A stretch of 64,000 nt of DNA from Sneathiella chungangensis (GTDB lineage: Bacteria; Pseudomonadota; Alphaproteobacteria; Sneathiellales; Sneathiellaceae), in assembly GCF_009882935.1 (NCBI RefSeq), contig NZ_WTVA01000001.1, positions 510,238-574,237 of the forward strand, read 5' to 3'. The notes beneath the pieces are model-generated. The model had not been told where the DNA came from and ran no database searches. It worked only from the letters and a program-made list of their open reading frames with translations. The position numbers were made by a program, and so were the translations under genes. Shown here piece after piece: positions 1 through 64,000 of the stretch (position 1 is its first letter; every line of letters begins with the position of its first letter).

Positions 1-591
1 ATGGATTGTCCCGCCCAGAAATATGCCGGCGAACCTGTCGTCAAGCCCCAGGAGACTGGCCACAATGGGATACAGGATCATCGCCAACGTACTGAGGGCC
101 GTCACGGCGATGACGGTAAAGATTGTATCTCTTTCACTGCTCTTTGACTTCGGCAACACAGAAGAAATGGCCAGCGCGGCCGACGCCCCGCAAATGGCAA
201 CGGCGCCTCCTGTCAATGTTCCGAAACGGCGGCGACGACCCAGCAATCTGGATAAGAGAATTCCCACAATTATAGTCGCCCCGACCCCACTGATAATCAC
301 GCCAACAGGCGCCCAGCCGAGCGAAAGTACATCGTCGATTGTCAGTCGCATACCGAGCAAAGCAACACCGAACCGAAGTATGGTCTTCGATGAGAATTCA
401 ACCCCCTCGACACATTTGCCCTCTTCCGCGAGAAAATGAAAGGCCATCCCCAACAGCAGCGCAAACAGCATTTGCGGCGCCGTATAATGTTCCGATAAAA
501 ATCGCGCCGCCGCGGCAACCGTCAGACAGAGAAGAAGGCCCGGAAATAGCCCCGAACAGGAAGTGTAAATTTGTCTGTGCCACGCGTTCAA
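1..591 (-). CDS. YeiH-family putative sulfate/sulfite exporter (partial, C-terminus outside window)
   Basis: Reading the minus strand gives 197 codons without a stop, running off the left edge. The protein is strongly hydrophobic and contains the family stretches LLLGMAFHFLAEE, LRFGVALLGMRLTIDDV and TGGAVAICGASAA, typical of the UPF0324/YeiH inner-membrane family often annotated as putative sulfate exporter. No ATG precedes the first membrane segment. The chosen TTG start (589-591) has a GGAGG nine bases upstream, and an in-frame TAG lies just above it. It is the last visible gene of the catabolic operon, so export of sulfite or sulfate made by the upstream thiol dioxygenase and sulfurtransferase is a reasonable inference. 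Transport itself is not proved by sequence. Confidence 0.8.
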   Translation of the reverse strand, partial: MNAWHRQIYTSCSGLFPGLLLCLTVAAAARFLSEHYTAPQMLFALLLGMAFHFLAEEGKCVEGVEFSSKTILRFGVALLGMRLTIDDVLSLGWAPVGVIISGVGATIIVGILLSRLLGRRRRFGTLTGGAVAICGASAALAISSVLPKSKSSERDTIFTVIAVTALSTLAMILYPIVASLLGLDDRFAGIFLGGTIH

Positions 592-655
592 CCCGCAACC
601 CTCCAATGCAAAAGATAGCTAAAAGCAGCTTTGACTGTTTAATAGGATCAACAGT

Positions 656-1651
656 CTATTGTGTTCCATGAGAAAGAAATGCATCGGCGATGTTTTCAAC
701 ACTTGTTTCTTTTGAGCAAAGCAACAAAGTCAGCAATACTCTCGCACGACATCCGTCAAGGCGACCTGCAGAGATAAGCCCCTTTGAGAGAAGGTCAATT
801 TCCGATCCGACAAACCCATATGTAGAAGTCAGAACTTCACCCGCTCCTGTACGTGATGCAAGGACTACCGGTATTTTCGCGCAGGCACGCTCCAAAGCAT
901 CGGCTGCGCTTACAGATGCATGCCCTCCTCCTAATCCCTCGATGACAAGCCCGGAATAGCCTGCTGTAACCGCTGCATCGATCAATCTGCCATCGTCACC
1001 TAGCCCTAACTTTATAATCGCAACCCGTACGTCATTATCAAATTCACTAGAGCCGAGAACCGGTCGACTTTTTGGTTCTAAATGTATTCTCACTTCGTCC
1101 TCAGCCAGCCAACCAATCGGACCCAGCGGATCCGATCGAAAAGTTGATGGATTGCTTGTATGCGTTTTTCGGACAAATTGGGCTGAATGTATCTCATCGT
1201 TGAACACGACAAGAGAACCAAGAGATTTTGCAGCTGGTTCTACCGCCACCTGAACCGCAGCCAGTATATTGGCCGGACCGTCGGCTCCTTGCTTCGTCGG
1301 GTTCCGCATTGCTCCCGTTACGACAACAGGCACTTCAAGACTCAGCAACAGGTCCAGCGCATAAGCTGTTTCTTCAATGGTGTCCGTTCCTTGTGTAATG
1401 ACAAAGCCAGCGGATCCCTCTTGCGCCAACATTCTGATCTTACTTGCTACATTAAAAATATCTTCAAAGGTCAGATGAGCGCTGGGTACATTGCAAGGTG
1501 AATGTGTTCCAATTACAGCAATTTCTGCCAGTTGTGGAACAGCTTGCACAAGATCATCGCCTGATAAAGTTGGCACAACTCCAGCCGATCCGCTCTTGTC
1601 TTTCATTGCTATTGTGCCACCCAGAGAAATGACATCAATTACCGGTTTCAT
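656..1651 (-). CDS. Asparaginase/glutaminase-family amidohydrolase
   Basis: 331 residues, the usual length for bacterial type I/II L-asparaginases. The second catalytic block TQGTDTIEETAY (Thr89, Asp90) and the lysine block RKTHTSNPSTFRS are intact, as is GAMR in the middle. The first block reads VISLGGTIAM, so Leu10 stands where the family normally has the nucleophilic Thr of TGGTIA. No signal peptide is seen, so a cytoplasmic enzyme is likely. It follows the PLP lyase by about 160 bases and precedes the YeiH-like exporter in the same direction. Within this operon it probably hydrolyses a carboxamide or lactam of the imported compound rather than free asparagine; that is inference. Altered chemistry or loss of activity is possible because of the Thr to Leu change. 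Confidence 0.85.
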   Translation of the reverse strand: MKPVIDVISLGGTIAMKDKSGSAGVVPTLSGDDLVQAVPQLAEIAVIGTHSPCNVPSAHLTFEDIFNVASKIRMLAQEGSAGFVITQGTDTIEETAYALDLLLSLEVPVVVTGAMRNPTKQGADGPANILAAVQVAVEPAAKSLGSLVVFNDEIHSAQFVRKTHTSNPSTFRSDPLGPIGWLAEDEVRIHLEPKSRPVLGSSEFDNDVRVAIIKLGLGDDGRLIDAAVTAGYSGLVIEGLGGGHASVSAADALERACAKIPVVLASRTGAGEVLTSTYGFVGSEIDLLSKGLISAGRLDGCRARVLLTLLLCSKETSVENIADAFLSHGTQ

Positions 1652-1812
1652 CTAACTCTCCATTCCATGTTCATCCAAATCGCCCGATGTAATGTCTAGT
1701 TCGGCGAAGGTAATGCTAATTAAATTTCTATGGATTTCGCTTATTGGTGATCAGCGAATAGCCAACTTGAATTGGCGGTCGCAATACATCTATGCGATCT
1801 ATCCAATCATTC

Positions 1813-2985
1813 TTATTGCGATATTTTGGCCAATGCTTGCTGAAGGTCAGCAATCAAATCGCCGGGAGATTCAAGACCCGCATGTATTCTAACCAAAGTG
1901 TTTGGACCATCCCAGGAGCCGCAGCTTCGTATTGATTCAGGCGATACTGGCAACGCAAGACTTTCAAAACCACCCCAAGAAGAACCTATACCGAACAACC
2001 TTAGTTCATTAATAAAATCCGGTGTTTTCGCGACAAACTCATCAGTAAAACCAAATGCGAATAAACCGCTTGATCCCGAAAAATCACGTTTCCAAATTTC
2101 ATGCCCAGGATGATCCGGCAATGATGGGTGCAAAACCATTGCCACTTCATCCTGGCAATTTAGCCAATTCGCCAACTCAATCGCGGTTTGTTCGTGCTGT
2201 TTAAGTCGTGGGTATAAACTGCGCATCCCCCGTAAGGTATCGTAACAATCTTCCGGACTTGTTATGATACCCAGTAATGTCACTACATCATATATATGCT
2301 TTGCGCATGCTTCCTTGCATACTATGGTTCCCATCATAATGTCTGATGCTCCGCATAAGTACTTTGTCGCGGCCTGCACCGATATATCAGCCCCAAGCAA
2401 CAACGGCTGAAGGAATACTCCCGCTGACCATGTATTATCAACCGCAAGTATCGCCTCATGCTCATGGGCTATCTTTGAGAGGGCAGGAAGGTCGACAATT
2501 TCAAAGGTCCCTGATCCGGGTGACTCTGCCAGTACAAGGCTAGTCTCAGATTGAATAACCTCAGAAAGACTTTCTGGGTTAGGCGCAAAGTAAGACACCT
2601 TTACCCCCCGGTTTGCAAAATATTCATCGCATAGCTTGCGAACCGGAGGATATGCATTGTCAATAACCGCCACATGATCCCCCGGCTTGGTGTAAGTCAA
2701 GAAGACCGTTGCTAGGGCGCTGAGCCCGGTTGGAAAAACAAACGCACGATCACCACCTTCAAGGGTACAAAGACTGTCCTCGAGGAAGTGCGTCGTCGGA
2801 GTGCCATGCGCGCCATATGAAAATATTCTCTCGCCTTTATCTCGGCGGGAACGGACTGACTGCATCATTTCCCAGTTCGAATAAAGAACTGTTGATGCTT
2901 TGATAACCGGTGGATTGATTGCTGCAGGCCGAGTATCCGTGGGCAAATCTCTCCCGGACCTTACTAATTGCGTCATTCTATCCAT
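1813..2985 (-). CDS. Cystathionine beta/gamma-lyase-like PLP enzyme (Cys/Met metabolism family)
   Basis: 390 residues matching the Cys/Met metabolism PLP-dependent family (MetC/MetB fold). Visible landmarks are YGAHGTPTTHFLE near the N-terminus, the cofactor-binding stretch FVFPTGLSALATVFL, AVDNTWSAG with the Asp that contacts the pyridine nitrogen, and AATKYLCGASDIMMG with the Schiff-base lysine. Members cleave C-S bonds of S-substituted cysteines by beta-elimination, giving a thiol, ammonia and pyruvate through aminoacrylate. The start codon overlaps the end of the rhodanese gene by eight bases, so the two are probably translated together. The RidA-family gene in the same operon would deal with the aminoacrylate, and the dioxygenase with the thiol. 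The exact substrate is not determined. Confidence 0.88.
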   Translation of the reverse strand: MDRMTQLVRSGRDLPTDTRPAAINPPVIKASTVLYSNWEMMQSVRSRRDKGERIFSYGAHGTPTTHFLEDSLCTLEGGDRAFVFPTGLSALATVFLTYTKPGDHVAVIDNAYPPVRKLCDEYFANRGVKVSYFAPNPESLSEVIQSETSLVLAESPGSGTFEIVDLPALSKIAHEHEAILAVDNTWSAGVFLQPLLLGADISVQAATKYLCGASDIMMGTIVCKEACAKHIYDVVTLLGIITSPEDCYDTLRGMRSLYPRLKQHEQTAIELANWLNCQDEVAMVLHPSLPDHPGHEIWKRDFSGSSGLFAFGFTDEFVAKTPDFINELRLFGIGSSWGGFESLALPVSPESIRSCGSWDGPNTLVRIHAGLESPGDLIADLQQALAKISQ

Positions 2986-4594
2986 GGGTGGCTTCCTCTT
3001 CTAAAGATATTTGGAAGAGCTGCCTCTCATCATTATCAAGTTGGTCTATCAGTTGGATCTCCCAGGCAATATATTGCCGAGCGGACTCCATGTTGCCGTA
3101 ATGCCGATCATGAACAAAATACAAATAATCTATGGATTCTTCCGCAGATGGCCGATTGGAATCCTGTTCTAGCTCGCCGCCAATTTCTTCCCAGTTTTCT
3201 AAACCTCCGACTAGAAAATACACATCCGCGCCGGTCGCTTCCTGGATGTCAAGAGCTGCCAAATTGGCAACAGGTTGATTGTCAGAGATCAACACAACAT
3301 TTGTTCCGCGCTCGAAATCCAACTGATCTAACTTCGGGCGTATGGACCAGGACGACCCCGGAATACACTTTTCCCGATATTGAGAACTGGGGCGCACATC
3401 AATTATATTGAATTGATCCTTATTCGCTTTTAGTTGCGCTGCTGAAATTTCCTTCATGTTGGGGAATTCGCAGAATTCAGGCAAAGATTTTTCCGGAGTG
3501 TCCCATGTTCCCAATGCTTCAAAAGCTGTGCGCATTACAGCAACTGAATAGCCAAGCCTTTTTAACCTTGAGGCTGCAGAAGTTGCGCGAATGCCATTAT
3601 CATCAATCAACACAACTCTACTATTGCGAACGGCAATCCATTCATCAGTCGCTTGAACAATTTGCACTGCTGGGGCGTGCACTGACCCGGGAACATGCCT
3701 TGCGTCGAATTCTTCATGCGTTCGTACATCAAGCAAGTATGTTGTTCTCGACTTGTCGTGAAACCACTGCTTGGCTGTACCTGCGCTGATGAAGGGAATG
3801 TCATGCGAAGCCGCCAATCTATCTGCGACAATTGCGCCTTGCTTTTTGATGTCAGCATTGACCTCCGGCAATGGTTCGCCGACCTTTCCCCGCACTAGAT
3901 CTCGCCCGGACAATGCCCAACCCTGGGTTCCATTCTCCAATGCAAAAACCGGATTTTCAATCGATGCATCGATCAGGCTTTGAACCCCAACCAGCCCGCG
4001 TGTCCGCCCTGCGCAGTGAATGACAACGGTCAATTCGGGATCAGTCAAGATGCTATCCTTGCGGTATAGAAACTCGCCGTTTGGAATACATCTGGATCCT
4101 GGCAATGTAAATTTAGCATGTTCTGAAAAAGGTCTGCCGTCAATGACCATCACAGACCTGCCTTCTTCTTGCCAGCCGGACAATGTATCGGGCGTAATTG
4201 TAGGAGTTTTCTCAGCTTTTTCGATCAGTTCACCAAGTATCTTGCTTGGAACATTAATTCCTTTAAAGACACTAAAGCCAGCTTTTTCCCATCCAGGCAT
4301 ACCTTGGTGGAGAATTCTTATATTCTCATATCCGATCGCGTTGAGCCGAACGGCAGCACGATCAGCCACTCCGTCATTTCCATCACATAATACACATAAA
4401 GCATGCCGGTTTGGGACCAGTTTCGTGATATCAAGTTCAAGCCTGCTATATGGACAATTGGAGGCAAATAACATATGTCCTTCGCCGAATTCTCCGGCTT
4501 CGCGGACATCCAGCAAGGCGAATTCTTCGAGAGCGGCCAAGCGTGCCTTAAGTTCGTCCGCAGTAATTAACTTGGTTGTGACATGGGTACTCAT
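2978..4594 (-). CDS. Four-domain rhodanese-like sulfurtransferase
   Basis: 538 residues containing four tandem rhodanese domains, roughly 5-115, 130-240, 260-360 and 375-485. Active-site loops differ: domain 1 has VLCDGNDG and domain 2 has IHCAGRTRG, both with the persulfide-carrying cysteine. Domain 3 has LIDDNGIRA and domain 4 has LISDNQPVA, where the cysteine is replaced by Asp and Ser. Two domains therefore look catalytic and two structural or regulatory. Rhodaneses move sulfane sulfur from thiosulfate or persulfides to acceptors. The gene overlaps both neighbours by a few bases (thiol dioxygenase upstream, PLP lyase downstream), which places it in the thiol-processing core of the operon. 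No signal peptide or membrane segment is visible. Confidence 0.9.
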   Translation of the reverse strand: MSTHVTTKLITADELKARLAALEEFALLDVREAGEFGEGHMLFASNCPYSRLELDITKLVPNRHALCVLCDGNDGVADRAAVRLNAIGYENIRILHQGMPGWEKAGFSVFKGINVPSKILGELIEKAEKTPTITPDTLSGWQEEGRSVMVIDGRPFSEHAKFTLPGSRCIPNGEFLYRKDSILTDPELTVVIHCAGRTRGLVGVQSLIDASIENPVFALENGTQGWALSGRDLVRGKVGEPLPEVNADIKKQGAIVADRLAASHDIPFISAGTAKQWFHDKSRTTYLLDVRTHEEFDARHVPGSVHAPAVQIVQATDEWIAVRNSRVVLIDDNGIRATSAASRLKRLGYSVAVMRTAFEALGTWDTPEKSLPEFCEFPNMKEISAAQLKANKDQFNIIDVRPSSQYREKCIPGSSWSIRPKLDQLDFERGTNVVLISDNQPVANLAALDIQEATGADVYFLVGGLENWEEIGGELEQDSNRPSAEESIDYLYFVHDRHYGNMESARQYIAWEIQLIDQLDNDERQLFQISLEEEATHG

Positions 4595-5196
4595 GACTTG
4601 TCCTTTGCATTCGCGGAACGTGTTTTGACGCCGACATCCATTATCCGACAGGTTCCGGATTCAATATCGAAAACCGTGCGCTCAGTCAGTGTCTCCAACG
4701 CTCTGCCATATAGATGCAAATGGCGAATGGGCTCGCTCCCCATGATGGTTACTGAATGGATGTCGTTCGGAAGAAGTGCTACTCCCTGTCCAGGACCGAC
4801 TTCTATTTCATCGATGCTTTCGATGGTTGCTTTTCCCGGTTCCTCGCCATCATCCAGACGGGTATAAATTGTGTTTGTCTCAACACCTTCTACTGCCGCT
4901 ATGCATGCCCATGTAGTATGATCATGTGGTGGAATTTTCTTCCCAGGACGCATCGTGTTAAGATAGAGGGCGTAGGTTGCATCTTCATCTTGGCTAATCA
5001 GATATCGGACCTGCAATTCGCCTTCCTTCGGCGGCGGATAGGCTTCCGAATTCCATAAGTCTGTTTGTGCGGCCAGATCCGTTAATCTGTCCAATATTTC
5101 ACTCAAAGTCTCACGGCTAAGACCTTTTTCATCAAATATTCTGTGAGCGAACGATATTAGGCTCGCCACTTCTGTTTCACGCTTAATTCCCGTCAT
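4591..5196 (-). CDS. Cysteine dioxygenase-type thiol dioxygenase (cupin)
   Basis: 201-residue single cupin. The metal ligands fit the three-histidine pattern of cysteine dioxygenases: His91 and His93 in PPHDHTTW and His147 in PNDIHSV. An arginine (Arg64, in QVRYL) lies 27 residues before the first histidine, close to where cysteine dioxygenase keeps the arginine that binds the substrate carboxylate. 3-mercaptopropionate dioxygenases have Gln there. The reaction would be oxidation of a thiol to a sulfinate with O2 and Fe(II). Its stop overlaps the start of the rhodanese gene. The substrate could be cysteine, a mercapto-acid or another thiol released by the PLP lyase. Family membership is firm; specificity is a by-eye inference. 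Confidence 0.85.
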   Translation of the reverse strand: MTGIKRETEVASLISFAHRIFDEKGLSRETLSEILDRLTDLAAQTDLWNSEAYPPPKEGELQVRYLISQDEDATYALYLNTMRPGKKIPPHDHTTWACIAAVEGVETNTIYTRLDDGEEPGKATIESIDEIEVGPGQGVALLPNDIHSVTIMGSEPIRHLHLYGRALETLTERTVFDIESGTCRIMDVGVKTRSANAKDKS

Positions 5197-5342
5197 TTTG
5201 ATTTTCTTCCATTTCAGCGATTTAAGTTTGCGTCCCGTTTAAGGCTTTTAGGCAAAGCAATCCTGTGGCCACTGGTTGCAACAATGGCAATGTCGCGGCG
5301 GACAATTGAATAAACTCAGAAAAATTCTAAACCTGAGCCCGT

Positions 5343-6269
5343 CTATGGAGGCGTTACATCTGAATTCCCGATAGAGCCATCATTCCTAAGTTGTGGTTCA
5401 AGTCTCTCAATGATTGTTTCTGCTTTTGCTACCAGAACATCCTCCCGCGCCTGAAAGTGCTCAAATATTTTCTCAAGAGACCTAATTCTATGCGGTTGCC
5501 CCGCTATCCATGGATGAAGCTGTAATGTCATGACGCGTGCGCCATGTTGGCTGGCCTCTGTACTGAGAACATTCACATATTGAAGCACTTGATCCGCCCA
5601 ACGAGGAGAGGTGTAGTTCAACTGCTCCATCGCCCATTTGTCGCTTAGTTCGTAACTGCCGGGCATCGCGATCAGGTTCTCATCTGCCAGATCAAAGCAA
5701 TAGGGCCTGTCATCATTCGACCAATCAAATTGATACTTGATCCCATGTGAGGCAAGTATGCGGGGAGTATGATTTGATTCTGAAGATTGAGGAGATAGCC
5801 AGCCTGTTACTTTACTTCCAAATGTACTCTCCAGAATTTGCAGGCTTTCACCAACGACCCGGCTCTCTTCTTCATACCCAAGGTCGTTTGTGAAAAGGAC
5901 ATTCATGTTACTTCCATGCCCAATGATCTCACAGGCGGCATCGCGCATTTGATTAACGAGGGGCTCGAGCTTTGCTAGAGAGGCATTGAATGCGACGGTA
6001 GCTGGAAAATCAAACTTACCCAGCGTTTCAAGGATGCGGAAAATACCTACCCGCACTCCGTAATCATACCGGCTTATATCCCATAAATTGGGATACTCTC
6101 CGGCCTGCCCGGAAACCGGAAAATGTTGCAAAACCGGCAGTATCACAACCGCAACTTTAGCCCCACCGGGTAGTACTAGAGGTGGGCGAGAGAAGCTATT
6201 GGAAAAACTGAAGAGACCATGATCATAGCCTTTTCTGCGATATTCATATTGGAGATAGTCAGCGTCCAT
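5343..6269 (-). CDS. PuuE-like polysaccharide deacetylase/cyclic amidohydrolase, copy 2
   Basis: 308 residues in the NodB-fold group that includes the allantoinase PuuE. Family blocks are visible: IIGHGSNMN, GWLSPQSSESNHTPRIL, YQFDWSNDDRPY and LHPWIAGQPHRI. I chose the ATG at 6267-6269 because a GGAGG lies just upstream and the length then matches the neighbouring paralogue; longer readings run deep into that gene. It overlaps the upstream paralogue by 11 bases. The block that reads SPSITPT in copy 1 is SPQSSES here, so this copy may have changed specificity or act as a partner subunit. Likely reaction: opening of a cyclic amide or deacylation; the substrate is unknown. Confidence 0.85.
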   Translation of the reverse strand: MDADYLQYEYRRKGYDHGLFSFSNSFSRPPLVLPGGAKVAVVILPVLQHFPVSGQAGEYPNLWDISRYDYGVRVGIFRILETLGKFDFPATVAFNASLAKLEPLVNQMRDAACEIIGHGSNMNVLFTNDLGYEEESRVVGESLQILESTFGSKVTGWLSPQSSESNHTPRILASHGIKYQFDWSNDDRPYCFDLADENLIAMPGSYELSDKWAMEQLNYTSPRWADQVLQYVNVLSTEASQHGARVMTLQLHPWIAGQPHRIRSLEKIFEHFQAREDVLVAKAETIIERLEPQLRNDGSIGNSDVTPP

Positions 6270-7158
6270 TATTGCCTCCATAATATTCATCAAAATGCGC
6301 AAGGCAGTGATCGGCGACTTCTCTTCCTGTTGCACGCCAAACAGCTGAATGCCCGGTAATGTAATCAAGCGCCTGATCAAGAATATTAATCCGATGAGGT
6401 TGTCCGATGATGTAAGGATGTAGGGGCAGCGAGAGAACTGTTCCGGATTCTTCGCCTTCTTTGTACAATTGATCAAACTGCCGCTTGATTACATCCAGAT
6501 ATTCTTCAGGAGTGTAATGATATGAGTTCAATGCGAAATAGTCGTTGATCTCATATGAATACGGCATGCTAATAATTCGACTTCCCGAAAACTCAATTCC
6601 AATCGGTCGATCATCATGGGAGAAATCACATGTATATTTCACGCCGGCTTCTGCTAAATATCTAGTTGTATGAATTGTCGGTGTGATGGATGGCGATAAC
6701 CATCCTGCCATATCCTGGCCACTATGTTTCTTGATAGAAGCGATCGAGTCGCGAATTACTTCTCTTTCCTGATCTTCGGTCAGGCCATACATATATCTTG
6801 TGTTGTATATTCCATGCGAAAAAAGCTCCCACCCTTGGTTGCAACAATCCTCGATAATTTCAGGCATGTGATCACATAAAGCCACGTTTAGCGAGACCGT
6901 GCCCCGAACGTCATATCGCTCCATCACAGACATCATGCGATGCAACCCGACCCTGTTTCCATAGTCCCGATGAGATAGATACAGGATGTCCGGGGCAGGA
7001 CGTTCCCATCCCTGATAGCGGGAATTGCCTGGTGGATTGTATTCATAGTACTCAATATTGGGCACTACAACGAGTGCGATGCGAGCGTCATCCGGCCAAC
7101 GGATTTGCGGCCGCCGGTTGTAGGGGCTGTAATTAAAAAGTGTGAAATTATCTGTCAT
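6259..7158 (-). CDS. PuuE-like polysaccharide deacetylase/cyclic amidohydrolase, copy 1
   Basis: 299 residues, cytoplasmic (no signal peptide), a homologue of the PuuE/allantoinase branch of the polysaccharide deacetylase superfamily. It carries the group's blocks LFSHGIYNTRYM, GWLSPSITPTIHTTRYL, FSHDDRPIG and LHPYIIGQPHRI. Members of this branch hydrolyse C-N bonds in small cyclic amides or N-acyl compounds rather than peptidoglycan or chitin. The start overlaps the end of the VOC gene by four bases and the end overlaps the second deacetylase gene, so all three are probably translationally coupled. Tight pairing suggests the two paralogues form a hetero-oligomer or perform consecutive hydrolyses. 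The substrate cannot be deduced from sequence. Confidence 0.87.
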   Translation of the reverse strand: MTDNFTLFNYSPYNRRPQIRWPDDARIALVVVPNIEYYEYNPPGNSRYQGWERPAPDILYLSHRDYGNRVGLHRMMSVMERYDVRGTVSLNVALCDHMPEIIEDCCNQGWELFSHGIYNTRYMYGLTEDQEREVIRDSIASIKKHSGQDMAGWLSPSITPTIHTTRYLAEAGVKYTCDFSHDDRPIGIEFSGSRIISMPYSYEINDYFALNSYHYTPEEYLDVIKRQFDQLYKEGEESGTVLSLPLHPYIIGQPHRINILDQALDYITGHSAVWRATGREVADHCLAHFDEYYGGNNGR

Positions 7159-7586
7159 TCTTCGTTACTCATCTGCTTTCGCATTTCGGCCCAACGAGGA
7201 TCTGTAAATCGTTGAAATTCAATGACATAGCCATTCGGATCTTTTGCAAAAAAATGATAGATTCCAAAAGTTTCGTTATGTTGCGGCGGACTTTCAATTT
7301 CTACGCCCGCGTCAATCAGCTTTTCATACCAATCATCAACTTCATTCGTCACAATGGTGTTCATCGTTCCGCGAGGCTCGACATACCTTCCCGGCCGAAC
7401 TTTACAGATCCCCAGAAAACAATCTCTGCCAAGATGAAAAATGAATGTACCTTCCTGCTGATACGCAACCTTCAAACCGATTTTTTCGGCATAGAACGCC
7501 TTGGTGCCAACAAGATCATCGGTGTAAACCCAGTTGATTGTACAATCCGCTATCGATCTATTTCTTGAAATCATTTCACCCGCCAA
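7155..7586 (-). CDS. VOC-family (glyoxalase/dioxygenase fold) protein
   Basis: 143 residues with the beta-alpha-beta-beta-beta layout of vicinal oxygen chelate proteins: an opening strand INWVYTDDLVGTKAFYAEKIGLKV, and a closing block IYHFFAKDPNGYVIEFQRF with the typical DPxGxxxEF ending and its metal-ligand glutamate. The start may be the first ATG or Met5 (MISRNRS); sequence does not decide. It ends with a four-base overlap into the first deacetylase gene. Functions in this superfamily range from isomerases to extradiol dioxygenases and binding proteins, so only an auxiliary catabolic role in the operon can be inferred. Confidence 0.8.
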   Translation of the reverse strand: MAGEMISRNRSIADCTINWVYTDDLVGTKAFYAEKIGLKVAYQQEGTFIFHLGRDCFLGICKVRPGRYVEPRGTMNTIVTNEVDDWYEKLIDAGVEIESPPQHNETFGIYHFFAKDPNGYVIEFQRFTDPRWAEMRKQMSNEE

Positions 7587-7616
7587 TTTGTTGGTTTTTC
7601 ATCAGAGAAAACTGGT

Positions 7617-8036
7617 TTACCTTGCGGTCGTCCGCCGAGCGTAAGCCTCAATCTCAACTTTCATTTCTTCATCGACCAGGCCGCAGACAACGGCTGTGCT
7701 GGTCGGGCGAGCAGAGTTGCACCATTTGGAGATCACCTCTGCGATGGCCGGCCAATCGGAGCGATTAGGAAAGTAAGTGCGCAAGCAAACAATATCCTCA
7801 ATCTCAAAATCGGCCATTTCTAAAGCTTTCTGGATGTTTTTGAAGCATTGATCCGCTTGTTCACCGGTATCTTCAGATATGGTCATATTTGAATAATCAT
7901 ACCCGGTTGTGCCAGATACATGGATTTCTTCACCAAACGCAACAGCGCGCGAGTATCCTGTCATTTCTTCAAATGGAGACCCCGAAGAAATCAAGATTTT
8001 CTCTGAATTCGGGCTCTGTTTAACTGAAAAACTCAT
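7617..8036 (-). CDS. RidA/YjgF-family imine deaminase
   Basis: 139 residues. The chosen ATG (MSFSVKQ) has AAGGA upstream; a longer reading begins inside the dctM gene and is not needed. The family core is visible: HVSGTTGYDY, the central helix with QCFKNIQKALEMADFE, and the C-terminal ARPTSTAVV plus KVEIEAYA, which hold the arginine and glutamate expected in active RidA proteins. RidA proteins hydrolyse reactive enamines and imines such as 2-aminoacrylate to keto acids and ammonia. That product is expected from the PLP lyase of the same operon, so a detoxifying or committed catabolic step is likely. It sits just downstream of the transporter genes. Confidence 0.88.
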   Translation of the reverse strand: MSFSVKQSPNSEKILISSGSPFEEMTGYSRAVAFGEEIHVSGTTGYDYSNMTISEDTGEQADQCFKNIQKALEMADFEIEDIVCLRTYFPNRSDWPAIAEVISKWCNSARPTSTAVVCGLVDEEMKVEIEAYARRTTAR

Positions 8037-8059
8037 TGTCTTTTCCTTAGTAGTTTTCT

Positions 8060-9373
8060 TTATTTCACATCTGTTGTGATTATTGACGGCAAAAAGGTCG
8101 CGATACTCGGAATTGCCGCCAACAACAAGCAGGCCAAGCAAAGTATCAAGAAAAATGGCAAGGCTGACATGGCGATCTGCCCAATCGTCCGCTTTGTCAT
8201 ATCTTTTAGAATAAAGAGATTGAAACCTAGTGGCGGTGTAATTTGAGCCATCTCAATTGTTACGATTATGAAGACACCAAACCAGATTTTGTCATACCCA
8301 GCCTGTAGAACCAGCGGCAGTGTAATGGGCAAGGTCATCAAAAGACTTGAAATGCCATCCAGAAAAGTACCCAGCAATGCGTAGAACAAGACCAATGCAA
8401 CGATTAACTGAAATGCCGACAATTCCAGCCCGGCTATTTGCACTGCGATAAACTTGGGCAATCCAAGAAACCCAAGACTTACAGAAAAGAAAACTGCGCC
8501 AACAAGTATAAGAAAAACCATACTGGAGGTTCTTGTCGCAGACAAAATGGCTTTTCCGAAGTTTGATATTGTCAGTGTTCGCTGACAGACTCCGATTATG
8601 ATCGCCCCAAGAACACCAAATGCAGCCCCTTCTGTTGGTGTTGCAAACCCACCGTACATTGAACCAAGTACGAATACGATGAGTGAAGTCACCGGCCCAA
8701 ACTCCCGAACACCTTTAAGCTTTTGCGATAACGTAAACTTTTCGTCCGACTTAGGCGTTACTTTCGGCCGAACCAGTGACACTCCGGCAATATAGAGCAT
8801 GAATAGTCCGGCAATCATCAATCCGGGTAGAATCCCTGCAGCAAAGAGCTTCAGAACAGACTCTTCCGCGATAACTCCATATACAATCATGATGAGACTA
8901 GGAGGGATCAGGAAACCTAATGTTCCTGCGCCTGCAAGCGATCCAACGGATACATTTCCGTCATAACCACGCTTGTCCAATTCATCCAATGTAATGCGAC
9001 CAACTGTCGCCGTGGTCGCCGCAGAGGAACCCGAAACAGCGGCGAAAACCGTACATGCCAAAACATTTACATGGAGCAATTGACCAGGAAGCCGGTTAAT
9101 CCAAACACGCAATCCAGAGAACAGATTTTCCGCCAGGCGCGTATGAAAAAGTATCTCTCCCATCAGAATGAAGAGCGGGAGGGCGACTAACTCTGGAGTA
9201 GACACAACATTGAATATCTGCTGAGATAATAACTTTGCGGTCGGAATGCTCCGAAAAACTTCCATGAGAACCGCGCCGGTCGTCACGAGTGACAGACCAA
9301 TCCACAGGCCCATTCCCAAAGTAAGAAAAAGAAGTACAATCGTACAAATTGCTACAATTGCCATGCTACCCAT
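8060..9373 (-). CDS. dctM: TRAP transporter large permease (DctM family)
   Basis: 437 residues, almost entirely hydrophobic with about a dozen membrane segments, the usual size for DctM. Recognisable stretches include PLFILMGEILFHT, VSGSSAATTATVGRI, LGFLIPPSLIMIVYG and ITPPLGFNLFILK. It is the channel-forming subunit that uses an ion gradient to import the substrate delivered by DctP. The start overlaps the end of dctQ by eight bases; the alternative ATG three codons later is equally possible. The order dctP-dctQ-dctM followed by catabolic enzymes shows that this transporter imports the operon's substrate, probably a carboxylate-bearing compound. Confidence 0.93.
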   Translation of the reverse strand: MGSMAIVAICTIVLLFLTLGMGLWIGLSLVTTGAVLMEVFRSIPTAKLLSQQIFNVVSTPELVALPLFILMGEILFHTRLAENLFSGLRVWINRLPGQLLHVNVLACTVFAAVSGSSAATTATVGRITLDELDKRGYDGNVSVGSLAGAGTLGFLIPPSLIMIVYGVIAEESVLKLFAAGILPGLMIAGLFMLYIAGVSLVRPKVTPKSDEKFTLSQKLKGVREFGPVTSLIVFVLGSMYGGFATPTEGAAFGVLGAIIIGVCQRTLTISNFGKAILSATRTSSMVFLILVGAVFFSVSLGFLGLPKFIAVQIAGLELSAFQLIVALVLFYALLGTFLDGISSLLMTLPITLPLVLQAGYDKIWFGVFIIVTIEMAQITPPLGFNLFILKDMTKRTIGQIAMSALPFFLILCLACLLLAAIPSIATFLPSIITTDVK

Positions 9374-9896
9374 CCATGCCTTTCACATTTAAGTTGTCGA
9401 AATCCATGGTGAGGCGCGCAAGAGCCGCCGCAAGTTGTATGGAAGCGGCAAGGAATCCAAAACAAATGACAGCCTGTGGTAAAGCTAAGGGCAGATCCGT
9501 TGCAAAAGATGTTACCCCTCTACTGTAGGAGTAATATGCTAGCTGCCCAGTCGCGACTGTTATTCCAACCAAAACAATCAACCCAAACAACGTTGTTAAT
9601 ATCGCCAGTCTGGATGCCCATGGCTGCCCAAGCATTTCATCAACCAGCGTTAAACGAATATGCCCAGAGGTGAGAAAGGCGTAGGGAGTGCCCAGCAACA
9701 TTGCTAATCCGGCACCAAAACTGGAAAACTCCCAAGCGAAAGCCATGCTAATGTTCAATAACGAACGGGACACCACCTCGATCAGGATGAGTATCGTCAC
9801 AAGTATGACCAACCCGCCGGCGATCCACGCCATTGCCAAAGTCAGGCAATCAGCAAAGCGAATTGCACGCCCTATCACTTTTCTCACGTTCATCAC
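9366..9896 (-). CDS. dctQ: TRAP transporter small permease (DctQ family)
   Basis: 176 residues with four predicted membrane segments, the standard topology of DctQ. Typical blocks are LIEVVSRSLLNISMAFAWEFSS in the first half and the final stretch with an amphipathic helix after ICFGFLAASIQLAAALARL. It pairs with DctM in the inner membrane of a tripartite TRAP importer. It begins immediately after the dctP stop codon and overlaps the dctM start, consistent with one transcript. Sequence similarity in this family is low, so the identification leans on topology plus its position between dctP and dctM. Confidence 0.9.
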   Translation of the reverse strand: MMNVRKVIGRAIRFADCLTLAMAWIAGGLVILVTILILIEVVSRSLLNISMAFAWEFSSFGAGLAMLLGTPYAFLTSGHIRLTLVDEMLGQPWASRLAILTTLFGLIVLVGITVATGQLAYYSYSRGVTSFATDLPLALPQAVICFGFLAASIQLAAALARLTMDFDNLNVKGMDG

Positions 9897-10907
9897 TTAG
9901 CCGTTTATTTCTGTGCGATATTTTTTAAGGACATCAGACGCAGGCGCACCCACTTCGTTGACATACTTCTCGACCAATGGCGCCGTAAGCGTCTTCATGT
10001 TTTCTAGCGTGTCTGGTGAAATTGTCCCAAGTTCAATGCCATTGCTCTGCAGCGTTTTCAGTTTTGCGATGTGATCTGAAAGAGCATTCTCAATAAACAC
10101 CGGTTCTAGCTTCTGAGCTAATTCATCAATGGTAGAGCGTTGCTTGTCAGATAAAGCATTCCAAGCATCCAGATTGACTGTCACCATGTTCGTAGACCAT
10201 GTGTGGGACGTCACATACATATAGTCCAGATACTCCCAAAGCTTGCCATCGACGCCGGAAGCTGCCGAAGTAGTCACAGACTCAACAGCTCCAGAAGCTA
10301 ACGCTGGAATTAGCTCTCCCCAAGGCATCTGTATCGCAGTCATCCCGAGACTATTCATCATTTCACTGGAACTTTTGCTATATGTACGAACCTTCACGCC
10401 TTTTAGGTCGTCTATGCTATTTACTTGCGATTTCGTGTAGATCATGGCTGGGGGCCAGGGCACCATATAAAGCACTTTCTGATTATGCTTCGCCGCGGCA
10501 TTTTCAACTGCGGGACGCCAATGTTTATAGAGGATCCGCAATTGATCGATGTCATTAACGAGGTAAGGCAGCGTATCAAGTGCCAGAATTGGCGCGATAC
10601 CAGATTGAGCACTCATGACAATATCTGCAATTGGCACCAATCCCTGCTCTACACTCGTGAGCATCTCCGGCCCTTTAAAGCCCAATGAGCCGTTTGGGTG
10701 GATAGTAATTTGTACTTCGCCATTTGTAGATTTTTCAACTTCTGATGCAAAAATAGTCGCGTTTACAGTATGAAAATTCTTTTCCGGCCAAGAAATCGGG
10801 AAATCCCAATTAACTTCTGCCGCATTTCCTGAAGAAATATACATCCCGGCCACAACACAGGACGTTAATACTTTCGTAAATGTTGATTTCAACAATGACA
10901 TATTCAA
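9897..10907 (-). CDS. dctP: TRAP transporter periplasmic substrate-binding protein (DctP family)
   Basis: 336 residues. An N-terminal signal peptide runs to about residue 29 (hydrophobic stretch ending SSGNAA). The mature protein shows the DctP pattern: LKGVKVRTYSKSSSEMMNSLG with the arginine that binds the substrate carboxylate, then MPWGELIPALASGAVESVTTS, and a helical C-terminus. It is the first gene of the operon and lies divergent from the LysR regulator across about 155 bases, where the promoters must lie. A carboxylate-containing ligand is expected from the conserved arginine, but nothing in the sequence identifies it more closely. Confidence 0.93.
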   Translation of the reverse strand: MNMSLLKSTFTKVLTSCVVAGMYISSGNAAEVNWDFPISWPEKNFHTVNATIFASEVEKSTNGEVQITIHPNGSLGFKGPEMLTSVEQGLVPIADIVMSAQSGIAPILALDTLPYLVNDIDQLRILYKHWRPAVENAAAKHNQKVLYMVPWPPAMIYTKSQVNSIDDLKGVKVRTYSKSSSEMMNSLGMTAIQMPWGELIPALASGAVESVTTSAASGVDGKLWEYLDYMYVTSHTWSTNMVTVNLDAWNALSDKQRSTIDELAQKLEPVFIENALSDHIAKLKTLQSNGIELGTISPDTLENMKTLTAPLVEKYVNEVGAPASDVLKKYRTEING

Positions 10908-11062
10908 TTCCTTACCTGCCTATATTCAATTGTATTCTTTGAAAGCCCCCAAACGGGAAAGTGAAATCAAGTTAGCTCTGGAAATGATCAAAAACAATTG
11001 ACGAAAAGAAACAAGTCTATGCTAAAAACTTATAGGTTAAATTATTGGACTATTTAATTCGC

Positions 11063-11947
11063 ATGAACTTTCGGCAGATAGAAACCTTTCGGGCAGTTAT
11101 GATGGCTGGCTCGGCCTCCCGCGCGGCAGACCTACTTCAAATAACTCAACCGGCTATCAGTCGGGCAATCGCGGAACTGGAGAGGTCACTTGGTTTTCCC
11201 CTATTCAATCGAATTCGCGGAAGATTAGTGCCAACACCGGAAGGTGAAATGTTCTTTCGCGATGTGAAAACTTCTTTTCGTGGGCTTGATTCATTGCGGA
11301 CGTCAGCAGCTAGAATACGGGATCTCGGTTCCGGGCAAATCCGAATTGCCAGCATTCCCTCACAGGGTTCTTCCCTAGTACCCAGGGCGATCGCCAAGTT
11401 CCGAGAGGAATATCCGAGTACCGCGATTACACTGCAGATTGCCTCATCTGCTCGAGTTCGCAACCTGGTTTACAACGGACATTTTGACATCGGACTGGCT
11501 GCCGAAGAGATCGATACAGAGGGGATGCATTTTGAAGTTTTCACAAGTGTCAGGGCAATCTGTGCCGTATCAAATAAACATCCCTTATCAACCAAAGAAG
11601 TTATCAGACCACAAGATCTCGATGGTGAGGACTTTATCGCGTTCATGTCTGAGGATAGCGCGCGCCAACAAATAGATACTGTTCTCAATGAGAATGGGAT
11701 CAATCCAAATATTGTCATCGAGACACCCTATGCCATTACCGTGGCGGAGTTGGTCAAGCTTGGAATCGGCATAGGCCTCACGAACCCCCTCGCGATTGAA
11801 AGCTCCTTTGACCGTAGCGGATTGTCGCTTATTCCATTTGATCCCCCAATATACCTCAAGTCTTTCTTGCTATTGAGGAGCGACAAGCAAAAATCTATGG
11901 AAGTGAAAGCGATGATAAATAAGCTGTTAGAATCTCGATTTTCTTAA
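11063..11947 (+). CDS. LysR-family transcriptional regulator
   Basis: 294 residues from the ATG at 11063 (MNFRQIETFRAV), the classic LysR beginning; an upstream TTG adds only six residues. The winged helix-turn-helix occupies residues 1-60, with SASRAADLLQITQPAISRAIAELERSLG as recognition region. The rest is a periplasmic-binding-like effector domain. It is transcribed away from the TRAP and catabolic operon, the usual arrangement in which a LysR protein senses the substrate or an intermediate and activates the divergent operon. No clear inverted-repeat operator could be fixed by eye in the shared intergenic region. Confidence 0.93.
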   Translation: MNFRQIETFRAVMMAGSASRAADLLQITQPAISRAIAELERSLGFPLFNRIRGRLVPTPEGEMFFRDVKTSFRGLDSLRTSAARIRDLGSGQIRIASIPSQGSSLVPRAIAKFREEYPSTAITLQIASSARVRNLVYNGHFDIGLAAEEIDTEGMHFEVFTSVRAICAVSNKHPLSTKEVIRPQDLDGEDFIAFMSEDSARQQIDTVLNENGINPNIVIETPYAITVAELVKLGIGIGLTNPLAIESSFDRSGLSLIPFDPPIYLKSFLLLRSDKQKSMEVKAMINKLLESRFS

Positions 11948-12089
11948 TTTGCGTCATTTCGAAAAGGTACCATCTAAGCAAATGCAAACAGGTCTAATCA
12001 TGGTGCTATTTATCGGGCTTTAGGTGAAAAAACACCGGGCATTCAGATAATGAGACCGCAAATATCGGTCAGAAGAGGCTTTTCCGGAA

Positions 12090-12893
12090 GGCATTGTCAC
12101 ATTAACTTAGTGGCGAGAAAATTTATGATCCTCTAATCTCCAGCGATGCAAAAGATCTCCTATTCCCGACATCGCTTCCCTTCTCACATAATTAAACATG
12201 CCGTTTGGATTTACGCTCGATTTACATTGAGCTATCGGGATGTTGAAGATTTACTGGCAGAACGCGGCCTGGATATTTCGTACGAAACAGTTCGGCGATG
12301 GTTTCTAAAGTTTGGTGACCCAGTAGCCAGAAACCTAAGATCTACCCGCCCTACTCCCAATGATATCTGGCATCTGGATGAAATGGTCATCGTCATTCGA
12401 GGAAAGCGACACTGGCTCTGGCGCGCCGTTGATAACGAAGGGGAAGTCCTGGATTTTCTCGTACAATCAAAACGGAATACGAAAGCTGCCTTGAAATTGA
12501 TGCGGAAACTACTGAAAAAACAAGGCTTTGCGCCAACGCAAATCATAACAGATCAACTGAAATCCTATCACAAGGCATTTCGAACCTTGGGGTTAACTGC
12601 CGAGCATCTTGACAACAAACGTTCAAACAATCGAGCTGAAAACTCACATCTTCCTGTCAGGCGAAGAGAGCGAAAAATGCAGAGGTTCAAGTCTCCAGAA
12701 TCCGCCCAAAGATTTCTCAATATTCACTCAGCCACCTACAATAACTTTTACGTCCAACGTCACCTAATCAATCGAACTTACTTCAAGCAGCTCCGCGAAG
12801 AAGCTTTTGATGTTTGGGCAGCGGCAACTTCCCCTGCCTGAATGTATTGAGCAATAACTTTTTGCGTCTACTCGATCTTAATGTGACAACGCC
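12090..12893 (+). mobile_element. IS6-family insertion sequence
   Basis: An 804-base element bounded by 16-base terminal inverted repeats that differ at one position: GGCATTGTCACATTAA on the left, and the complement of GGCGTTGTCACATTAA on the right. It contains one transposase gene that fills most of its length. The ends begin with GG, as in this family. The eight bases flanking each end (TTCCGGAA left, CTCTGTTG right) are not identical, so there is no target-site duplication. The copy may therefore have arisen by cointegrate resolution or recombination between two IS copies. Confidence 0.85.
12146..12841 (+). CDS. IS6-family DDE transposase
   Basis: 231 residues, typical IS6/IS26-like length, apparently intact. 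An N-terminal helix-turn-helix-like region (LSYRDVEDLLAERGLDISYETVRRW) is followed by the DDE catalytic core: the first Asp in IWHLDEMVI, the second in IITDQLKSY, and Glu in NNRAENSHLPVRRRER. The family moves by replicative copying and forms cointegrates, so a single copy can recruit neighbouring DNA when a second is present. It lies between the LysR gene and the secreted-protein cluster, at a natural joint within the accessory region. Confidence 0.95.
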   Translation: MQKISYSRHRFPSHIIKHAVWIYARFTLSYRDVEDLLAERGLDISYETVRRWFLKFGDPVARNLRSTRPTPNDIWHLDEMVIVIRGKRHWLWRAVDNEGEVLDFLVQSKRNTKAALKLMRKLLKKQGFAPTQIITDQLKSYHKAFRTLGLTAEHLDNKRSNNRAENSHLPVRRRERKMQRFKSPESAQRFLNIHSATYNNFYVQRHLINRTYFKQLREEAFDVWAAATSPA

Positions 12894-13182
12894 CTCTGTT
12901 GATAGCGGCACGTCGAGTGGTAATTTTCAGGGTGTGTGCAGGATCGGGAAACCAATGGTATAAATACTCGAACTTACCAATCGGCTGGCGGAATACTCCT
13001 TAATTCTCTTATTTGCTGTTGCGGCAATTGCAATAGCAATAACTTTTCTCCCGGCGCACTAAGCTTGATAAGCGAAAGCCCCAGATTCAAGAAATTCGTC
13101 AGTATTCTGGGCTGGACTATTATCAGCAGTTTTCTTCTAGTTATCGCAATCGAATTACTTTCCTGACGGCACTCTTGCAGTA

Positions 13183-13545
13183 TTACTCGCAAGGGAACGC
13201 CTCTCTGAGAGCGAGCATAGTCACTGTTATCATCGCGAAGTGCCATTGCTCAGGGTGCTCGCGGATATACGTCCAAACGATATTATTCACTTGGCTATTC
13301 AGCGTATTGTCAGGACGACAAAACTTATAGCCTCCCAGGTCGTCACCATCTAAAAAAAAGAACTCGGACGTTTCAACAGTACCCAAGATGAACAAAGCAC
13401 AGTAAATGTTCGCATTGTCGTCTGCTGGTTTGTTTATATCGCATAAATTTAATAGTACATTCGGGGTGGTTACGGCCCTTGCGGGCTCCGAATAGGCGCC
13501 AACTAACATGAGAATAGTGATGATCCCAACAACAAACTTTTTCAT
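13183..13545 (-). CDS. Rap1a/Tai-family secreted protein
   Basis: 120 residues with a clear signal peptide (MKKFVVGIITILMLVGAYS, cleavage near ARA) and a strong GGGGAG ribosome site. The mature part has the Rap1a/Tai pattern: early NLCDI, a central cysteine followed by a glycine turn (YCALFILG), FCRP, then YIREHPEQWHFA and the terminal ALREAFPC. In Serratia the founding proteins are periplasmic immunity proteins against type VI amidase effectors, but the domain is also common in lone secreted proteins. No amidase effector or type VI gene is seen nearby, so immunity is unproven. It is last in a four-gene run with two predicted secreted or membrane proteins. Confidence 0.72.
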   Translation of the reverse strand: MKKFVVGIITILMLVGAYSEPARAVTTPNVLLNLCDINKPADDNANIYCALFILGTVETSEFFFLDGDDLGGYKFCRPDNTLNSQVNNIVWTYIREHPEQWHFAMITVTMLALREAFPCE

Positions 13546-13572
13546 TGTTACTCCCCTCTTTTGTTTGCCAGC

Positions 13573-14034
13573 CTAATTCCTGACTCCACAATGTCCATTG
13601 CGCTCGCTCCCACAAAATCTAAACGATATTCCTTTGCGGCCATTGTTCTGGACAAAAGTCATATCCCTGAAAAGCTGGATATCGAATAGCGAGCGAAAGA
13701 CATAGAACTTGATTACACCAACGTGTTCACCGTTAACGCGCATATCAATTTCGTAGCGGTCGCATGAAATCTTTTCCTCGCCCGGTAAAATTGAGTATCG
13801 CGATAAAAACGACTTTTCCTTATGATCCTCGATCTTGACTGAAAACTTATTCTTTTTAATTTCAGCTTCGGAAAAGCCGTAGCTTGGATTAAGCTTTTTG
13901 GTGACCCAGCAAAAGTAATAGTCCGCTATCACTCGATAAGTAGATAAAACGAGAAACGATGCGCCAAGAACCAGATTTTTCGGCACCGTCAGGACCCCAC
14001 GTAAGAGAATGATGCTGTTAAATTCATGTGTCAT
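13573..14034 (-). CDS. Hypothetical protein with N-terminal membrane segment
   Basis: About 153 residues from ATG 14034 (MTHEFNSII); an upstream TTG would add four. I do not recognise the family. One hydrophobic segment (residues about 12-35) is followed by a charged, probably extracytoplasmic domain rich in Lys and Phe (SEAEIKKNKFSVKIEDHKEK) and several cysteines near the end. It lies 27 bases upstream of the Rap1a-like gene in the same direction and downstream of the XRE-like remnant and a large lipoprotein gene. It may belong to the same transcript; function unknown. Confidence 0.55.
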   Translation of the reverse strand: MTHEFNSIILLRGVLTVPKNLVLGASFLVLSTYRVIADYYFCWVTKKLNPSYGFSEAEIKKNKFSVKIEDHKEKSFLSRYSILPGEEKISCDRYEIDMRVNGEHVGVIKFYVFRSLFDIQLFRDMTFVQNNGRKGISFRFCGSERNGHCGVRN

Positions 14035-14051
14035 TATTTTGTGCAATTTCC

Positions 14052-14201
14052 CTAAAATTGGGATGGCAACAAATCCCGCTCCAGAAATACCTTGGCAAAT
14101 GCCTGCATCGTCGCAGGACGTGCTTGTTTCTTTTCTATCTCAATACGACCGAAGGTATAACCGGCAATCACCGATAGATCGCCAAGCTCAGGAACGGTCA
14201 T
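14052..14201 (-). pseudogene. Small XRE-like helix-turn-helix protein or remnant
   Basis: A 49-codon frame starting MTVPELGDLSVIAGYTFGRI and continuing IEKKQARPATMQAFAKVF. The spacing of PELGDLSVIAGYT, RIE and ARPATMQ follows the XRE/Cro helix-turn-helix layout. The open frame continues upstream without an ATG into the 3' end of the lipoprotein gene, and no ribosome site precedes the ATG. It is therefore either a truncated regulator left after a deletion or a very small translated regulator. It is too short and lacks a C-terminal domain, so I list it as a probable remnant. Confidence 0.45.
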
Positions 14202-14239
14202 CTTAAGGGGGGATAGTGTTTCAGCTCTCCACTCTTTTT

Positions 14240-15793
14240 TTATTCTGCGATTCCATGCCGAATCCGAAAATCGATCTTGTTTCCGTCCGTATCAAAGCCG
14301 CTTCCCTTGGACCCCTTGCCACGACCAAGCGTCTGCAAGACACCTACGGCCCGCGTTCCATCAGTACAGGTGACTTCCCAATCTCCTTGCCCCGTCTCAT
14401 CATACCGGAAGACAGCATCGCACTTCTTACCTCCGATGAGCGAAGCAGACTTTACGTAACCGACACGGCCTACTTGCTTTATCATCACGGGAAACACATC
14501 CCTTTGCTCAAGAAGATTTTCCCATGCCAGGTCCAGGTAGTATTGTTTCTCGGATGGGTCGGCGGTTTGCTTTGGGGCCAATTGCGGGAGGCGTATTTCG
14601 TCAGTCGCGGTTACGATAAATTGGTTGGCCTTGTCCGAAAAGCGCATGGCTATTCTTGTATACATTTTAGTGGTCATCCCGGTCTCGACGTCGAGCAACA
14701 TCCAACCGTCCATGTAAGCTTTTGGATTAGAGCCTATCACGAGATAGCTTCCCGCCAGATCCACCAAAATAGACGGGCGTCCACGGAAATGAGACAACCC
14801 CTGTACTTCGCCCTTTATATAAATCCATGCGTCAAACGAACCCATCCTAACCTCGCCCCTATCGGCAAAGAGGTCATCGCCAGTTCTAACGCCCTCGCGC
14901 GGATAAACGACTGTATAGGCTTTTATCGTCGACTCGAAAGTTTGCAAGGCCTGGTTTACTTCACCCGACGCCGCCGTGTCTGACCCGGAAACCGTTACTT
15001 CCCTGACTTCGCCAAATTCCGACATAAGCATATTTATTGTGAAATCCTTGCCTTCAGCCGTGTAGCTCGTCTGGTAAAGCAGGTTTTCTCCAATCTTGGA
15101 TACCAAAATAGTGCTCTCTTTATGCTCGGTGGACGTTTTTTCCTTTCCGTTTTCATCAACATTAACAGTGGTTTCGTCTTTAATGCGCGGAGCCTTATGA
15201 ATTGGGCGATATCTTACTGTGAGCAGGCTGGTTATTGGTTCAACAGGAGCTTCCAAATAACGGATTTCATCGCTACTTTGACTTCCGCCGCCAGAATCTC
15301 CTAGTGCTATGAAACCAGATTTATTTTCTGGCAGGCTCTCATAGGCCTTGCGGAAGTCGTACGGGACTTCTAAGACGTTTACGTCATCGTGGTCCACAAG
15401 TTGGCATTTGCAATCGAGATCCCTTGCTTGCGCGGTTTTAGAACATTTGTCCAATGCATTGAATGCGGCGTAACTCCAATCGCTGCTACCCGAGCTGTGC
15501 CAGTATTTTGAACTCGCCAGGACAGCGTCAGTATCCCAAACCAAACATGCGGCTAGCGCCTTATGCTGATATCCTGGAAACCCTTTCCGATAAGGATTAA
15601 TTGTCCCCTTTCGCAACCCCATATCAACATTGTTTGCGACGCCTTGGCCAAGAATGCGCCCCATCAATTCGGAGTATATCTTATACGACGTTTTATCGGG
15701 GGAACCGGCATTCTTGTCCTGTGTCGAAATACCAGAATTGTCCTGACATGCTGTCAACAGTATCAAAGCCAATACAAATAGGCATTTTTTCAT
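14240..15793 (-). CDS. Large lipoprotein of unknown function
   Basis: 517 residues with a classic lipoprotein signal (MKKCLFVLALILLTACQ; lipobox LTAC) and a purine-rich ribosome site. I recognise no family. The first third has several cysteines (AACLVWD, DKCSK, LDCKCQL) and a Gly/Ser stretch DSGGGSQSSDE. The middle holds a mixed beta-type region where the chain describes phrases such as YMDGWMLLDVETGMTTKMY, reminiscent of beta-barrel or beta-propeller surface proteins. It ends in GKKCDAVFRYDETGQGDWEVTC. It starts the minus-strand run that includes the XRE remnant and the Rap1a-like protein. It is probably anchored to a membrane facing the periplasm. Confidence 0.7.
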   Translation of the reverse strand: MKKCLFVLALILLTACQDNSGISTQDKNAGSPDKTSYKIYSELMGRILGQGVANNVDMGLRKGTINPYRKGFPGYQHKALAACLVWDTDAVLASSKYWHSSGSSDWSYAAFNALDKCSKTAQARDLDCKCQLVDHDDVNVLEVPYDFRKAYESLPENKSGFIALGDSGGGSQSSDEIRYLEAPVEPITSLLTVRYRPIHKAPRIKDETTVNVDENGKEKTSTEHKESTILVSKIGENLLYQTSYTAEGKDFTINMLMSEFGEVREVTVSGSDTAASGEVNQALQTFESTIKAYTVVYPREGVRTGDDLFADRGEVRMGSFDAWIYIKGEVQGLSHFRGRPSILVDLAGSYLVIGSNPKAYMDGWMLLDVETGMTTKMYTRIAMRFSDKANQFIVTATDEIRLPQLAPKQTADPSEKQYYLDLAWENLLEQRDVFPVMIKQVGRVGYVKSASLIGGKKCDAVFRYDETGQGDWEVTCTDGTRAVGVLQTLGRGKGSKGSGFDTDGNKIDFRIRHGIAE

Positions 15794-15905
15794 TTTATAA
15801 TCCCCCTATCTCCTAAAGATAGATCGTCAACGTTGCTGTAAGCAACCTTTAGTTTTAGGACTCTCCTTCATAGATAAGTGCTATGTTTAAGAAAAGGAGT
15901 TGATG

Positions 15906-16285
15906 ATGAGGATATTACTACTTTTCCTGTTGTTGGCCGGTTGTACGGCCGATTTTAAGTTCTCGGAGCTTGATAAGCAGTATGTCGCCCGTAAAACAAA
16001 TCTCTTCCACAAGAGGTAATGCCGGGCACTACGTTTGAGCGCGTTACCCTTTCGGGAGACGCTATAACGAGAGTCTACACACTCGACCCCCGAAAAATGT
16101 CGACTCAGGAACTGGCTCAAAGCGTTAACCGAGCCGAACAATATGATGCCCGCGAAGTCAAGCAAATCCGCTCTGATAATCATGCGCAAACTTTAATGTC
16201 TTATGGCTTCAAGTTTTACCGCCAACTAACCATTAATACCTCAGACGGAACGGATATTGTTTCTGAGCGTATATCTTGCAATTAA
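15906..16285 (+). pseudogene. Small lipoprotein gene interrupted by a frameshift
   Basis: The 5' part encodes a lipoprotein signal (MRILLLFLLLAGC) behind a strong AAGGAG, then stops after KTNLFHKR at 16017-16019. Reading shifts by one base: the other frame is open across the junction and reads SLPQEVMPGTTFERVTLSGDAI, then continues 88 residues to 16285. The stop and the downstream ATG overlap as TAATG. The simplest explanation is a one-base indel near the run AAAAC at about 15990-15995, giving an original protein of roughly 120 residues. Translational coupling of two small products is the alternative. Family not recognised. Confidence 0.6.
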
Positions 16286-16445
16286 GCGGCATATGGAAGC
16301 CAACCATGTGGCCCGGATTATTGGAAGGTCAGTCGGTGATTTAAGGAGATAATGGAAAGGATAGTGCTGTATCATTCATGAAGAGTAGAAAATAGATGAG
16401 CCAACAAGCTGTTTTCTTCCATCAGCACTGTAACAACGCCATAAT

Positions 16446-18200
16446 TTATTCTTCGGGAATACCCAGTTCACGAAGATAGACAGCCATACCTTCGAGAGTT
16501 TTTGGAGAAAACACCATTGCATCTTTGAACCGTTTAATGGTCATGGCTGGATATGCTTTCAGCATATGATTCTTCGCCGCTTCAGCGTCTTCTCGTCGGC
16601 CTGCGGCCAGCAAAGCGGGTGCCAGATTACGATAAATCCAAAACGCATTTGGTCGTTCCATCAGAGAACGTTCGAAGAGATTTGCAGACGCACTAAAGTC
16701 CCCGGAAATCTGGTGCGCGCTGGCGATACCAACAAGATTATTGAAATTCATCGGATCAAGCGGACTGAGTCGTATCGCGTGTTCGAAATGCTGAAAAGCA
16801 GCTTCAGGGCGGTCCGCGTAAACCTCGAGCCAACCCAGTCTGCTAAGCGCCCACGCGGCATTAGGATCAAGCTTAATTGCACGTTCCAGCATAATGCGTG
16901 CGGTACCATGGTTACGGGCAAACGTATGGACAACACCAAGCACTGAAAGGATCAATGGATCATCGCTCGAGAACGCAGCCGCTTTCTCTGCCAAATGCAG
17001 CGCCCGGGTCTTCGCGCTTTCGATATCATCCGTCCAGTTGTAAACTGAATGTTGAGCCCAACACCAAGCCGACAGCGCCAGGGCAAGCGGATAGTCAGGG
17101 TCAATGGCAAGTGATTTTTCCAGCAGTTTCAACGCAACGGCGGATTCTTCCTGATCTTGCATCCAGACGTGGCGGATCGCGCGCATGGCATAATCATAAG
17201 CTCCCATGTCATGGGGACGCTTGCGTGTTGCGCGGTCAATTTCCGCCTTTTGAATTGAAGGTTGCAATGCACCAGCAACTTGTTCGGTAATCCGGTCCTG
17301 AAGATCAAAAAGTTCACTGTCTGCACCATCATATTTTTCGGCCCAGAGATGTGCCCCGGTTGTGGACTCGACCAGCTGGACTGTTATTCGCAGTTTGCCG
17401 CTAGCCCGCTGAACCGACCCTTCAAGCAGATAGCCTACGCCCAGTTCTCGACCAATATCGATGATGTTCATATGACGGCCTTTATAGGCAAAAGCTGAAT
17501 TGCGTGCGATTACAAAGAAAGATCGTATACGTGACAAGGCCGCCGTCAAACTTTCCACCACACCATCGGCAAAATAATCTTGGTCTGGATCGTTCGACAT
17601 GTTGTCAAATGGAAGCACCACGATGGAGGGTTTGTCGGGTAACGATAACCGCGGTGGAGACTCGGTTGTTTGTGTATCAGGCCAGCGAAACACACGTATC
17701 TTCCGGGTGATGTTCTTCAGAACCCGTTCGCCTACGTCCACGAAATCCGCGTTTACCTTGCCGTTTACATGCTCATATGCAGTAGCACTGAGCGCTATAC
17801 CGCCGGGAGTACACACTTCTTGGATGCGGGCTGCTACATTCACCCCGTCACCGTAGATGTCTTTGCCTTCCAGAATAACGTCACCTAGGTTGATTCCAAT
17901 GCGCATGGTGATGGTATGCTCAAAGGAAATCTCATTGTTAAAATCATTCATTGCTTGTTGAATTGCAATTCCCGCTGAAACGGCATCAACGACGCTGGAA
18001 AAGATGATAATTGCGCCGTCTCCCATCAGCTTGACAATGCGCCCTTGATGGTTAGTCACTTGTGGCGACACAATAGTTTGCCGCAAGCGCTTTAGCGCCT
18101 CCAACGTACCCTCTTCGTCCACGCCCATTAGCCGGGAAAAACCAACGACATCGACAGACATAATCGCTGCGAGTTGTCTTTGTGTGCGATGGGCTACCAT
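16446..18200 (-). CDS. Class III adenylate/guanylate cyclase with TolB-like and TPR regions
   Basis: About 584 residues from ATG 18200, which has GGAG nine bases upstream; a longer reading adds ten residues. The N-terminal cyclase domain (about 10-185) shows both metal-binding aspartates, in MSVDVVGFSRLM and LMGDGAIIIF, and the block GDGVNVAARIQ. Next comes a TolB-N-like segment (PSIVVLPFDNMSNDPDQDYF, then FADGVVESLTAALSR), then TPR-like helices with the repeat AAWALSRLGWLEVYADRPEAAF to the end. This cyclase-TPR layout is frequent in alphaproteobacteria and is thought to make cAMP. No membrane segment is seen. Regulation and partner are unknown; it stands alone between accessory regions. Confidence 0.9.
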   Translation of the reverse strand: MVAHRTQRQLAAIMSVDVVGFSRLMGVDEEGTLEALKRLRQTIVSPQVTNHQGRIVKLMGDGAIIIFSSVVDAVSAGIAIQQAMNDFNNEISFEHTITMRIGINLGDVILEGKDIYGDGVNVAARIQEVCTPGGIALSATAYEHVNGKVNADFVDVGERVLKNITRKIRVFRWPDTQTTESPPRLSLPDKPSIVVLPFDNMSNDPDQDYFADGVVESLTAALSRIRSFFVIARNSAFAYKGRHMNIIDIGRELGVGYLLEGSVQRASGKLRITVQLVESTTGAHLWAEKYDGADSELFDLQDRITEQVAGALQPSIQKAEIDRATRKRPHDMGAYDYAMRAIRHVWMQDQEESAVALKLLEKSLAIDPDYPLALALSAWCWAQHSVYNWTDDIESAKTRALHLAEKAAAFSSDDPLILSVLGVVHTFARNHGTARIMLERAIKLDPNAAWALSRLGWLEVYADRPEAAFQHFEHAIRLSPLDPMNFNNLVGIASAHQISGDFSASANLFERSLMERPNAFWIYRNLAPALLAAGRREDAEAAKNHMLKAYPAMTIKRFKDAMVFSPKTLEGMAVYLRELGIPEE

Positions 18201-18422
18201 CTGACAGGGCTCCTGTTCACCGAGATGCAATTTCTTGCGGTGTCGATAAAATGTGGATATGTAGATCCACGCAACACAACTTTTTTCTGCTCCAGATTTG
18301 CATCCTGTAGTGACGTTATATCATAATTTAAGAATAATCATATTCCCCATATACCCTGTCTTTAGATACCACCGATGAAGTCCTGTTCCCCGTCAGAGCC
18401 TATGGAACAAACTACTGATTTT

Positions 18423-18635
18423 TTAAGGAAGTGAGTCGCGCATCTCCCGGATAAACTCTGACATCTGCGACCGCTCTTTTATTGCCTCGTTAGTCCAAAA
18501 TCCATGCTTATAGTTTCCGTTGCCGGGGCCCTTGGGCGCGCCCGGTGACGTTCCGCCATGCATCCTGCATCTGCCGTTCTTCATCCCCCAGGATCTACAG
18601 GGAGAGCCGTCACGGGTCTTCGCACCGCAACGCAT
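18423..18635 (-). CDS. HGG-motif small protein of integrative elements
   Basis: 70 residues from ATG 18635 (MRCGAKTRDGSPC), with GAGG eight bases upstream. The sequence has the short Cys/His pattern RCGAKTRDGSPCRSWGMKNG followed by CRMHGGTSPGAPKG, a signature I associate with small proteins of prophages and integrative elements. The Cys/His spacing suggests a small metal-binding fold. It is the distal gene of the element, after the 223-residue gene. Biochemical role unknown. Confidence 0.7.
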   Translation of the reverse strand: MRCGAKTRDGSPCRSWGMKNGRCRMHGGTSPGAPKGPGNGNYKHGFWTNEAIKERSQMSEFIREMRDSLP

Positions 18636-18645
18636 GGGGTTGTCC

Positions 18646-19317
18646 TCACTTTTTTGCACTAACCCCACCTCCCCCCTCTACGGTGCCCACAATGGCCTGC
18701 CCGCCCTTGTGGACATGCACATGCTCGACAACGACCTTTTGCTGTCCCTTGCCTTTCAGCTTGTTCATTGCCTCGATTTGCTTGATATGCACATTCAGGA
18801 GCTTGGAAGCCCTGTTCATGGCGCTATCTGCCTGCCTTAAAGTATCAACGCTATGCAGTTGAGACAGCGCTTTCATCGCGGCCCTATGGGTTGCCACCAT
18901 TTGTGTTGCCAACATGCTTTGCATGGCTCCATCAGGGCTGATTGAGGCGATTGCCGCCAAGTCGTTATTTGCCTTCTCCGCCTGATCCTCAGCGGATTGC
19001 TCGACAGTTGCGTGTGTCCTTCTTAATAACGATAGTTGTTCATGAGCATACCACGGCCCATGCACGCCGAATAAACCAACGAGCGCCGTCCGCCCCGCGT
19101 CCTTGTCGCCGTCAATCACAAGGTCCAAATTGCCGTCTTCTCTGGCCGTCAAATAAGGGTAGTTACTTCCCCCGTCGATTACGCCCGCTGTCTTTTCCGC
19201 CAGAGCAGGAGACATCTTGCTCAGTTCTTTCTTAAACCGCCCTTTCTGGCTTGGCAGTAATACCCCTTGGTCTCCTTTTCCATTCGTGGGTGATTTCTTT
19301 TCCATTGTCTTCGTCAT
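18646..19317 (-). CDS. Element-encoded hypothetical protein
   Basis: 223 residues from ATG 19317 with GAGGAG upstream. I recognise no function. The N-terminus is Lys-rich and polar. A segment QSMLATQMVATHRAAMKALSQL and the following helices (DSAMNRASKLLNVHIKQIEAMNKL) look like a long alpha-helical bundle or coiled coil. The C-terminus has a distinctive basic-histidine stretch, QKVVVEHVHVHKGGQAIVG, which also looks familiar from alphaproteobacterial prophage-like elements. It lies directly upstream of the HGG-motif gene, the usual pairing for such elements, suggesting a shared packaging or DNA-related role. That last point is inference. Confidence 0.65.
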   Translation of the reverse strand: MTKTMEKKSPTNGKGDQGVLLPSQKGRFKKELSKMSPALAEKTAGVIDGGSNYPYLTAREDGNLDLVIDGDKDAGRTALVGLFGVHGPWYAHEQLSLLRRTHATVEQSAEDQAEKANNDLAAIASISPDGAMQSMLATQMVATHRAAMKALSQLHSVDTLRQADSAMNRASKLLNVHIKQIEAMNKLKGKGQQKVVVEHVHVHKGGQAIVGTVEGGGGVSAKK

Positions 19318-19450
19318 ACTCAAACGCTCCTCGATACTGATTTACTCCGTAGCCTATTCTTGGAGTAAAGAGTGGTAATTATAGGTACTCCCCAGACGGG
19401 ACCATGGGAGCATCTAAAATGGACGTGACGATTACTCAGGCGGGACATAT

Positions 19451-19912
19451 TTATGCCCCTCGTTTCTGAGATGGGACCGTCAGATAGTGAATATGTCCCG
19501 TGTCGGGAGCGGCTTCTGTTTTTCTGAAATCCATGCCCGGCTTCCATCGCCTCCATGCGTTGGTTGCCGGATTTCCCTGATAAGGTCGATCGGTAGCTCT
19601 CCATTCCGCAGCCTTGCGCCCATACCAATGCCCTTCTTTGATTAAAGCGATAAAGCCCCTTTCCTCCAACTCATCGAAGGCTTTCTCAATTGTCGAATTA
19701 CCCAAGTGCAATTTTTTACGCGCCGTCGCATAGGAAAGAGATAATTCGCCGTTGTTGCCGCCGTTAAACTTGGATCTCAGCTCGACATAGACTTTGATTG
19801 ACCCCGAACTAAGCGATAGCCATGCTTCGCTACGAACCATCGCATAGGGGAGCGGAACAAACTGCTCATTTTTGTTCCGCCCGTTAGTCAACACTTTGCC
19901 ACCGCGCGCCAT
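19451..19912 (-). CDS. Winged-helix-like element protein
   Basis: 153 residues. The central part FVPLPYAMVRSEAWLSLSSGSIKVYVELRSKF and the helix-turn-helix stretch LSLSYATARKKLHLGNSTIEKAF, followed by ELEERGFIALIKEG, follow the layout of replication-initiator-like or GntR-like winged helices. The C-terminal third is Trp/Arg-rich. The family is common in integrative elements, where it may regulate or initiate replication. The start ATG overlaps the stop of a very short upstream frame, suggesting coupling to the small basic gene before it. Precise function unknown. Confidence 0.6.
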   Translation of the reverse strand: MARGGKVLTNGRNKNEQFVPLPYAMVRSEAWLSLSSGSIKVYVELRSKFNGGNNGELSLSYATARKKLHLGNSTIEKAFDELEERGFIALIKEGHWYGRKAAEWRATDRPYQGNPATNAWRRWKPGMDFRKTEAAPDTGHIHYLTVPSQKRGA

Positions 19913-19964
19913 CAGGCCGCGTCCTTCTGTTTTGGTCCAACAACTGCAGTGACTTTCAACCTAC

Positions 19965-20114
19965 TCATACGTCACCTCCAAAAAACTCCCGTGCAATGAT
20001 GCGGGCGAATGAAGGGGAAACATGGTAGCGGCGACGAATTGAAGATGCCTGACGTCGGGTGAGATCGTTGCCTTCCTGCTTGCGTTGGATGGCTTTTTGT
20101 CGTACTTTTGGCAT
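19965..20114 (-). CDS. Small basic protein of integrative element
   Basis: 49 residues from ATG 20114 (MPKVRQKAIQRKQEG), preceded by AAGGA at good spacing. A longer reading from 20228 overlaps the stop of the excisionase-like gene (ATGA) and adds a hydrophobic N-terminus; the shorter form is preferred because of the ribosome site. The product is very basic and ends SSIRRRYHVSPSFARIIARE, a helix-turn-helix-like arrangement, so DNA binding is plausible. Nothing more specific can be claimed. Confidence 0.5.
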   Translation of the reverse strand: MPKVRQKAIQRKQEGNDLTRRQASSIRRRYHVSPSFARIIAREFFGGDV

Positions 20115-20224
20115 GTGAAAAATCCTTGTAATAAGGGTTAAAAAGAAACCAGCGAGCGCGCGAGTGACCAAACCTTTGCGCCGCTGGTTTTTTGTTGGGA
20201 TATCGCATAAGCGGTTATTGCTGT

Positions 20225-20452
20225 TCATGACGCCGCCGACATGTTGGGCAAGGCGTTCAAATATCGGTCTATCTCTGCGGGCAGAACTATCGATCTTCCT
20301 CGCAGCTTCTTCGCCTTGAGATTGCCTGCTGCTATCTCACGATAAACAGTTGGCACGCTACTGCCGATGGCCCTGGCGGTGTCAGGGATAGATAACGCGG
20401 GGCGAAAACCGCCACTCGTTTCCTCAGTCTCTTTTTCTAATATGGTCGTCAT
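20225..20452 (-). CDS. Excisionase/AlpA-like helix-turn-helix protein
   Basis: 75 residues from ATG 20452 with AAGGA eight bases upstream. The core LSIPDTARAIGSSVPTVYREIAAGNLKAKKLRGRSIVLPAEI is a standard MerR-like excisionase/AlpA helix-turn-helix of the HTH_17 type: helix, recognition helix, then a wing ending in a residue set that reads the DNA groove. Such proteins steer integrase towards excision or activate element genes. It stands about 185 bases after the 431-residue gene of the same element, and its stop overlaps the next possible start codon. Confidence 0.82.
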   Translation of the reverse strand: MTTILEKETEETSGGFRPALSIPDTARAIGSSVPTVYREIAAGNLKAKKLRGRSIVLPAEIDRYLNALPNMSAAS

Positions 20453-20638
20453 GGTTTGATCCTTGAATAGAAGGGCAACGCCCCGTTCCAATAAGATCAA
20501 TCCTGACGCGCACAGAATTGTGAGCAAGAGAAAAGTTATTATTTTTATTGCTTAATTATTGGCTGTTTTCTGCGGGTTTCGTGGATTTATACTTATTTAT
20601 GAAAAACGGTGAAATTTTGTGAAACTCACAAAGTAGGG

Positions 20639-21934
20639 TCAATTAAGTTCGAACTTTGATTGCCAGCCAGCTCCCAAGTATTCATTTAACTGCTTATCCA
20701 TTGTAGAGATTTTATCGTCAGGATTTCGCCGCTTAAATTCTTCTCTCGCCCGCTTCATTGCGCCGTCAAAGCTATCTGGCTCTTCTGCACGAAAACGATA
20801 ATAATCAATAGCGCACAAAGCGTATTTTTCAGCCGTCTTTTTAGATGCGCCCCTCTTTCCAATATTTTTATCCATTATATCGTTGATGAGCCGCCTTTTT
20901 AGCTTTTCTTCTGGCAACGCTGTCACGTCAGGTAAAATCGATTGAACAAACGCTTTGGTTTCTTCCTCGTTAACGTAGATCGCCTCTTCTTCGCCCCGCT
21001 CATTGGAGGCGTCTATAAAATATCCCATATGTAGCGCGGCTCGCCCCTCCTCGTGAGCCCACTGCCTTCGGTTAATTCGACCCATGTTGTCACCTACTTG
21101 AAGAACAGCATTTATTTTACCGTCTCTAAGAGCCGTCAGCATAAGATCAAATGCGCGCTTATAACACTCCGGCGCGAGTGGGAAGCCTGCCCCAATACCC
21201 TTCCCGCCGCGCGTAAAGCCTTGTCGCCGGACAAAATCGATAGGACCCGCCGCACCATCACCATAAAGCGCAACAAGCAGGCTGTCCCATAATTCTGTTA
21301 TTGGAGCATAGCCGGGTGGAATAAGAGGGTGACGGTAATCATCCAGCCATTTATCTGACCACCTAAAAGTCAGAAACGAAACAAGTTCCCGATATAAGAA
21401 CCATAAATCAGTTAATTTGTGCCATACAATATCTGGAAATTCAGGGACTCTCGCTAAGTTGTTTTTCCATTTATACGACTTTCCGCAATATACTAAGGCT
21501 TCATCCGTCAAGCCGATATCGTTGGTATCTATTCCGGCTTTCTTTAAGTCAGGATCAGGATGAGCCAGACACGCAATAACCGTAGTCGTAAGTTCTTCTG
21601 TTGGGGGGGTTTCACCTACATAATATGTTCGTGACGCGGTCCCTTTTTCGTCTTCCAATTCTTTATCAGTCAGTTTAGGTTTAGCCGGAACAACCGCTAT
21701 GCGCTTATCCATGTCAACAATTGAGCGCCATCGCCGACCGCTTGGAATGGGGTTATATTCATTATTGCCAAAGAATGATGGAGATTTAGCAATTAACGTG
21801 ATATTTCCGCGCCGCACTTCATCTAATAAGCGTTCAGAAATATGTTTTTTCGTCCAGCCAGCCTCGGACAACCTAACCACCGCTTCATATGGAACAATAC
21901 CATAAAGCTGACCCTCGACTGTATATGTGCTCAT
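20639..21934 (-). CDS. Unknown 431-residue protein translationally coupled to the integrase
   Basis: 431 residues; no family recognised. The first 60 residues contain a helix-turn-helix-like region (YEAVVRLSEAGWTKKHISER, then LLDEVRRGNITLIAK). The middle is rich in aromatic residues (WHKLTDLWFLYRELVSFLTF). The C-terminal part looks helical and basic (KRRLINDIMDKNIGKRGASK, then REEFKRRNPDDK). The start codon overlaps the integrase stop as ATGA, so the two are co-translated. It occupies the spot where such elements often carry a replication, regulatory or defence gene. Codon and base composition are AT-rich like the rest of the element. Function open. Confidence 0.6.
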   Translation of the reverse strand: MSTYTVEGQLYGIVPYEAVVRLSEAGWTKKHISERLLDEVRRGNITLIAKSPSFFGNNEYNPIPSGRRWRSIVDMDKRIAVVPAKPKLTDKELEDEKGTASRTYYVGETPPTEELTTTVIACLAHPDPDLKKAGIDTNDIGLTDEALVYCGKSYKWKNNLARVPEFPDIVWHKLTDLWFLYRELVSFLTFRWSDKWLDDYRHPLIPPGYAPITELWDSLLVALYGDGAAGPIDFVRRQGFTRGGKGIGAGFPLAPECYKRAFDLMLTALRDGKINAVLQVGDNMGRINRRQWAHEEGRAALHMGYFIDASNERGEEEAIYVNEEETKAFVQSILPDVTALPEEKLKRRLINDIMDKNIGKRGASKKTAEKYALCAIDYYRFRAEEPDSFDGAMKRAREEFKRRNPDDKISTMDKQLNEYLGAGWQSKFELN

Positions 21935-23145
21935 TCTTTACCCAGCCCGATGCAGTACATCGCCCAATCATCCATTAACTGCTGCCGCTTTTCAAACATA
22001 TCGCCCCTTCTATATGCGGCCTCTACGCGGTCGCCAACGGCATGCGACAACGCCATTTCCGCGACCTCGTTTTGATAATCTGTTTTCTCCGCTGCCCAAT
22101 CACGGAACGTGCTTCTAAAGCCGTGGGCCGTTATATCCGACCGGCCCATCCGTCTAAGAAGCTGCAAGAATATCATATTTGATGAACCTCCCTTGTTTCC
22201 ATTACCGGGCAGAACAAAGTCATTGCGGGAATGTTCTTTCAATTCCTTCAGCACATCAAGCGCCGGTTCGGAGAGAGGCACTCGATGTTCCCGGCCTGAT
22301 TTCATATGGTCCGCCGGGATCGTCCACAACTTTTTATCAAGATCAAATTCTGACCACTTTGCTTTAATAATCTCACCAGTCCGGCAAGCTGTCAGAATAA
22401 CCAATTCAAGCCCTAGAGCTGACAGCCCGTCTCTTTTTCTAAGGTCTGAAATAAAGTCGCTGACTTCGGTGTACGGCAAGGCGGGATGATGAACAACTTT
22501 CGCGACTTTCTTTTTTGATGGGAGGACCATACTTAAGTTGCCCTTCCATCTGGCCGGGTTTTCTCCTTCCCTGAATTTTCTGGCCTTCGCCCAATCAAGA
22601 ACTGATTCAATCCGGCCTCTAACACGGCTCGCGGTTTCCGCTTTCGTCTGCCAGATAGGCTCCAACACTCTTAGCACCAAGCCAATATCAATCTTATCGA
22701 CCGGCAAATCGCCAAGCACAGGAAAAGCGTATGTCCGCAATGAACTTTCCCATTGCTTCGCCTGACGGGGATTTCGCCAACCTGCCCTGTTAAGCCGGAT
22801 ATATTCGTTTGCACAAAATCGGAAGGTGACAGTCTTTGCAGTTTCTAGACGGGATTGCCGCTTTTGCTCGTTGCGCTTCTCGATGGGATCAATGCCCTCA
22901 TAACGAAGGCGGCGGCATTTTTCGGCCTGCATGCGCGCATCTGCCAACGATATCAGGGGATATGGCCCTAATCCCATGTCCCTTTTTCGCTTGTCCAGGG
23001 TGAATCGATAGACCCAACTTTTTGAACCCGAAGGCGAGACCTGTAAATAAAGTCCACCACCATCGGCATAGAAACCTCGCTTGGTCGCATTCTTCACGGC
23101 GACCGGACTAAGTCTGTTTATCTGCCTTGCCATTATTTCATCCAT
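21931..23145 (-). CDS. P4-type tyrosine integrase
   Basis: About 404 residues from ATG 23145 (MDEIMARQ); an upstream reading adds 14. The N-terminal arm-binding domain (FYADGGGLYLQVSPSGSKSW) is typical of P4-like integrases with the DUF4102 arm domain. The catalytic domain shows TACRTGEI (first Arg), HGFRSTFRDW (His-x-x-Arg) and LSHAVGDRVEAAYRRGD with the nucleophile tyrosine. The gene lies about 140 bases from the 3' end of a tRNA-Ser gene and points away from it, the standard arrangement for site-specific integration into a tRNA. It appears intact. Confidence 0.95.
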   Translation of the reverse strand: MDEIMARQINRLSPVAVKNATKRGFYADGGGLYLQVSPSGSKSWVYRFTLDKRKRDMGLGPYPLISLADARMQAEKCRRLRYEGIDPIEKRNEQKRQSRLETAKTVTFRFCANEYIRLNRAGWRNPRQAKQWESSLRTYAFPVLGDLPVDKIDIGLVLRVLEPIWQTKAETASRVRGRIESVLDWAKARKFREGENPARWKGNLSMVLPSKKKVAKVVHHPALPYTEVSDFISDLRKRDGLSALGLELVILTACRTGEIIKAKWSEFDLDKKLWTIPADHMKSGREHRVPLSEPALDVLKELKEHSRNDFVLPGNGNKGGSSNMIFLQLLRRMGRSDITAHGFRSTFRDWAAEKTDYQNEVAEMALSHAVGDRVEAAYRRGDMFEKRQQLMDDWAMYCIGLGKE

Positions 23146-23283
23146 ACTTTCACCCACATCATACCACGCGATGCGGGGAAAGAACAAGATAAAGCCTGAG
23201 AGAACGTGACAAGAACAAGCGCAGAATCATGCGCCGTCATTGAGATATTGTGATTGGGTCTGATATGTTCTGAGGGTGGGTTG

Positions 23284-23375
23284 TGGCGGTGAGCGAGGGA
23301 TTCGAACCCTCGATGGAGCGTTGACCCCATACTCCCTTAGCAGGGGAGCGCCTTCAGCCACTCGGCCAGCTCACC
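23284..23375 (-). tRNA. tRNA-Ser (anticodon GCU)
   Basis: A 92-base minus-strand cloverleaf. The acceptor arm GGTGAGC pairs with GCTCACC, followed by discriminator G and an encoded CCA. The anticodon arm is CTCCC-CTGCTAA-GGGAG with anticodon GCT. A long variable arm follows, as expected for a class II serine tRNA. The T arm is GAGGGTTCGAATCCCTC. The integrase gene lies off its 3' end, making this the likely attachment site of the neighbouring element. Confidence 0.95.
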
Positions 23376-23453
23376 GGAGGCGGCAATATGGCAGATTTTG
23401 GCCGTGTGTCAAAGAGTTTAGTTGCAATTTTTTTGTTCCGCGAAGACCGGGCC

Positions 23454-23723
23454 CTAGCGGCCCATAATCCACTCGCGGGCCAGCTTCTGTGCCTTGGCAA
23501 TTTCCTGGGCGGACATGTCGAGAGAAATTTCTGCGCGGTTCTCGCGGGCTTCCTCAATTCCGTTCATCGCCGCGAGGTTAAACCACTTATGCGCGGTTAC
23601 CAGATCCTGCGGCACCCCCTCACCTGTCGAGTATAGCAGGCCAGCCCGGAACTGATCATCCGCCACGCCTGCATCGGCGCTTTTCAAATGTTTCTCTATA
23701 TATTTCACCTCGAGTTTAGCCAT
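23454..23723 (-). CDS. Sel1-repeat protein
   Basis: 89 residues from ATG 23723 (MAKLEVKYIEK), preceded by GGGGAA. One Sel1-like repeat is clear: ADDQFRAGLLYSTGEGVPQD followed by LVTAHKWFNLAAMNG, with a partial helix after it. Sel1 repeats form short helical solenoids that mediate protein contacts. The composition is like the core genes (GC-rich), so this belongs to the chromosome side of the tRNA. It is a small lone adaptor; partner unknown. Confidence 0.8.
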   Translation of the reverse strand: MAKLEVKYIEKHLKSADAGVADDQFRAGLLYSTGEGVPQDLVTAHKWFNLAAMNGIEEARENRAEISLDMSAQEIAKAQKLAREWIMGR

Positions 23724-23948
23724 TGTTCCATTCCCCATATTTAAACGACTATCCAGACAAAACACTCTCCGATTAATGAAAAATCTTTGATCTGCGACAT
23801 GATGGAAGGAATTTAGTTAATTTTTTGTTTCTCGATTTACATTTTTAACCATGTTCGTGAATCTCATGGGGAATCTGCGCTTTTTGCGCACCGATCCATG
23901 GCACCGCCGCGTCCCCATCGGCAAATTTCGGGAAAAGCCGTGTGGGCG

Positions 23949-24875
23949 TCAGGAATTGTCTTTCGGAAAATCGAGGCCCATTTCCCGGTAGCGTTCCGGA
24001 TCGTCGAGCCATTTTTCGCGGACTTTTATAAACAGGAATAGATGGACGCGGCAGCCGAGCATCTCCTCGAGTTCTTGACGGGCGAGTTCTCCGACCTTCT
24101 TGATCGTCTGCCCGCCCTTGCCGAGGACGATCGGTTTGTGATTGGCGCGGGAGACATAGACGACCTGCTGGATGCGGACGGAGCCGTCTTTTCGCTCCTC
24201 CCAGCTTTCCGTCTCCACGGTCAGCGAATAGGGAAGCTCCTGATTGAGCCGCATGAACAGCTTCTCGCGCGTGACCTCCGCCGCCAGCTGGCGCATCGGC
24301 GCGATGGCAAGCTGGTCTTCCGGGTATAGCCAGGGCCCTTCCGGTAATTCCTGCGCAAGCGCGCTTCGCAATTCCGCGACCCCGTCACCCGTCAGCGCCG
24401 AGATCATGTAAATCTCGTCGAATATGCCGCGGTCCGACAATTCCTGAGCGAGGCCGAGCAGTTTATCGCGCTTGATGATATCGACCTTGTTGAGAATAAC
24501 ATGCGCGCGGCGACCGTTCTTCTCAAGCCCGTCCATGATTCGCTTGACGTCCGAGGTGAGTCCCTTCGCGGCATCGATGATGAGAACAATCCTGTCGGCA
24601 TCCGCAGCGCCGCCCCAGGCAGCCTCAACCATCGCCTTTTCAAGCCGGCGGGAGGGTTTGAAGATTCCCGGCGTATCAACAAAGATGATCTGGCTGTCCC
24701 CCTCGATGGCAATCGCCGTGACCCGCGAGCGGGTCGTCTGCACCTTCGGCGTGACGATGGCGATTTTCGCCCCGACCAGCTGGTTGAGCAGGGTCGACTT
24801 CCCCGCATTCGGCGCCCCCACCAGCGCAACATATCCGCAGCGCGTGCCGCCGCCCCTGGTTGCCTGATCAGTCAC
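23949..24875 (-). CDS. era: GTPase Era
   Basis: 308 residues, normal length. GTPase motifs are complete: G1 GAPNAGKST, the G3 region FVDTPGIF and G4 NKVD. The C-terminal KH domain contains VLGKGGQTIKKVG. Era assists 16S rRNA maturation and 30S assembly. The start overlaps the end of rnc by eight bases, the conserved rnc-era pair. Downstream of era, where many genomes have recO, this one has a short gap, a Sel1 gene and the tRNA/element junction. Confidence 0.98.
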   Translation of the reverse strand: MTDQATRGGGTRCGYVALVGAPNAGKSTLLNQLVGAKIAIVTPKVQTTRSRVTAIAIEGDSQIIFVDTPGIFKPSRRLEKAMVEAAWGGAADADRIVLIIDAAKGLTSDVKRIMDGLEKNGRRAHVILNKVDIIKRDKLLGLAQELSDRGIFDEIYMISALTGDGVAELRSALAQELPEGPWLYPEDQLAIAPMRQLAAEVTREKLFMRLNQELPYSLTVETESWEERKDGSVRIQQVVYVSRANHKPIVLGKGGQTIKKVGELARQELEEMLGCRVHLFLFIKVREKWLDDPERYREMGLDFPKDNS

Positions 24876-25569
24876 CTTGAAGTTCCTTCAACATCTTTGC
24901 CGCCGCCTTTTGCTCTGCCACCCGTTTCGATGATCCCGATCCGGTCGCCGGTTCGAAATCTTTAACCGACACCATCACCGTGAAATGCCGGTCGTGGTCC
25001 GGTCCCGTCTCCTCCACCACCCGGTAAACCGGCAGCGGCCGGCCGGTCTTCGCCAGCCATTCCTGCAACGCCGATTTCGCGTCCTTCTTGGAGGCATCCT
25101 TGCGGTCGAACCGCGGCCACCATTTTTTTTCAACGAAACGCCACGCCGCGCGCATCCCGCCATCGAGATAGAGAGCGGCGATCACCGCCTCCATTACATC
25201 GGCCAGAATGGCCGGGTTTTCCCGCCCGCCCGACGCGGCAAGATCATCCGCCATCCGGATATAGTTCTGCAACCCCATATCAAGTGCGATCTCGGCAAGT
25301 GCCTCGCGTCGCACCTGGGCGTTGTAGCGGCGAGAGAGCTGCCCCGCCTCGGCGCTTTCGAAACGGCGAAAGAGTTCGTCACTGATAATCAGGCCCAACA
25401 CGCGATCACCAAGAAACTCGAGACGATCGTAATCGCTGCCCGGCTGTTTTTTGCCCTTGCCCTTGATCAGGGAGGAATGCGTGACCGCCGCATTCAGCAG
25501 GTCCGGATCCTTGAACACATGACCGAGCAAGTCCGCAAGATCATCGAGTTTTTTTACGGGCGCGGCCAT
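24868..25569 (-). CDS. rnc: Ribonuclease III
   Basis: 233 residues. The signature YDRLEFLGDRVLGLIIS carries catalytic acidic residues and DVMEAVIAALYLDGG carries the second set. The C-terminal third is a double-stranded RNA-binding domain ending RVAEQKAAAKMLKEL. It cleaves dsRNA in rRNA and mRNA processing. The ATG overlaps the last base of lepB, and the end overlaps era, so lepB-rnc-era are one transcription unit. Confidence 0.98.
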   Translation of the reverse strand: MAAPVKKLDDLADLLGHVFKDPDLLNAAVTHSSLIKGKGKKQPGSDYDRLEFLGDRVLGLIISDELFRRFESAEAGQLSRRYNAQVRREALAEIALDMGLQNYIRMADDLAASGGRENPAILADVMEAVIAALYLDGGMRAAWRFVEKKWWPRFDRKDASKKDAKSALQEWLAKTGRPLPVYRVVEETGPDHDRHFTVMVSVKDFEPATGSGSSKRVAEQKAAAKMLKELQGD

Positions 25570-26318
25570 CAGCTTAAAGAATTAAAAATCCGGTTCCAGC
25601 GAATGGCCGTCGGGTATTTCCAGATTTCGTACCAGGCGGCGGAGCCGTCGAGCGACATAAAGATGATCTCCGCCCGGCCGACAAGATTCTCCACCGGCAC
25701 ATATCCGACATGGCTCAGGAAACGGCTATCCGTCGAATTATCGCGGTTATCGCCCATGGCAAAGATATGACCTTCTGGAACCGTGTAAATATCCGTATTG
25801 TCCATCATACCCTGCACGGTTTCATCCAGCGTCAGGTAGGTCTGTCCGTTCGGCAAGGTCTCGCGATACTGCGCGATGCGCCGGACATTCCCGAAACGGT
25901 CACGATCGACGAAATCATCGACCCGTTCGCGTTTCACCGCCGTGCCGTTGATGTAAAGGACACCATTGATCATCTGCAGCTTGTCGCCCGGCAGGCCCAT
26001 GATCCGCTTGATATAGTCGACCGGCTCGCCAATCGGTTTTTTGAAGACCGCCACGTCGCCGCGTTCCGGCAATTCACCAAAAACGCGCCCGGAGATGGGC
26101 GCAAGGCTGAAGGGGAAGGAATGACGGCTGTAGCCGTAGGAATATTTCGAAACAAAGAGATAATCGCCGATCATCAGGGTCGGCAGCATGGATTCGGACG
26201 GAATTTTGAACGGCTCGTAAGCGAATGTCCGGATGACAACCGCGATCAGCACCGCATAGATAATTGTCCGGATTGTCTCCCCGACGCCGCCCTTGGCCTT
26301 CACCGCTTCTTCCTTCAT
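25569..26318 (-). CDS. lepB: Signal peptidase I
   Basis: 249 residues with one N-terminal membrane anchor (IRTIIYAVLIAVVIRTF). The catalytic serine lies in IPSESMLPTLMIGDYLFV and the general-base lysine in the region GDPVDYIKRIMGLPGD (written GEPVDYIKRIMGLPGD here). The C-terminal GDNRDNSTDSRFLSHVGYV block is intact. It removes signal peptides from exported proteins on the periplasmic face of the inner membrane. It lies about 100 bases downstream of acpS and abuts rnc. Confidence 0.97.
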   Translation of the reverse strand: MKEEAVKAKGGVGETIRTIIYAVLIAVVIRTFAYEPFKIPSESMLPTLMIGDYLFVSKYSYGYSRHSFPFSLAPISGRVFGELPERGDVAVFKKPIGEPVDYIKRIMGLPGDKLQMINGVLYINGTAVKRERVDDFVDRDRFGNVRRIAQYRETLPNGQTYLTLDETVQGMMDNTDIYTVPEGHIFAMGDNRDNSTDSRFLSHVGYVPVENLVGRAEIIFMSLDGSAAWYEIWKYPTAIRWNRIFNSLS

Positions 26319-26420
26319 GAACTCATTTCCAAATCAATAAACAAATAAGGGACATTCAATTGCACGAACGCCATTTGCAAGCAACCAATTTCCCGTCTTT
26401 TTTGCGAGCATTGGCGGCGG

Positions 26421-26831
26421 CTAATCCTCCTCGGGAATCGCTGTGATCAGAACAATCGCCTGCGCCTGCGGCGGCTCATCCGTGATGGTCAGGTGAATTT
26501 CCGTCCGCATACCGGGCGGCGTGATCCGCACGAGCTGCGCGAGCGCCCCGCCGGTCAGCGCGATGGTCGGTTTTCCCGATGGCAGGTTTACAACCCCCAT
26601 GTCCTTCCAGAAAACGCCCTTCCGAAATCCCGTGCCAAGCGCCTTCGAACAGGCTTCCTTGGCGGCATAGCGCTTTGCATAGGATTCCACGCGGTTGAGC
26701 CGCCGCTCCGACTTGGCAATTTCGATATCGGTATAGATACGCCTGACAAACCGATCTCCGAACCGCTCCAGCGTTCTTTCGATCCGCCGGATATCGATGA
26801 TGTCATTGCCAATGCCAATAATTCTGGACAT
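26421..26831 (-). CDS. acpS: Holo-[acyl-carrier-protein] synthase
   Basis: 136 residues. The magnesium and CoA-binding motifs [17 protein letters not shown] and [14 protein letters not shown] are in place. The enzyme transfers 4'-phosphopantetheine from CoA to acyl carrier protein. It is 17 bases downstream of pdxJ, the standard alphaproteobacterial pairing. The length is near the upper end of the family, with a short C-terminal extension EDD. Confidence 0.96.
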
Positions 26832-26848
26832 CTCTCCCCGCCCCGGCG

Positions 26849-27589
26849 CTAGGCCACGGCCTGACGGGCTTCATCCATCAGGCGGCGCATTTTGCCGATT
26901 GCCGTTTCGAGGCCGGTGAAAATCGCTTCACCGATCAGGAAATGGCCGATATTCAGCTCGACAATGGTCGGGATCGCGGCGATCGGGCTCACCGTTCCGA
27001 AGGTCAGGCCATGGCCCGCGTGACATTCCAGCCCGAGGTCATCGGCAAGCGCGGCGGCTTTCCGGATGCGCTCAAGCTCGTGCTGGCGCGCCGCCGCATC
27101 CTCCGCATCGCAATAGGCGCCGGTATGGATTTCAACGATATCCGCGCCGATTTTCTGCGCCGCCTCGAGCTGGCGCGGATCGGCCTCGATAAACAGCGAT
27201 ACGCGGATGCCCTCGCCTCTCAGGCTTTCCACATAATAGCGAAGCGAATTATGTCCGCCCGCCACGTCAAGCCCGCCTTCCGTCGTCCGTTCTTCCCGCT
27301 TTTCCGGGACCAGACAGCTTGCATGGGGCTTATGATCCAGCGCAATTGCCAACATCTCTTCCGTTGCCGCCATCTCAAAATTAAGCGGGATCGTCAGCTC
27401 CTTCGCCAGACGGGTGATGTCGCCGTCGCTGATATGGCGGCGGTCCTCCCGGAGATGGGCGGTTATTCCGTCGGCGCCCGCCGCCTCGGCGATCCGCGCC
27501 GCCCTGAGCGGGTCCGGATGAACGCCGCCGCGCGCGTTACGGATGGTCGCCACATGATCAATATTCACGCCCAAACGCAGATGTTTCAT
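26849..27589 (-). CDS. pdxJ: Pyridoxine 5'-phosphate synthase
   Basis: 246 residues. Family blocks: [17 protein letters not shown] at the start, [31 protein letters not shown] and [14 protein letters not shown]. PdxJ condenses 1-deoxyxylulose 5-phosphate with amino-acetone phosphate in the DXP-dependent vitamin B6 pathway. The start overlaps the stop of the DUF2062 gene by four bases. Vitamin B6 supply serves PLP enzymes such as those in this window, but no direct link is implied. Confidence 0.97.
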
Positions 27590-28206
27590 TTCTCGCTTAC
27601 TCCCAACTTATCCCGGTCCGCGATCCGCCGGTTCGCCCGGCGTGTCCGCGCCTTGGTAATTATTTGCGCCCGTTTATCCTGAAATCTACGGATCAAAGCC
27701 TGCAATGGGTAGAAAAAAATGATCCAGACGAAGATGGCGATCGGAAGGCTCGAGATCAGCATGGGATGGATGACGTCAAAAAAGATATGGGAGACTTCCG
27801 ACCAATGCCCAGCCCACAGGCCATCGAAGAAGGTGGTCAGGCTGGCATCGGGAAACGCCTTGTCTCCCGGCTCACCGCCAAGCATCCAGCGCCCGACCTT
27901 GTAGGTTAGCGTCCAGATAAAGGGGAAGGTCCAGGGATTGCCGACGGCCGTGCCAAGGGCGGAGGCGAGAATGCTCGCACGGAATATCCAGGCGAGCACA
28001 CCGCTGATAATGAAATGAAGGCCGACCAGCGGGGTAAAGGAGACGGCCGCCCCGAACGCGAATCCCGCCGCCAGGCTGTAGGGGGAGCCTTTCAGGCGCG
28101 CAAGCCGGTAGCCGACATATTTCGACGAGCGGCGAAAGCCGATTGCCGGCCAGAAGAAATCCGCCAATTGCTTGAACCGTGTTGTTTTTTTACGGCGGCG
28201 AAACAT
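27586..28206 (-). CDS. DUF2062 membrane protein
   Basis: 206 residues. A basic N-terminus ([13 protein letters not shown]) is followed by the DUF2062 core [40 protein letters not shown] and two more hydrophobic segments, then a basic tail. The function of the family is unknown; in alphaproteobacteria it is often found between pyrE/rsh and pdxJ, as here. It is likely an inner-membrane protein with three or four segments. Confidence 0.9.
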
Positions 28207-28233
28207 TCGACCAGCACTCCGCTTTGGGTAAGA

Positions 28234-28821
28234 TTACTTGAGATTACGGCTTCCCGGCTTGACGGCCGGCGTCGCCGCGAGTTCCGGCGGCAGATTATCC
28301 GGCTCATACGTCTTTACATCCATTTTCATGAGGGAAAACAGCGGCACCCCGACATCTGCCGTCCCGTTTGACCGGTCGATCAGGCAGGTCGCGCCGACAA
28401 CCTCCCCGCCTGCCGCACGGATCGCGTCGATGCATTCGCGGCTCGATTTTCCGGTGGTAACAATATCCTCCGACATGATCACACGGGCGCCGGGCGCAAG
28501 CGAAAATCCGCGGCGAAAGGTGAAGACGCCATTCTCCCGCTCCGTAAATATCCCCGGAACGCCGAGCTGCCGCGCCATCTCGTAGCCGACAATCACCCCT
28601 CCCATCGCCGGCGCGACAACGATATCCACGGCATTCTCGCCAAGCGCTGCAATGACCTTATCCGCCAGCGCACGACAGAGGGACGCAGCCCGGTCAGGAT
28701 GCATCAGCACCTTGGCGCATTGCAGGTAACGGTCCGAATGAAGGCCGGAACTCAACAGAAAATGTCCCTCCAGCAGCGCATCGGTTTCCCGGAAATGGGA
28801 CAGGATTTCTTCCTCAGTCAT
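28234..28821 (-). CDS. pyrE: Orotate phosphoribosyltransferase
   Basis: 195 residues. The PRPP-binding loop VIMSEDIVTTGKSSRECI and the PRTase strand VDIVVAPAMGGVIVGYEMA identify the enzyme. It couples orotate with PRPP to make orotidine 5'-monophosphate in pyrimidine synthesis. It lies 27 bases downstream of the rsh gene and just upstream of the DUF2062 gene, in the same direction. The C-terminus has a short Lys/Asn-rich tail. Confidence 0.96.
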   Translation of the reverse strand: MTEEEILSHFRETDALLEGHFLLSSGLHSDRYLQCAKVLMHPDRAASLCRALADKVIAALGENAVDIVVAPAMGGVIVGYEMARQLGVPGIFTERENGVFTFRRGFSLAPGARVIMSEDIVTTGKSSRECIDAIRAAGGEVVGATCLIDRSNGTADVGVPLFSLMKMDVKTYEPDNLPPELAATPAVKPGSRNLK

Positions 28822-28848
28822 AATCTCCCTTTCTGCCTCGGGCCGTCG

Positions 28849-31011
28849 TCAGCCGGCCGATCTTTCCACGGAACTGATGACGGGATCCGCCCTGAGCGCC
28901 GCAATGATGTTCGTCAGATGCCGGACATCCTTGACCTGGATATCGATCATCATCTCGAAAAAATCCTGGCTCCGATTGACGATCGCCAGATTATTGATAT
29001 TGCCGTTGTTGGAGGCAATGGTCGAGGTAATACCGGAGAGCGCCCCGGGTTCATTGGCCATAATGATCGAAATGCGGCCGACGGGAAGCGCCGCCTGCTG
29101 GTTTTCCTCATCCCAGGAGACATCAAGCCAGCGCTCCGGCACGTCCGCAAACTGCTCCAGCGTGTCGCAATCGATGGTATGGATGGTGACGCCGCGCCCG
29201 GTGCTGACGATCCCGACAATGCGGTCGCCCGGCAACGGATGGCAGCAACCGGCGAGATGCATCGCCATCCCCGGGATCAAGCCGCGAATGGGAATGGCGT
29301 GCGAATTTTTCCCGCTCGGCTTCGATTTCGCTTGCTTGAGCGGAACGACATTTTCATTGTCGATTTTGCGTTTTTCACCAGGGAATATGACGTCGATCAG
29401 CTGGCGCCCGGTCCGCGTCCCGTCGCCCAGCATATAATAAACATCATCAACCGTTTCCTGGTTCCAGACATCGACGGCCGTCTGCATCGCCTTTTCGGCG
29501 AACTGCTTTCCTTCCACCCGAAACGCCTTCTCGGCGATCGCCCGGCCAAGCTCGACATACTGGCCCCGCTGCTTCATCCGGGTGAACCGGCGGATGGCGG
29601 AGCGCGCCTTGCCGCTCACCACGAAACTTTCCCAGGTCGGCGACGGCGTCTGGTTCTTCGATCGCAATATCTCGACCTGATCGCCATTGCGAAGCGGCGT
29701 TCTGAGCGGCACCAGGCGGCTGTTGATTTTCGCGCCGACGCAGGTATTGCCAACATCCGTATGGACCGCATAGGCGAAATCGACCGGGCTGCTTCCCTGC
29801 GGCAGGGAGATCAGGTCGCCCTTCGGCGTGAAACAGAACACCTGGTCCTGGAACATGCTGAGCTTTGTATGCTCAAGAAACTCATCCGGATCGACGGTAT
29901 TTTCCAGAATTTCAAGCAGCTCCCGCAGCCAGCGATATTGCTTGCCCTCCTTGATATGCTCCAGATCCTGTTTGTACTGCCAGTGGGCCGCCACACCATA
30001 TTCATTGGTCTGGTGCATTTCCCGGGTACGAATCTGGACCTCGATGCGCTTCTTCTCTGGTCCGATGATGGTCGTATGAATTGATCGGTAATTATTCCGC
30101 TTAGGGATTGAGATGTAATCCTTGAACCGGCCGGGAACCATCGAATATTTTGAATGCAGAATGCCGAGGACATGGTAACAGTCCTCTACCGTCTCGACGA
30201 TGATGCGAAACGCGATGATGTCGGCCAGTTGCTCGAAGGAGACGTTATTCTTCTCCATCTTCCGCCAGATCGAATAATAGCGTTTCTCGCGGCCGTAAAT
30301 ATCCGCATCGATTTCCGTCGTTGCGACATCCTTTTTCAGGGCATCAACGATGCGGTCGACGAGATCCTCCCCCTCTTCGCGCAAATATTCCAGCCGCCGC
30401 TTGATCGAATTCCGCGCTTCGCTGTTCAGCTCGATAAAGGCGAGATCCTCAAGATCGTCGCGGAAATTCTGCATACCGATCCGTTCGGCCAGCGGCGCAT
30501 AGATTTCCATCGTCTCGGTGGCGATCCGTTTACGCTTTTCCGGGTTCTTGATGAAATGAAGCGTCCGCATGTTGTGCAGCCGGTCGGCAAGCTTGACCAG
30601 CAACACGCGGATATCGTTCGACATGGCGAGGAGGAGCTTGCGGAAATTCTCCCCCTGCTTGGTCTTGTCCGACTGCAGTTCAATCTGCGACAGCTTGGTG
30701 ACACCATCGACAAGCGCGGCGATTTCGCTGCCGAATATCTCCTCGATCTGCTCCTTCGTCGCGACCGTATCCTCGATCGTGTCATGCAGAAGGGCCGTCA
30801 CGATGGTCGCCGTGTCCAGCTTGAGCTCGGTCAGGATGCCGGCGACTTCGATGGGGTGGGAAAAATAGGGGTCGCCCGAGGCGCGCACCTGGCTGCCATG
30901 GGCTTTGACGGTAAAAATATAGGCCCGGTTGAGCAAGTCCTCATCGGCTTGAGGATCATAACTCAAGACGCGATCGACAAGTTCAACCTGGCGCAACATC
31001 AGCAGCGACAA
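28849..31011 (-). CDS. rsh: Bifunctional (p)ppGpp synthetase/hydrolase (RelA/SpoT homologue)
   Basis: 720 residues, full length. Domains in order: HD hydrolase (about 25-180, with ALLHDTIEDT and the metal HD pair), synthetase (about 240-350, with YRSIHTTIIGPEKKRIEVQIR), TGS (about 385-450, FCFTPKGDLISLPQGSSPVDFAY), a helical middle with CCHPLPGDRI, and a C-terminal ACT domain. Both active-site motifs look intact, as expected for the single alphaproteobacterial Rsh. It makes and degrades the alarmone controlling growth under starvation; DksA is also encoded in this window (56315). It sits downstream of rpoZ. Confidence 0.97.
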   Translation of the reverse strand: MSLLMLRQVELVDRVLSYDPQADEDLLNRAYIFTVKAHGSQVRASGDPYFSHPIEVAGILTELKLDTATIVTALLHDTIEDTVATKEQIEEIFGSEIAALVDGVTKLSQIELQSDKTKQGENFRKLLLAMSNDIRVLLVKLADRLHNMRTLHFIKNPEKRKRIATETMEIYAPLAERIGMQNFRDDLEDLAFIELNSEARNSIKRRLEYLREEGEDLVDRIVDALKKDVATTEIDADIYGREKRYYSIWRKMEKNNVSFEQLADIIAFRIIVETVEDCYHVLGILHSKYSMVPGRFKDYISIPKRNNYRSIHTTIIGPEKKRIEVQIRTREMHQTNEYGVAAHWQYKQDLEHIKEGKQYRWLRELLEILENTVDPDEFLEHTKLSMFQDQVFCFTPKGDLISLPQGSSPVDFAYAVHTDVGNTCVGAKINSRLVPLRTPLRNGDQVEILRSKNQTPSPTWESFVVSGKARSAIRRFTRMKQRGQYVELGRAIAEKAFRVEGKQFAEKAMQTAVDVWNQETVDDVYYMLGDGTRTGRQLIDVIFPGEKRKIDNENVVPLKQAKSKPSGKNSHAIPIRGLIPGMAMHLAGCCHPLPGDRIVGIVSTGRGVTIHTIDCDTLEQFADVPERWLDVSWDEENQQAALPVGRISIIMANEPGALSGITSTIASNNGNINNLAIVNRSQDFFEMMIDIQVKDVRHLTNIIAALRADPVISSVERSAG

Positions 31012-31095
31012 GACGTGCAGGCGCCGTCTCCCTCCTGCTGAACCCTATGGCTTACTTTGAAATCGGTACTGGCGTCGAAACTAAAATCCGCTGAT

Positions 31096-31135
31096 CCCGG
31101 CATTTTCCGAACGGGTATGGGTTGTAAATGCCGGG
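31096..31135 (-). terminator. Stem-loop between rpoZ and rsh
   Basis: Two 10-base arms, CCCGGCATTT and AAATGCCGGG, pair perfectly around a 20-base loop, in the gap between the rpoZ stop and the rsh start. There is no strong T run on either side, so it is not a textbook intrinsic terminator. It could be an attenuator or a processing site between the two genes. Confidence 0.35.
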
Positions 31136-31152
31136 CTTTACCTGTGTTCCAC

Positions 31153-31557
31153 TCAATTATCAGCGAACGGGTCATCGGCGTTCGTTTCTTCAGCCGGCGC
31201 GCCCTCAACCGTTGCGCCGACTTCATCGGCTGAAAAGGTTTCTTCAGTCGTGTTTTCCTGAATGACACCTGCCCATTCATTACTTGCGCTCATCAGGGCG
31301 GCCATATTGTCTTCTTCCGGCTCGTCCACCTCGACGCGGCGCTGCAACGAATGCACGAGATGATCCTTCAACTCGTCAAGATCGATGGTGCCATCGCCAA
31401 TCTCGCGCAAGGAGACCACAGGGTTCTTGTCATTGTCCCGATCGACGGTCAGCATGGAGCCAGCGGCGATTTCCCGCGCCCGGCGGGCGGCCAGCAGGAC
31501 GATCTCAAAACGGTTCGGTACTCTTTCAACGCAATCTTCAACGGTGACGCGTGCCAT
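31153..31557 (-). CDS. rpoZ: RNA polymerase omega subunit
   Basis: 134 residues. The N-terminal core [20 protein letters not shown], followed by [10 protein letters not shown], is the omega signature. The C-terminal extension is acidic and of low complexity ([20 protein letters not shown]), commoner in alphaproteobacteria. Omega supports assembly of RNA polymerase and helps form a ppGpp binding site, which suits its position upstream of rsh. Confidence 0.96.
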
Positions 31558-31686
31558 TTACAGTAACTCCAATTGTCTGTGATTTAGCTTACTACATATT
31601 CGTTTGCGTATCAGATAGCAAGTCTAAGTGACATAAAAAACCCCTTGAAAATCGGCACTTTTCGGTCACCGCGTCGCATTTTCGCA

Positions 31687-32205
31687 TCATGTCGGGACAT
31701 CGCCGGCGCGAATAATGTCAAATACCTGTCCGTCAGGCAGCTCCTTGAGGAGTTCCGGCGCCGTCTTTCCACTTACCGGATGGCGCCAGTCCGGCGCGAT
31801 TTCGGCAATGGGCGCGAGAACAAAAGCCCGGGTCTCCAAGAGTGGGTGCGGGACAACGGGGCCGGAGATTTGATCTGTGTTTTCCGTGACTTGGTCATGA
31901 TAGGCCAGAAGATCGAGGTCAATCAGCCGCGCCGCCCATTTTTCCCGGCGGACCCGCCCGAACTCGGCCTCGATATCATGCAGCAAATTCAACAGGTCAG
32001 GTGCTGGCAATTCCGTCTCGATATGGACAACAGCATTTGCGAACCAGGGTTGATCGGAAAGAGGGACCGGCGCGGTGCGATACCAGCTCGATTGCCCGAC
32101 CAGGTTAACCGACGAGGCGAGCCTGCGGACCGCGGCGGCCAGGGTTTTGACCGGTTCGCCATGGTCCGGATGTGGCATATTTGCCCCTAAACCAATCAAA
32201 ATCAC
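31687..32205 (-). CDS. folK: 2-amino-4-hydroxy-6-hydroxymethyldihydropteridine diphosphokinase
   Basis: 172 residues. The start MILIGLGANMPHPDHGE matches the family opening, and the signature near the middle reads RLIDLDLLAYHD. The block PHPLLETRAFVLAPIAEIAPDW is typical. The enzyme pyrophosphorylates the pterin before dihydropteroate synthesis in folate biosynthesis. It is separated from rpoZ by about 130 bases, in the same direction, and faces the NYN gene on the other side. Confidence 0.95.
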   Translation of the reverse strand: MILIGLGANMPHPDHGEPVKTLAAAVRRLASSVNLVGQSSWYRTAPVPLSDQPWFANAVVHIETELPAPDLLNLLHDIEAEFGRVRREKWAARLIDLDLLAYHDQVTENTDQISGPVVPHPLLETRAFVLAPIAEIAPDWRHPVSGKTAPELLKELPDGQVFDIIRAGDVPT

Positions 32206-32386
32206 CTAAATTTATCCTTAAAAACCACGAAAAAACCAAGGTTTTCGCATCATTTCACCATAATTGGCGCACCGCCGCGTAATTCTTATCTAGAGAATTA
32301 CCAATAATTTTGCTATTGATGAATGATTAGGGAGCGTTAGCGACCGTAACAAGAATTATTTATAATATAAAGTGCGGAAATTGGTA

Positions 32387-32992
32387 ATGCCATTTTACTC
32401 AGAAGAGCGAATTGCTCTTTTCATCGATGGATCGAACCTGTATGCGGCCGCCCGGGCACTTGGTTTCGACATCGACTACAAGAGATTACTGAGCGAATTC
32501 GCTTCGCAGGGCAGACTCGTCCGGGCATTTTACTACACCGCCCTTATCGAGGATCAGGAATATTCCCCGATCCGCCCGCTTGTCGACTGGCTCGATTACA
32601 ACGGCTACACCATGGTCACGAAGCCGACCAAGGAATTTACCGATTCCGCCGGTCGCCGCAAGTACAAGGGAAATATGGATATCGAGCTGGCCATCGACAT
32701 GATGGAACTCGCCGGCCATATCGATCACGCTGTGCTGTTCTCGGGCGACGGTGATTTCCGCCGGCTGGTGGAATCAATCCAGCGTCAGGGCGTCCGCGTC
32801 AGTGTCGTCAGCACAGTCAAGTCGCAGCCGCCCATGATCGCCGACGAGCTTCGCCGACAGGCCGATTTTTTCATTGAACTCAAGGATATGGAAAAGAAGG
32901 TCGGCCGCGCCGTCAGCCAGAAATCCGACCGGGAATTTGAGGATTACCCCGGCGAATTCGATCCCTATGAGGACGCCGAGGAGATCGCCTGA
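32387..32992 (+). CDS. NYN-domain (LabA/DUF88) protein
   Basis: 201 residues from ATG 32387 (MPFYSEERIALFIDGSN); an upstream GTG adds five. The NYN fold is clear: IALFIDGSNLYAAARALG at the start with the first Asp, then GNMDIELAIDMMELAGHIDH and VLFSGDGDFRRLVESIQRQG, which carry the other acidic residues of PIN-like nucleases. Such proteins are thought to be RNases acting on structured or tRNA-like RNA. Transcription starts near a TATAAT at 32361-32366. It is divergent from folK. Its target is unknown. Confidence 0.9.
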   Translation: MPFYSEERIALFIDGSNLYAAARALGFDIDYKRLLSEFASQGRLVRAFYYTALIEDQEYSPIRPLVDWLDYNGYTMVTKPTKEFTDSAGRRKYKGNMDIELAIDMMELAGHIDHAVLFSGDGDFRRLVESIQRQGVRVSVVSTVKSQPPMIADELRRQADFFIELKDMEKKVGRAVSQKSDREFEDYPGEFDPYEDAEEIA

Positions 32993-33022
32993 CCGGCGGC
33001 AACCTCCCCGACTGTCAGCGGG

Positions 33023-33682
33023 TTATTGTCCCCTCTTCAATTCTTCCGTTATCTTTGCGGAAATACCCTGCATGCCCGCGGTCGCGCTTTGTTGCCAGTC
33101 ACTATCGAAAACCGCAGAATGTTTTGTGACGATTTCGTTGAGCACCGTTACGCCCTTGTCTAATTTTCCTGTTGGCGCCTTGAGAGAGACTTCTGCCCGG
33201 TTCCGCACGCCAAGCTCCCAGAAGCCCCATTCGATCCATGACCAGAATTGTATGATCTTCGCATCGACGGGAACGGCATTTTCATATCCGGGATCGCCCG
33301 GCTCGATTACGCGGTAGCCCGCGGATCGGAAAGCATGCATTAGCGCCCTTCTCATAATCCCCGCGACGGTTTGGCCTTCCGGCAGGATGACATCGCCAAG
33401 GGCCTGCCCGTAGGAATTTCTTTTTCTCGCGAAAGCCCTTGCCTTGATATCTGTATTGGCAATTTCACTTTCCGAGAGCGAGGGTATATCAGGGGTCGCC
33501 GGCTTGAATTCGAAAACACGGTCATCCGTTACGGTAACCAGTTTTACCTCCACCCCATTAACGGGATTAGAAATATCTTCCGGTGCCTCAACCGAAACGG
33601 TGCTGCGGTCAACCGCGCACGCGGAAAGCCCCATCAGAAAAATGAAAATGAAAAAAATTCTTACTTTTTGCGAAATCACCAT
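33023..33682 (-). CDS. YajG-like lipoprotein
   Basis: 219 residues with a lipoprotein signal (FFIFIFLMGLSACAV). The mature domain contains a long helix (VAGIMRRALMHAFRSAGYRV), a beta region around PVDAKIIQFWSWIEWGF, and VRNRAEVSLKAPTGKL. The pattern resembles the YajG family of outer-membrane-associated lipoproteins of unknown function, sometimes found near flagellar or cell-wall genes. The match is by general layout only. It ends 30 bases from the NYN gene, convergent with it. Confidence 0.6.
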   Translation of the reverse strand: MVISQKVRIFFIFIFLMGLSACAVDRSTVSVEAPEDISNPVNGVEVKLVTVTDDRVFEFKPATPDIPSLSESEIANTDIKARAFARKRNSYGQALGDVILPEGQTVAGIMRRALMHAFRSAGYRVIEPGDPGYENAVPVDAKIIQFWSWIEWGFWELGVRNRAEVSLKAPTGKLDKGVTVLNEIVTKHSAVFDSDWQQSATAGMQGISAKITEELKRGQ

Positions 33683-33995
33683 TGTTCCCCTCTTCTATCA
33701 AAAAAATAATCTACCGGTGCAATATACCCCGGTATTTTTCTCGAAATAGAGGTATTTCGGGGCCGCAGCAATCAAAAAAATGCGGTTTCAAGACATTGTC
33801 ATAGGTCTCCTTGATCGATGCCTTGAATTTTTTCTTAGGAAGTAGGGTCGAATTATGGCTACAATAATCACGGCATTTTTGACAGAGAATGCCAATTCGG
33901 TAAAAATTTTGCGTCTATTTTTAATGCGGCCTTGCAATGCCACGCCGCCTTTCGTACCCGGTTTGCTATAATTGTCTGGATTAAGAGGGGAAGTT
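33683..33995. other. Intergenic region between lipoprotein and DUF2235-PilZ gene
   Basis: 313 bases between divergent genes. Apart from the extended -10 promoter near its right end (reported separately) I see only AT-rich sequence and a short unconvincing frame of 38 codons (33855-33971) that overlaps the promoter. No repeat, hairpin or RNA gene is evident. Confidence 0.5.
33964..33972 (+). promoter_or_regulatory. Extended -10 promoter of the DUF2235-PilZ gene
   Basis: TGCTATAAT, a perfect TGNTATAAT extended -10 hexamer, ends 23 bases before the ATG at 33996, which is itself preceded by GAGGGGAAG. There is no good -35 at the usual distance, consistent with an extended -10 promoter. Confidence 0.55.
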
Positions 33996-35354
33996 ATGGC
34001 CCGAAAACTTGTGGTCCTGAGTGACGGCAGCTGGATTGCCCCGCAGTTCAGAAGCAAGAACCGGCGCGTTCCCGGGAACGCGACCCTCGCCTATCAATGC
34101 ATTGCCGAAGAAACGGGAGACGGCGCGGAACAGATCCGGTATCTGCACGATCTGGAAGCCCGCCCGGCCTTCTACCGCCGACTGATGCAGCGGACTTTCG
34201 GGCTCGGGATGAAGGCGGAAATTTTTAACAGCTACACCTTCCTGTCCCGGAATTACCACTCCGAAGAGGATGAGATTTACCTGTTCGGCGCCGGTCTTGG
34301 CGCCTTCAACATCCGCCGCCTCGCCGATCTGCTCGACAGGGTCGGACTGTTGCCGCCCGAAAAGCTCAATCTGCTGCCGGAGGCCTTCGAATACAGCCAG
34401 ATCCCTGCCGAAGCCCTTGAAACGCCGGGCGCAAAAAGCCTGGCCGACCACCTGCCGGCGAAATCCGTGCGCATCCGTTTTCTCGGCTGCTGGGATACGG
34501 TCGGCAGCCATGGTTTGCCGCTGCCGGGACTTCATCGCATCTCGCAAAGCTGGATGATGTACCATGACCACAAGATCAATGCGAATGTCGAAAGCGCCTA
34601 TCAGGCGCTTGCCCTGGATGAACGGCGCAGCCGTTTCAAGCCCGGCCTCTGGACGGGTGTACATTCCCCTGAAATCCAGACGGTTGAGCAGGTCTGGTTC
34701 CCCGGATCCCATGAAAATATTGTCGGCGGTCGGCGCGACAGCCGCCTGTCCGATATCGCCCTGCGATGGTTGCTGGACCGGGCCGGCGAACAGGGCCTCG
34801 CCATCGATCCTGAAAAACTGGCCGAGCTCACAACGCCGGACATCCTTGGCAAGATCGCGATGAACCGGCGGAAGGTGTTCGGCATTCCCCTGCCCTTCAA
34901 GAAGCCCTTCAACCGGGCCGTCGGACAATCCCGGCAAAGCTTTCCCGGGGAACTTAATCTGGAGCCGGAAAAACTTCATGAATCCGTTCTGCAACGGCGG
35001 GAGCTCGACAAGAAATACCGCCCCCGGCAGCTCGCCAGTCTGTCGGACAGCGATATCCCGCTCTACCGCGAGCATATGGACGAAATGGTGAACAAGCGCC
35101 GCTTCCCGCGCAAGAAAATCGACTGGCCGGCCTTCATCATCACGAACGAGACGAAGATGAACGTCAGCCTTGTCGATTACAGCCGGACCGGCGCGAAGAT
35201 CTGGTTGCAGGGAAAGCTGCCGGCCGGGACGTCTCTCGTGCTGCAGTCCTCCCGCGATTTTTCGAAGGGTCTCAAGGGCCGCGTTGTCTGGGCTAAGGAT
35301 AATTTCCTCGGGCTCGAGTTCGCGAAACCGCTCCCCAAGGAGGCGACGGCCTAG
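33996..35354 (+). CDS. DUF2235 hydrolase-like domain fused to a PilZ domain
   Basis: 452 residues from ATG 33996 (MARKLVVLSDGSW). Residues 1 to about 290 follow DUF2235: LVVLSDGSW, DEIYLFGAGLGAF, LGCWDTVGSHGLPLPG, ALALDERRSRFKPGLW, QVWFPGSHENIVGG and LSDIALRWL. At the nucleophile elbow the family reads GFSRGAY; here it is GAGLGAF, so the serine is replaced by Gly100. The last 90 residues are a PilZ domain with both c-di-GMP motifs, RRFPR and DYSRTG. It is thus a probable c-di-GMP-responsive protein whose hydrolase-like part may have lost esterase activity. It lies just upstream of smpB, which is on the other strand. Partner unknown. Confidence 0.8.
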   Translation: MARKLVVLSDGSWIAPQFRSKNRRVPGNATLAYQCIAEETGDGAEQIRYLHDLEARPAFYRRLMQRTFGLGMKAEIFNSYTFLSRNYHSEEDEIYLFGAGLGAFNIRRLADLLDRVGLLPPEKLNLLPEAFEYSQIPAEALETPGAKSLADHLPAKSVRIRFLGCWDTVGSHGLPLPGLHRISQSWMMYHDHKINANVESAYQALALDERRSRFKPGLWTGVHSPEIQTVEQVWFPGSHENIVGGRRDSRLSDIALRWLLDRAGEQGLAIDPEKLAELTTPDILGKIAMNRRKVFGIPLPFKKPFNRAVGQSRQSFPGELNLEPEKLHESVLQRRELDKKYRPRQLASLSDSDIPLYREHMDEMVNKRRFPRKKIDWPAFIITNETKMNVSLVDYSRTGAKIWLQGKLPAGTSLVLQSSRDFSKGLKGRVVWAKDNFLGLEFAKPLPKEATA

Positions 35355-35358
35355 TTTC

Positions 35359-35811
35359 TCAGGAGAAGTTTTTCAGCAGGCGCTGTTTTTCACGGCCCCA
35401 GTCGCGTTCGCGTTCCGTCGCCCGCTTGTCATGCTGCTTCTTGCCTGATGCCAGCCCGACCTTAACCTTCACAATGCCGCGGTCGTTGAAATACATGGAG
35501 AGCGGCACAAGCGTCTTGCCCGCCTTCTGTATCTGACCGGCGATCTTCTTGATTTCCTTCTTATGCATCAGCAACTGGCGCGGCCGCAGCGGATCGTGAT
35601 TGAACCGGTTGCCATGTCCATATTCAGGAATATGCAGATTGACGAGATACAGGCCGTCATTTTCAAAAGACGCATAGGCGTCCTGAATGTTGGCCCGCCC
35701 GGCGCGCAGGCTTTTCACCTCCGTACCGAGCAGGATCAGACCCGCCTCAAACTCTTCATGGATGAAGTAGTTATAGCGGGCCTTCCGGTTTTCCGCGATC
35801 GTGCGGCCCAT
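35359..35811 (-). CDS. smpB: SsrA-binding protein SmpB
   Basis: 150 residues. Starts MGRTIAENRKARYNYFIHEEFEAG, then LILLGTEVKSLRAGRANIQDAY, and ends DKRATERERDWGREKQRLL, the basic tail that mimics a codon-anticodon stem in the ribosome. It brings tmRNA to stalled ribosomes for rescue. It ends a few bases from the stop of the DUF2235-PilZ gene (convergent), and the next gene upstream is dapA. No ssrA gene is visible in the window. Confidence 0.97.
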   Translation of the reverse strand: MGRTIAENRKARYNYFIHEEFEAGLILLGTEVKSLRAGRANIQDAYASFENDGLYLVNLHIPEYGHGNRFNHDPLRPRQLLMHKKEIKKIAGQIQKAGKTLVPLSMYFNDRGIVKVKVGLASGKKQHDKRATERERDWGREKQRLLKNFS

Positions 35812-35829
35812 GTCTGCAATCCACTCTAT

Positions 35830-36708
35830 CTAGTTCAGGACACCCGCGTCGCGCATGGCGGCCTCTATCTCGCGCTTGGACTCGTCGCGGAACACGGGGA
35901 TGATGGGCAGGCGCACATCGGGTTTGCATTTGCCAAGCAGGGACAGGGCGTATTTCGTCGGTGCCGGGCTTGCCTCGATGAAGAGCGCCTTGTGCAGCCG
36001 GATCAGTCGGTCCTGAAGCTCAAGCGCCTTTTCGCTTTCGCCCGCAAGGCTTGCTTCCTGCATCTCCGAGACCAGCGCCGGCGCGACATTGGAGGTTACG
36101 GAAATGCAGCCGCAACCGCCTTGCGCGTTATAGCCAAGCGCAATCGGGTCATCACCGCACAGCTGGATAAAATCCTCGCCGCAGTGAATGCGCTGAAGCG
36201 CCGCGCGGGAAACATCGCCGGTCGCATCCTTGACGCCGACGATATTTGCCAGTTTGGCAAGGCGGCCCATCGTCTCCGGCGTCATATCGACGACGGAACG
36301 GCCCGGGATATTGTAGATATAAATCGGAATATCCACCGCGTCGTTGATCGCCTTATAATGCGCGAACATACCTTCCTGGGTCGGCTTATTATAATAGGGC
36401 ATGGCGACAAGCACCGCATCGGCGCCGGCCTTTTTCGCATGCTTGGCAAGGCGGATAGCCTCCGCCGTATTGTTCGAACCCGCGCCCGCCATAACCGGCA
36501 CGCGTCCTGCCGCCGCCTCGATGCAGAGCTCGACCACGCGGTCATGCTCGGGATGGCTCAGGGTCGGGGACTCGCCGGTCGTCCCGACGGGGACAAGCGC
36601 TTTCGTTCCGGATTTTATTTGCCAGTCACAGAAGGATTGAAACGATTTTTCATCCACGCGCTCTCCATCAAAGGGAGTGACAAGCGCTGTGATCGATCCT
36701 CTAAACAT
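35830..36708 (-). CDS. dapA: 4-hydroxy-tetrahydrodipicolinate synthase
   Basis: 292 residues. Opening [22 protein letters not shown]; the catalytic tyrosine is in [19 protein letters not shown], the Schiff-base lysine in [12 protein letters not shown], and the block [19 protein letters not shown] carries the reactive threonines. It condenses pyruvate and aspartate semialdehyde in lysine/diaminopimelate synthesis. It lies 19 bases upstream of smpB, same direction. In alphaproteobacteria this pair is common, next to soluble lytic transglycosylase genes, as here. Confidence 0.97.
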
Positions 36709-36960
36709 GACAATATCCTCGATAAGTTGGTTTTCCGTTTCCGCCTGGCATGCGATGGGCCTGCTTTCAAAAGACCCTTATTTTCACCTGCGGCAAACGC
36801 ATGATTTATAGGCATGATGCCGCGCATGGCAAGCGGTAACTGCATAAATCCCGGGCAGACCGGACCCATAATGACGATTTACGGCAACAAAGCAGGGTGG
36901 ATCGCACTTGATCATACCAATATCGGGGTTACATTTAGACTGTTCTCATTTTTGTAAAAG

Positions 36961-39600
36961 GTGTCCCCCTTGTCCAAGTCTCCCGCCGCGCATGCCACGA
37001 TTTACCTCAAAGATTATAAAGAGCCCGATTTCCTGATCAAGACGGTGGATTTGACCGTCGAACTCGGGGAGGCGGATACGATCGTCACCTCCCGCCTCGA
37101 TCTCGCGCGCAACAACGCCGCGGCGAAGAAACTGAGCCTCAACGGTGAATATCTCGAACTTGTTTCCGTTGCCATGGATGGGCGGACGCTCGAAGCGGCA
37201 GAGTATGAGGTCGACGGCAAGCATCTCACGCTGAACATACCGGCGAAAACGGACGGTTTTCACCTCGACATCAAGACCCGGATCAAGCCGCAGGAGAATA
37301 CGGCGCTTGAAGGACTGTACAAATCAAGCGGCAATTTCTGCACCCAGTGCGAGGCGCAGGGCTTTCGGCGCATCACCTATTATCTCGACCGGCCGGATGT
37401 CATGGCCGTCTTCACGACAACCATTATCGGCGACGCGACGCGATACCCTGTCATGCTCTCGAACGGCAACCTGACGGCGGAGAAAATTCTCTCCGACGGT
37501 CGCAAATCCGTGACCTGGCATGACCCGCATCCCAAACCCGCCTATCTCTTCGCGCTTGTCGCCGGGGATCTCGCAATGGTCGAGGACAGCTTTACCACCC
37601 GCTCGGGCCGGGACATCAAGCTCCGGATCTTTGTTGAAAAGGGCAATGAGGATAAATGCGGTCACGCCATGACCTCGCTGAAAAAATCCATGAAATGGGA
37701 CGAGGAGAAATATGGCCGTGAGTATGATCTCGATATCTTCATGATCGTCGCCGTCAGCGATTTCAACATGGGCGCGATGGAGAACAAGGGCCTCAATGTC
37801 TTCAACTCGAAATATGTGCTGGCCTCCCCGGAGACCGCGACGGATGCCGATTTCGACGGGATCGAGAGCGTTATCGCCCATGAATATTTCCATAACTGGA
37901 CGGGCAACCGCATCACCTGCCGCGACTGGTTCCAGCTTACCCTGAAGGAAGGGTTGACCGTCTTTCGCGACCAGCAGTTTTCGGCGGATATGAACTCCGC
38001 GGCCGTGCAGCGTATTGGCGATGTGCAGCGCCTGCGCGCCGCCCAGTTCCCGGAGGATGCCGGCCCCCTCGCCCATCCGATCCAGCCGCAAAGCTATGTC
38101 GAGATCAACAATTTCTACACCGCCACCGTCTATGAAAAAGGCGCGGAGGTGATCCGCATGATCCATACCCTTCTCGGCGAGGAGAAGTTCCGAAAAGGCA
38201 TGGACCTCTATTTTGAGCGCCATGACGGACAGGCGGTGACGACCGAGGAATTCGTCTCGGCGCTTGAGGGTGGCTCCGGCGTGGACCTCACCCAGTTCCG
38301 CCGCTGGTATGTAACGCCGGGCACGCCTGAAATTACGGTCAATGAAAAATTTGACGAGAAAACAGGTACTTACAAGCTCACTCTCCAGCAGAGTAACGCC
38401 AAGGCCGGTGCCGATTTCAAGCCGCTCCATATCCCGCTCCGGATGGGGCTTCTCGACGAGAATGGCAAAGCGATAGCCTTTACGGAGGGGCCGTTCAAAG
38501 GCAAGAACAGCGGCGTTTTCGATCTCACGAAAAAGCGGGAGACCTTCACCTTCGCGGGTCTAAAGTCGCCTCCGCGCGCCTCGCTCTTCCGTGGCTTTTC
38601 CGCGCCGATAAAGATCAACCAGCAAATGGACGATCGCGATCTCGCTTTCTTCTTCGCCAAGGACGAGGACCTTTTCAACCGCTGGGATGCGGGCCAGCGC
38701 CTTGCGAATAACATCATCCTGAAACAGATCGAGAAACAAGACGAAACCGCCGCCCTTCCCGAGGCGTTCATGGAGGCGTTTGCCGATATTCTCGCCGACA
38801 AGGATCTCGATCGCGCCTTTACTGCCGCCGCGCTTACTCTCCCCGGCGAGCAGGATATCGCACAGAAAATGCCGGTCGTCGATGTCGATGCCATCCACAA
38901 GGTCCGCGAAGGGGCAAGACGCCAGATCGGCCTCCGGTTCGAGGAAGAATGGCGGCGGCTCTACGACGAATGCAGCTGCGCGGCCGCGCCCGCGAACCAG
39001 CCGGAAAGCAGCAGCCGCAAGCTCAAGAACACGGCGCTCACCTATCTGATCGCGACGGGAAAGGAAGACTATGTCGGCCTCGCTGACAGGCAATACCGCG
39101 CCAGCGATAACATGACCGACAGCGTCGCCGCACTTTCCGGGCTTAAGGACATTACGCATCCCGTCCGCGAGGCCCTGTTCGCGGATTATTACGATAAATG
39201 GCAGAAAGATGCGCTCGTCATCGACAAATGGTTCATGCTGCAGGCCATGGCAGTACGCGCGAGCACAATTGCCGACGTCAAGGCGCTGATGGATCACCCC
39301 GCCTTTACCCTTCGCAACCCGAACCGGATGCGCTCCCTGATCGGTGCATTTGCCTCCGGCAACCCGGTCTATTTCCATGAGAGAAGCGGCGAAGGCTATC
39401 GCATCCTGTCGGGCGTGATTGCGGCGCTTAACAAGACCAACCCGCAGATCGCCGCCCGCCTCGTCGCGCCGCTCGGGCAATGGCGGCGGTATGACGCCGA
39501 ACGGCAGGGCCTGATGACGGCAGAACTCGAAAAAATCCTCAAATTGCCGGATTTATCAGATCATGTTTACGAAATGGCAAATAAAAGCCTGCATAATTAG
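36961..39600 (+). CDS. pepN: Aminopeptidase N
   Basis: 879 residues starting at GTG 36961, matching the usual PepN N-terminus (KSPAAHATIYLKDYKEPDF). The M1 motifs are GAMENKGLNVFNSKYVLA and HEYFHNWTGNRITCRDW, with the second zinc ligand in LKEGLTVFRDQ. The four-domain length is normal. It is a cytosolic zinc peptidase that removes N-terminal residues from peptides. A 250-base gap separates it from divergent dapA, and a soluble lytic transglycosylase gene follows. Confidence 0.97.
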   Translation: MSPLSKSPAAHATIYLKDYKEPDFLIKTVDLTVELGEADTIVTSRLDLARNNAAAKKLSLNGEYLELVSVAMDGRTLEAAEYEVDGKHLTLNIPAKTDGFHLDIKTRIKPQENTALEGLYKSSGNFCTQCEAQGFRRITYYLDRPDVMAVFTTTIIGDATRYPVMLSNGNLTAEKILSDGRKSVTWHDPHPKPAYLFALVAGDLAMVEDSFTTRSGRDIKLRIFVEKGNEDKCGHAMTSLKKSMKWDEEKYGREYDLDIFMIVAVSDFNMGAMENKGLNVFNSKYVLASPETATDADFDGIESVIAHEYFHNWTGNRITCRDWFQLTLKEGLTVFRDQQFSADMNSAAVQRIGDVQRLRAAQFPEDAGPLAHPIQPQSYVEINNFYTATVYEKGAEVIRMIHTLLGEEKFRKGMDLYFERHDGQAVTTEEFVSALEGGSGVDLTQFRRWYVTPGTPEITVNEKFDEKTGTYKLTLQQSNAKAGADFKPLHIPLRMGLLDENGKAIAFTEGPFKGKNSGVFDLTKKRETFTFAGLKSPPRASLFRGFSAPIKINQQMDDRDLAFFFAKDEDLFNRWDAGQRLANNIILKQIEKQDETAALPEAFMEAFADILADKDLDRAFTAAALTLPGEQDIAQKMPVVDVDAIHKVREGARRQIGLRFEEEWRRLYDECSCAAAPANQPESSSRKLKNTALTYLIATGKEDYVGLADRQYRASDNMTDSVAALSGLKDITHPVREALFADYYDKWQKDALVIDKWFMLQAMAVRASTIADVKALMDHPAFTLRNPNRMRSLIGAFASGNPVYFHERSGEGYRILSGVIAALNKTNPQIAARLVAPLGQWRRYDAERQGLMTAELEKILKLPDLSDHVYEMANKSLHN

Positions 39601-39682
39601 CCAAATTATCTGATAATATGACGCGAAGCGATATCAGATTGAGGAGCAGCTTTTAATTTCATTTGAGTGATCGGTCGGGGTA

Positions 39683-41869
39683 ATGCGAAAAGAGTTCACC
39701 TATGTGGCGCTAATAACCGGGACAATGCTTATCTCGTCGTCTCTGTCGGCGGCGGGCAAACCGGTCGCGATGCAAAATCCCGATGCCGCCACCATGAGCC
39801 GGGAAACACCGACCGAGTTTGATGCGGCGGACGGAGAGAGCGTTCCACTTCCTATCGCCAAACCCGATCTCGTCGAGCTTGCCCTGCTGAACGCCGATCT
39901 TCCCCCGATTCCGCAGAAACGCCCCGTCGGCACGGAGTTGCCGCCGCATCCGCTGGCAACCGGCCTGGTCGATGCGCGGGACCTGAAGCTTTACCGGGAG
40001 GCCTTTGCGCTCGCTGACAAGAGCCAGTGGAGCCAGGCGATGGAAATCGCCGGTCGGGCTAAATACAAGCTGCCGGCGAAGGTAATCGAATGGCGCTATA
40101 TGAGCGCCTATCGGAATTTTGCGAGTTTCGACCAGATTTCCCGCTTCATCGAAGAAAATCCGGACTGGCCGGGTTTGGGTACCTTGCGCCGTCGCGCTGA
40201 ACAGGCGCTTGATGAGCCCGTCGCCGCCGAAAGGCTGCTTGACTGGTTCGCTGGCAATGAGCCGATCACGGGCATCGGTATGTATCGCTATGGCGAGGCG
40301 CTGATCGCTTCGGGAAGGGCCGCCGAGGGCGCCAACTGGATCCGCCGCGCCTGGCATGTCGGCGAATTCCGTAAGGACATCGAGAAAGAGATACTGAAAA
40401 ACTACAGCGGCCTGTTGAGCAAGGCGGATCACGAACAACGCCTCGACCATCTGCTGTGGGAGCGGGAAACCGAGGCCGCGAAGCGCATGTTCCGCTTCGT
40501 GAGCGAGGGCTACAAGAAACTGGCGATCGCCCGGATCCGGCTGATGACGCGAAAAGGGAATGTCGATCAGGCCATCCGCGCCGTGCCAGCCGAACTCCGC
40601 GATGATCCAGGGCTGATATTCGAACGGGCGAAATGGCGCCGCCGCAAGGCCCTCGATGAAGAATCACGTGAACTGCTCTTCGAAGTGGACGACACCGTTC
40701 CGCGCGCCGATAAATGGTGGCCCGAACGACATGTGCAGGCCCGCAAGCTGCTGGCGATGGGGCATATTACAGACGCCTATAATCTGGCGAGCCGCCATGG
40801 CCTCACTGAGGGCGAGGATTTCGCCGCCGCGGAATGGCTGTCCGGCTGGATCACCCTCCGCTTCCTGGAAGATGGCGACGCGGCACTTCGGCATTTCACG
40901 CGCCTGTATGAAAATGTCAGCTACCCGATCAGCCGTGCCCGCGGCGCCTACTGGATTGCTCGGGCGAAAGAATCCCTCGGCGACAGGGTTATGGCGGAAT
41001 ACTGGTACAAGGTCGCGACGCAATATTACACGACCTATTACGGGCAGATGGCGCTGCATGAACTCGGGCAGCGGAAACTCCCGGCAATTCCGCAAATCAC
41101 GCTGGCAAAAAGTCTTGTAAGCGCCGATGTGGGCAGTGATGAGCAGGTTCTGATCGTCCGCCTTCTCACCGAAATCGGCGCGCCGAAATGGACAAAGCCC
41201 TTCCTGCTGGAAATGGCCGAAAAGGCGAAAAGTGAAGCGGATTACGTGGCGGTTGCGGAGCTGGCGAACAAGATCGGGCGGCCGGATTATGCGATTGCCG
41301 TCGCCAAACGCGCGTCGCAGCTCGGGACCGAACTGACCGAGATCAACTGGCCGACGCCGACGCTCGCGATCAAGAATCCGCCCATTGAACCGGCGCTGAT
41401 GCTCGCCATCACCCGCCAGGAAAGCGCGTTCGCCGCCGATGCGGTCTCCTGGGCCGGCGCGCGGGGTCTGATGCAGTTGATGCCGGGAACCGCCAAGGCC
41501 GTCTCCCGCCGGCTCAACCTGAACTACTCGCCCACCCTGTTGACCGCCGATCCATCCTATAACGCGATGCTCGGCAGCGCCTATCTCGCCAGCCTGATCG
41601 ACGAGTTCGGCGGCTCCTACGTGCTGGCCATCGCTGCCTATAATGCCGGACCCTCCAATGTCAAACGCTGGCTCAGGGAATGGGGCGACCCCCGCTCCGG
41701 CGATATCGACATGATCGACTGGATCGAGTTCATTCCCTTCTCGGAAACCCGGAATTATGTCCAGCGGGTCATCGAGAATTTGCAGGTCTACCGTGAACGG
41801 CTGGCCCGCGACGAGGGCAGCACCTTGAGGATCAGCTTTGACATCAACCGCGGCAGCGCAACGCGATAA
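39683..41869 (+). CDS. slt: Soluble lytic murein transglycosylase
   Basis: 728 residues. Signal-like start (MRKEFTYVALITGTMLISSSLSAAG), then a long helical superhelix region (about 90-520), and a C-terminal SLT domain: LMLAITRQESAFAADAVSWAGARGLMQL with the catalytic Glu, PGTAKAVSRRLNL, then NAGPSNVKRWL and ETRNYVQRV. It cleaves the glycan backbone of peptidoglycan to 1,6-anhydro ends in the periplasm. The next gene is an unrelated HAD hydrolase 80 bases on. Confidence 0.95.
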   Translation: MRKEFTYVALITGTMLISSSLSAAGKPVAMQNPDAATMSRETPTEFDAADGESVPLPIAKPDLVELALLNADLPPIPQKRPVGTELPPHPLATGLVDARDLKLYREAFALADKSQWSQAMEIAGRAKYKLPAKVIEWRYMSAYRNFASFDQISRFIEENPDWPGLGTLRRRAEQALDEPVAAERLLDWFAGNEPITGIGMYRYGEALIASGRAAEGANWIRRAWHVGEFRKDIEKEILKNYSGLLSKADHEQRLDHLLWERETEAAKRMFRFVSEGYKKLAIARIRLMTRKGNVDQAIRAVPAELRDDPGLIFERAKWRRRKALDEESRELLFEVDDTVPRADKWWPERHVQARKLLAMGHITDAYNLASRHGLTEGEDFAAAEWLSGWITLRFLEDGDAALRHFTRLYENVSYPISRARGAYWIARAKESLGDRVMAEYWYKVATQYYTTYYGQMALHELGQRKLPAIPQITLAKSLVSADVGSDEQVLIVRLLTEIGAPKWTKPFLLEMAEKAKSEADYVAVAELANKIGRPDYAIAVAKRASQLGTELTEINWPTPTLAIKNPPIEPALMLAITRQESAFAADAVSWAGARGLMQLMPGTAKAVSRRLNLNYSPTLLTADPSYNAMLGSAYLASLIDEFGGSYVLAIAAYNAGPSNVKRWLREWGDPRSGDIDMIDWIEFIPFSETRNYVQRVIENLQVYRERLARDEGSTLRISFDINRGSATR

Positions 41870-41951
41870 GCGCGGCCAATTCTTTACTTGCATTGCCGCG
41901 CCAGATATCCAACATTCGGGAAGGCGCGCTTTCTTAAGGAAAGAATGACAC

Positions 41952-42641
41952 ATGGCAACCGTAAAGCTTGAACATATCAAGGCCTGCGTGTTTGACGCCT
42001 ATGGCACATTGTTCGATGTCAATGCCGCGGCCCGCGCCGAACAGCAGGCGCTCGGGGATAAATGGCAGGAAATTGCCGAAATCTGGCGCATGAAACAGCT
42101 TCAATATACCTGGCTTCGCAGCCTGCAACGGCGTCATGCGGATTTCTGGGAAGTGACCGGCGATGCCCTCGACTTCGCGATTGCCAGCGCAAAAATGGCC
42201 GACCCGGCGCTGCGCGAACGGCTGATGAACCTCTATCTCACGCTTTCGGCCTATCCCGAAGTAAAGGCAACATTGCAGACGCTGAAACGCGCCGGCATGA
42301 AATGCGCGATCCTTTCCAACGGCACGCCGGAAATGCTCGATGCCGCCGTCGAAAATGCCGGCATCGCCTCCCTTCTCGACGGGATTTACTCGATTGAAGA
42401 GGTTGGTATCTACAAGCCGGACCCGTCCGTCTATCAGCTGGCGGTAGACAGGCTCGATGTCTCTCCGTCTGAGATTTCCTTTCAGTCGTCGAACGGCTGG
42501 GATGCCTATTCCGCCAAGGCGTTCGGATTTAACGTTATCTGGTGCAACCGCTTCGGCCAGGCGGACGAACGGCTGCCCGAAACGCCGGACGCACAGATCC
42601 GCACCCTCGATGAGTTACCCGCCATAGTCGGCGCCGTTTGA
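41952..42641 (+). CDS. Haloacid dehalogenase, type II
   Basis: 229 residues. HAD motifs: nucleophile Asp in CVFDAYGTLFDVNAA, motif II Ser in AILSNGTPEMLDA, and the lysine in IYKPDPSVYQLAVDRL. The signatures FQSSNGWDAYSAKAFGFNVIWCNR and RMKQLQYTWLRSL are characteristic of L-2-haloacid dehalogenases. It would hydrolyse 2-haloacids to D-2-hydroxyacids; a general HAD phosphatase is less likely given these blocks. It precedes the alpha/beta hydrolase by 19 bases. Confidence 0.88.
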   Translation: MATVKLEHIKACVFDAYGTLFDVNAAARAEQQALGDKWQEIAEIWRMKQLQYTWLRSLQRRHADFWEVTGDALDFAIASAKMADPALRERLMNLYLTLSAYPEVKATLQTLKRAGMKCAILSNGTPEMLDAAVENAGIASLLDGIYSIEEVGIYKPDPSVYQLAVDRLDVSPSEISFQSSNGWDAYSAKAFGFNVIWCNRFGQADERLPETPDAQIRTLDELPAIVGAV

Positions 42642-42660
42642 ATAAGGACACCCTTCACCC

Positions 42661-43521
42661 ATGTCGTTCAGTGAAAATCATTACCTGTCTCAGGATGGCC
42701 TGAAACTATATTACAGGGAATATGGATCGGGCGAGAGCGCCTGCCCTATCATTTGCCTTTCGGGCCTCACCCGGTCTTCCCTTGATTTTCATGACGTCGC
42801 GGAACGCTATTCGAAAGAGCGCAAGGTCTATGCGCTCGACTATCGCGGACGCGGCAAATCCGACTATGACAAGGATTACAAGAACTACAATCCGCAGGTC
42901 TATCTTGGCGATATTTTTGCCTTCTTTACCCAGAAAAATATTGAGAAGGCGCTGTTTGTCGGAACGTCGCTCGGCGGCCTGCTGACCATGGCGATGGCAG
43001 GACTTGCCAAGAATTTCATCGCGGGCGCGGTTCTGAATGATGTCGGGCCGGAGGTTGACAGCGCGGGAAGCAGCCGCATCCTCGATTATGTCGGCAAGGA
43101 TGCCCGTTTCGCGACGCTCGAGGCCGCCGCCGCAAAGCAAAAGGAAATTTATGGCGGCGCCTATCCCGATATGCCGGACGCGGACTGGATAGGCCAGGCG
43201 AAAACCACCTTCGTTTATGATGACGCGGCGAAGAACTACCGCCTCAACTACGATCTGGCGCTTGGAAAGGCGCTGGCGGAGCAGATCAATTCCAGCGAGC
43301 AGGTTGACCTCTGGCCATTTTTCAAGGCGCTTGCCGATGTGCCGACGCTGGCCATACGCGGCGCCCTTTCCGACGTTCTGAGCGCCGCCGTGTTCGAACG
43401 GATGAAGACGGAAAACCCGAATTTGCAAACGCTGGTGCTCAACAACCGGGGCCATGTGCCGCTTCTCAATGAGCCCGAAGCCCTTGCCGTATTGGATGAT
43501 TTCATTGCTCGAGTTCGATAA
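42661..43521 (+). CDS. Alpha/beta-fold hydrolase
   Basis: 286 residues with the classical hydrolase fold: oxyanion region ICLSGLTRSSLDF, GRGKSDYD, nucleophile elbow VGTSLGGLL, an acidic residue in the LAIRGALSDVLS region, and catalytic histidine in NNRGHVPLLNEPEAL. Substrate cannot be predicted. It is encoded between the haloacid dehalogenase and the threonine dehydratase; its last 26 bases overlap the next start, so they may be co-translated. Confidence 0.88.
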   Translation: MSFSENHYLSQDGLKLYYREYGSGESACPIICLSGLTRSSLDFHDVAERYSKERKVYALDYRGRGKSDYDKDYKNYNPQVYLGDIFAFFTQKNIEKALFVGTSLGGLLTMAMAGLAKNFIAGAVLNDVGPEVDSAGSSRILDYVGKDARFATLEAAAAKQKEIYGGAYPDMPDADWIGQAKTTFVYDDAAKNYRLNYDLALGKALAEQINSSEQVDLWPFFKALADVPTLAIRGALSDVLSAAVFERMKTENPNLQTLVLNNRGHVPLLNEPEALAVLDDFIARVR

Positions 43522-44500
43522 AACCCCGTCATACCAGTCGATCCGCGACGCCGCCGCGCAGCTTCGCGGCATTGCCGTGCGCACGCCGCTGCTGGAATCC
43601 CTCGCGCTCAATGAAAAGCTGGGGGCCCGGCTGTTTCTCAAATGTGAGACGCTTCAGCATACGGGATCCTTCAAATTCCGCGGCGCCTACAACACCCTGA
43701 GCCGCCTCTCTTCGTCGCAAAAGGCCGCCGGCGTTATCGCCTATTCCAGCGGCAACCATGCACAGGGCGTAGCCCTGTCGGCGAAACTTCTCGGCATCCC
43801 GGCAACCATCCTGATGCCGGAGGATTCACCGCAGATCAAGCTCGACAATACGCGCGGCTATGGTGCGACGGTCGTCACCTATGACCGCTACCACCAGTCG
43901 CGCGAAGAGATCGGCGAGAAAATCGCGCGGGAGAAAAACCTGACCCTCGTCAAGCCTTACGACAATTACTTCGTTATTTCCGGTCAGGGAACCGTGGGCA
44001 TAGAAATTGCTGAACAGGTGAAGGATCACGGCGCCCGCGCCGACATATGCGTCACCCCGGCCGGCGGCGGCGGGCTGATTGCCGGCACTTCCCTCGCCCT
44101 TCGGGAATTAAGCTCCCGGACAAAAATCTATGCGGCGGAACCGGAATTCTTTGATGACACCAGCCGCTCCCTCGCGGCGGGCAAGCCCGTCGCCAATGCC
44201 GAGGGACATCACAGCATTTGCGATGCCATCGTGACGCCGACACCGGGGAAAATAACCTTCGCCGTCAACAAGATGACCCTCTCCGGCGGGCTCGTCGTCA
44301 CGGAGGAAGAGACCAAATCGGCGATGCGCGCGGCCTTTCACTATTTCAAATGCGTGATCGAACCGGGTGGCGCCGTCGCACTCGCCGCCTTGTTGAGCAA
44401 GAAGGTTGATATCCAGGGTAAAACGCTGGTTGCGGTCGCGTCCGGAGGCAATGTCGATCCCGCGCTTTACGCCCGCATCCTCAACGAGGGCGATCAGTAG
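43496..44500 (+). CDS. Threonine/serine dehydratase (PLP fold type II)
   Basis: About 334 residues from ATG 43496, which lies inside the end of the upstream gene. The PLP lysine is in QHTGSFKFRGAYNTL, the substrate loop is SSGNHAQGVALSAKLLG, and the phosphate-binding loop is TPAGGGGLIAGTSLALRELS. The length fits a single-domain enzyme without a regulatory ACT domain, so it is catabolic or a serine racemase-like relative. It deaminates threonine or serine to the keto acid. It faces the giant TPR gene tail to tail (7-base overlap). Confidence 0.92.
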   Translation: MISLLEFDKTPSYQSIRDAAAQLRGIAVRTPLLESLALNEKLGARLFLKCETLQHTGSFKFRGAYNTLSRLSSSQKAAGVIAYSSGNHAQGVALSAKLLGIPATILMPEDSPQIKLDNTRGYGATVVTYDRYHQSREEIGEKIAREKNLTLVKPYDNYFVISGQGTVGIEIAEQVKDHGARADICVTPAGGGGLIAGTSLALRELSSRTKIYAAEPEFFDDTSRSLAAGKPVANAEGHHSICDAIVTPTPGKITFAVNKMTLSGGLVVTEEETKSAMRAAFHYFKCVIEPGGAVALAALLSKKVDIQGKTLVAVASGGNVDPALYARILNEGDQ

Positions 44501-47500
44501 GTCGCCCAGAACTGCCCGTTCTCCAGTTTCTCCCGATATCCGGCCATGAAGGATTCGAGCTGACCGACCTTCGCGATCACCGTCGCGCGTTCGCGGAATT
44601 CGGTTTCGGAAGGATCATTCTGTTCCGTAATCAAATCAAACGCCGCCTGATCGACGGTCCCTTCCATCTTTTCACGGTATTTATCGCGCAGCTGGCGAAT
44701 GCCGCGCTTGTCGTCGGAAAGATTGAGCGCGACGGCGAGCTGCATGATCCGCTGCCGGTCGAGCCGCTCGAAATCCGCGCCGTTGCTGTTGCCGCCATTG
44801 CCGATCAGTTTCTCGATCGCCGGGATCGCCTGCGCCCAGTTCCTCGATTTCCAGTGAATTTCAGCGCGCAGCTCATCTGCCTCAAGGCTGCGATCACTCT
44901 CGATCAGCGCCAGCGCTTCCTTGTAATGCTGAAGGCCCGCCTGCGCCCGCGCCTCGATATGCAGGCGCTCTTTCTTGGCTTCGGGCGAAAGCTGGCGCCA
45001 GCGCGTATCATAGAGCGCGCGCAGCGCTTCTTCCGGCTTGTCGTTCCATAGATGAACAATGGCGAGCTTGGTTCCCGCGGCGGCCTTCTCCGCGCCCTTC
45101 AGGCGGAAGCTGACCTGATGCTCAAGGAGCTGCGCCGCCTGTTCAAGCAGATCGACACGTGTCAGGCGGTCCGCCAGGATCTGGATCATCTTGTCGCCGC
45201 GATCCCCGACGGGGGTCAGTTCACGGTACTGGTAATAAATGGCAAGCGCCTTGACCGGCGGCAGGTTATCGGCGCCGCCCTCCAGGAACAGCTCGGCGAA
45301 CAGATCGTTCATCTTGCGACCAAGAATCCGCGAATAGGGCGACTCCGGGAAATGCCGGACGATCCGCTTATAGGTTTCCAGTCCGTTGCCGATCTGGCCG
45401 GTGGCGACATACAAATCACCAAGGCGCTTCTGCACCTCGACCTCAAGTTCGTCGCCGCGCCAGGCAAAATCGAGTTTCTCAATCTCGGCGATTGCCTGTT
45501 CCGGCGTGATCAGTTTTGCGACTAGATCGACATTGATCTTGTCGAAGCGGGCCTTTTCCGTGATCGGGCGGTATCCGACCTTGATCGCATCGGTAAATTT
45601 CGCCGCCGCCGTCGGAAAATCGCTGAGTTGTAGCGCCAGCACGCCTTCGAGATAGGATTTCTCGGCCTTTTGCGACGGCAAGTCAGGCGTCTTGACCTCG
45701 TCCAGAACCTGTTTTGCCAGATTAACATCGACATTTTCGAGCGCCGCCCGCGCCCGCAACAGGCGGAAATGATCGGCCCATTCCTTTTCAAAGACAGTGA
45801 AGGCCGGTGCGGAATAATTAAGTTCCTGCGCCGCGCGCTCCCAGTCGCCAAGACCGGCGGAGATCATGCCGCGCCAGGGGGCGACTTCGACATCGCCTTC
45901 GAAACCCTCGTCATACAGATGGAGGGCCGCCGCGTCATAATGGTGCTGACCGAGTTCGGCCAGCCCCATCAGCAGGCGGTATTCCTTGTCTTTCTCGATC
46001 TTCGGATAGCGGCGGATGAGCTCCGCCAACACGCCAAGCGCCTCGGCATAGTATTTCTGTCCGACAAAGAATTTCGCGAGGGTCATCTTAGCCTTGCGCT
46101 GATCCTTCTTCTCGGCGGTCGCAATGGCATTTTGCAGCTCCTGCTTGCGGATCGTGAAAAGAACAGGATTTACCTGCCGCCATTCCGCGAGGCGGACAAG
46201 CTGCGCCTTTTCGATGGAAGGAGTCGGATAAATTTCTTCGCCCGGCTTTTTCGGAACTTCCTTCGGCTCCTGCGGCGCGGCATATTCGTTGGAAATCGCC
46301 GTTACCGCGAAGCCGTTCTGCTCCCGGCCGATGCGGATCTCGCCCGCCGATGACCTGAGGGCGACACCCTGCACCGTCGGCAGGATGGTGATGCCGTTGA
46401 AGACACGCACCTCCGGAATGCCGTAGCCAGCCGCGGTGAGCGGCATGGCCACCAGTTCTTCCTGCGACTCCGGATCCAAGAAGCGGACCTCCCGGCCGTT
46501 ATGAACCGCCGGAATGAAGGCGCGGAACTCGGAGGCCGAAATTCCCTGTGTCTGGACGCCCAGCGGATGCGTTACGACGGGCCTCGCGTCGAGGGTAAAA
46601 TCGATGAACCATTCCTCATTGACCTTATCAACCTTGGGCGCATAGCCTTCGCGGAAGTTAAACCGCAGGAGCGTCGCCTTTTGATCGGCCAACTGGCGCG
46701 CGCTGGAGACGAGGAACTTGTAGGGTCCGGAAAGATTGCTGAAATCCGCCTCGGCGGGACGGTCGAAAATGACCCAATGGGCACCGCCGGATTCGAACAT
46801 CGCCATCGCGGCCGGCTCATCCCAGGGGAAGATCAGGCGGAAACCATCCTTCAGGTTGGCGATCTTGACCTTGAGCTGCGCGATCTGCGGCGCCTCCATC
46901 TGTTTGGCGACGACTTTCGGCTGCTCGACTTTCGCGACCGGCTCCTCGCCGGCGTCCTTGATGACGATCGGCTCGGGCTTTTCCGGCTCGACAGCGGCAA
47001 TTTCCTCTTTCTCCGCGGGCGGGTCGAGGACGATAGTCGGGCCAATGGGCGCAATCGCTGATCCCGACGCGGGCGAAATATATCCCAGCCGGTCATCTTC
47101 TTGCGGGGTCGCCATTTCGACGACACCGGAGGAGGCAATTGGTTGCGGAGACGCCTTTTCCCGCGCGATCTCTATCTTTTCTTCCGTTTTCTCCGTCGGC
47201 TTTTTAGCCGGTGCAACGGTCGCTTTTTTGTCATTCAGATTGACAACCGGCAGCTCAATCACGGGTCCTTTGGATGTCGCGACAGGCTCATCCGGAGAGG
47301 CCTTGGTCGCCACAGGTTCCGCTTTGGCCGTCACCACCGGCGCGACCGGTTCCGGGGCCCGGGCAACCGCCTCGGGCACTGTCTTCACCGCCGGCGTCTT
47401 CACCGGTTTGGTTTCGGGTTCGGGATCTGGTTGCGCCTCGGCGATGGTAACTTTCTCCGGCCCTTTGCGAATATCGAAGACGATACTTTTCTCATTGCGG

Positions 47501-48183
47501 AAGCTGGTCGCCGCGCTGCCGGGCGCAAGCCGGACCGTCACCTGCGTTTTATCGCCCGATGCACTCAGCGAAACGGATTTCGCGAAATTGAGCGGATCAT
47601 TGTTGATCGCCTTCACGTTAATCTCGGCGCGGCCATCGAACGTGATTTCGAGCCTGTCCTCAACGACGCGGCTGCTATAGCCCGTGTTCGCGGTCGGCCA
47701 GTCGAAGACGAGGCGGCTGAAATCCTTGTGATCACCCGCCCGCAGACGCACGCGGACAGAGGCATCCGACGCCGTGCCGGTCTGTCCCGCGGCCGGCTTT
47801 TCAAGCTCCACGATGACCAGATTGCCGTCATTTTTCGAGGCGAGACGCACCTCCCCTTTTAACGGAAAGCGAACGGATTGACGCCCCTCCAAAAATTCGC
47901 CGGGGCCGACATAGTTCCGAAGTTCCGCTGAGGCCACAGCGAGATCCGCGTCAAATGGCGTTGTAAAGCGGATATAGAGGTAGCCGTCTTCAAGTTCGGT
48001 GCTGAATTCCGGTGCCTTGTCCCAGCCAAAGGTCAAGCGGCCGACATTCCCCGTGTCCGCCGCCGTCACCTTTACGGGCACGGCCGCCATCGCCTCCGCC
48101 CAGAGACAGGCAATGACCAGAATCCCCGCCAGTAGAAACTGGCCGATCCGGTGTTTGATTGACATACTCGATACGCGGTTCAT
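44494..48183 (-). CDS. Giant secreted AMIN-like/TPR protein of the flagellar cluster
   Basis: About 1229 residues from ATG 48183 (MNRVSSMSIKHR), chosen because a signal-like hydrophobic segment (FLLAGILVIACLWAEAMA) follows at once; longer readings add nothing. Residues about 40-240 look like an AMIN-type beta domain. About 250-470 is a low-complexity Lys/Glu/Pro/Val stretch (EKPEPIVIKDAGEEPVAK). About 480-680 is a second beta region, and about 690-1200 is TPR-like helices. Such layouts occur in periplasmic scaffolds. It directly follows the MotB-like genes, so a role in the flagellar motor or stator is inferred. It is not a standard named flagellar gene. Confidence 0.8.
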   Translation of the reverse strand: MNRVSSMSIKHRIGQFLLAGILVIACLWAEAMAAVPVKVTAADTGNVGRLTFGWDKAPEFSTELEDGYLYIRFTTPFDADLAVASAELRNYVGPGEFLEGRQSVRFPLKGEVRLASKNDGNLVIVELEKPAAGQTGTASDASVRVRLRAGDHKDFSRLVFDWPTANTGYSSRVVEDRLEITFDGRAEINVKAINNDPLNFAKSVSLSASGDKTQVTVRLAPGSAATSFRNEKSIVFDIRKGPEKVTIAEAQPDPEPETKPVKTPAVKTVPEAVARAPEPVAPVVTAKAEPVATKASPDEPVATSKGPVIELPVVNLNDKKATVAPAKKPTEKTEEKIEIAREKASPQPIASSGVVEMATPQEDDRLGYISPASGSAIAPIGPTIVLDPPAEKEEIAAVEPEKPEPIVIKDAGEEPVAKVEQPKVVAKQMEAPQIAQLKVKIANLKDGFRLIFPWDEPAAMAMFESGGAHWVIFDRPAEADFSNLSGPYKFLVSSARQLADQKATLLRFNFREGYAPKVDKVNEEWFIDFTLDARPVVTHPLGVQTQGISASEFRAFIPAVHNGREVRFLDPESQEELVAMPLTAAGYGIPEVRVFNGITILPTVQGVALRSSAGEIRIGREQNGFAVTAISNEYAAPQEPKEVPKKPGEEIYPTPSIEKAQLVRLAEWRQVNPVLFTIRKQELQNAIATAEKKDQRKAKMTLAKFFVGQKYYAEALGVLAELIRRYPKIEKDKEYRLLMGLAELGQHHYDAAALHLYDEGFEGDVEVAPWRGMISAGLGDWERAAQELNYSAPAFTVFEKEWADHFRLLRARAALENVDVNLAKQVLDEVKTPDLPSQKAEKSYLEGVLALQLSDFPTAAAKFTDAIKVGYRPITEKARFDKINVDLVAKLITPEQAIAEIEKLDFAWRGDELEVEVQKRLGDLYVATGQIGNGLETYKRIVRHFPESPYSRILGRKMNDLFAELFLEGGADNLPPVKALAIYYQYRELTPVGDRGDKMIQILADRLTRVDLLEQAAQLLEHQVSFRLKGAEKAAAGTKLAIVHLWNDKPEEALRALYDTRWRQLSPEAKKERLHIEARAQAGLQHYKEALALIESDRSLEADELRAEIHWKSRNWAQAIPAIEKLIGNGGNSNGADFERLDRQRIMQLAVALNLSDDKRGIRQLRDKYREKMEGTVDQAAFDLITEQNDPSETEFRERATVIAKVGQLESFMAGYREKLENGQFWATY

Positions 48184-48184
48184 G

Positions 48185-48907
48185 TTACTGTCCTCGACCC
48201 TCAGCTTCGCGCACGACGATGTCCACGCGTCGTGCCAGCGCAAATTTTCTATCCTTGTCGTCCACGTAAATCAGCTCGCCGAAACGGGAATCCGCCATGC
48301 CGAACACCCGGATCGGATAGATATATCCGGAATGCTTCAATTCAGTCGCAACCGACAGCGCGCGCGCCATTGAAAGCGCCCAGTTATTCGGATACTTCGC
48401 CGTCGGTGACGTGATGGGATCGGGATCGGTATGGCCGTAAACCTCGACCCTGTTACTGATATGACGGAGGGTATTGCCAATCATATCAATCACTTCGGCA
48501 ACTTCTCCGCCTTCCTTCTCGGTGCCGGGCCTGAAGAAGTCCCACCCCGCAAGCGAGATCACAAGACGCTCCTCAGCGCGGAAAATCTCGACATTCGCCA
48601 GCAGCGGGCTCTGTTCCTTCTTGCCGTTGAGAATGTGCTCCAGATAGGACAGATCAATGGCTTTCGGCTCGGTGATCATGGCCATGTTCTTTTCCGCCTC
48701 GCCCGTCTTGGTGACGAGATCGGTTATGTCACTCATCTTGTTGCCGAACGTCTCGGTCAGGGTCTGCCAGCGATCGACCTTGATCTCGCTCATCGAGAAG
48801 AGCAGGACGAAGAACGCCAGCAGCAGCGCGAGCAAGTCCGCGAGCGATGTCATCCAGACATTGCTGAAATCCTGCGGCTTGTCGCTTTTCGGAAACAGGA
48901 AATTCAT
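48185..48907 (-). CDS. motB: MotB-like stator/OmpA-domain protein
   Basis: 240 residues. An N-terminal membrane helix carries Asp24 in WMTSLADLLALLLAFFVLL, matching the proton-binding aspartate of MotB. The C-terminal half is OmpA-like, with VEVYGHTDPDPITSPTAKYP, NNWALSMARALSVATEL, and RRVDIVV near the end. It should anchor the stator to peptidoglycan. The start overlaps the end of the second MotB-like gene by four bases. I see no motA nearby. Confidence 0.88.
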   Translation of the reverse strand: MNFLFPKSDKPQDFSNVWMTSLADLLALLLAFFVLLFSMSEIKVDRWQTLTETFGNKMSDITDLVTKTGEAEKNMAMITEPKAIDLSYLEHILNGKKEQSPLLANVEIFRAEERLVISLAGWDFFRPGTEKEGGEVAEVIDMIGNTLRHISNRVEVYGHTDPDPITSPTAKYPNNWALSMARALSVATELKHSGYIYPIRVFGMADSRFGELIYVDDKDRKFALARRVDIVVREAEGRGQ

Positions 48908-49617
48908 TTCTGACGCGTCTCCGGCCGGAACTGGAATTCAAGCGTCGGACGCAGGAAGAAGCTGAAATGGATCAGCCCGGCGTCACCGGCCGCCATGCCG
49001 ATGGAGATATTCCGTGACGGCACGCCCTTATCCATAAGAGTTTGTGCAAGATAACTTACCCGCTGCGGCGCCAGGTCCGTCGGCATCTCCTCGAGTCCCG
49101 GGAGGTTGAGCCCGGTGCCGATCATGATTTCAAGGTCCGTCGCAATATTGCGGTTTCGCAAAATCAGCGTCGCCGCGACATCTTCAATAAAGGATCCAAG
49201 GCTGTCGCGCAGCTCAAGGCTGCGATAGGCGAAAAGCTGGCGGATCGGCACGGAAAACTGCAGGCGCGTCCCGCCCCTGGTCACCCGCGATTCAACGAGG
49301 GGGACCGCCGTCTCGAACACGTTCTTGAGCTTCGCGTGAAAGGCCTGCGTGCCCTGCTCTTCGCCGGAAAGTTTCTTCTGCCGGTCGGCGGGGGTATCCC
49401 GCGACAGGCCGTTAAAGGCGATATTGACACTGCCAAGCACGGTGCGAATGCGGTCTTCCTGCATCACCGAAATGGAATGAAGGAAAATGAAAAAGGCGAG
49501 CAGCAGCAGATAGAGCGAGACAAAAACGACCGAATTTGCGTTCTTCTCCCGCACCGGCTCCAGCATCGGCTCGATAAAATCTATCTCCGAATTATTGTGA
49601 TTATCCGTACCGTTCAC
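48904..49617 (-). CDS. MotB-like membrane protein lacking the stator aspartate
   Basis: 237 residues with one membrane helix (VVFVSLYLLLLAFFIFLHSISV) and a C-terminal OmpA-like half (FAYRSLELRDSLGSFIEDVAATLI, then YLAQTLMDKGVPSRNISIG). Aligned by eye with its neighbour, Ser34 takes the place of Asp24, so it is unlikely to conduct protons. It overlaps motB by four bases. It may be an accessory stator subunit or a MotB-like regulator. The four-residue overlap and the next gene (motE) put it firmly in the motor operon. Confidence 0.75.
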   Translation of the reverse strand: MNGTDNHNNSEIDFIEPMLEPVREKNANSVVFVSLYLLLLAFFIFLHSISVMQEDRIRTVLGSVNIAFNGLSRDTPADRQKKLSGEEQGTQAFHAKLKNVFETAVPLVESRVTRGGTRLQFSVPIRQLFAYRSLELRDSLGSFIEDVAATLILRNRNIATDLEIMIGTGLNLPGLEEMPTDLAPQRVSYLAQTLMDKGVPSRNISIGMAAGDAGLIHFSFFLRPTLEFQFRPETRQK

Positions 49618-49762
49618 AATTTACCTGCTTACCCTTCCCAAGACGCCGTATCGCATCGCATTCAAGCTAGGCAAATTTTACCCGGCAATGGTTAACCGGC
49701 GGTAAATGACGGAGGCGATTTCTGGCGGACAGGCAAGAGCCGGAGTCAATTGCCGATGGCGA

Positions 49763-50461
49763 TCAGCTCTTGTCGTCTTCCACACCTGGAAGCTGCCGGC
49801 GTGTTGCCAGTTCAACGGTCAGCTTGTTGGCGCGGCTGCTGTTCATTGCGGCCAGGATTGCCGCCATTTTGGCTTCCTTGATGCTACTTGCAACATCGAT
49901 GAGGATATCCATTTCGAGATCGTTGAAGATCCGCGCCGCATCCTTCGGTTTCATCTTCTCGTAGATCTTGACCAGGCTCTCCATCTGGGCCTTTTCCTGC
50001 TCGTCGTGAAGCTTGAGCAGAGAATTAAGAGTGGTCTCCATCTCCTTCAATTTGGTGATTTTTTCATCGATGCGCGATTCCGTCGCTTTCAGCAGGTTAT
50101 CGCGCATATCGAGTTCTTCACCGCGCCGGTCAAGTTCGGCCCGGCGCTCGACCAGACGCTCCAGCACTTCGATCTCACTCTTGGAGAATTGCCGCACGCC
50201 GGTGGGATCCGTTGCCGCAACCCTTGTCTCGTTCACCGGATCGGCGGGCTTTTCCGTCGCAACCGCGGAAACCATTTCTTCCGCTGCGGGCGCCGCCGCT
50301 TCGGCGGGCTTTTCCTCTTCCTTCTCGCTTGCCTGAACCTCGGCGAGCCGGACGTCGAAAAGAACGCCCTGGGCGTCCGTCCAGACCGCGCTCAGCTTGA
50401 GCCCGAAGATCAGGATCAGCGCAAAGACCGTTACGGGCAAAATGCGAATATGTTTCATCAT
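49763..50461 (-). CDS. motE: MotE-like flagellar motor chaperone (MgtE N-terminal domain)
   Basis: 232 residues. N-terminal hydrophobic anchor (ILPVTVFALILIFGL), then an acidic/Ala-rich linker, and from about 110 a coiled-coil region (IEVLERLVERRAELDRRGEEL). The C-terminal MgtE-N-type domain has IYEKMKPKDAARIFNDLEMDILIDVASSIKEAKMAAILAAM. In Sinorhizobium MotE is a periplasmic chaperone for the stator protein MotC; the resemblance and position support a similar motor role. Confidence 0.85.
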   Translation of the reverse strand: MMKHIRILPVTVFALILIFGLKLSAVWTDAQGVLFDVRLAEVQASEKEEEKPAEAAAPAAEEMVSAVATEKPADPVNETRVAATDPTGVRQFSKSEIEVLERLVERRAELDRRGEELDMRDNLLKATESRIDEKITKLKEMETTLNSLLKLHDEQEKAQMESLVKIYEKMKPKDAARIFNDLEMDILIDVASSIKEAKMAAILAAMNSSRANKLTVELATRRQLPGVEDDKS

Positions 50462-50474
50462 GGAAGGTCCCGCC

Positions 50475-50957
50475 TCACGTCGCTTTGGTCAGCATTTCAA
50501 AAAGTTCTTTTTCCGCTTCGGTGCGGAATTTCTTGGGTTCCTCGGACCGGCTGTCAAGGGTGATTTCCTCATCATCGAAAAGCCCCGCCGGATCATCGTC
50601 ATAGACCCCTGTCACCTCGCGTTTCGCGGTTGATTCGACCCCTTTCTGGAGACGATCGGCGATCCGCGTGCTGGAGGCATTGATCAGTTGCAATTCCTCG
50701 ATCAGATCCTTCGCCTGCTTGATTTCATCGCGAAACTGCTTGCCGGTGGTCGCCGCCAGGTTTTTAAGCTCATCGACACCTGATTTGGACCGCAGGAGTG
50801 CCTTGTCGAATTCCTCCGTCAATTGCCGGAGTTCCGTATGGGCATCGCGCATGTTGGACAGGCGCTTGTTCAACAGTGCGCAATAGCCGATCGTCGCCAG
50901 CAACAGCCCGACGAGAAACAGGTTCAGCAGAAAATCAAGTGGTAGAGAATCCAGCAT
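50475..50957 (-). CDS. DUF6468 flagellar-cluster protein
   Basis: 160 residues. One N-terminal membrane segment (FLLNLFLVGLLLATIGYCALL), then a long amphipathic region (ELRQLTEEFDKALLRSKSGV) and an acidic tail (DDDPAGLFDDEEITLDSRSEE). It matches the DUF6468 proteins found beside alphaproteobacterial fliM. Function unknown; position between motE and fliM suggests an accessory basal-body or motor role. Confidence 0.75.
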   Translation of the reverse strand: MLDSLPLDFLLNLFLVGLLLATIGYCALLNKRLSNMRDAHTELRQLTEEFDKALLRSKSGVDELKNLAATTGKQFRDEIKQAKDLIEELQLINASSTRIADRLQKGVESTAKREVTGVYDDDPAGLFDDEEITLDSRSEEPKKFRTEAEKELFEMLTKAT

Positions 50958-50961
50958 TATT

Positions 50962-52098
50962 TTAACCCAGCGTTCGCAGTGATTTATCGACCTTCACGGC
51001 AATATTCTGACCGGATCGGCCCATTTTTCCCGACACCATCGATATCCCGCCGCAGCGGAGTACCGTCGGGCTGCTCGGCGAGGCGTTGAACATGATCGTA
51101 TCGCCGATTTCCAGTTTCAAAACATCATTGAGCGACATCTGCTTTTCATCGAGGACCGCCTGGATATCGACCTCGGTCGACCAGAGTTCGGTTGCCAGAT
51201 GGTTTTCCCAAATGCTGTCGCGCCCGAATTTTTCGCCCATGAACATCTGCAGAAGAAGTTCGCGGACCGGCTCCAGCGTCGCGTAGGGAAGGAGCATTTC
51301 AAGGCGTCCGCCCCGATCTTCCATATCGATCCGGAGCTTGATCAAAATCGCCGCATTGGCGGGGCGCGCGATGGTCGCAAAACGCGGGTTTGTCTCGATG
51401 CGCTCATGGCGGAAATTGACCGGGCTCAGCGGCTCGAAAGCGCCGGTCATGTCGTTGAGAACAACAGAAACCATCCGCTCGACGAGGTTGCGCTCGATGG
51501 TCGTATAGGGCCGTCCCTCGATCCGCATAGCCGCCGTTCCCCGGCGGCCGCCGAGCAGAACGTCAACAATCGAGTAAATCAGGGAGCTTTCGACCATGAT
51601 CAGGCCGAAATTGTCCCATTCCTCGGCGCGGAACACGCTCAGGATCGCCGGCAGCGGAATGGAATTGAGATAATCACCGAAGCGGATCGATGTAATGTTG
51701 TCCAGGCTGACCTCGACATTATCGGAGGTGAAATTGCGCAGTGACGTCGTCATCATGCGCACCAGCCGGTCAAAGACGACCTCCAGCATCGGAAGACGTT
51801 CATAATTGACCAGCGCCGAGTTGATGATGGCCTTGATGCCGGAATTTTCGCCGCCGCCGTCGCCGTCCATATCGAAGCCGAGGAGGCTGTCGATTTCATC
51901 CTGGTTGAGGACGCGGGTGCTGTGACCGGTCATGGCAGCGGCAGAGGAAGCTGTATCGCCGCCGTCCGCATCCGTCATCGCCGCGGCCATTTCGTCATCG
52001 CCACCCTCGGCGGCCATGGCGGCGGCCATGTCCATTTCCCCGTCTTCTTCGGCGGCCATCGCGGCCGCCATATCCATTTCGTCGTCCAGATCAGCCAT
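50962..52098 (-). CDS. fliM: Flagellar motor switch protein FliM
   Basis: 378 residues. The N-terminal 62 residues are an unusual acidic/Ala/Met stretch with the near-perfect repeats EMDMAAAMAAE at 7-17 and 21-31 and a weaker DEMAAAMTDA at 35-44. The canonical start-of-FliM motif LNQDEIDSLLGF follows at 64-75. The central domain carries the FliG-binding region and the C-terminus the SPOA-like domain (SLNDVLKLEIGDTIMFNAS). FliM binds CheY-P and sets motor direction. It is co-transcribed with fliL. Confidence 0.95.
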   Translation of the reverse strand: MADLDDEMDMAAAMAAEEDGEMDMAAAMAAEGGDDEMAAAMTDADGGDTASSAAAMTGHSTRVLNQDEIDSLLGFDMDGDGGGENSGIKAIINSALVNYERLPMLEVVFDRLVRMMTTSLRNFTSDNVEVSLDNITSIRFGDYLNSIPLPAILSVFRAEEWDNFGLIMVESSLIYSIVDVLLGGRRGTAAMRIEGRPYTTIERNLVERMVSVVLNDMTGAFEPLSPVNFRHERIETNPRFATIARPANAAILIKLRIDMEDRGGRLEMLLPYATLEPVRELLLQMFMGEKFGRDSIWENHLATELWSTEVDIQAVLDEKQMSLNDVLKLEIGDTIMFNASPSSPTVLRCGGISMVSGKMGRSGQNIAVKVDKSLRTLG

Positions 52099-52106
52099 AA
52101 ACCTAC

Positions 52107-52634
52107 CTATTGCACCAGCAATTCTTTAAACAAGACGTCGTTGACCTTAACCGGGGTCGCCGAGTTGTTGATCCGCATCAGCAGCTCTTCCTTGAGGCGG
52201 AAGACGCCCTGGGATCCGTTCAGGTCTTCCTTGCGAAGTTCGCGAAGATATACCTGGAAGTTGTCCATGATCCGCGGGATCAGCAGTTCGAGATCGGCAA
52301 TCGCCGCCTCGTCCGCAAGTTCCAGCGATACGCCGAGTTTCAGGAAACTGCTCGATGATGTACTGGAGTTCAGATTAACCAGCATTTCCGGAAGATCATA
52401 GAAGACGACCTTCTTGTTCATCTCGGCGGCTTTAGCGGCGATTTCCTCCTCCGTCGGCTCCGGCGTGTCGAATACGCCGGCGTAATAGGCGCCACCGGCG
52501 CCACCGCCAATAATCAACAGGGGAAGCAAAATGAAAAGAACCAGAACCTTACCGCTCAGTTTCTTTCGCTTTTTCGGCTCGCCGTCCTCGTCCTGCTCGG
52601 CGTCCAACGCCTCATCATCTATCTCGTCAGCCAT
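52107..52634 (-). CDS. fliL: Flagellar basal body protein FliL
   Basis: 175 residues. Acidic N-terminus, one membrane segment (GKVLVLFILLPLLIIGGGAGGA), and the periplasmic FliL domain with DLPEMLVNLNSSTSSSSFLKLGVSLEL and the ending LLMRINNSATPVKVNDVLFKELLVQ. FliL sits beside the stator and supports torque. The gene ends nine bases before fliM. Confidence 0.95.
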   Translation of the reverse strand: MADEIDDEALDAEQDEDGEPKKRKKLSGKVLVLFILLPLLIIGGGAGGAYYAGVFDTPEPTEEEIAAKAAEMNKKVVFYDLPEMLVNLNSSTSSSSFLKLGVSLELADEAAIADLELLIPRIMDNFQVYLRELRKEDLNGSQGVFRLKEELLMRINNSATPVKVNDVLFKELLVQ

Positions 52635-52946
52635 TGTTCGTTTCGTACCTTCGACGATCTCGACATTCGTTAACTGGCTACAGAGTAGGCGGCTTTGGTT
52701 AACAAGAAGTTGAGATTGTTAAGATCATTTGCATAAAGGCGCGTTTTTTTGGGGAATTTCGCGAAATGCCGCTCATCTCGCCGATCAGAATGGGAAAAAA
52801 TTGCCGCCCCCGGTCGGAATTGCGCCCCGGTTTGCCGCGCATCCTTCCTCCCGATAAACTCAAATCATTGTTTTTATTGAGTATTTTTTCTGGCATGGCC
52901 TTTGCGTAAGTAAGGGCAGATCAATTTGTGCCAGAAGGGCAGAGAT
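52635..52946. other. Intergenic region between fliL and flgF
   Basis: 312 bases between divergent flagellar operons. The right part contains a sigma-54 promoter for flgF (reported separately). I see no convincing promoter for fliL on the other strand, no hairpin terminator and no repeat. Confidence 0.5.
52891..52905 (+). promoter_or_regulatory. Sigma-54 promoter of flgF
   Basis: TGGCATGGCCTTTGC matches the -24/-12 consensus (TGGCAC-N5-TTGC) with one mismatch, and the GG and GC dinucleotides are exactly 12 bases apart. It lies 41 bases before the flgF start. Activation by an FlbD-like regulator is likely in an alphaproteobacterium. Confidence 0.75.
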
Positions 52947-53669
52947 ATGGAAAACGCAGTTTTTATCGGATTGTCACAGCAAATGGCGTTGAAGCGGCGC
53001 CTTGACATGACCGCAAACAACCTTGCCAACGTCAATACGACCGCCTTCAAGAGCGAGCATCCGCTGTTCGAGGAGTTTCTGGTCGAACGCCTGAACCAGG
53101 AAGACGTCTCCTTCGTTCAGGATTACGGCAGCTATCGTGATTTGCGGGAAGGTGAATTTACCCACACGGGCCGTCCGCTTGATCTCGCGATCAGCGGCGC
53201 CGGTTATTTCTCGATCGAGACGCCCGAGGGCATCCGCTACACGCGGAACGGCAGCTTCCGCCTTGATAACGATGGCTATATCGTCACCATCAACAACCAG
53301 GCGCTTCTCGATGAGAACAACCGCAAGATCATGGTCGACGTCCAGTTCCAGGAAGTCACCGTCGCCCCGGACGGCACGATTACAACGGCACCGGGCCAGA
53401 CACAGAAGATCGGCATGGTTCAGTTTGAGAACCAGCAGGTTCTCAAGCAGATCGGCAACGGCCTCTATGATGCGGAGGATTTTCGTCCCCAGCCGGCCAC
53501 TGACGTAAGCGTCATGCAGCGCACTTTGGAGAAGTCCAACGTCAATCCCATCCTGGAAATGACGTCAATGATCGACATCATGCGCGCCTATCAATCGGCT
53601 CAGCAGTTGCTGGATTCTGAAAATGACCTGCAGCTCAAAGCCATCGAAGAATTACCCGCGGTACAGTAA
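52947..53669 (+). CDS. flgF: Flagellar basal-body rod protein FlgF
   Basis: 240 residues from ATG 52947 (MENAVFIGLSQQMALKRRLDM), preceded by a purine-rich site; a TTG upstream adds seven residues. The rod-protein N-terminus (MTANNLANVNTTAFKSE) and C-terminus (MIDIMRAYQSAQQLLD) are typical. FlgF forms part of the proximal rod. It starts the flgF-flgG-flgA-flgH series. Confidence 0.96.
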   Translation: MENAVFIGLSQQMALKRRLDMTANNLANVNTTAFKSEHPLFEEFLVERLNQEDVSFVQDYGSYRDLREGEFTHTGRPLDLAISGAGYFSIETPEGIRYTRNGSFRLDNDGYIVTINNQALLDENNRKIMVDVQFQEVTVAPDGTITTAPGQTQKIGMVQFENQQVLKQIGNGLYDAEDFRPQPATDVSVMQRTLEKSNVNPILEMTSMIDIMRAYQSAQQLLDSENDLQLKAIEELPAVQ

Positions 53670-53684
53670 AGAAGGAACAAGATA

Positions 53685-54473
53685 ATGCGAGCTCTCGGTA
53701 TTGCCGCCACAGGGATGTTGGCCCAGCAGCTTAACGTGGATGTTATCTCGAACAACATCGCCAACATGACCACCACCGCCTTCAAGCGCCAGCGCGCGGA
53801 GTTTCAGGACCTGCTCTATCAGGACATGGAACGGGCCGGCGCGGCGTCCTCGGATGCAGGGACCATTGTTCCCGCCGGTATCCAGATCGGCGTCGGTGTG
53901 AAAACCGCATCGGTTTACCGTATCACCGACCAGGGCGGCCTAGAGGCCACTGGCAACACCTACGACATGGCGATCCAGGGTGAGGGATATTTCCGCATCC
54001 TGCTGCCGAGCGGCGAAGAAGCCTATACCCGTGCCGGCTCGTTCCAGCTGAGCCCGTCCGGTGAAATCGTGACCCAGGACGGCTTTACGGTAATCCCGAG
54101 CGTCACCATCCCGCAGGACGCGACCAGCGTTACCATCAATCCCAGCGGCGAAGTCGAGGTCCAGATCGACGGCCAGGTCAACCTTCAGACCGTCGGCCAG
54201 CTCGATCTTGCCATTTTCTTCAACGAGGGAGGCCTGCAGCCGCTCGGTGACAGCCTTTACAAGGAAAGCACCGCCTCCGGCGCACCGACCATCGGCGTTC
54301 CGGGATCAACCGGTTTCGGCACCCTGCGTCAGGGCTATCTCGAGATGTCCAACGTGAACGCGGTGCAGGAAATCACCCAGCTTATCAGCGCCCAGCGGGC
54401 CTATGAAATGTGCTCGAAAACGATCACGGCCGCCGATGAAATGATGTCCGTCACCAACCAGCTCGGACGATAA
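53685..54473 (+). CDS. flgG: Flagellar distal rod protein FlgG
   Basis: 262 residues, normal length. N-terminus ATGMLAQQLNVDVISNNIANMTTTAF and C-terminus EITQLISAQRAYEMCSKTITAADEMM are FlgG hallmarks. It builds the distal rod. It starts 16 bases after flgF, in the same operon. Confidence 0.97.
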   Translation: MRALGIAATGMLAQQLNVDVISNNIANMTTTAFKRQRAEFQDLLYQDMERAGAASSDAGTIVPAGIQIGVGVKTASVYRITDQGGLEATGNTYDMAIQGEGYFRILLPSGEEAYTRAGSFQLSPSGEIVTQDGFTVIPSVTIPQDATSVTINPSGEVEVQIDGQVNLQTVGQLDLAIFFNEGGLQPLGDSLYKESTASGAPTIGVPGSTGFGTLRQGYLEMSNVNAVQEITQLISAQRAYEMCSKTITAADEMMSVTNQLGR

Positions 54474-54500
54474 ACACTTTCTAGTATGAAAGGGTCAGCT

Positions 54501-55472
54501 ATGAAATACATTGCACTCGTTTTAACCTTGATGGTCGCCCTCACCGCGCCCGGCATCGCCGTTGCCGAGGAGTCGGTCACCCTCCGCCGTGATATCACGG
54601 TCGAAGGGGACCGGATTACGCTCGGCGATCTTTTCATGGGCGCCGGTGACAAGGCCGATCTGGTGATCGCCCCGTCCCCGGCCCCGGGCAAAACGACCGT
54701 ATTCAAGGCTGTCTCTGTCGCCCGGTTTATTCAGTCGAAGGGACTGGAATGGCGCCCGGCAACCCCGATCCGCCGGATTACCGTTCGCCGCCTCGGCGCA
54801 AGCATTCCGCAGCAGGTCATCGATGAGCAGCTGCGCGCCGCCCTGGAATATGAAATGCAGCTGGAACTTTTCGAGATGAGCCTCGCAACGCAGAATCTCA
54901 ACATCCAGATCGCCGCGAACGAGCCGCAGACGGTTTCCGTCGAAAATCTGTATCTTAACAAGACAAGCGGTCAGTTTGTCGCGGAAATCCTGGCCCCCGC
55001 CCATTCGGAGAACGGCCAGCGCGTCCGCATAAGCGGTCAGGTTCATCCGCAGACGATGATCCCGGTTCTCAAGCGCTTCAAGCCCGCGGGAGAGGAAATC
55101 CGCGAAAGCGATATCGACTACATGGCGGAACGGACGAGCAAAGTCGGCCGCCAGGTCGTAACCGATGCCGCCTTTTTGATCGGCAAGAGCCCGCGCCGTT
55201 CGGTTCGCTCGGGCCAGCCGGTCAGCATGAGCAATCTCGGCGATCCCGTTCTGGTCGGGAAAGGCAAGCTCGTTTCCGTTATTCTTGAGCATGGGGGAAT
55301 GTATCTCTCTGTCACCGGACGCACGTTGGAGGCCGGCGGCGAAGAGGATGTGATCCGCGTCGAGAACATAAACAGCCGCAAGGTAATTCTGGCCCAGGTG
55401 ATCAGCGCGCAGGAAGTCCGCATCGTCACCCGTCCGCCGCAACTGGCGTCCGCCAATACTGTTGAAAACTGA
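54501..55472 (+). CDS. flgA: Flagellar P-ring chaperone FlgA
   Basis: About 323 residues from ATG 54501 (MKYIALVLTLMVAL) with AAAGG upstream; the preceding ATG at 54486 has no ribosome site and adds five residues. A signal peptide ends near AVAEE. The SAF-like C-terminal domain is intact (SDIDYMAERTSKVGRQVVTDAAFLIGKSPRRSV). FlgA assists FlgI polymerisation into the P ring. Confidence 0.94.
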   Translation: MKYIALVLTLMVALTAPGIAVAEESVTLRRDITVEGDRITLGDLFMGAGDKADLVIAPSPAPGKTTVFKAVSVARFIQSKGLEWRPATPIRRITVRRLGASIPQQVIDEQLRAALEYEMQLELFEMSLATQNLNIQIAANEPQTVSVENLYLNKTSGQFVAEILAPAHSENGQRVRISGQVHPQTMIPVLKRFKPAGEEIRESDIDYMAERTSKVGRQVVTDAAFLIGKSPRRSVRSGQPVSMSNLGDPVLVGKGKLVSVILEHGGMYLSVTGRTLEAGGEEDVIRVENINSRKVILAQVISAQEVRIVTRPPQLASANTVEN

Positions 55473-55483
55473 AGGAGTATCCG

Positions 55484-56242
55484 ATGACAACCCGCCTCAA
55501 TACCATATCCCGCGTCCTTCTGGTGGCCGGCCTTGGCGTTGCGCTGTCCGGCTGCAACTTCTTCACCCGGCTTGCCAATATCGGCGAAGAACCGCCGCTC
55601 TCGCAGATCGAGAACCCGGTCGCCCAGAAAGGCTATCAGCCGGTCTCAATGCCGATGCCCCGCCCGGAACCCGTATTGCAGCAAGCCAATTCGCTCTGGC
55701 GGCCCGGCTCCAAGGCCTTTTTCAAGGACCAGCGGGCCAACCAGGTCGGCGATATCGTAACCGTTCTTGTCGAGATCGAGGACAAGGCGACGCTGAACAA
55801 TTCGACCGACACGTCACGCACCACATCTGAAAATGCCGGTTTCGCGGGCCTGCTCGGCCTGGAATCCCAAGTGACGAAAGTCCTGCCCGAAGGCACGAGC
55901 GCCAGCGCCCTTGTCGATCTTGGCAGCGACCACAGCGTCAGCGGGTCCGGTGCCGTCAACCGCAACGAAACCATCAATATGGAGATTGCCGCCATCGTCA
56001 CCCAGATCCTGCCGAACGGCAATATGGTGATCGTCGGCCGTCAGGAAGTACGGGTGAATTTCGAAAGCCGCGATCTGTCGGTGACCGGCGTCGTCCGGCC
56101 GGAGGACATCACCTCGTCGAACACCGTCCAATCCTCGAAGATTGCCGAAGCCCGCATCGCCTATGGCGGCCGGGGCCATCTGACCGATGTCCAGCAGGGA
56201 CGCTACGGCCAGCAGCTCTTCGATATCATCTTCCCCTTCTAA
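55484..56242 (+). CDS. flgH: Flagellar L-ring protein FlgH
   Basis: 252 residues with a lipoprotein signal (VLLVAGLGVALSGCN; lipobox LSGC). L-ring blocks: SLWRPGSKAFFKDQRANQVGD followed by ATLNNSTDTSR, then EASRDLSVTGVVRPEDI (reads FESRDLSVTG) and ending YGQQLFDIIFPF. It forms the outer-membrane ring. The gene starts 11 bases after flgA and ends just before a strong terminator. Confidence 0.96.
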   Translation: MTTRLNTISRVLLVAGLGVALSGCNFFTRLANIGEEPPLSQIENPVAQKGYQPVSMPMPRPEPVLQQANSLWRPGSKAFFKDQRANQVGDIVTVLVEIEDKATLNNSTDTSRTTSENAGFAGLLGLESQVTKVLPEGTSASALVDLGSDHSVSGSGAVNRNETINMEIAAIVTQILPNGNMVIVGRQEVRVNFESRDLSVTGVVRPEDITSSNTVQSSKIAEARIAYGGRGHLTDVQQGRYGQQLFDIIFPF

Positions 56243-56262
56243 AAGGGTCCTATATGCCAACA

Positions 56263-56293
56263 AAAAAGCCGGTTCCTCGCGAACCGGCTTTTT
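56263..56293 (+). terminator. Bidirectional intrinsic terminator after flgH
   Basis: Perfect 13-base arms AAAAAGCCGGTTC and GAACCGGCTTTTT around a five-base loop. The A/T flanks work on both strands, so it ends flgF-flgH from one side and dksA from the other. Confidence 0.93.
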
Positions 56294-56314
56294 CTTTCCT
56301 TATCTCGATCAGGA

Positions 56315-56731
56315 TCAGTCGTCCCGGTAGCTCTTCTCGCGCCGTTCGTGGCGTTCCTGGGCTTCCAAGCTCAATGTCGCAACGGGACGCGCCTCAAGAC
56401 GCTTCAGCGAGATCGGTTCCCCCGTCTCGACGCAATAGCCATATTGACCCTCGTCTATCCGGCGGAGCGCCGCATCGATCTTGCCAATCAGTTTGCGCTG
56501 CCGGTCACGGGTGCGCAGCTCCAGCGCCCGCTCCGACTCGGTCGACGCCCGGTCAGCGATATCCGGCTCCTTCACCGTCTCTTCCTGCAGGCTCAGAATG
56601 GTTTGGCTGGCATCCGCAAGAATTTCGCTACGCCACTTCAACAGTTTCGCGCGGAAATATTCTTGCTGCCGTGGATTCATAAACGGCTCGTCCTCGGACG
56701 GCCTGTAATCTTCAGGAATTTGAACGTTCAT
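56315..56731 (-). CDS. dksA: DksA-family RNA polymerase-binding regulator
   Basis: 138 residues. The coiled-coil tip motif DIADRAS is conserved (Asp-x-x-Asp-Arg-Ala). The zinc-finger region reads YCVETGEPISLKRLEARPVATLSLEAQ: only the first of the four usual cysteines remains. Such degenerate zinc fingers are known from functional alphaproteobacterial DksA proteins. It works with ppGpp, whose synthetase is also encoded here. It ends at the bidirectional terminator. Confidence 0.94.
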   Translation of the reverse strand: MNVQIPEDYRPSEDEPFMNPRQQEYFRAKLLKWRSEILADASQTILSLQEETVKEPDIADRASTESERALELRTRDRQRKLIGKIDAALRRIDEGQYGYCVETGEPISLKRLEARPVATLSLEAQERHERREKSYRDD

Positions 56732-56912
56732 TAAGCGACTCCAGTTCCCATATCAAGTGTCGCATTTCCGACACCCAAAAAATTAACGGCAATAAATATA
56801 AGATCACGCACGCATTAGCAACAAACTAATGGGCTATCGCGTGATATTTATGAAAGTCGAATGAAATTCAATGAGATATCGGGAAATCTGCCAATCGACA
56901 GAAAAAAGCAGG

Positions 56913-57332
56913 TCAGAAGCCGAATTTCGCCAGCTCGACGGCCGCGCGAACCTCGATATCCTTGACAATCTGCTGCAGTTCGGGATCGGCGCCCTTCACA
57001 TCGTAACCGGAAAGCGTGTTTTTCAACTGCTTTAGATTATCCGCCGTCAACCGGCCGGTGAGCAGACCATCGCGGATCGCTTCCAGCTTTTCGAGCAGGT
57101 CCTCCCCCTTCACGACGGCGCGGCGGTTGTCTTTCGGCTGTTCGTCATCCACCCCCTGCAGGGCGACCAGCGCCTCGATCGAACTGATGGGAGACGACGA
57201 GGCAACGCCACCGGAGGCCACCGTTTCAACCGGGTCATTTTCTATGGAAAATTTCGCGCCGGATTTTTGCGACGCTTTGCCGCCTTTACTGCCCGATGCC
57301 GGACTGGTCCGGCCTGGTCCGCCCACTTTCAT
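56913..57332 (-). CDS. fliX: Flagellar assembly regulator FliX
   Basis: 139 residues. The N-terminus is Lys/Gly/Ser-rich (MKVGGPGRTSPASGSKGGK). The core GEDLLEKLEAIRDGLLTGRLTADNLKQLKNTLSGY matches FliX. In Caulobacter FliX links basal-body assembly to the activator FlbD and late flagellar genes. It is divergent from flgI, as in Caulobacter. Confidence 0.9.
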   Translation of the reverse strand: MKVGGPGRTSPASGSKGGKASQKSGAKFSIENDPVETVASGGVASSSPISSIEALVALQGVDDEQPKDNRRAVVKGEDLLEKLEAIRDGLLTGRLTADNLKQLKNTLSGYDVKGADPELQQIVKDIEVRAAVELAKFGF

Positions 57333-57498
57333 CTTACAACAGTTACCCCGTCACATATTTGATGACAATCGATGTCATGCCCCATTCTCATGGGACATTC
57401 TTTCCCGGTCAAGGGGAAGATATTGCCCTTCGGCGCGGAAAATATTCCTCAACAAAAGAGAAATCCATATAAATCAATATGTTAGCAGGCATAAAACT

Positions 57499-57513
57499 TG
57501 GCATGTTTCTCGC
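57499..57513 (+). promoter_or_regulatory. Sigma-54 promoter of flgI
   Basis: TGGCATGTTTCTCGC matches the -24/-12 pattern with two differences (T for C in the first block, TCGC for TTGC), and GG-GC spacing is the required 12. It lies 53 bases before the flgI start. The twin with the flgF promoter supports FlbD/FliX-type control. Confidence 0.65.
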
Positions 57514-57566
57514 TTATCTTTTATCGAAATTAGAAAATTTTGGGTATCCAAGAACGGAACTGACTG

Positions 57567-58727
57567 ATGGCTTTAAAGATTGTTCAGCAAATCGCAACGC
57601 ATTCGAAGGCGAAATCGCACTATATTGCCGCGGTTTTTGTCGCCTTGAGCTGCCTTTTCTGGTCATTCGACGCGGCGAACGCCGCCTCGCGCGTGAAAGA
57701 TATCGCCGAATTCGAGGGAATTCGCGACAATATCCTTGTCGGCTACGGGCTGGTCGTCGGCCTGAACGGCACCGGCGACTCGCTGCCAAACTCCCCCTTT
57801 ACCGAACAGAGCCTCACCTCGATGCTGGAACGCCTCGGCGTGAATACCAGCGATGAAACCCTTAAGACGAAAAACGTTGCGGCGGTGGTCGTTACCGCCA
57901 CCTTGCCGCCGTTCCAGCGCCAGGGCACGAAAATCGACATCGTCGTCAGCTCCCTCGGTGATGCCACGAACCTGATGGGCGGCACCCTGGTCGTTACGCC
58001 GCTGATGGCGGCGGACGGCGAAGTTTATGCCGTTGCGCAAGGAACGCTTACGGTTGCCGGCTTTGCCGCGGGCGGCGCCGCTGAATCCATCACCCGCGGC
58101 GTGCCGACGACCGCCCGCGTCGTCAATGGCGCGATTGTCGAGCGCGAGCTCGGGTTCGATCTGGCGGCGCTTACCAGCCTGCGCATCTCGCTTCGCAACC
58201 CGGATCTCACCACCTCCCGCCGCATCGCCGCGGCGATCAACAAATATATCGGCACGACCGTTGCCGAACCGTCCGATCCGTCGACGGTTATCCTCAACCT
58301 CGATGGCAGCCAGCGCGAGAACATGGTCGAACTACTCGCCGATATCGAACAGCTTCAGGTTAATCCCGACCAGATCGCCCGCGTTGTCATTGACGAGCAG
58401 TCCGGCATTATCGTGATCGGCAGTGAAGTCCGGGTCGATACCGTCGCCATCGCCCAGGGCAACCTGACGGTCCGGATCACGGAGACGCCGCAAGTCTCCC
58501 AGCCCGCCCCGTTCTCGGAAAATGGCGAGACCGTCGTCGTGCCGCGCACCAATATCGAGGTCGACGACGATAGCGACAAGAAACTGACCATCCTCAAGGA
58601 GGGCGTCCGCCTTCAGGATCTGGTCGACGGCCTCAACGCCCTCGGCATCGGACCGAGAGACATGATTTCCATTCTGCAGGCCATCAAGGCCGCCGGTGCC
58701 CTGCAGGCAGATATCGAGTTAATGTAA
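57567..58727 (+). CDS. flgI: Flagellar P-ring protein FlgI
   Basis: 386 residues with a signal peptide (about 1-38, cleavage near ANA). FlgI hallmark SRVKDIAEFEGIRDNILVGYGLVVGLNGTGDS is right after it, and MLERLGVN, MGGTLVVTPLMAADG and the ending RDMISILQAIKAAGALQADIEL are standard. It forms the periplasmic P ring. It is transcribed from a -24/-12 promoter and overlaps the flgJ-type gene. Confidence 0.97.
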   Translation: MALKIVQQIATHSKAKSHYIAAVFVALSCLFWSFDAANAASRVKDIAEFEGIRDNILVGYGLVVGLNGTGDSLPNSPFTEQSLTSMLERLGVNTSDETLKTKNVAAVVVTATLPPFQRQGTKIDIVVSSLGDATNLMGGTLVVTPLMAADGEVYAVAQGTLTVAGFAAGGAAESITRGVPTTARVVNGAIVERELGFDLAALTSLRISLRNPDLTTSRRIAAAINKYIGTTVAEPSDPSTVILNLDGSQRENMVELLADIEQLQVNPDQIARVVIDEQSGIIVIGSEVRVDTVAIAQGNLTVRITETPQVSQPAPFSENGETVVVPRTNIEVDDDSDKKLTILKEGVRLQDLVDGLNALGIGPRDMISILQAIKAAGALQADIELM

Positions 58728-59038
58728 TGAGCGAAATTCAGACAAACGCCCCGAAATTTATCGTCGACACCAGCGCCGCGGACAAGAAGAACCGCCCGCA
58801 GACGGACGATCAGATCCGCCAGACGGCCATCGAATTCGAGGCCTTCTTCCTGAGCCAGGTTCTGAACTCCATGTCTTCCGGGCTCGAGACGGACAATGTC
58901 TTCGGCGGCGGCGAATCGGAGAAGATGTTCCGCTCCATGCTGAACGACGAATATGCCAAATCGATGAGCCGTAACAACAGTGTCGGCATCGCCGATGCGG
59001 TTTATCGTGAAATGCTGGCCTTGCAGGAGGTTAAGTAG
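58727..59038 (+). CDS. flgJ: FlgJ-type rod-binding protein
   Basis: 103 residues: only the N-terminal rod-binding domain of FlgJ, with the block IEFEAFFLSQVLNSMSSGLETD followed by FGGGESEKMFRSML and the ending VGIADAVYREMLALQ. The peptidoglycan-hydrolase half is absent, as usual in alphaproteobacteria (rod-binding or CheL-like proteins). The ATG overlaps the flgI stop and it abuts the next gene. Confidence 0.9.
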   Translation: MSEIQTNAPKFIVDTSAADKKNRPQTDDQIRQTAIEFEAFFLSQVLNSMSSGLETDNVFGGGESEKMFRSMLNDEYAKSMSRNNSVGIADAVYREMLALQEVK

Positions 59039-59512
59039 ATGACGGAAGAAACCCAGACCAACGCAGCAAAACTGATGAGCCCCGAAGCCCTGTCGCACAT
59101 GATATCGCGGCTGAGCGATGTGCTGGCGCAGGAAAACAAGCTGCTCGACGAGAATAAACCGGAAAGTTTCAAGGCGACGCTGAGCGAAAAAACCCGCCTG
59201 ATCGCCGTGTATAATCAGCAGATGACCCTGATCAAGAGAAATCCCGACGCCTATAAATCCTGCCCCAGGGAAGAGATCGATCATCTGAAGGAAGTCAGCA
59301 GCAAATTCTACGGGATCCTCGACAGTCACTTCCGCAAGCTTTCCACCGCGAGAACGGTGACGGAGGGACTGGTCAAGGCGGTCGCGGACGAGGTGGCCAA
59401 GAAAAAGGCGCCGCCCAGCGGCTATACGGCACGCGCCAGCGTTGCCAATCCGCTCTCAAGCAGAAATTCGCGCGCAGTCGACGGCGCCATCGCCATCAAT
59501 CAGGTGATCTAG
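59039..59512 (+). CDS. FlgN-like flagellar chaperone
   Basis: 157 residues, mostly helical: SHMISRLSDVLAQENKLLDENKPES, then KTRLIAVYNQQMTLIKRNPDAY, and a basic tail. Length and helical layout fit FlgN-type chaperones of hook-associated proteins. The call leans on its position right after flgI-flgJ, with a start one base after the upstream stop. Confidence 0.7.
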   Translation: MTEETQTNAAKLMSPEALSHMISRLSDVLAQENKLLDENKPESFKATLSEKTRLIAVYNQQMTLIKRNPDAYKSCPREEIDHLKEVSSKFYGILDSHFRKLSTARTVTEGLVKAVADEVAKKKAPPSGYTARASVANPLSSRNSRAVDGAIAINQVI

Positions 59513-59528
59513 AAAGCCGGTGTGAAAT

Positions 59529-59894
59529 TCAGACTTCGCTGTTGACCGCAATACCCTGCAATTCACGGTAATAGGCAACACGCCGAAGAACGTAATCGCC
59601 GGGGAACTGTTTCAGGACTTCCTCGGTCTCCCGATCGACAAGGCGATAGACATATCTGCCGCTGTCCTGATCGTGGTCGATGCTGAACCGACCAGTGGGA
59701 AAACGGGAATCGGTGAACAATCCACCAATCGCCGCTTCGGCGCGCTTTACCGGATCTGCAACGACGGCCTCATTCTCCGACGGGCCGGTAATGCCCTCGT
59801 TGAAGGATTTCGTCGCGTCGTTTCGTGCCGGATTGGAACCGGACGTCGACGAGGTGACCAACGGGTCTTGTTTTGCATACGGGGTTACGTCCAT
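59529..59894 (-). CDS. flaG: FlaG-family flagellar protein
   Basis: 121 residues from ATG 59894 (MDVTPYAKQDP) with GGAG upstream; a longer reading adds 23. The C-terminal FlaG block is clear: RYVYRLVDRETEEVLKQFPGDYVLRRVAYYRE. FlaG affects filament length in several bacteria. It is convergent with the FlgN-like gene. Confidence 0.85.
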   Translation of the reverse strand: MDVTPYAKQDPLVTSSTSGSNPARNDATKSFNEGITGPSENEAVVADPVKRAEAAIGGLFTDSRFPTGRFSIDHDQDSGRYVYRLVDRETEEVLKQFPGDYVLRRVAYYRELQGIAVNSEV

Positions 59895-60072
59895 AACGCA
59901 ACTCCTCTCCTTTATTCTAAAGGTAAAGCCAAACACAATTTGCGGAAGTACCGCAGGTATCAAACCTAGCGGAAATATGTTAACAAATTCTTAATGCCGC
60001 AGGGAAGGACTTCGCCGGTTATCTGGCCGGCGAAGCGAAAAAGCGATGTTTGTGATGATTGCGCGGTGACGC

Positions 60073-60525
60073 CTATTGCGCCCCGTACTGGATGTAGTCG
60101 GTCCAGATGCGCTCTATCTGACGCAGATGCTTGCGCGTTTCGGCAACATCCGGCGCCGGATTCGACCGCGCCAGAAGGTCCGATTGCTTCTGTTCAAGCT
60201 GGGCGAGCTTCTCAACCATATCAAGGCCCTTTTCCGACAGGCGGATCATCGTCGCGCGGCGGTCGCGATCGGATTTTTCCTGCAGGAGATATCCCATCTC
60301 GACAAGCTTCTTCAGGTTATAGGACGCATTCGATCCCTGATAATACCCACGGGACATCAGTTCACGGACATTGATTTCCTCATCACCGATATTGGCGAGC
60401 AGGAGCGCCTGCACGGCATTGATATCGGTAATCTCCATCAACGTGAGTTCTGTTCGCAAGACGTCGAGAAACCGGCGGTGAAGCCGTTCAATCAACCTGG
60501 TGAGTTCATGATAATCGTCAGTCAC
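60073..60525 (-). CDS. MarR-family transcriptional regulator
   Basis: 150 residues. Winged helix core: NAVQALLLANIGDEEINVRELMSRGYYQGSNASYNLKKLVEMGYL, then KSDRDRRATMIRLSEKG, the basic wing. The long C-terminal helix mediates dimerisation. The relation to LdtR-like regulators is possible by overall layout. A perfect 16-base palindrome lies 109 bases upstream (60634-60649) and may be its operator. Confidence 0.88.
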   Translation of the reverse strand: MTDDYHELTRLIERLHRRFLDVLRTELTLMEITDINAVQALLLANIGDEEINVRELMSRGYYQGSNASYNLKKLVEMGYLLQEKSDRDRRATMIRLSEKGLDMVEKLAQLEQKQSDLLARSNPAPDVAETRKHLRQIERIWTDYIQYGAQ

Positions 60526-60952
60526 AATTTTTCCTTAACTTTACCGGCAATACGCGTTTATCGAAAAATGAAACTCTTAGAAATCTTGTGCTATTCTGCC
60601 CGGACAATCTTAACGAATTGTAAAATGTTAAAAATTCTTCGCGAAGAATAGGCGATATCGTCGCAAATCCTCCGAAAACTCTCTCGTTTTCGATGATTTC
60701 ATTGAATTCCCTTCTTTCTTCGACGCCACGGTTATGTAAAATAAGGCATAATTTCGCGGCAATATTATGATCACGTCGTAGTTTTTAAGATGATACCGCC
60801 GGGTAATTAACGGGAATTTAATGTCGCTATAGCATTTTGGGGCGTTAAGATCGACTTGCGCAGGCCATTCATTTTGTCCGGACCGGGCCGCCGGACAGGT
60901 CCGGCAGGACGAGTTTTCGGAATCAATTGGTCGTCGCGAAGCGAGGCTTCAT
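60526..60952. other. Intergenic region between the MarR-type gene and the DUF2336 gene
   Basis: 427 bases. Contains the palindrome at 60634-60649 (reported separately) and a GC-rich imperfect hairpin at 60878-60904 (CCGGACC and GGTCCGG arms) shortly before the DUF2336 start. Otherwise AT-rich sequence with no reading frame I can support. Confidence 0.5.
60634..60649. promoter_or_regulatory. Palindromic operator-like site
   Basis: ATTCTTCGCGAAGAAT is a perfect 16-base palindrome in the AT-rich promoter area of the MarR-type gene. The size and symmetry suit a MarR dimer operator. It may serve autoregulation. Confidence 0.45.
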
Positions 60953-62125
60953 ATGGCGGAAAACAGGATTGAGATGACAGATAGTCAGAATGAAGAGCTC
61001 GACAGGCTGATTGCGCTGTCCAAGGACAGCAGCAAGCGCGGCCGGCGGCAACTGTTCAACAATATCACTGAACTCTTCCTGAAGGACGAAGAGCGCATGA
61101 GCCAGCAGGAGCATGCGCTTGTTATTGGCATTCTGTCCAAGCTGCTTTCCGAAATCGAGACGACGATCCGCCAGAATCTGGCCGAAGAACTGGCCGACCT
61201 TGAAGACGTCCCGCACGGGCTTATCACCCTGCTCGCCAATGATGAAATAGATGTCGCGCGCCCGATCCTGTTCAAAAGCCACCTTCTTGCCGAGCCGGAC
61301 CTGATCGAGATTATCCAGAACCGCAGCAAGGAGCATCTGCTCGCCATCGCCGAGCGGGATGACCTCAACACCACGCTGAGCGATCTCCTCATCAGCCACG
61401 GCGATGAGGATGTGATCTCGCATCTGATCGAAAATGGCGACGCCAAGATCTCCCGCAAGAGCATGGAGTATCTCGTCGAGGAATCCCGCCGCATCGACCG
61501 CTTCCAGGAACCGCTGGTCGCCCGCCACGATATTCCGGCCGACCTCGCCCACAAGATGTTCTGGTGGGTATCCGCCGCGCTGCGCCGCCATATCCTTGAA
61601 CATTTCGAAATAGACGAACTTGAGCTGCACGAAAAAATCGTCGCCGCCACCAAGACCGAGTATCGCTATGATGTCGCCGCCAAGAGCTCGAACGCGGACA
61701 AGCTGATTGCCGAACTCGTCAAACGCAAGGAGCTTAATGAGAAATTCCTCGTCCAGGCACTCCGTGGCCGCCAGATCCGTCTGTTCGTCATCGGGCTCGC
61801 CGAACTCTCCGGCCTCGACTACCTGAAAATCAGTCGTTTTATTTATGATCCGAACGCCGAAGCCCTGCTGGTTGTCCTCAAGGCGCTTGAATTCAGTCGC
61901 AGTTCTTTTTCAAGCGTTTACCTGCTAACCCGCAATATTTCGCATGATGAAAAAGTAAAAAATACAACACGTCCGGAAGAAGTTGAGATTATAATGAAAA
62001 TTTATGATAAACTTTCGGCGAAAAGTGCGAAAATGACATTACGCTTCTGGCAATTGGAGCGTGATTATCTGGAAGCCATAGAGAAACTCGACGACGATCT
62101 AGACGACGACAGGGTTTATCTATGA
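60953..62125 (+). CDS. DUF2336 protein
   Basis: 390 residues, helical throughout. The N-terminus LDRLIALSKDSSKRGRRQLFNNITELF and repeated HEAT-like helices (PRPILFKSHLLAEPDLIEIIQ; here ARPILFKSHLLAEPDLIEII) fit DUF2336, a family found mostly in alphaproteobacteria. No catalytic motif is seen. It lies 58 bases upstream of a PAS histidine kinase, and another gene of possibly the same family starts at the window end. A scaffold or signalling role is inferred. Confidence 0.85.
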   Translation: MAENRIEMTDSQNEELDRLIALSKDSSKRGRRQLFNNITELFLKDEERMSQQEHALVIGILSKLLSEIETTIRQNLAEELADLEDVPHGLITLLANDEIDVARPILFKSHLLAEPDLIEIIQNRSKEHLLAIAERDDLNTTLSDLLISHGDEDVISHLIENGDAKISRKSMEYLVEESRRIDRFQEPLVARHDIPADLAHKMFWWVSAALRRHILEHFEIDELELHEKIVAATKTEYRYDVAAKSSNADKLIAELVKRKELNEKFLVQALRGRQIRLFVIGLAELSGLDYLKISRFIYDPNAEALLVVLKALEFSRSSFSSVYLLTRNISHDEKVKNTTRPEEVEIIMKIYDKLSAKSAKMTLRFWQLERDYLEAIEKLDDDLDDDRVYL

Positions 62126-62183
62126 GTCCTGAAGTAGCGTAACACGGTATCAGGGAACATGTGGATTTGCATGTAGTAAGTGT

Positions 62184-63800
62184 ATGACTGAACGGGGGCA
62201 AGGAAGCGTCGTGTCGCTTCATTCGGATGTGAAAAACGCGAGCGGCTCGGACATTCCGTCGACGCAGAGCATTGTCAGCCGGGAATTCTTCGATGCCGTT
62301 TTTGAACAGGCCCCCCCAATGTATATGGCCCGCCCCGACGGCACCGTTATTTATGCCAACAATGGCTATCGGGAACATTTCCGGCCCGGCGCCGCGCAAC
62401 GCGTTGAAGACAAGATACTCCCCTCCCTGCCCCAGGATCATCTCGATATCGTCAAGCGCATTGCCGAAACCGGCGAAACGGAAACGCGGCAACTTTCCCT
62501 CACCAGCGGCCGGGAAACGGAATATTTCCTCTCTCGCCATTTCCCGATTTTTGATGACGAAGACCAACTGATCGCAATTTGCGGCAGCTTCATCAACTCG
62601 ACCCGGCAGGTCAACGCCGAAGCCAAGCTGAGAGAGGAAAAGCGCCGGTTTCTCGACATTACCCGCGCCGCCTCCGACTGGATATGGGAGACGGACGCCG
62701 ATGGCCGGCTCACCTTCGTGTCCGACCGCGTCGTGCAGGCAGTCGGCCTGCCGCCGATGCTTCTCAAGGGCAAGAAACTCGCCGATCTGGGCGTTTTCAA
62801 GCCCGAGCCGACGGGCGGCAACAAGGCCGAATTCGCCATGGAGCAGCATGTCCCCTTCCGCTCCGTCCCGCTCGAGATCCAGGATACCAGCGGCGACTAC
62901 AAGATTTTCAATATGTCCGGCGTCCCTGTCTTCAACGAGAAAGGCCGCTTCGTCGGCTATCGCGGCACCAGCGACGATATCACGGCGCGGCTTCATGCCG
63001 AGGACGAGGCCCTGTCCTCGAAAGCCAATCTGGAGCGGGCAATCAATGAAATCACCAAGAAAAACATCCAGTTGGAGGTAACGGCGAAGAAAGCGCTGGA
63101 ATCGGCGAAGGCAAAGGACACCTTCCTTGCCAATATGAGCCATGAACTGCGCACGCCGCTCAACGCCATCATCGGCTTTGCCGAAGTCATCGGGCTTGAG
63201 ACCTTCGGCCCGATCAGCGATAAATACCGCGAATATGTGGGCGATATCCTGAATTCGGGAAAGCATCTGCTGAGCCTGATCGAGGATATCCTCGACATCG
63301 CCCGGATTGAAAGCGACAAAATCCCGATCGAAATCGTCCCGACCCCGCTCGGCGGCATGGTGGCGGATGCCTATGTCCTCGTGCAGAACCATGCGCGGCA
63401 GAAGAGCCTTGAAATAATCGGCACGCGCATCACCGAGGATGTCAAGCTGGCCGTCGATCCGACCCGGTGCCTGCAGATCCTTGTGAATATCATCGGCAAT
63501 GCCGTCAAATTTACACCGAACGGCGGCACCATCGGGATTGAGTATGAAATCATCGATGATACTTTTGTCGATATCACCGTCTGGGATACCGGTCCCGGCA
63601 TCGCCCCTGAAGATCAGGAGAAGATCTTCGAAGCCTTCAAGCAGGCGCATGAAGGGGTTTACAGCCGCGGCACCGACGGCGTCGGTCTCGGCCTGACGCT
63701 CTCTCTCAAGCTCGCGCGGCTGATGGGCGGCAATATCACGGTGAAAAGTAGCCTTTCTGACGGCAGCCGCTTCAAAATCCGCCTGCCGCTCGCGCATTGA
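62184..63800 (+). CDS. PAS-domain sensor histidine kinase
   Basis: 538 residues. Two PAS domains (about 25-145 and 155-275; second contains SDWIWETDADGRLTFVSDRV), a coiled linker, then HisKA with phospho-acceptor in MSHELRTPLNAIIGFAEVIG and HATPase with INIIGNAVKFTPNGG (reads VNIIGNAVKFTPNGG), DTGPGIAPEDQEKIFEAF and GVGLGLTLSLKLARLMGG. No membrane segment, so cytoplasmic. The cell-cycle-type (PdhS/DivL-like) kinases have similar HisKA sequences. No response regulator gene is adjacent in the window. Confidence 0.93.
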   Translation: MTERGQGSVVSLHSDVKNASGSDIPSTQSIVSREFFDAVFEQAPPMYMARPDGTVIYANNGYREHFRPGAAQRVEDKILPSLPQDHLDIVKRIAETGETETRQLSLTSGRETEYFLSRHFPIFDDEDQLIAICGSFINSTRQVNAEAKLREEKRRFLDITRAASDWIWETDADGRLTFVSDRVVQAVGLPPMLLKGKKLADLGVFKPEPTGGNKAEFAMEQHVPFRSVPLEIQDTSGDYKIFNMSGVPVFNEKGRFVGYRGTSDDITARLHAEDEALSSKANLERAINEITKKNIQLEVTAKKALESAKAKDTFLANMSHELRTPLNAIIGFAEVIGLETFGPISDKYREYVGDILNSGKHLLSLIEDILDIARIESDKIPIEIVPTPLGGMVADAYVLVQNHARQKSLEIIGTRITEDVKLAVDPTRCLQILVNIIGNAVKFTPNGGTIGIEYEIIDDTFVDITVWDTGPGIAPEDQEKIFEAFKQAHEGVYSRGTDGVGLGLTLSLKLARLMGGNITVKSSLSDGSRFKIRLPLAH

Positions 63801-63911
63801 GGGATTTCCGCGTCTCCCGAAATCGCGGAATTCAGCCCCTCATTAAGGTTTATTTAACACTAAAATTCTAGAGTGATCCGAAGAGTTTAGAACCCTTTGG
63901 ACGAATTCGTA

Positions 63912-64000
63912 ATGAGCGCTGCCCATCATGAAAATATTGAAGAAATAAAAATGCTTGTCGGTCTGGCGGAAACGAAAACACCGGAGCAGCGGGAATTCCT
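63912..64000 (+). CDS. Partial gene at window end, possibly DUF2336
   Basis: Only 29 full codons are visible, starting MSAAHHENIEEIKMLVGLAE and continuing TKTPEQREF. The spacing of a short helix followed by a Lys/Thr/Pro turn resembles the beginning of DUF2336 proteins, but the evidence is thin. It lies 111 bases after the histidine kinase in the same direction. The rest lies beyond the window. Confidence 0.4.
   Translation, partial: MSAAHHENIEEIKMLVGLAETKTPEQREF

Follow-up and report, generated by a model that had tools for sequence, protein, structure and literature searches.

A DUF2235/Tle1-like-PilZ fusion of Sneathiella without the nucleophile serine, a candidate c-di-GMP receptor

The stretch of Sneathiella chungangensis DNA analysed here (64,000 nucleotides, hereafter the window) carries a gene whose product joins a Tle1-like alpha/beta-hydrolase domain to a C-terminal PilZ domain (Table 1). 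Pfam assigns the first part to PF09994, T6SS_Tle1-like_cat (DUF2235), with E 1.9e-55 and 188.7 bits against a cut-off of 27, and the second to PF07238 (PilZ), with E 2.6e-8 and 34.5 bits against 22.5; both scores exceed the curated gathering thresholds, which bears out the DUF2235-PilZ fusion proposed in the initial annotation. The motifs that had been singled out there are also all found as described: GAGLGA stands where the family has GFSRGA, the blocks FLGCWDTVG (with D167) and WFPGSH (with H239) are kept, and RRFPR and DYSRTG occur in the PilZ part. The start codon falls at the aligned place, as given by a nearest-ATG script, in 19 of 19 orthologs with their 5' end present, the window copy counted. 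No family was assigned to the protein by NCBIfam, PADLOC or PHROGs, Rfam gave nothing at gathering threshold within 31000-40000, promoter- and terminator-like sites around the gene were no more frequent than expected by chance, and single-sequence searches of the PDB returned one weak myosin match (E 0.93) in one case and none in the other. Neighbouring genes with Pfam matches encode RelA/SpoT, Rpb6, HPPK, NYN, SmpB, DHDPS, peptidase M1 and SLT proteins. At 33023-33682 (minus strand) lies a 219-residue gene with no Pfam match, which tblastn located in just 3 of the 17 related loci (49-66% identity).

Table 1. Coordinates in the window of the fusion gene, its domains and motifs, and its conserved neighbours.
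Feature	Position	Strand	Basis
DUF2235/Tle1-like-PilZ protein	33996..35354	+	ATG start, 452 aa ORF
Tle1-like alpha/beta-hydrolase domain, residues 3-261	34002..34778	+	Pfam PF09994, model match 6ski_F
Nucleophile elbow GAGLGA, residues 98-103, G100 replaces Ser	34287..34304	+	alignment, model
D167, catalytic Asp equivalent (FLGCWD)	34494..34496	+	alignment to Tle1 4o5p, TleB 9j3f
H239, catalytic His equivalent (PGSH)	34710..34712	+	alignment to Tle1 4o5p, TleB 9j3f
PilZ domain, residues 366-448	35091..35339	+	Pfam PF07238, model match 8u0i
RRFPR = RxxxR (R368, R372)	35097..35111	+	both Arg in 21/21 orthologs
DYSRTG = DxSxxG (D394, S396, G399)	35175..35192	+	D and G in 21/21, S in 20/21
NYN-domain gene, conserved upstream neighbour	32396..32992	+	PF01936, synteny
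smpB, conserved convergent downstream neighbour	35359..35811	-	PF01668, synteny

In a scan of named genome contigs, the nearest relatives of the window protein were those of Sneathiella. Matches were obtained in 25 of the 60 genomes searched (own included), and an ortholog is present in 21 of 24 Sneathiella genomes, again with our own included (L002-L022), one of them (L021) being cut by a contig end and missing the elbow region. The ortholog of genome G008 (L022/L214) is split over two frames near residues 140-146, through either a recent disruption or a fault in the assembly. Three genomes of the genus gave no match, and this is not evidence of loss, because in G001 smpB is cut by the contig end, in G012 the contig ends about 0.4 kb past the NYN gene, and in G005 neither neighbour was found. 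The gene order NYN, DUF2235-PilZ, smpB, dapA was the same in all 17 other genomes examined, out of 20 others holding the gene, in agreement with the core-genome location claimed for it initially. Identity to the window protein falls to 37-38% among Sneathiella orthologs; in the far clade of the genus the fusion retains 38-42% versus 70-81% for smpB and dapA, and the DUF2235-PilZ protein thus diverges faster than its neighbours. Pairwise dN/dS among eight closer orthologs lay between 0.042 and 0.156 in the hydrolase part, where 27 of 28 pairs gave a value, and between 0.034 and 0.180 in the PilZ part, where 25 of 28 did; these values are rough, with dS above 1 for most pairs, yet far below 1. 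By these estimates both domains are under purifying selection and the gene is not decaying; a pseudogene is rejected by the low ratios (about 0.03-0.18) together with the conserved locus.

Outside the genus, no copy was seen in the 7-kb stretches beside smpB of ten outgroup genomes. A gene of the uracil-DNA glycosylase superfamily (PF03167) fills the NYN-smpB slot in G024, of the same family as Sneathiella (L225, 4943-5608), and in G025, another outgroup genome (L226, 1880-2515). An apparent gene replacement in this slot would have taken place on the Sneathiella stem. Some Sneathiella genomes also carry DUF2235 genes of other types (L027, L028, L029, L031), all four with an intact GFSRGA, and no PilZ was detected by Pfam in L027 and L028, the two of them that were scanned.

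The family alignment was gathered by related-profile searches of which the best matches were listed, and consequently samples the nearer part of the DUF2235 family. Its nucleophile column, over 204 profile rows from 196 loci, holds 163 serines, 32 glycines and 9 gaps, with every glycine row coming from Sneathiella and several of them being repeat fetches of one gene. After de-duplication, glycine occupies the position in 20 of 20 readable Sneathiella orthologs, in contrast with the 150 rows left once Sneathiella and the known fusions are set aside, where 144 have serine and 6 a gap, that is, serine in 144/144 readable rows. The loss of the nucleophile pointed out initially is thereby confirmed, and the survey of serine and glycine then suggested finds the glycine, among these rows, in Sneathiella alone. 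The remaining catalytic residues were located with a 48-row profile aligned to PDB 9j3f and 4o5p, which places the Asp in GxxDTV and the His in PGxHSDVGGGY, corresponding to D167 and H239, and both are invariant in 21/21 Sneathiella orthologs. The excerpted texts on related effectors give the triads as Ser240-Asp280-His347 in TleB (PMC12421835) and S248-D297-H375 in Tle1KP of Klebsiella (PMC5649205).

The pocket was compared over family columns at least 85% conserved, using rows filtered for serine at the elbow, so that the unfiltered count of 144/144 given above stands separate from it. T12 of the DGT motif is found in 141/141 family rows and in 0/20 of those from Sneathiella, and the genus has also lost, among others, Y50 (142/143 in the family), G53 (143/143), G55 (140/143) and G243 (139/140). 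Y50, G53 and G55 belong to the GVGT region, G243 and Y246 to GGGY, and HxxGGG is eroded; S100 is absent and R101 is lost in about half of the orthologs. On the other hand, the family residues D10, G98, G102, D167, W234, F235, H239 and G244 are retained, and R19, S20, R23, V25, A32, G100 and R247 have become newly invariant. Within the first 275 profile columns, which span roughly residues 1-280, only three arginines are invariant, namely R19, R23 and R247. All of them are new in Sneathiella, and they sit in segments following the old active-site strand and the His motif. Y133, W186 and G221 of Sneathiella are mostly common to other PilZ fusions, and the elbow itself varies within the genus as GAGLGA, GAGRGG or GSGRGA. 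Judging from these columns, the loss of the serine is part of a wider pocket change.

In the available portions of PMC5649205, each triad mutation abolished the activity of Tle1PA; for Tle1KP, the S248A mutant was still toxic and D297A alone was impaired, so that loss of the serine need not mean inactivity. S240A and H347A mutants of TleB were tested on lecithin, according to the excerpts of PMC12421835. The protein had been described as catalytically dead, a wording that is too firm, given the unvarying D167 and H239 and the toxic Tle1KP mutant.

An AlphaFold2 model of the window protein (pLDDT 86.6, pTM 0.76) places the G100 elbow between a strand at 93-99 and a helix at 101-115. The best PDB match of the hydrolase part was Tle1 6ski_F (Z 19.7, rmsd 4.1, 259 residues aligned), with Z 17.1 against 9j3f and 16.8 against 4o5p_A, and the PilZ part matched the c-di-GMP-bound PA0012 8u0i with Z 12.8 and rmsd 1.5, 79 residues of 85 being aligned. 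A model of a Marinobacter fusion was poor (pLDDT 55.0, seven-row alignment) and was set aside.

The PilZ ligand site is defined by RxxxRhxh and DhSxxG (PMC8322970). R368, R372, D394 and G399 are invariant in 21/21 Sneathiella orthologs, and S396 is serine in 20 and cysteine in one. Where the extended RxxxRhxh has its first hydrophobic residue, the window protein has K373; the residue at this place differs between orthologs and is hydrophobic in some only. The full c-di-GMP site attributed to this protein holds for RxxxR and DxSxxG, both kept in the orthologs, with K373 as a departure from the extended motif. PilZ scores of the three other Sneathiella orthologs scanned were 55.9 (L014), 51.0 (L020) and 22.3 (L012, just below the cut-off of 22.5). 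The genome of S. chungangensis itself has 9 GGDEF matches, 8 of them over the cut-off, and 4 PilZ matches.

A survey of the DUF2235-PilZ architecture, already advised in the initial annotation, revealed the same fusion in Gammaproteobacteria and in one member of the Desulfuromonadaceae. A contig scan covering the best 80 of 573 relatives gave full-length fusions in Marinobacter (L038, L040), Rheinheimera (L042, L043, L048), gammaproteobacterial metagenome-assembled genomes (L047, L059) and a Desulfuromonadaceae genome (L104, partly masked with X), and L146, L176, L177 and L178 were counted in addition. The fusion was found in 4 of 295 genomes of one order, gammaproteobacterial by tree position (G963, G893, G729, G983); full-length matches occurred in 5 of 385 genomes of an evenly drawn class sample, all Sneathiella, and in 2 of 398 of an evenly drawn phylum sample (G000, G729). 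The serine is intact in all 12 fusions counted outside Sneathiella, which also mostly retain the DGT, GVGT and GGGY motifs lost in that genus. Their PilZ domain passes the Pfam cut-off in seven cases (L040, L042, L043, L047, L146, L176, L177), falls below 22.5 in two (L038, 20.9; L048, 22.3), and has no Pfam report in three (L059, L104, L178), which were counted by alignment and motif. Y133 is present in 11 of 11 readable outside fusions versus 13 of 141 unfused relatives. A regular expression also picked up PilZ-like strings in L110 and L131, which we treated as coincidental and kept outside the counts. In Rheinheimera baltica (L054, from 5992) the fusion lies in two frames, the first piece showing GFSRGAYT, and three other Rheinheimera copies are whole; L054 was omitted from the counts.

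Trees were built without L021, L022 and L054. In the tree of 58 rows, where Sneathiella was represented by 12 of its 19 full-length rows and L178 is a long branch, Sneathiella forms one clade (100/100) on a long stem of 0.97, and eleven outside fusions, that is, all except L104, form another (98/95). Constraining the 24 fusion rows as a single clade costs a lnL difference of 0.14 (p-AU 0.348), and an alternative that joins Sneathiella to five unfused relatives is equally good (p-AU 0.35); a sister relationship between Sneathiella and the outside fusions received a FastTree support of 0.097. A single fusion followed by loss of the nucleophile on the Sneathiella stem would be the simplest story told by these trees, not a proven one. 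The existence of intact-serine fusions in other lineages makes Sneathiella the branch that lost the nucleophile, and not an isolated oddity.

Among plasmids, 124 records match the protein, but in none does a single place account for 80% of the query, and no fusion was found there. The neighbourhoods of eight outside fusion loci (seven gammaproteobacterial and one of Desulfuromonadaceae) are conserved among Rheinheimera-type loci and show scattered weak neighbour similarity between genera (about 24-31%), with no arrangement common to different genera, and they consequently give no functional hint. In the Rheinheimera-type loci L042, L043 and L059, a pair of genes that by eye resembles an ABC transporter lies downstream with a third gene, convergent to the fusion; two other genes separate the fusion from this pair in L042, and the pair was not seen beside the Marinobacter copies.

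The reading that we prefer, and regard as moderately probable, is that a c-di-GMP receptor has been built from a former serine hydrolase, so that the protein would be a non-hydrolytic, c-di-GMP-controlled protein that binds a ligand or a partner. In PilZ proteins, the RxxxR loop and the linker become ordered when c-di-GMP binds. Here, c-di-GMP would bind the C-terminal domain through R368/R372 and D394/S396/G399 and reorder the loop and the linker (about residues 341-366), which may act as the switch and alter how the Tle1-like domain is exposed or docked, and hence what it binds. This domain would no longer hydrolyse, its nucleophile being a glycine and DGT, GVGT and HxxGGG being eroded, and might instead hold a ligand or a partner protein in a reshaped pocket, where D167/H239 persist and invariant arginines have been gained. 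The constant glycine (20/20), the pocket losses, the low dN/dS, the PilZ motifs, the 8u0i-like model, the GGDEF genes and the locus (17/17) all support the receptor, as far as alignments and model allow. Two features seen in the alignments are points against it, namely K373, which breaks the first hydrophobic position of RxxxRhxh, and the invariance of D167 and H239, which exceeds what a pure scaffold would need.

Turnover through a serine ester has most likely ceased in the Tle1-like domain. A non-hydrolytic reading nevertheless falls short of certainty because D167 and H239 are invariant and because, in the excerpts of PMC5649205, the alanine mutant of the Tle1KP serine was toxic and that of the aspartate impaired. 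The same observations, together with purifying selection and with the retention of this pair in 21/21 orthologs while T12, G53, G55 and S100 are gone, feed the main rival, a serine-independent chemistry in which the protein is still an enzyme whose Asp-His pair would activate water or substrate with no covalent serine step, c-di-GMP switching the activity. We consider it rather unlikely, as the near-invariant DGT and GVGT motifs are lost as well and Tle1PA did not tolerate any triad change (PMC5649205, in part). It is quite improbable that the PilZ domain binds no c-di-GMP here and that both domains make up a constitutive scaffold or adaptor: the departure of K373 from the extended motif would fit, but R368, R372, D394 and G399 do not vary in 21/21 orthologs and S396 is kept in 20/21. 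A variant of the sensing idea, which we find very doubtful, is suggested by the GAGLGA/GAGRGG/GSGRGA elbow and by the new invariant R19, R23 and R247 near the old active-site segments, whereby the change from serine to glycine may have made of the elbow a glycine-rich turn that binds an anion or a nucleotide, and of the protein a two-input sensor, with a ligand in the old pocket and c-di-GMP in PilZ.

Finally, an antibacterial phospholipase effector (Tle1) delivered by a type VI secretion system (T6SS), as the Pfam family name and the fold would have it, is hardly credible and was rejected on the conserved housekeeping locus and on the lack of VipB, the sheath protein and the one T6SS part looked for, with 0 matches in its own genome (99.98% complete), the same search matching E. 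coli among 14 control genomes; moreover, there is no vgrG among the Pfam-matched neighbours (33023-33682 being matchless), the effector triad is incomplete, with D167 and H239 kept and serine replaced by G100, and a signal-sensor domain is fused. The Pfam name 'T6SS phospholipase effector' is therefore misleading for this gene.

Returning to the receptor that we favour, its parts have counterparts in known systems. The closest are the intact-serine DUF2235-PilZ fusions, alike in domain order, triad Asp and His, and PilZ motif, and different in that Sneathiella lacks the serine and the DGT, GVGT and GGGY motifs. Tle1 and TleB effectors (PDB 4o5p, 6ski, 9j3f) share the hydrolase fold (Z 16.8-19.7) and the Asp and His positions, but in Sneathiella the nucleophile serine is missing, PilZ replaces the C-terminal module of Tle1, and no T6SS sheath gene was found in the genome. 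The known outputs of PilZ consist largely of small adaptors, flagellar brakes and cellulose synthase. In the cellulose synthase BcsA (PDB 9fnn, 9b8v), PilZ is likewise carried on a larger functional domain, there a glycosyltransferase and here an alpha/beta hydrolase that lacks the nucleophile. For a pocket once hydrolytic that now serves sensing and not turnover, there is a precedent in plant GID1, a hydrolase-fold receptor that binds its hormone in the pocket; GID1 belongs to another family and has no PilZ, and its hormone sits in that pocket, whereas here the signal site would lie in a second domain. Joining PilZ to another functional domain is also known from the PilZ-DnaK chaperones CsdK1/CsdK2, where the larger partner is a chaperone (PMC10313047, in excerpt). 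Literature on DUF2235, judged by titles, deals largely with T6SS effectors; that dealing with both DUF2235 and PilZ, in the portions available, describes no such fusion, with an earlier mention in a PilZ review being possible, and we found no literature linking Sneathiella with c-di-GMP. What is new is that the fusion occurs outside the genus with its serine intact, the joining of PilZ to other functional domains being already known.

These results add a Tle1-like hydrolase domain to the partners of PilZ and indicate two states of the fusion, one with the triad intact, in Gammaproteobacteria and one Desulfuromonadaceae, and one with the nucleophile lost genus-wide and held by selection. Side by side, the two amount to a natural experiment on how an enzyme linked to c-di-GMP might be converted into a receptor with no enzymatic function.
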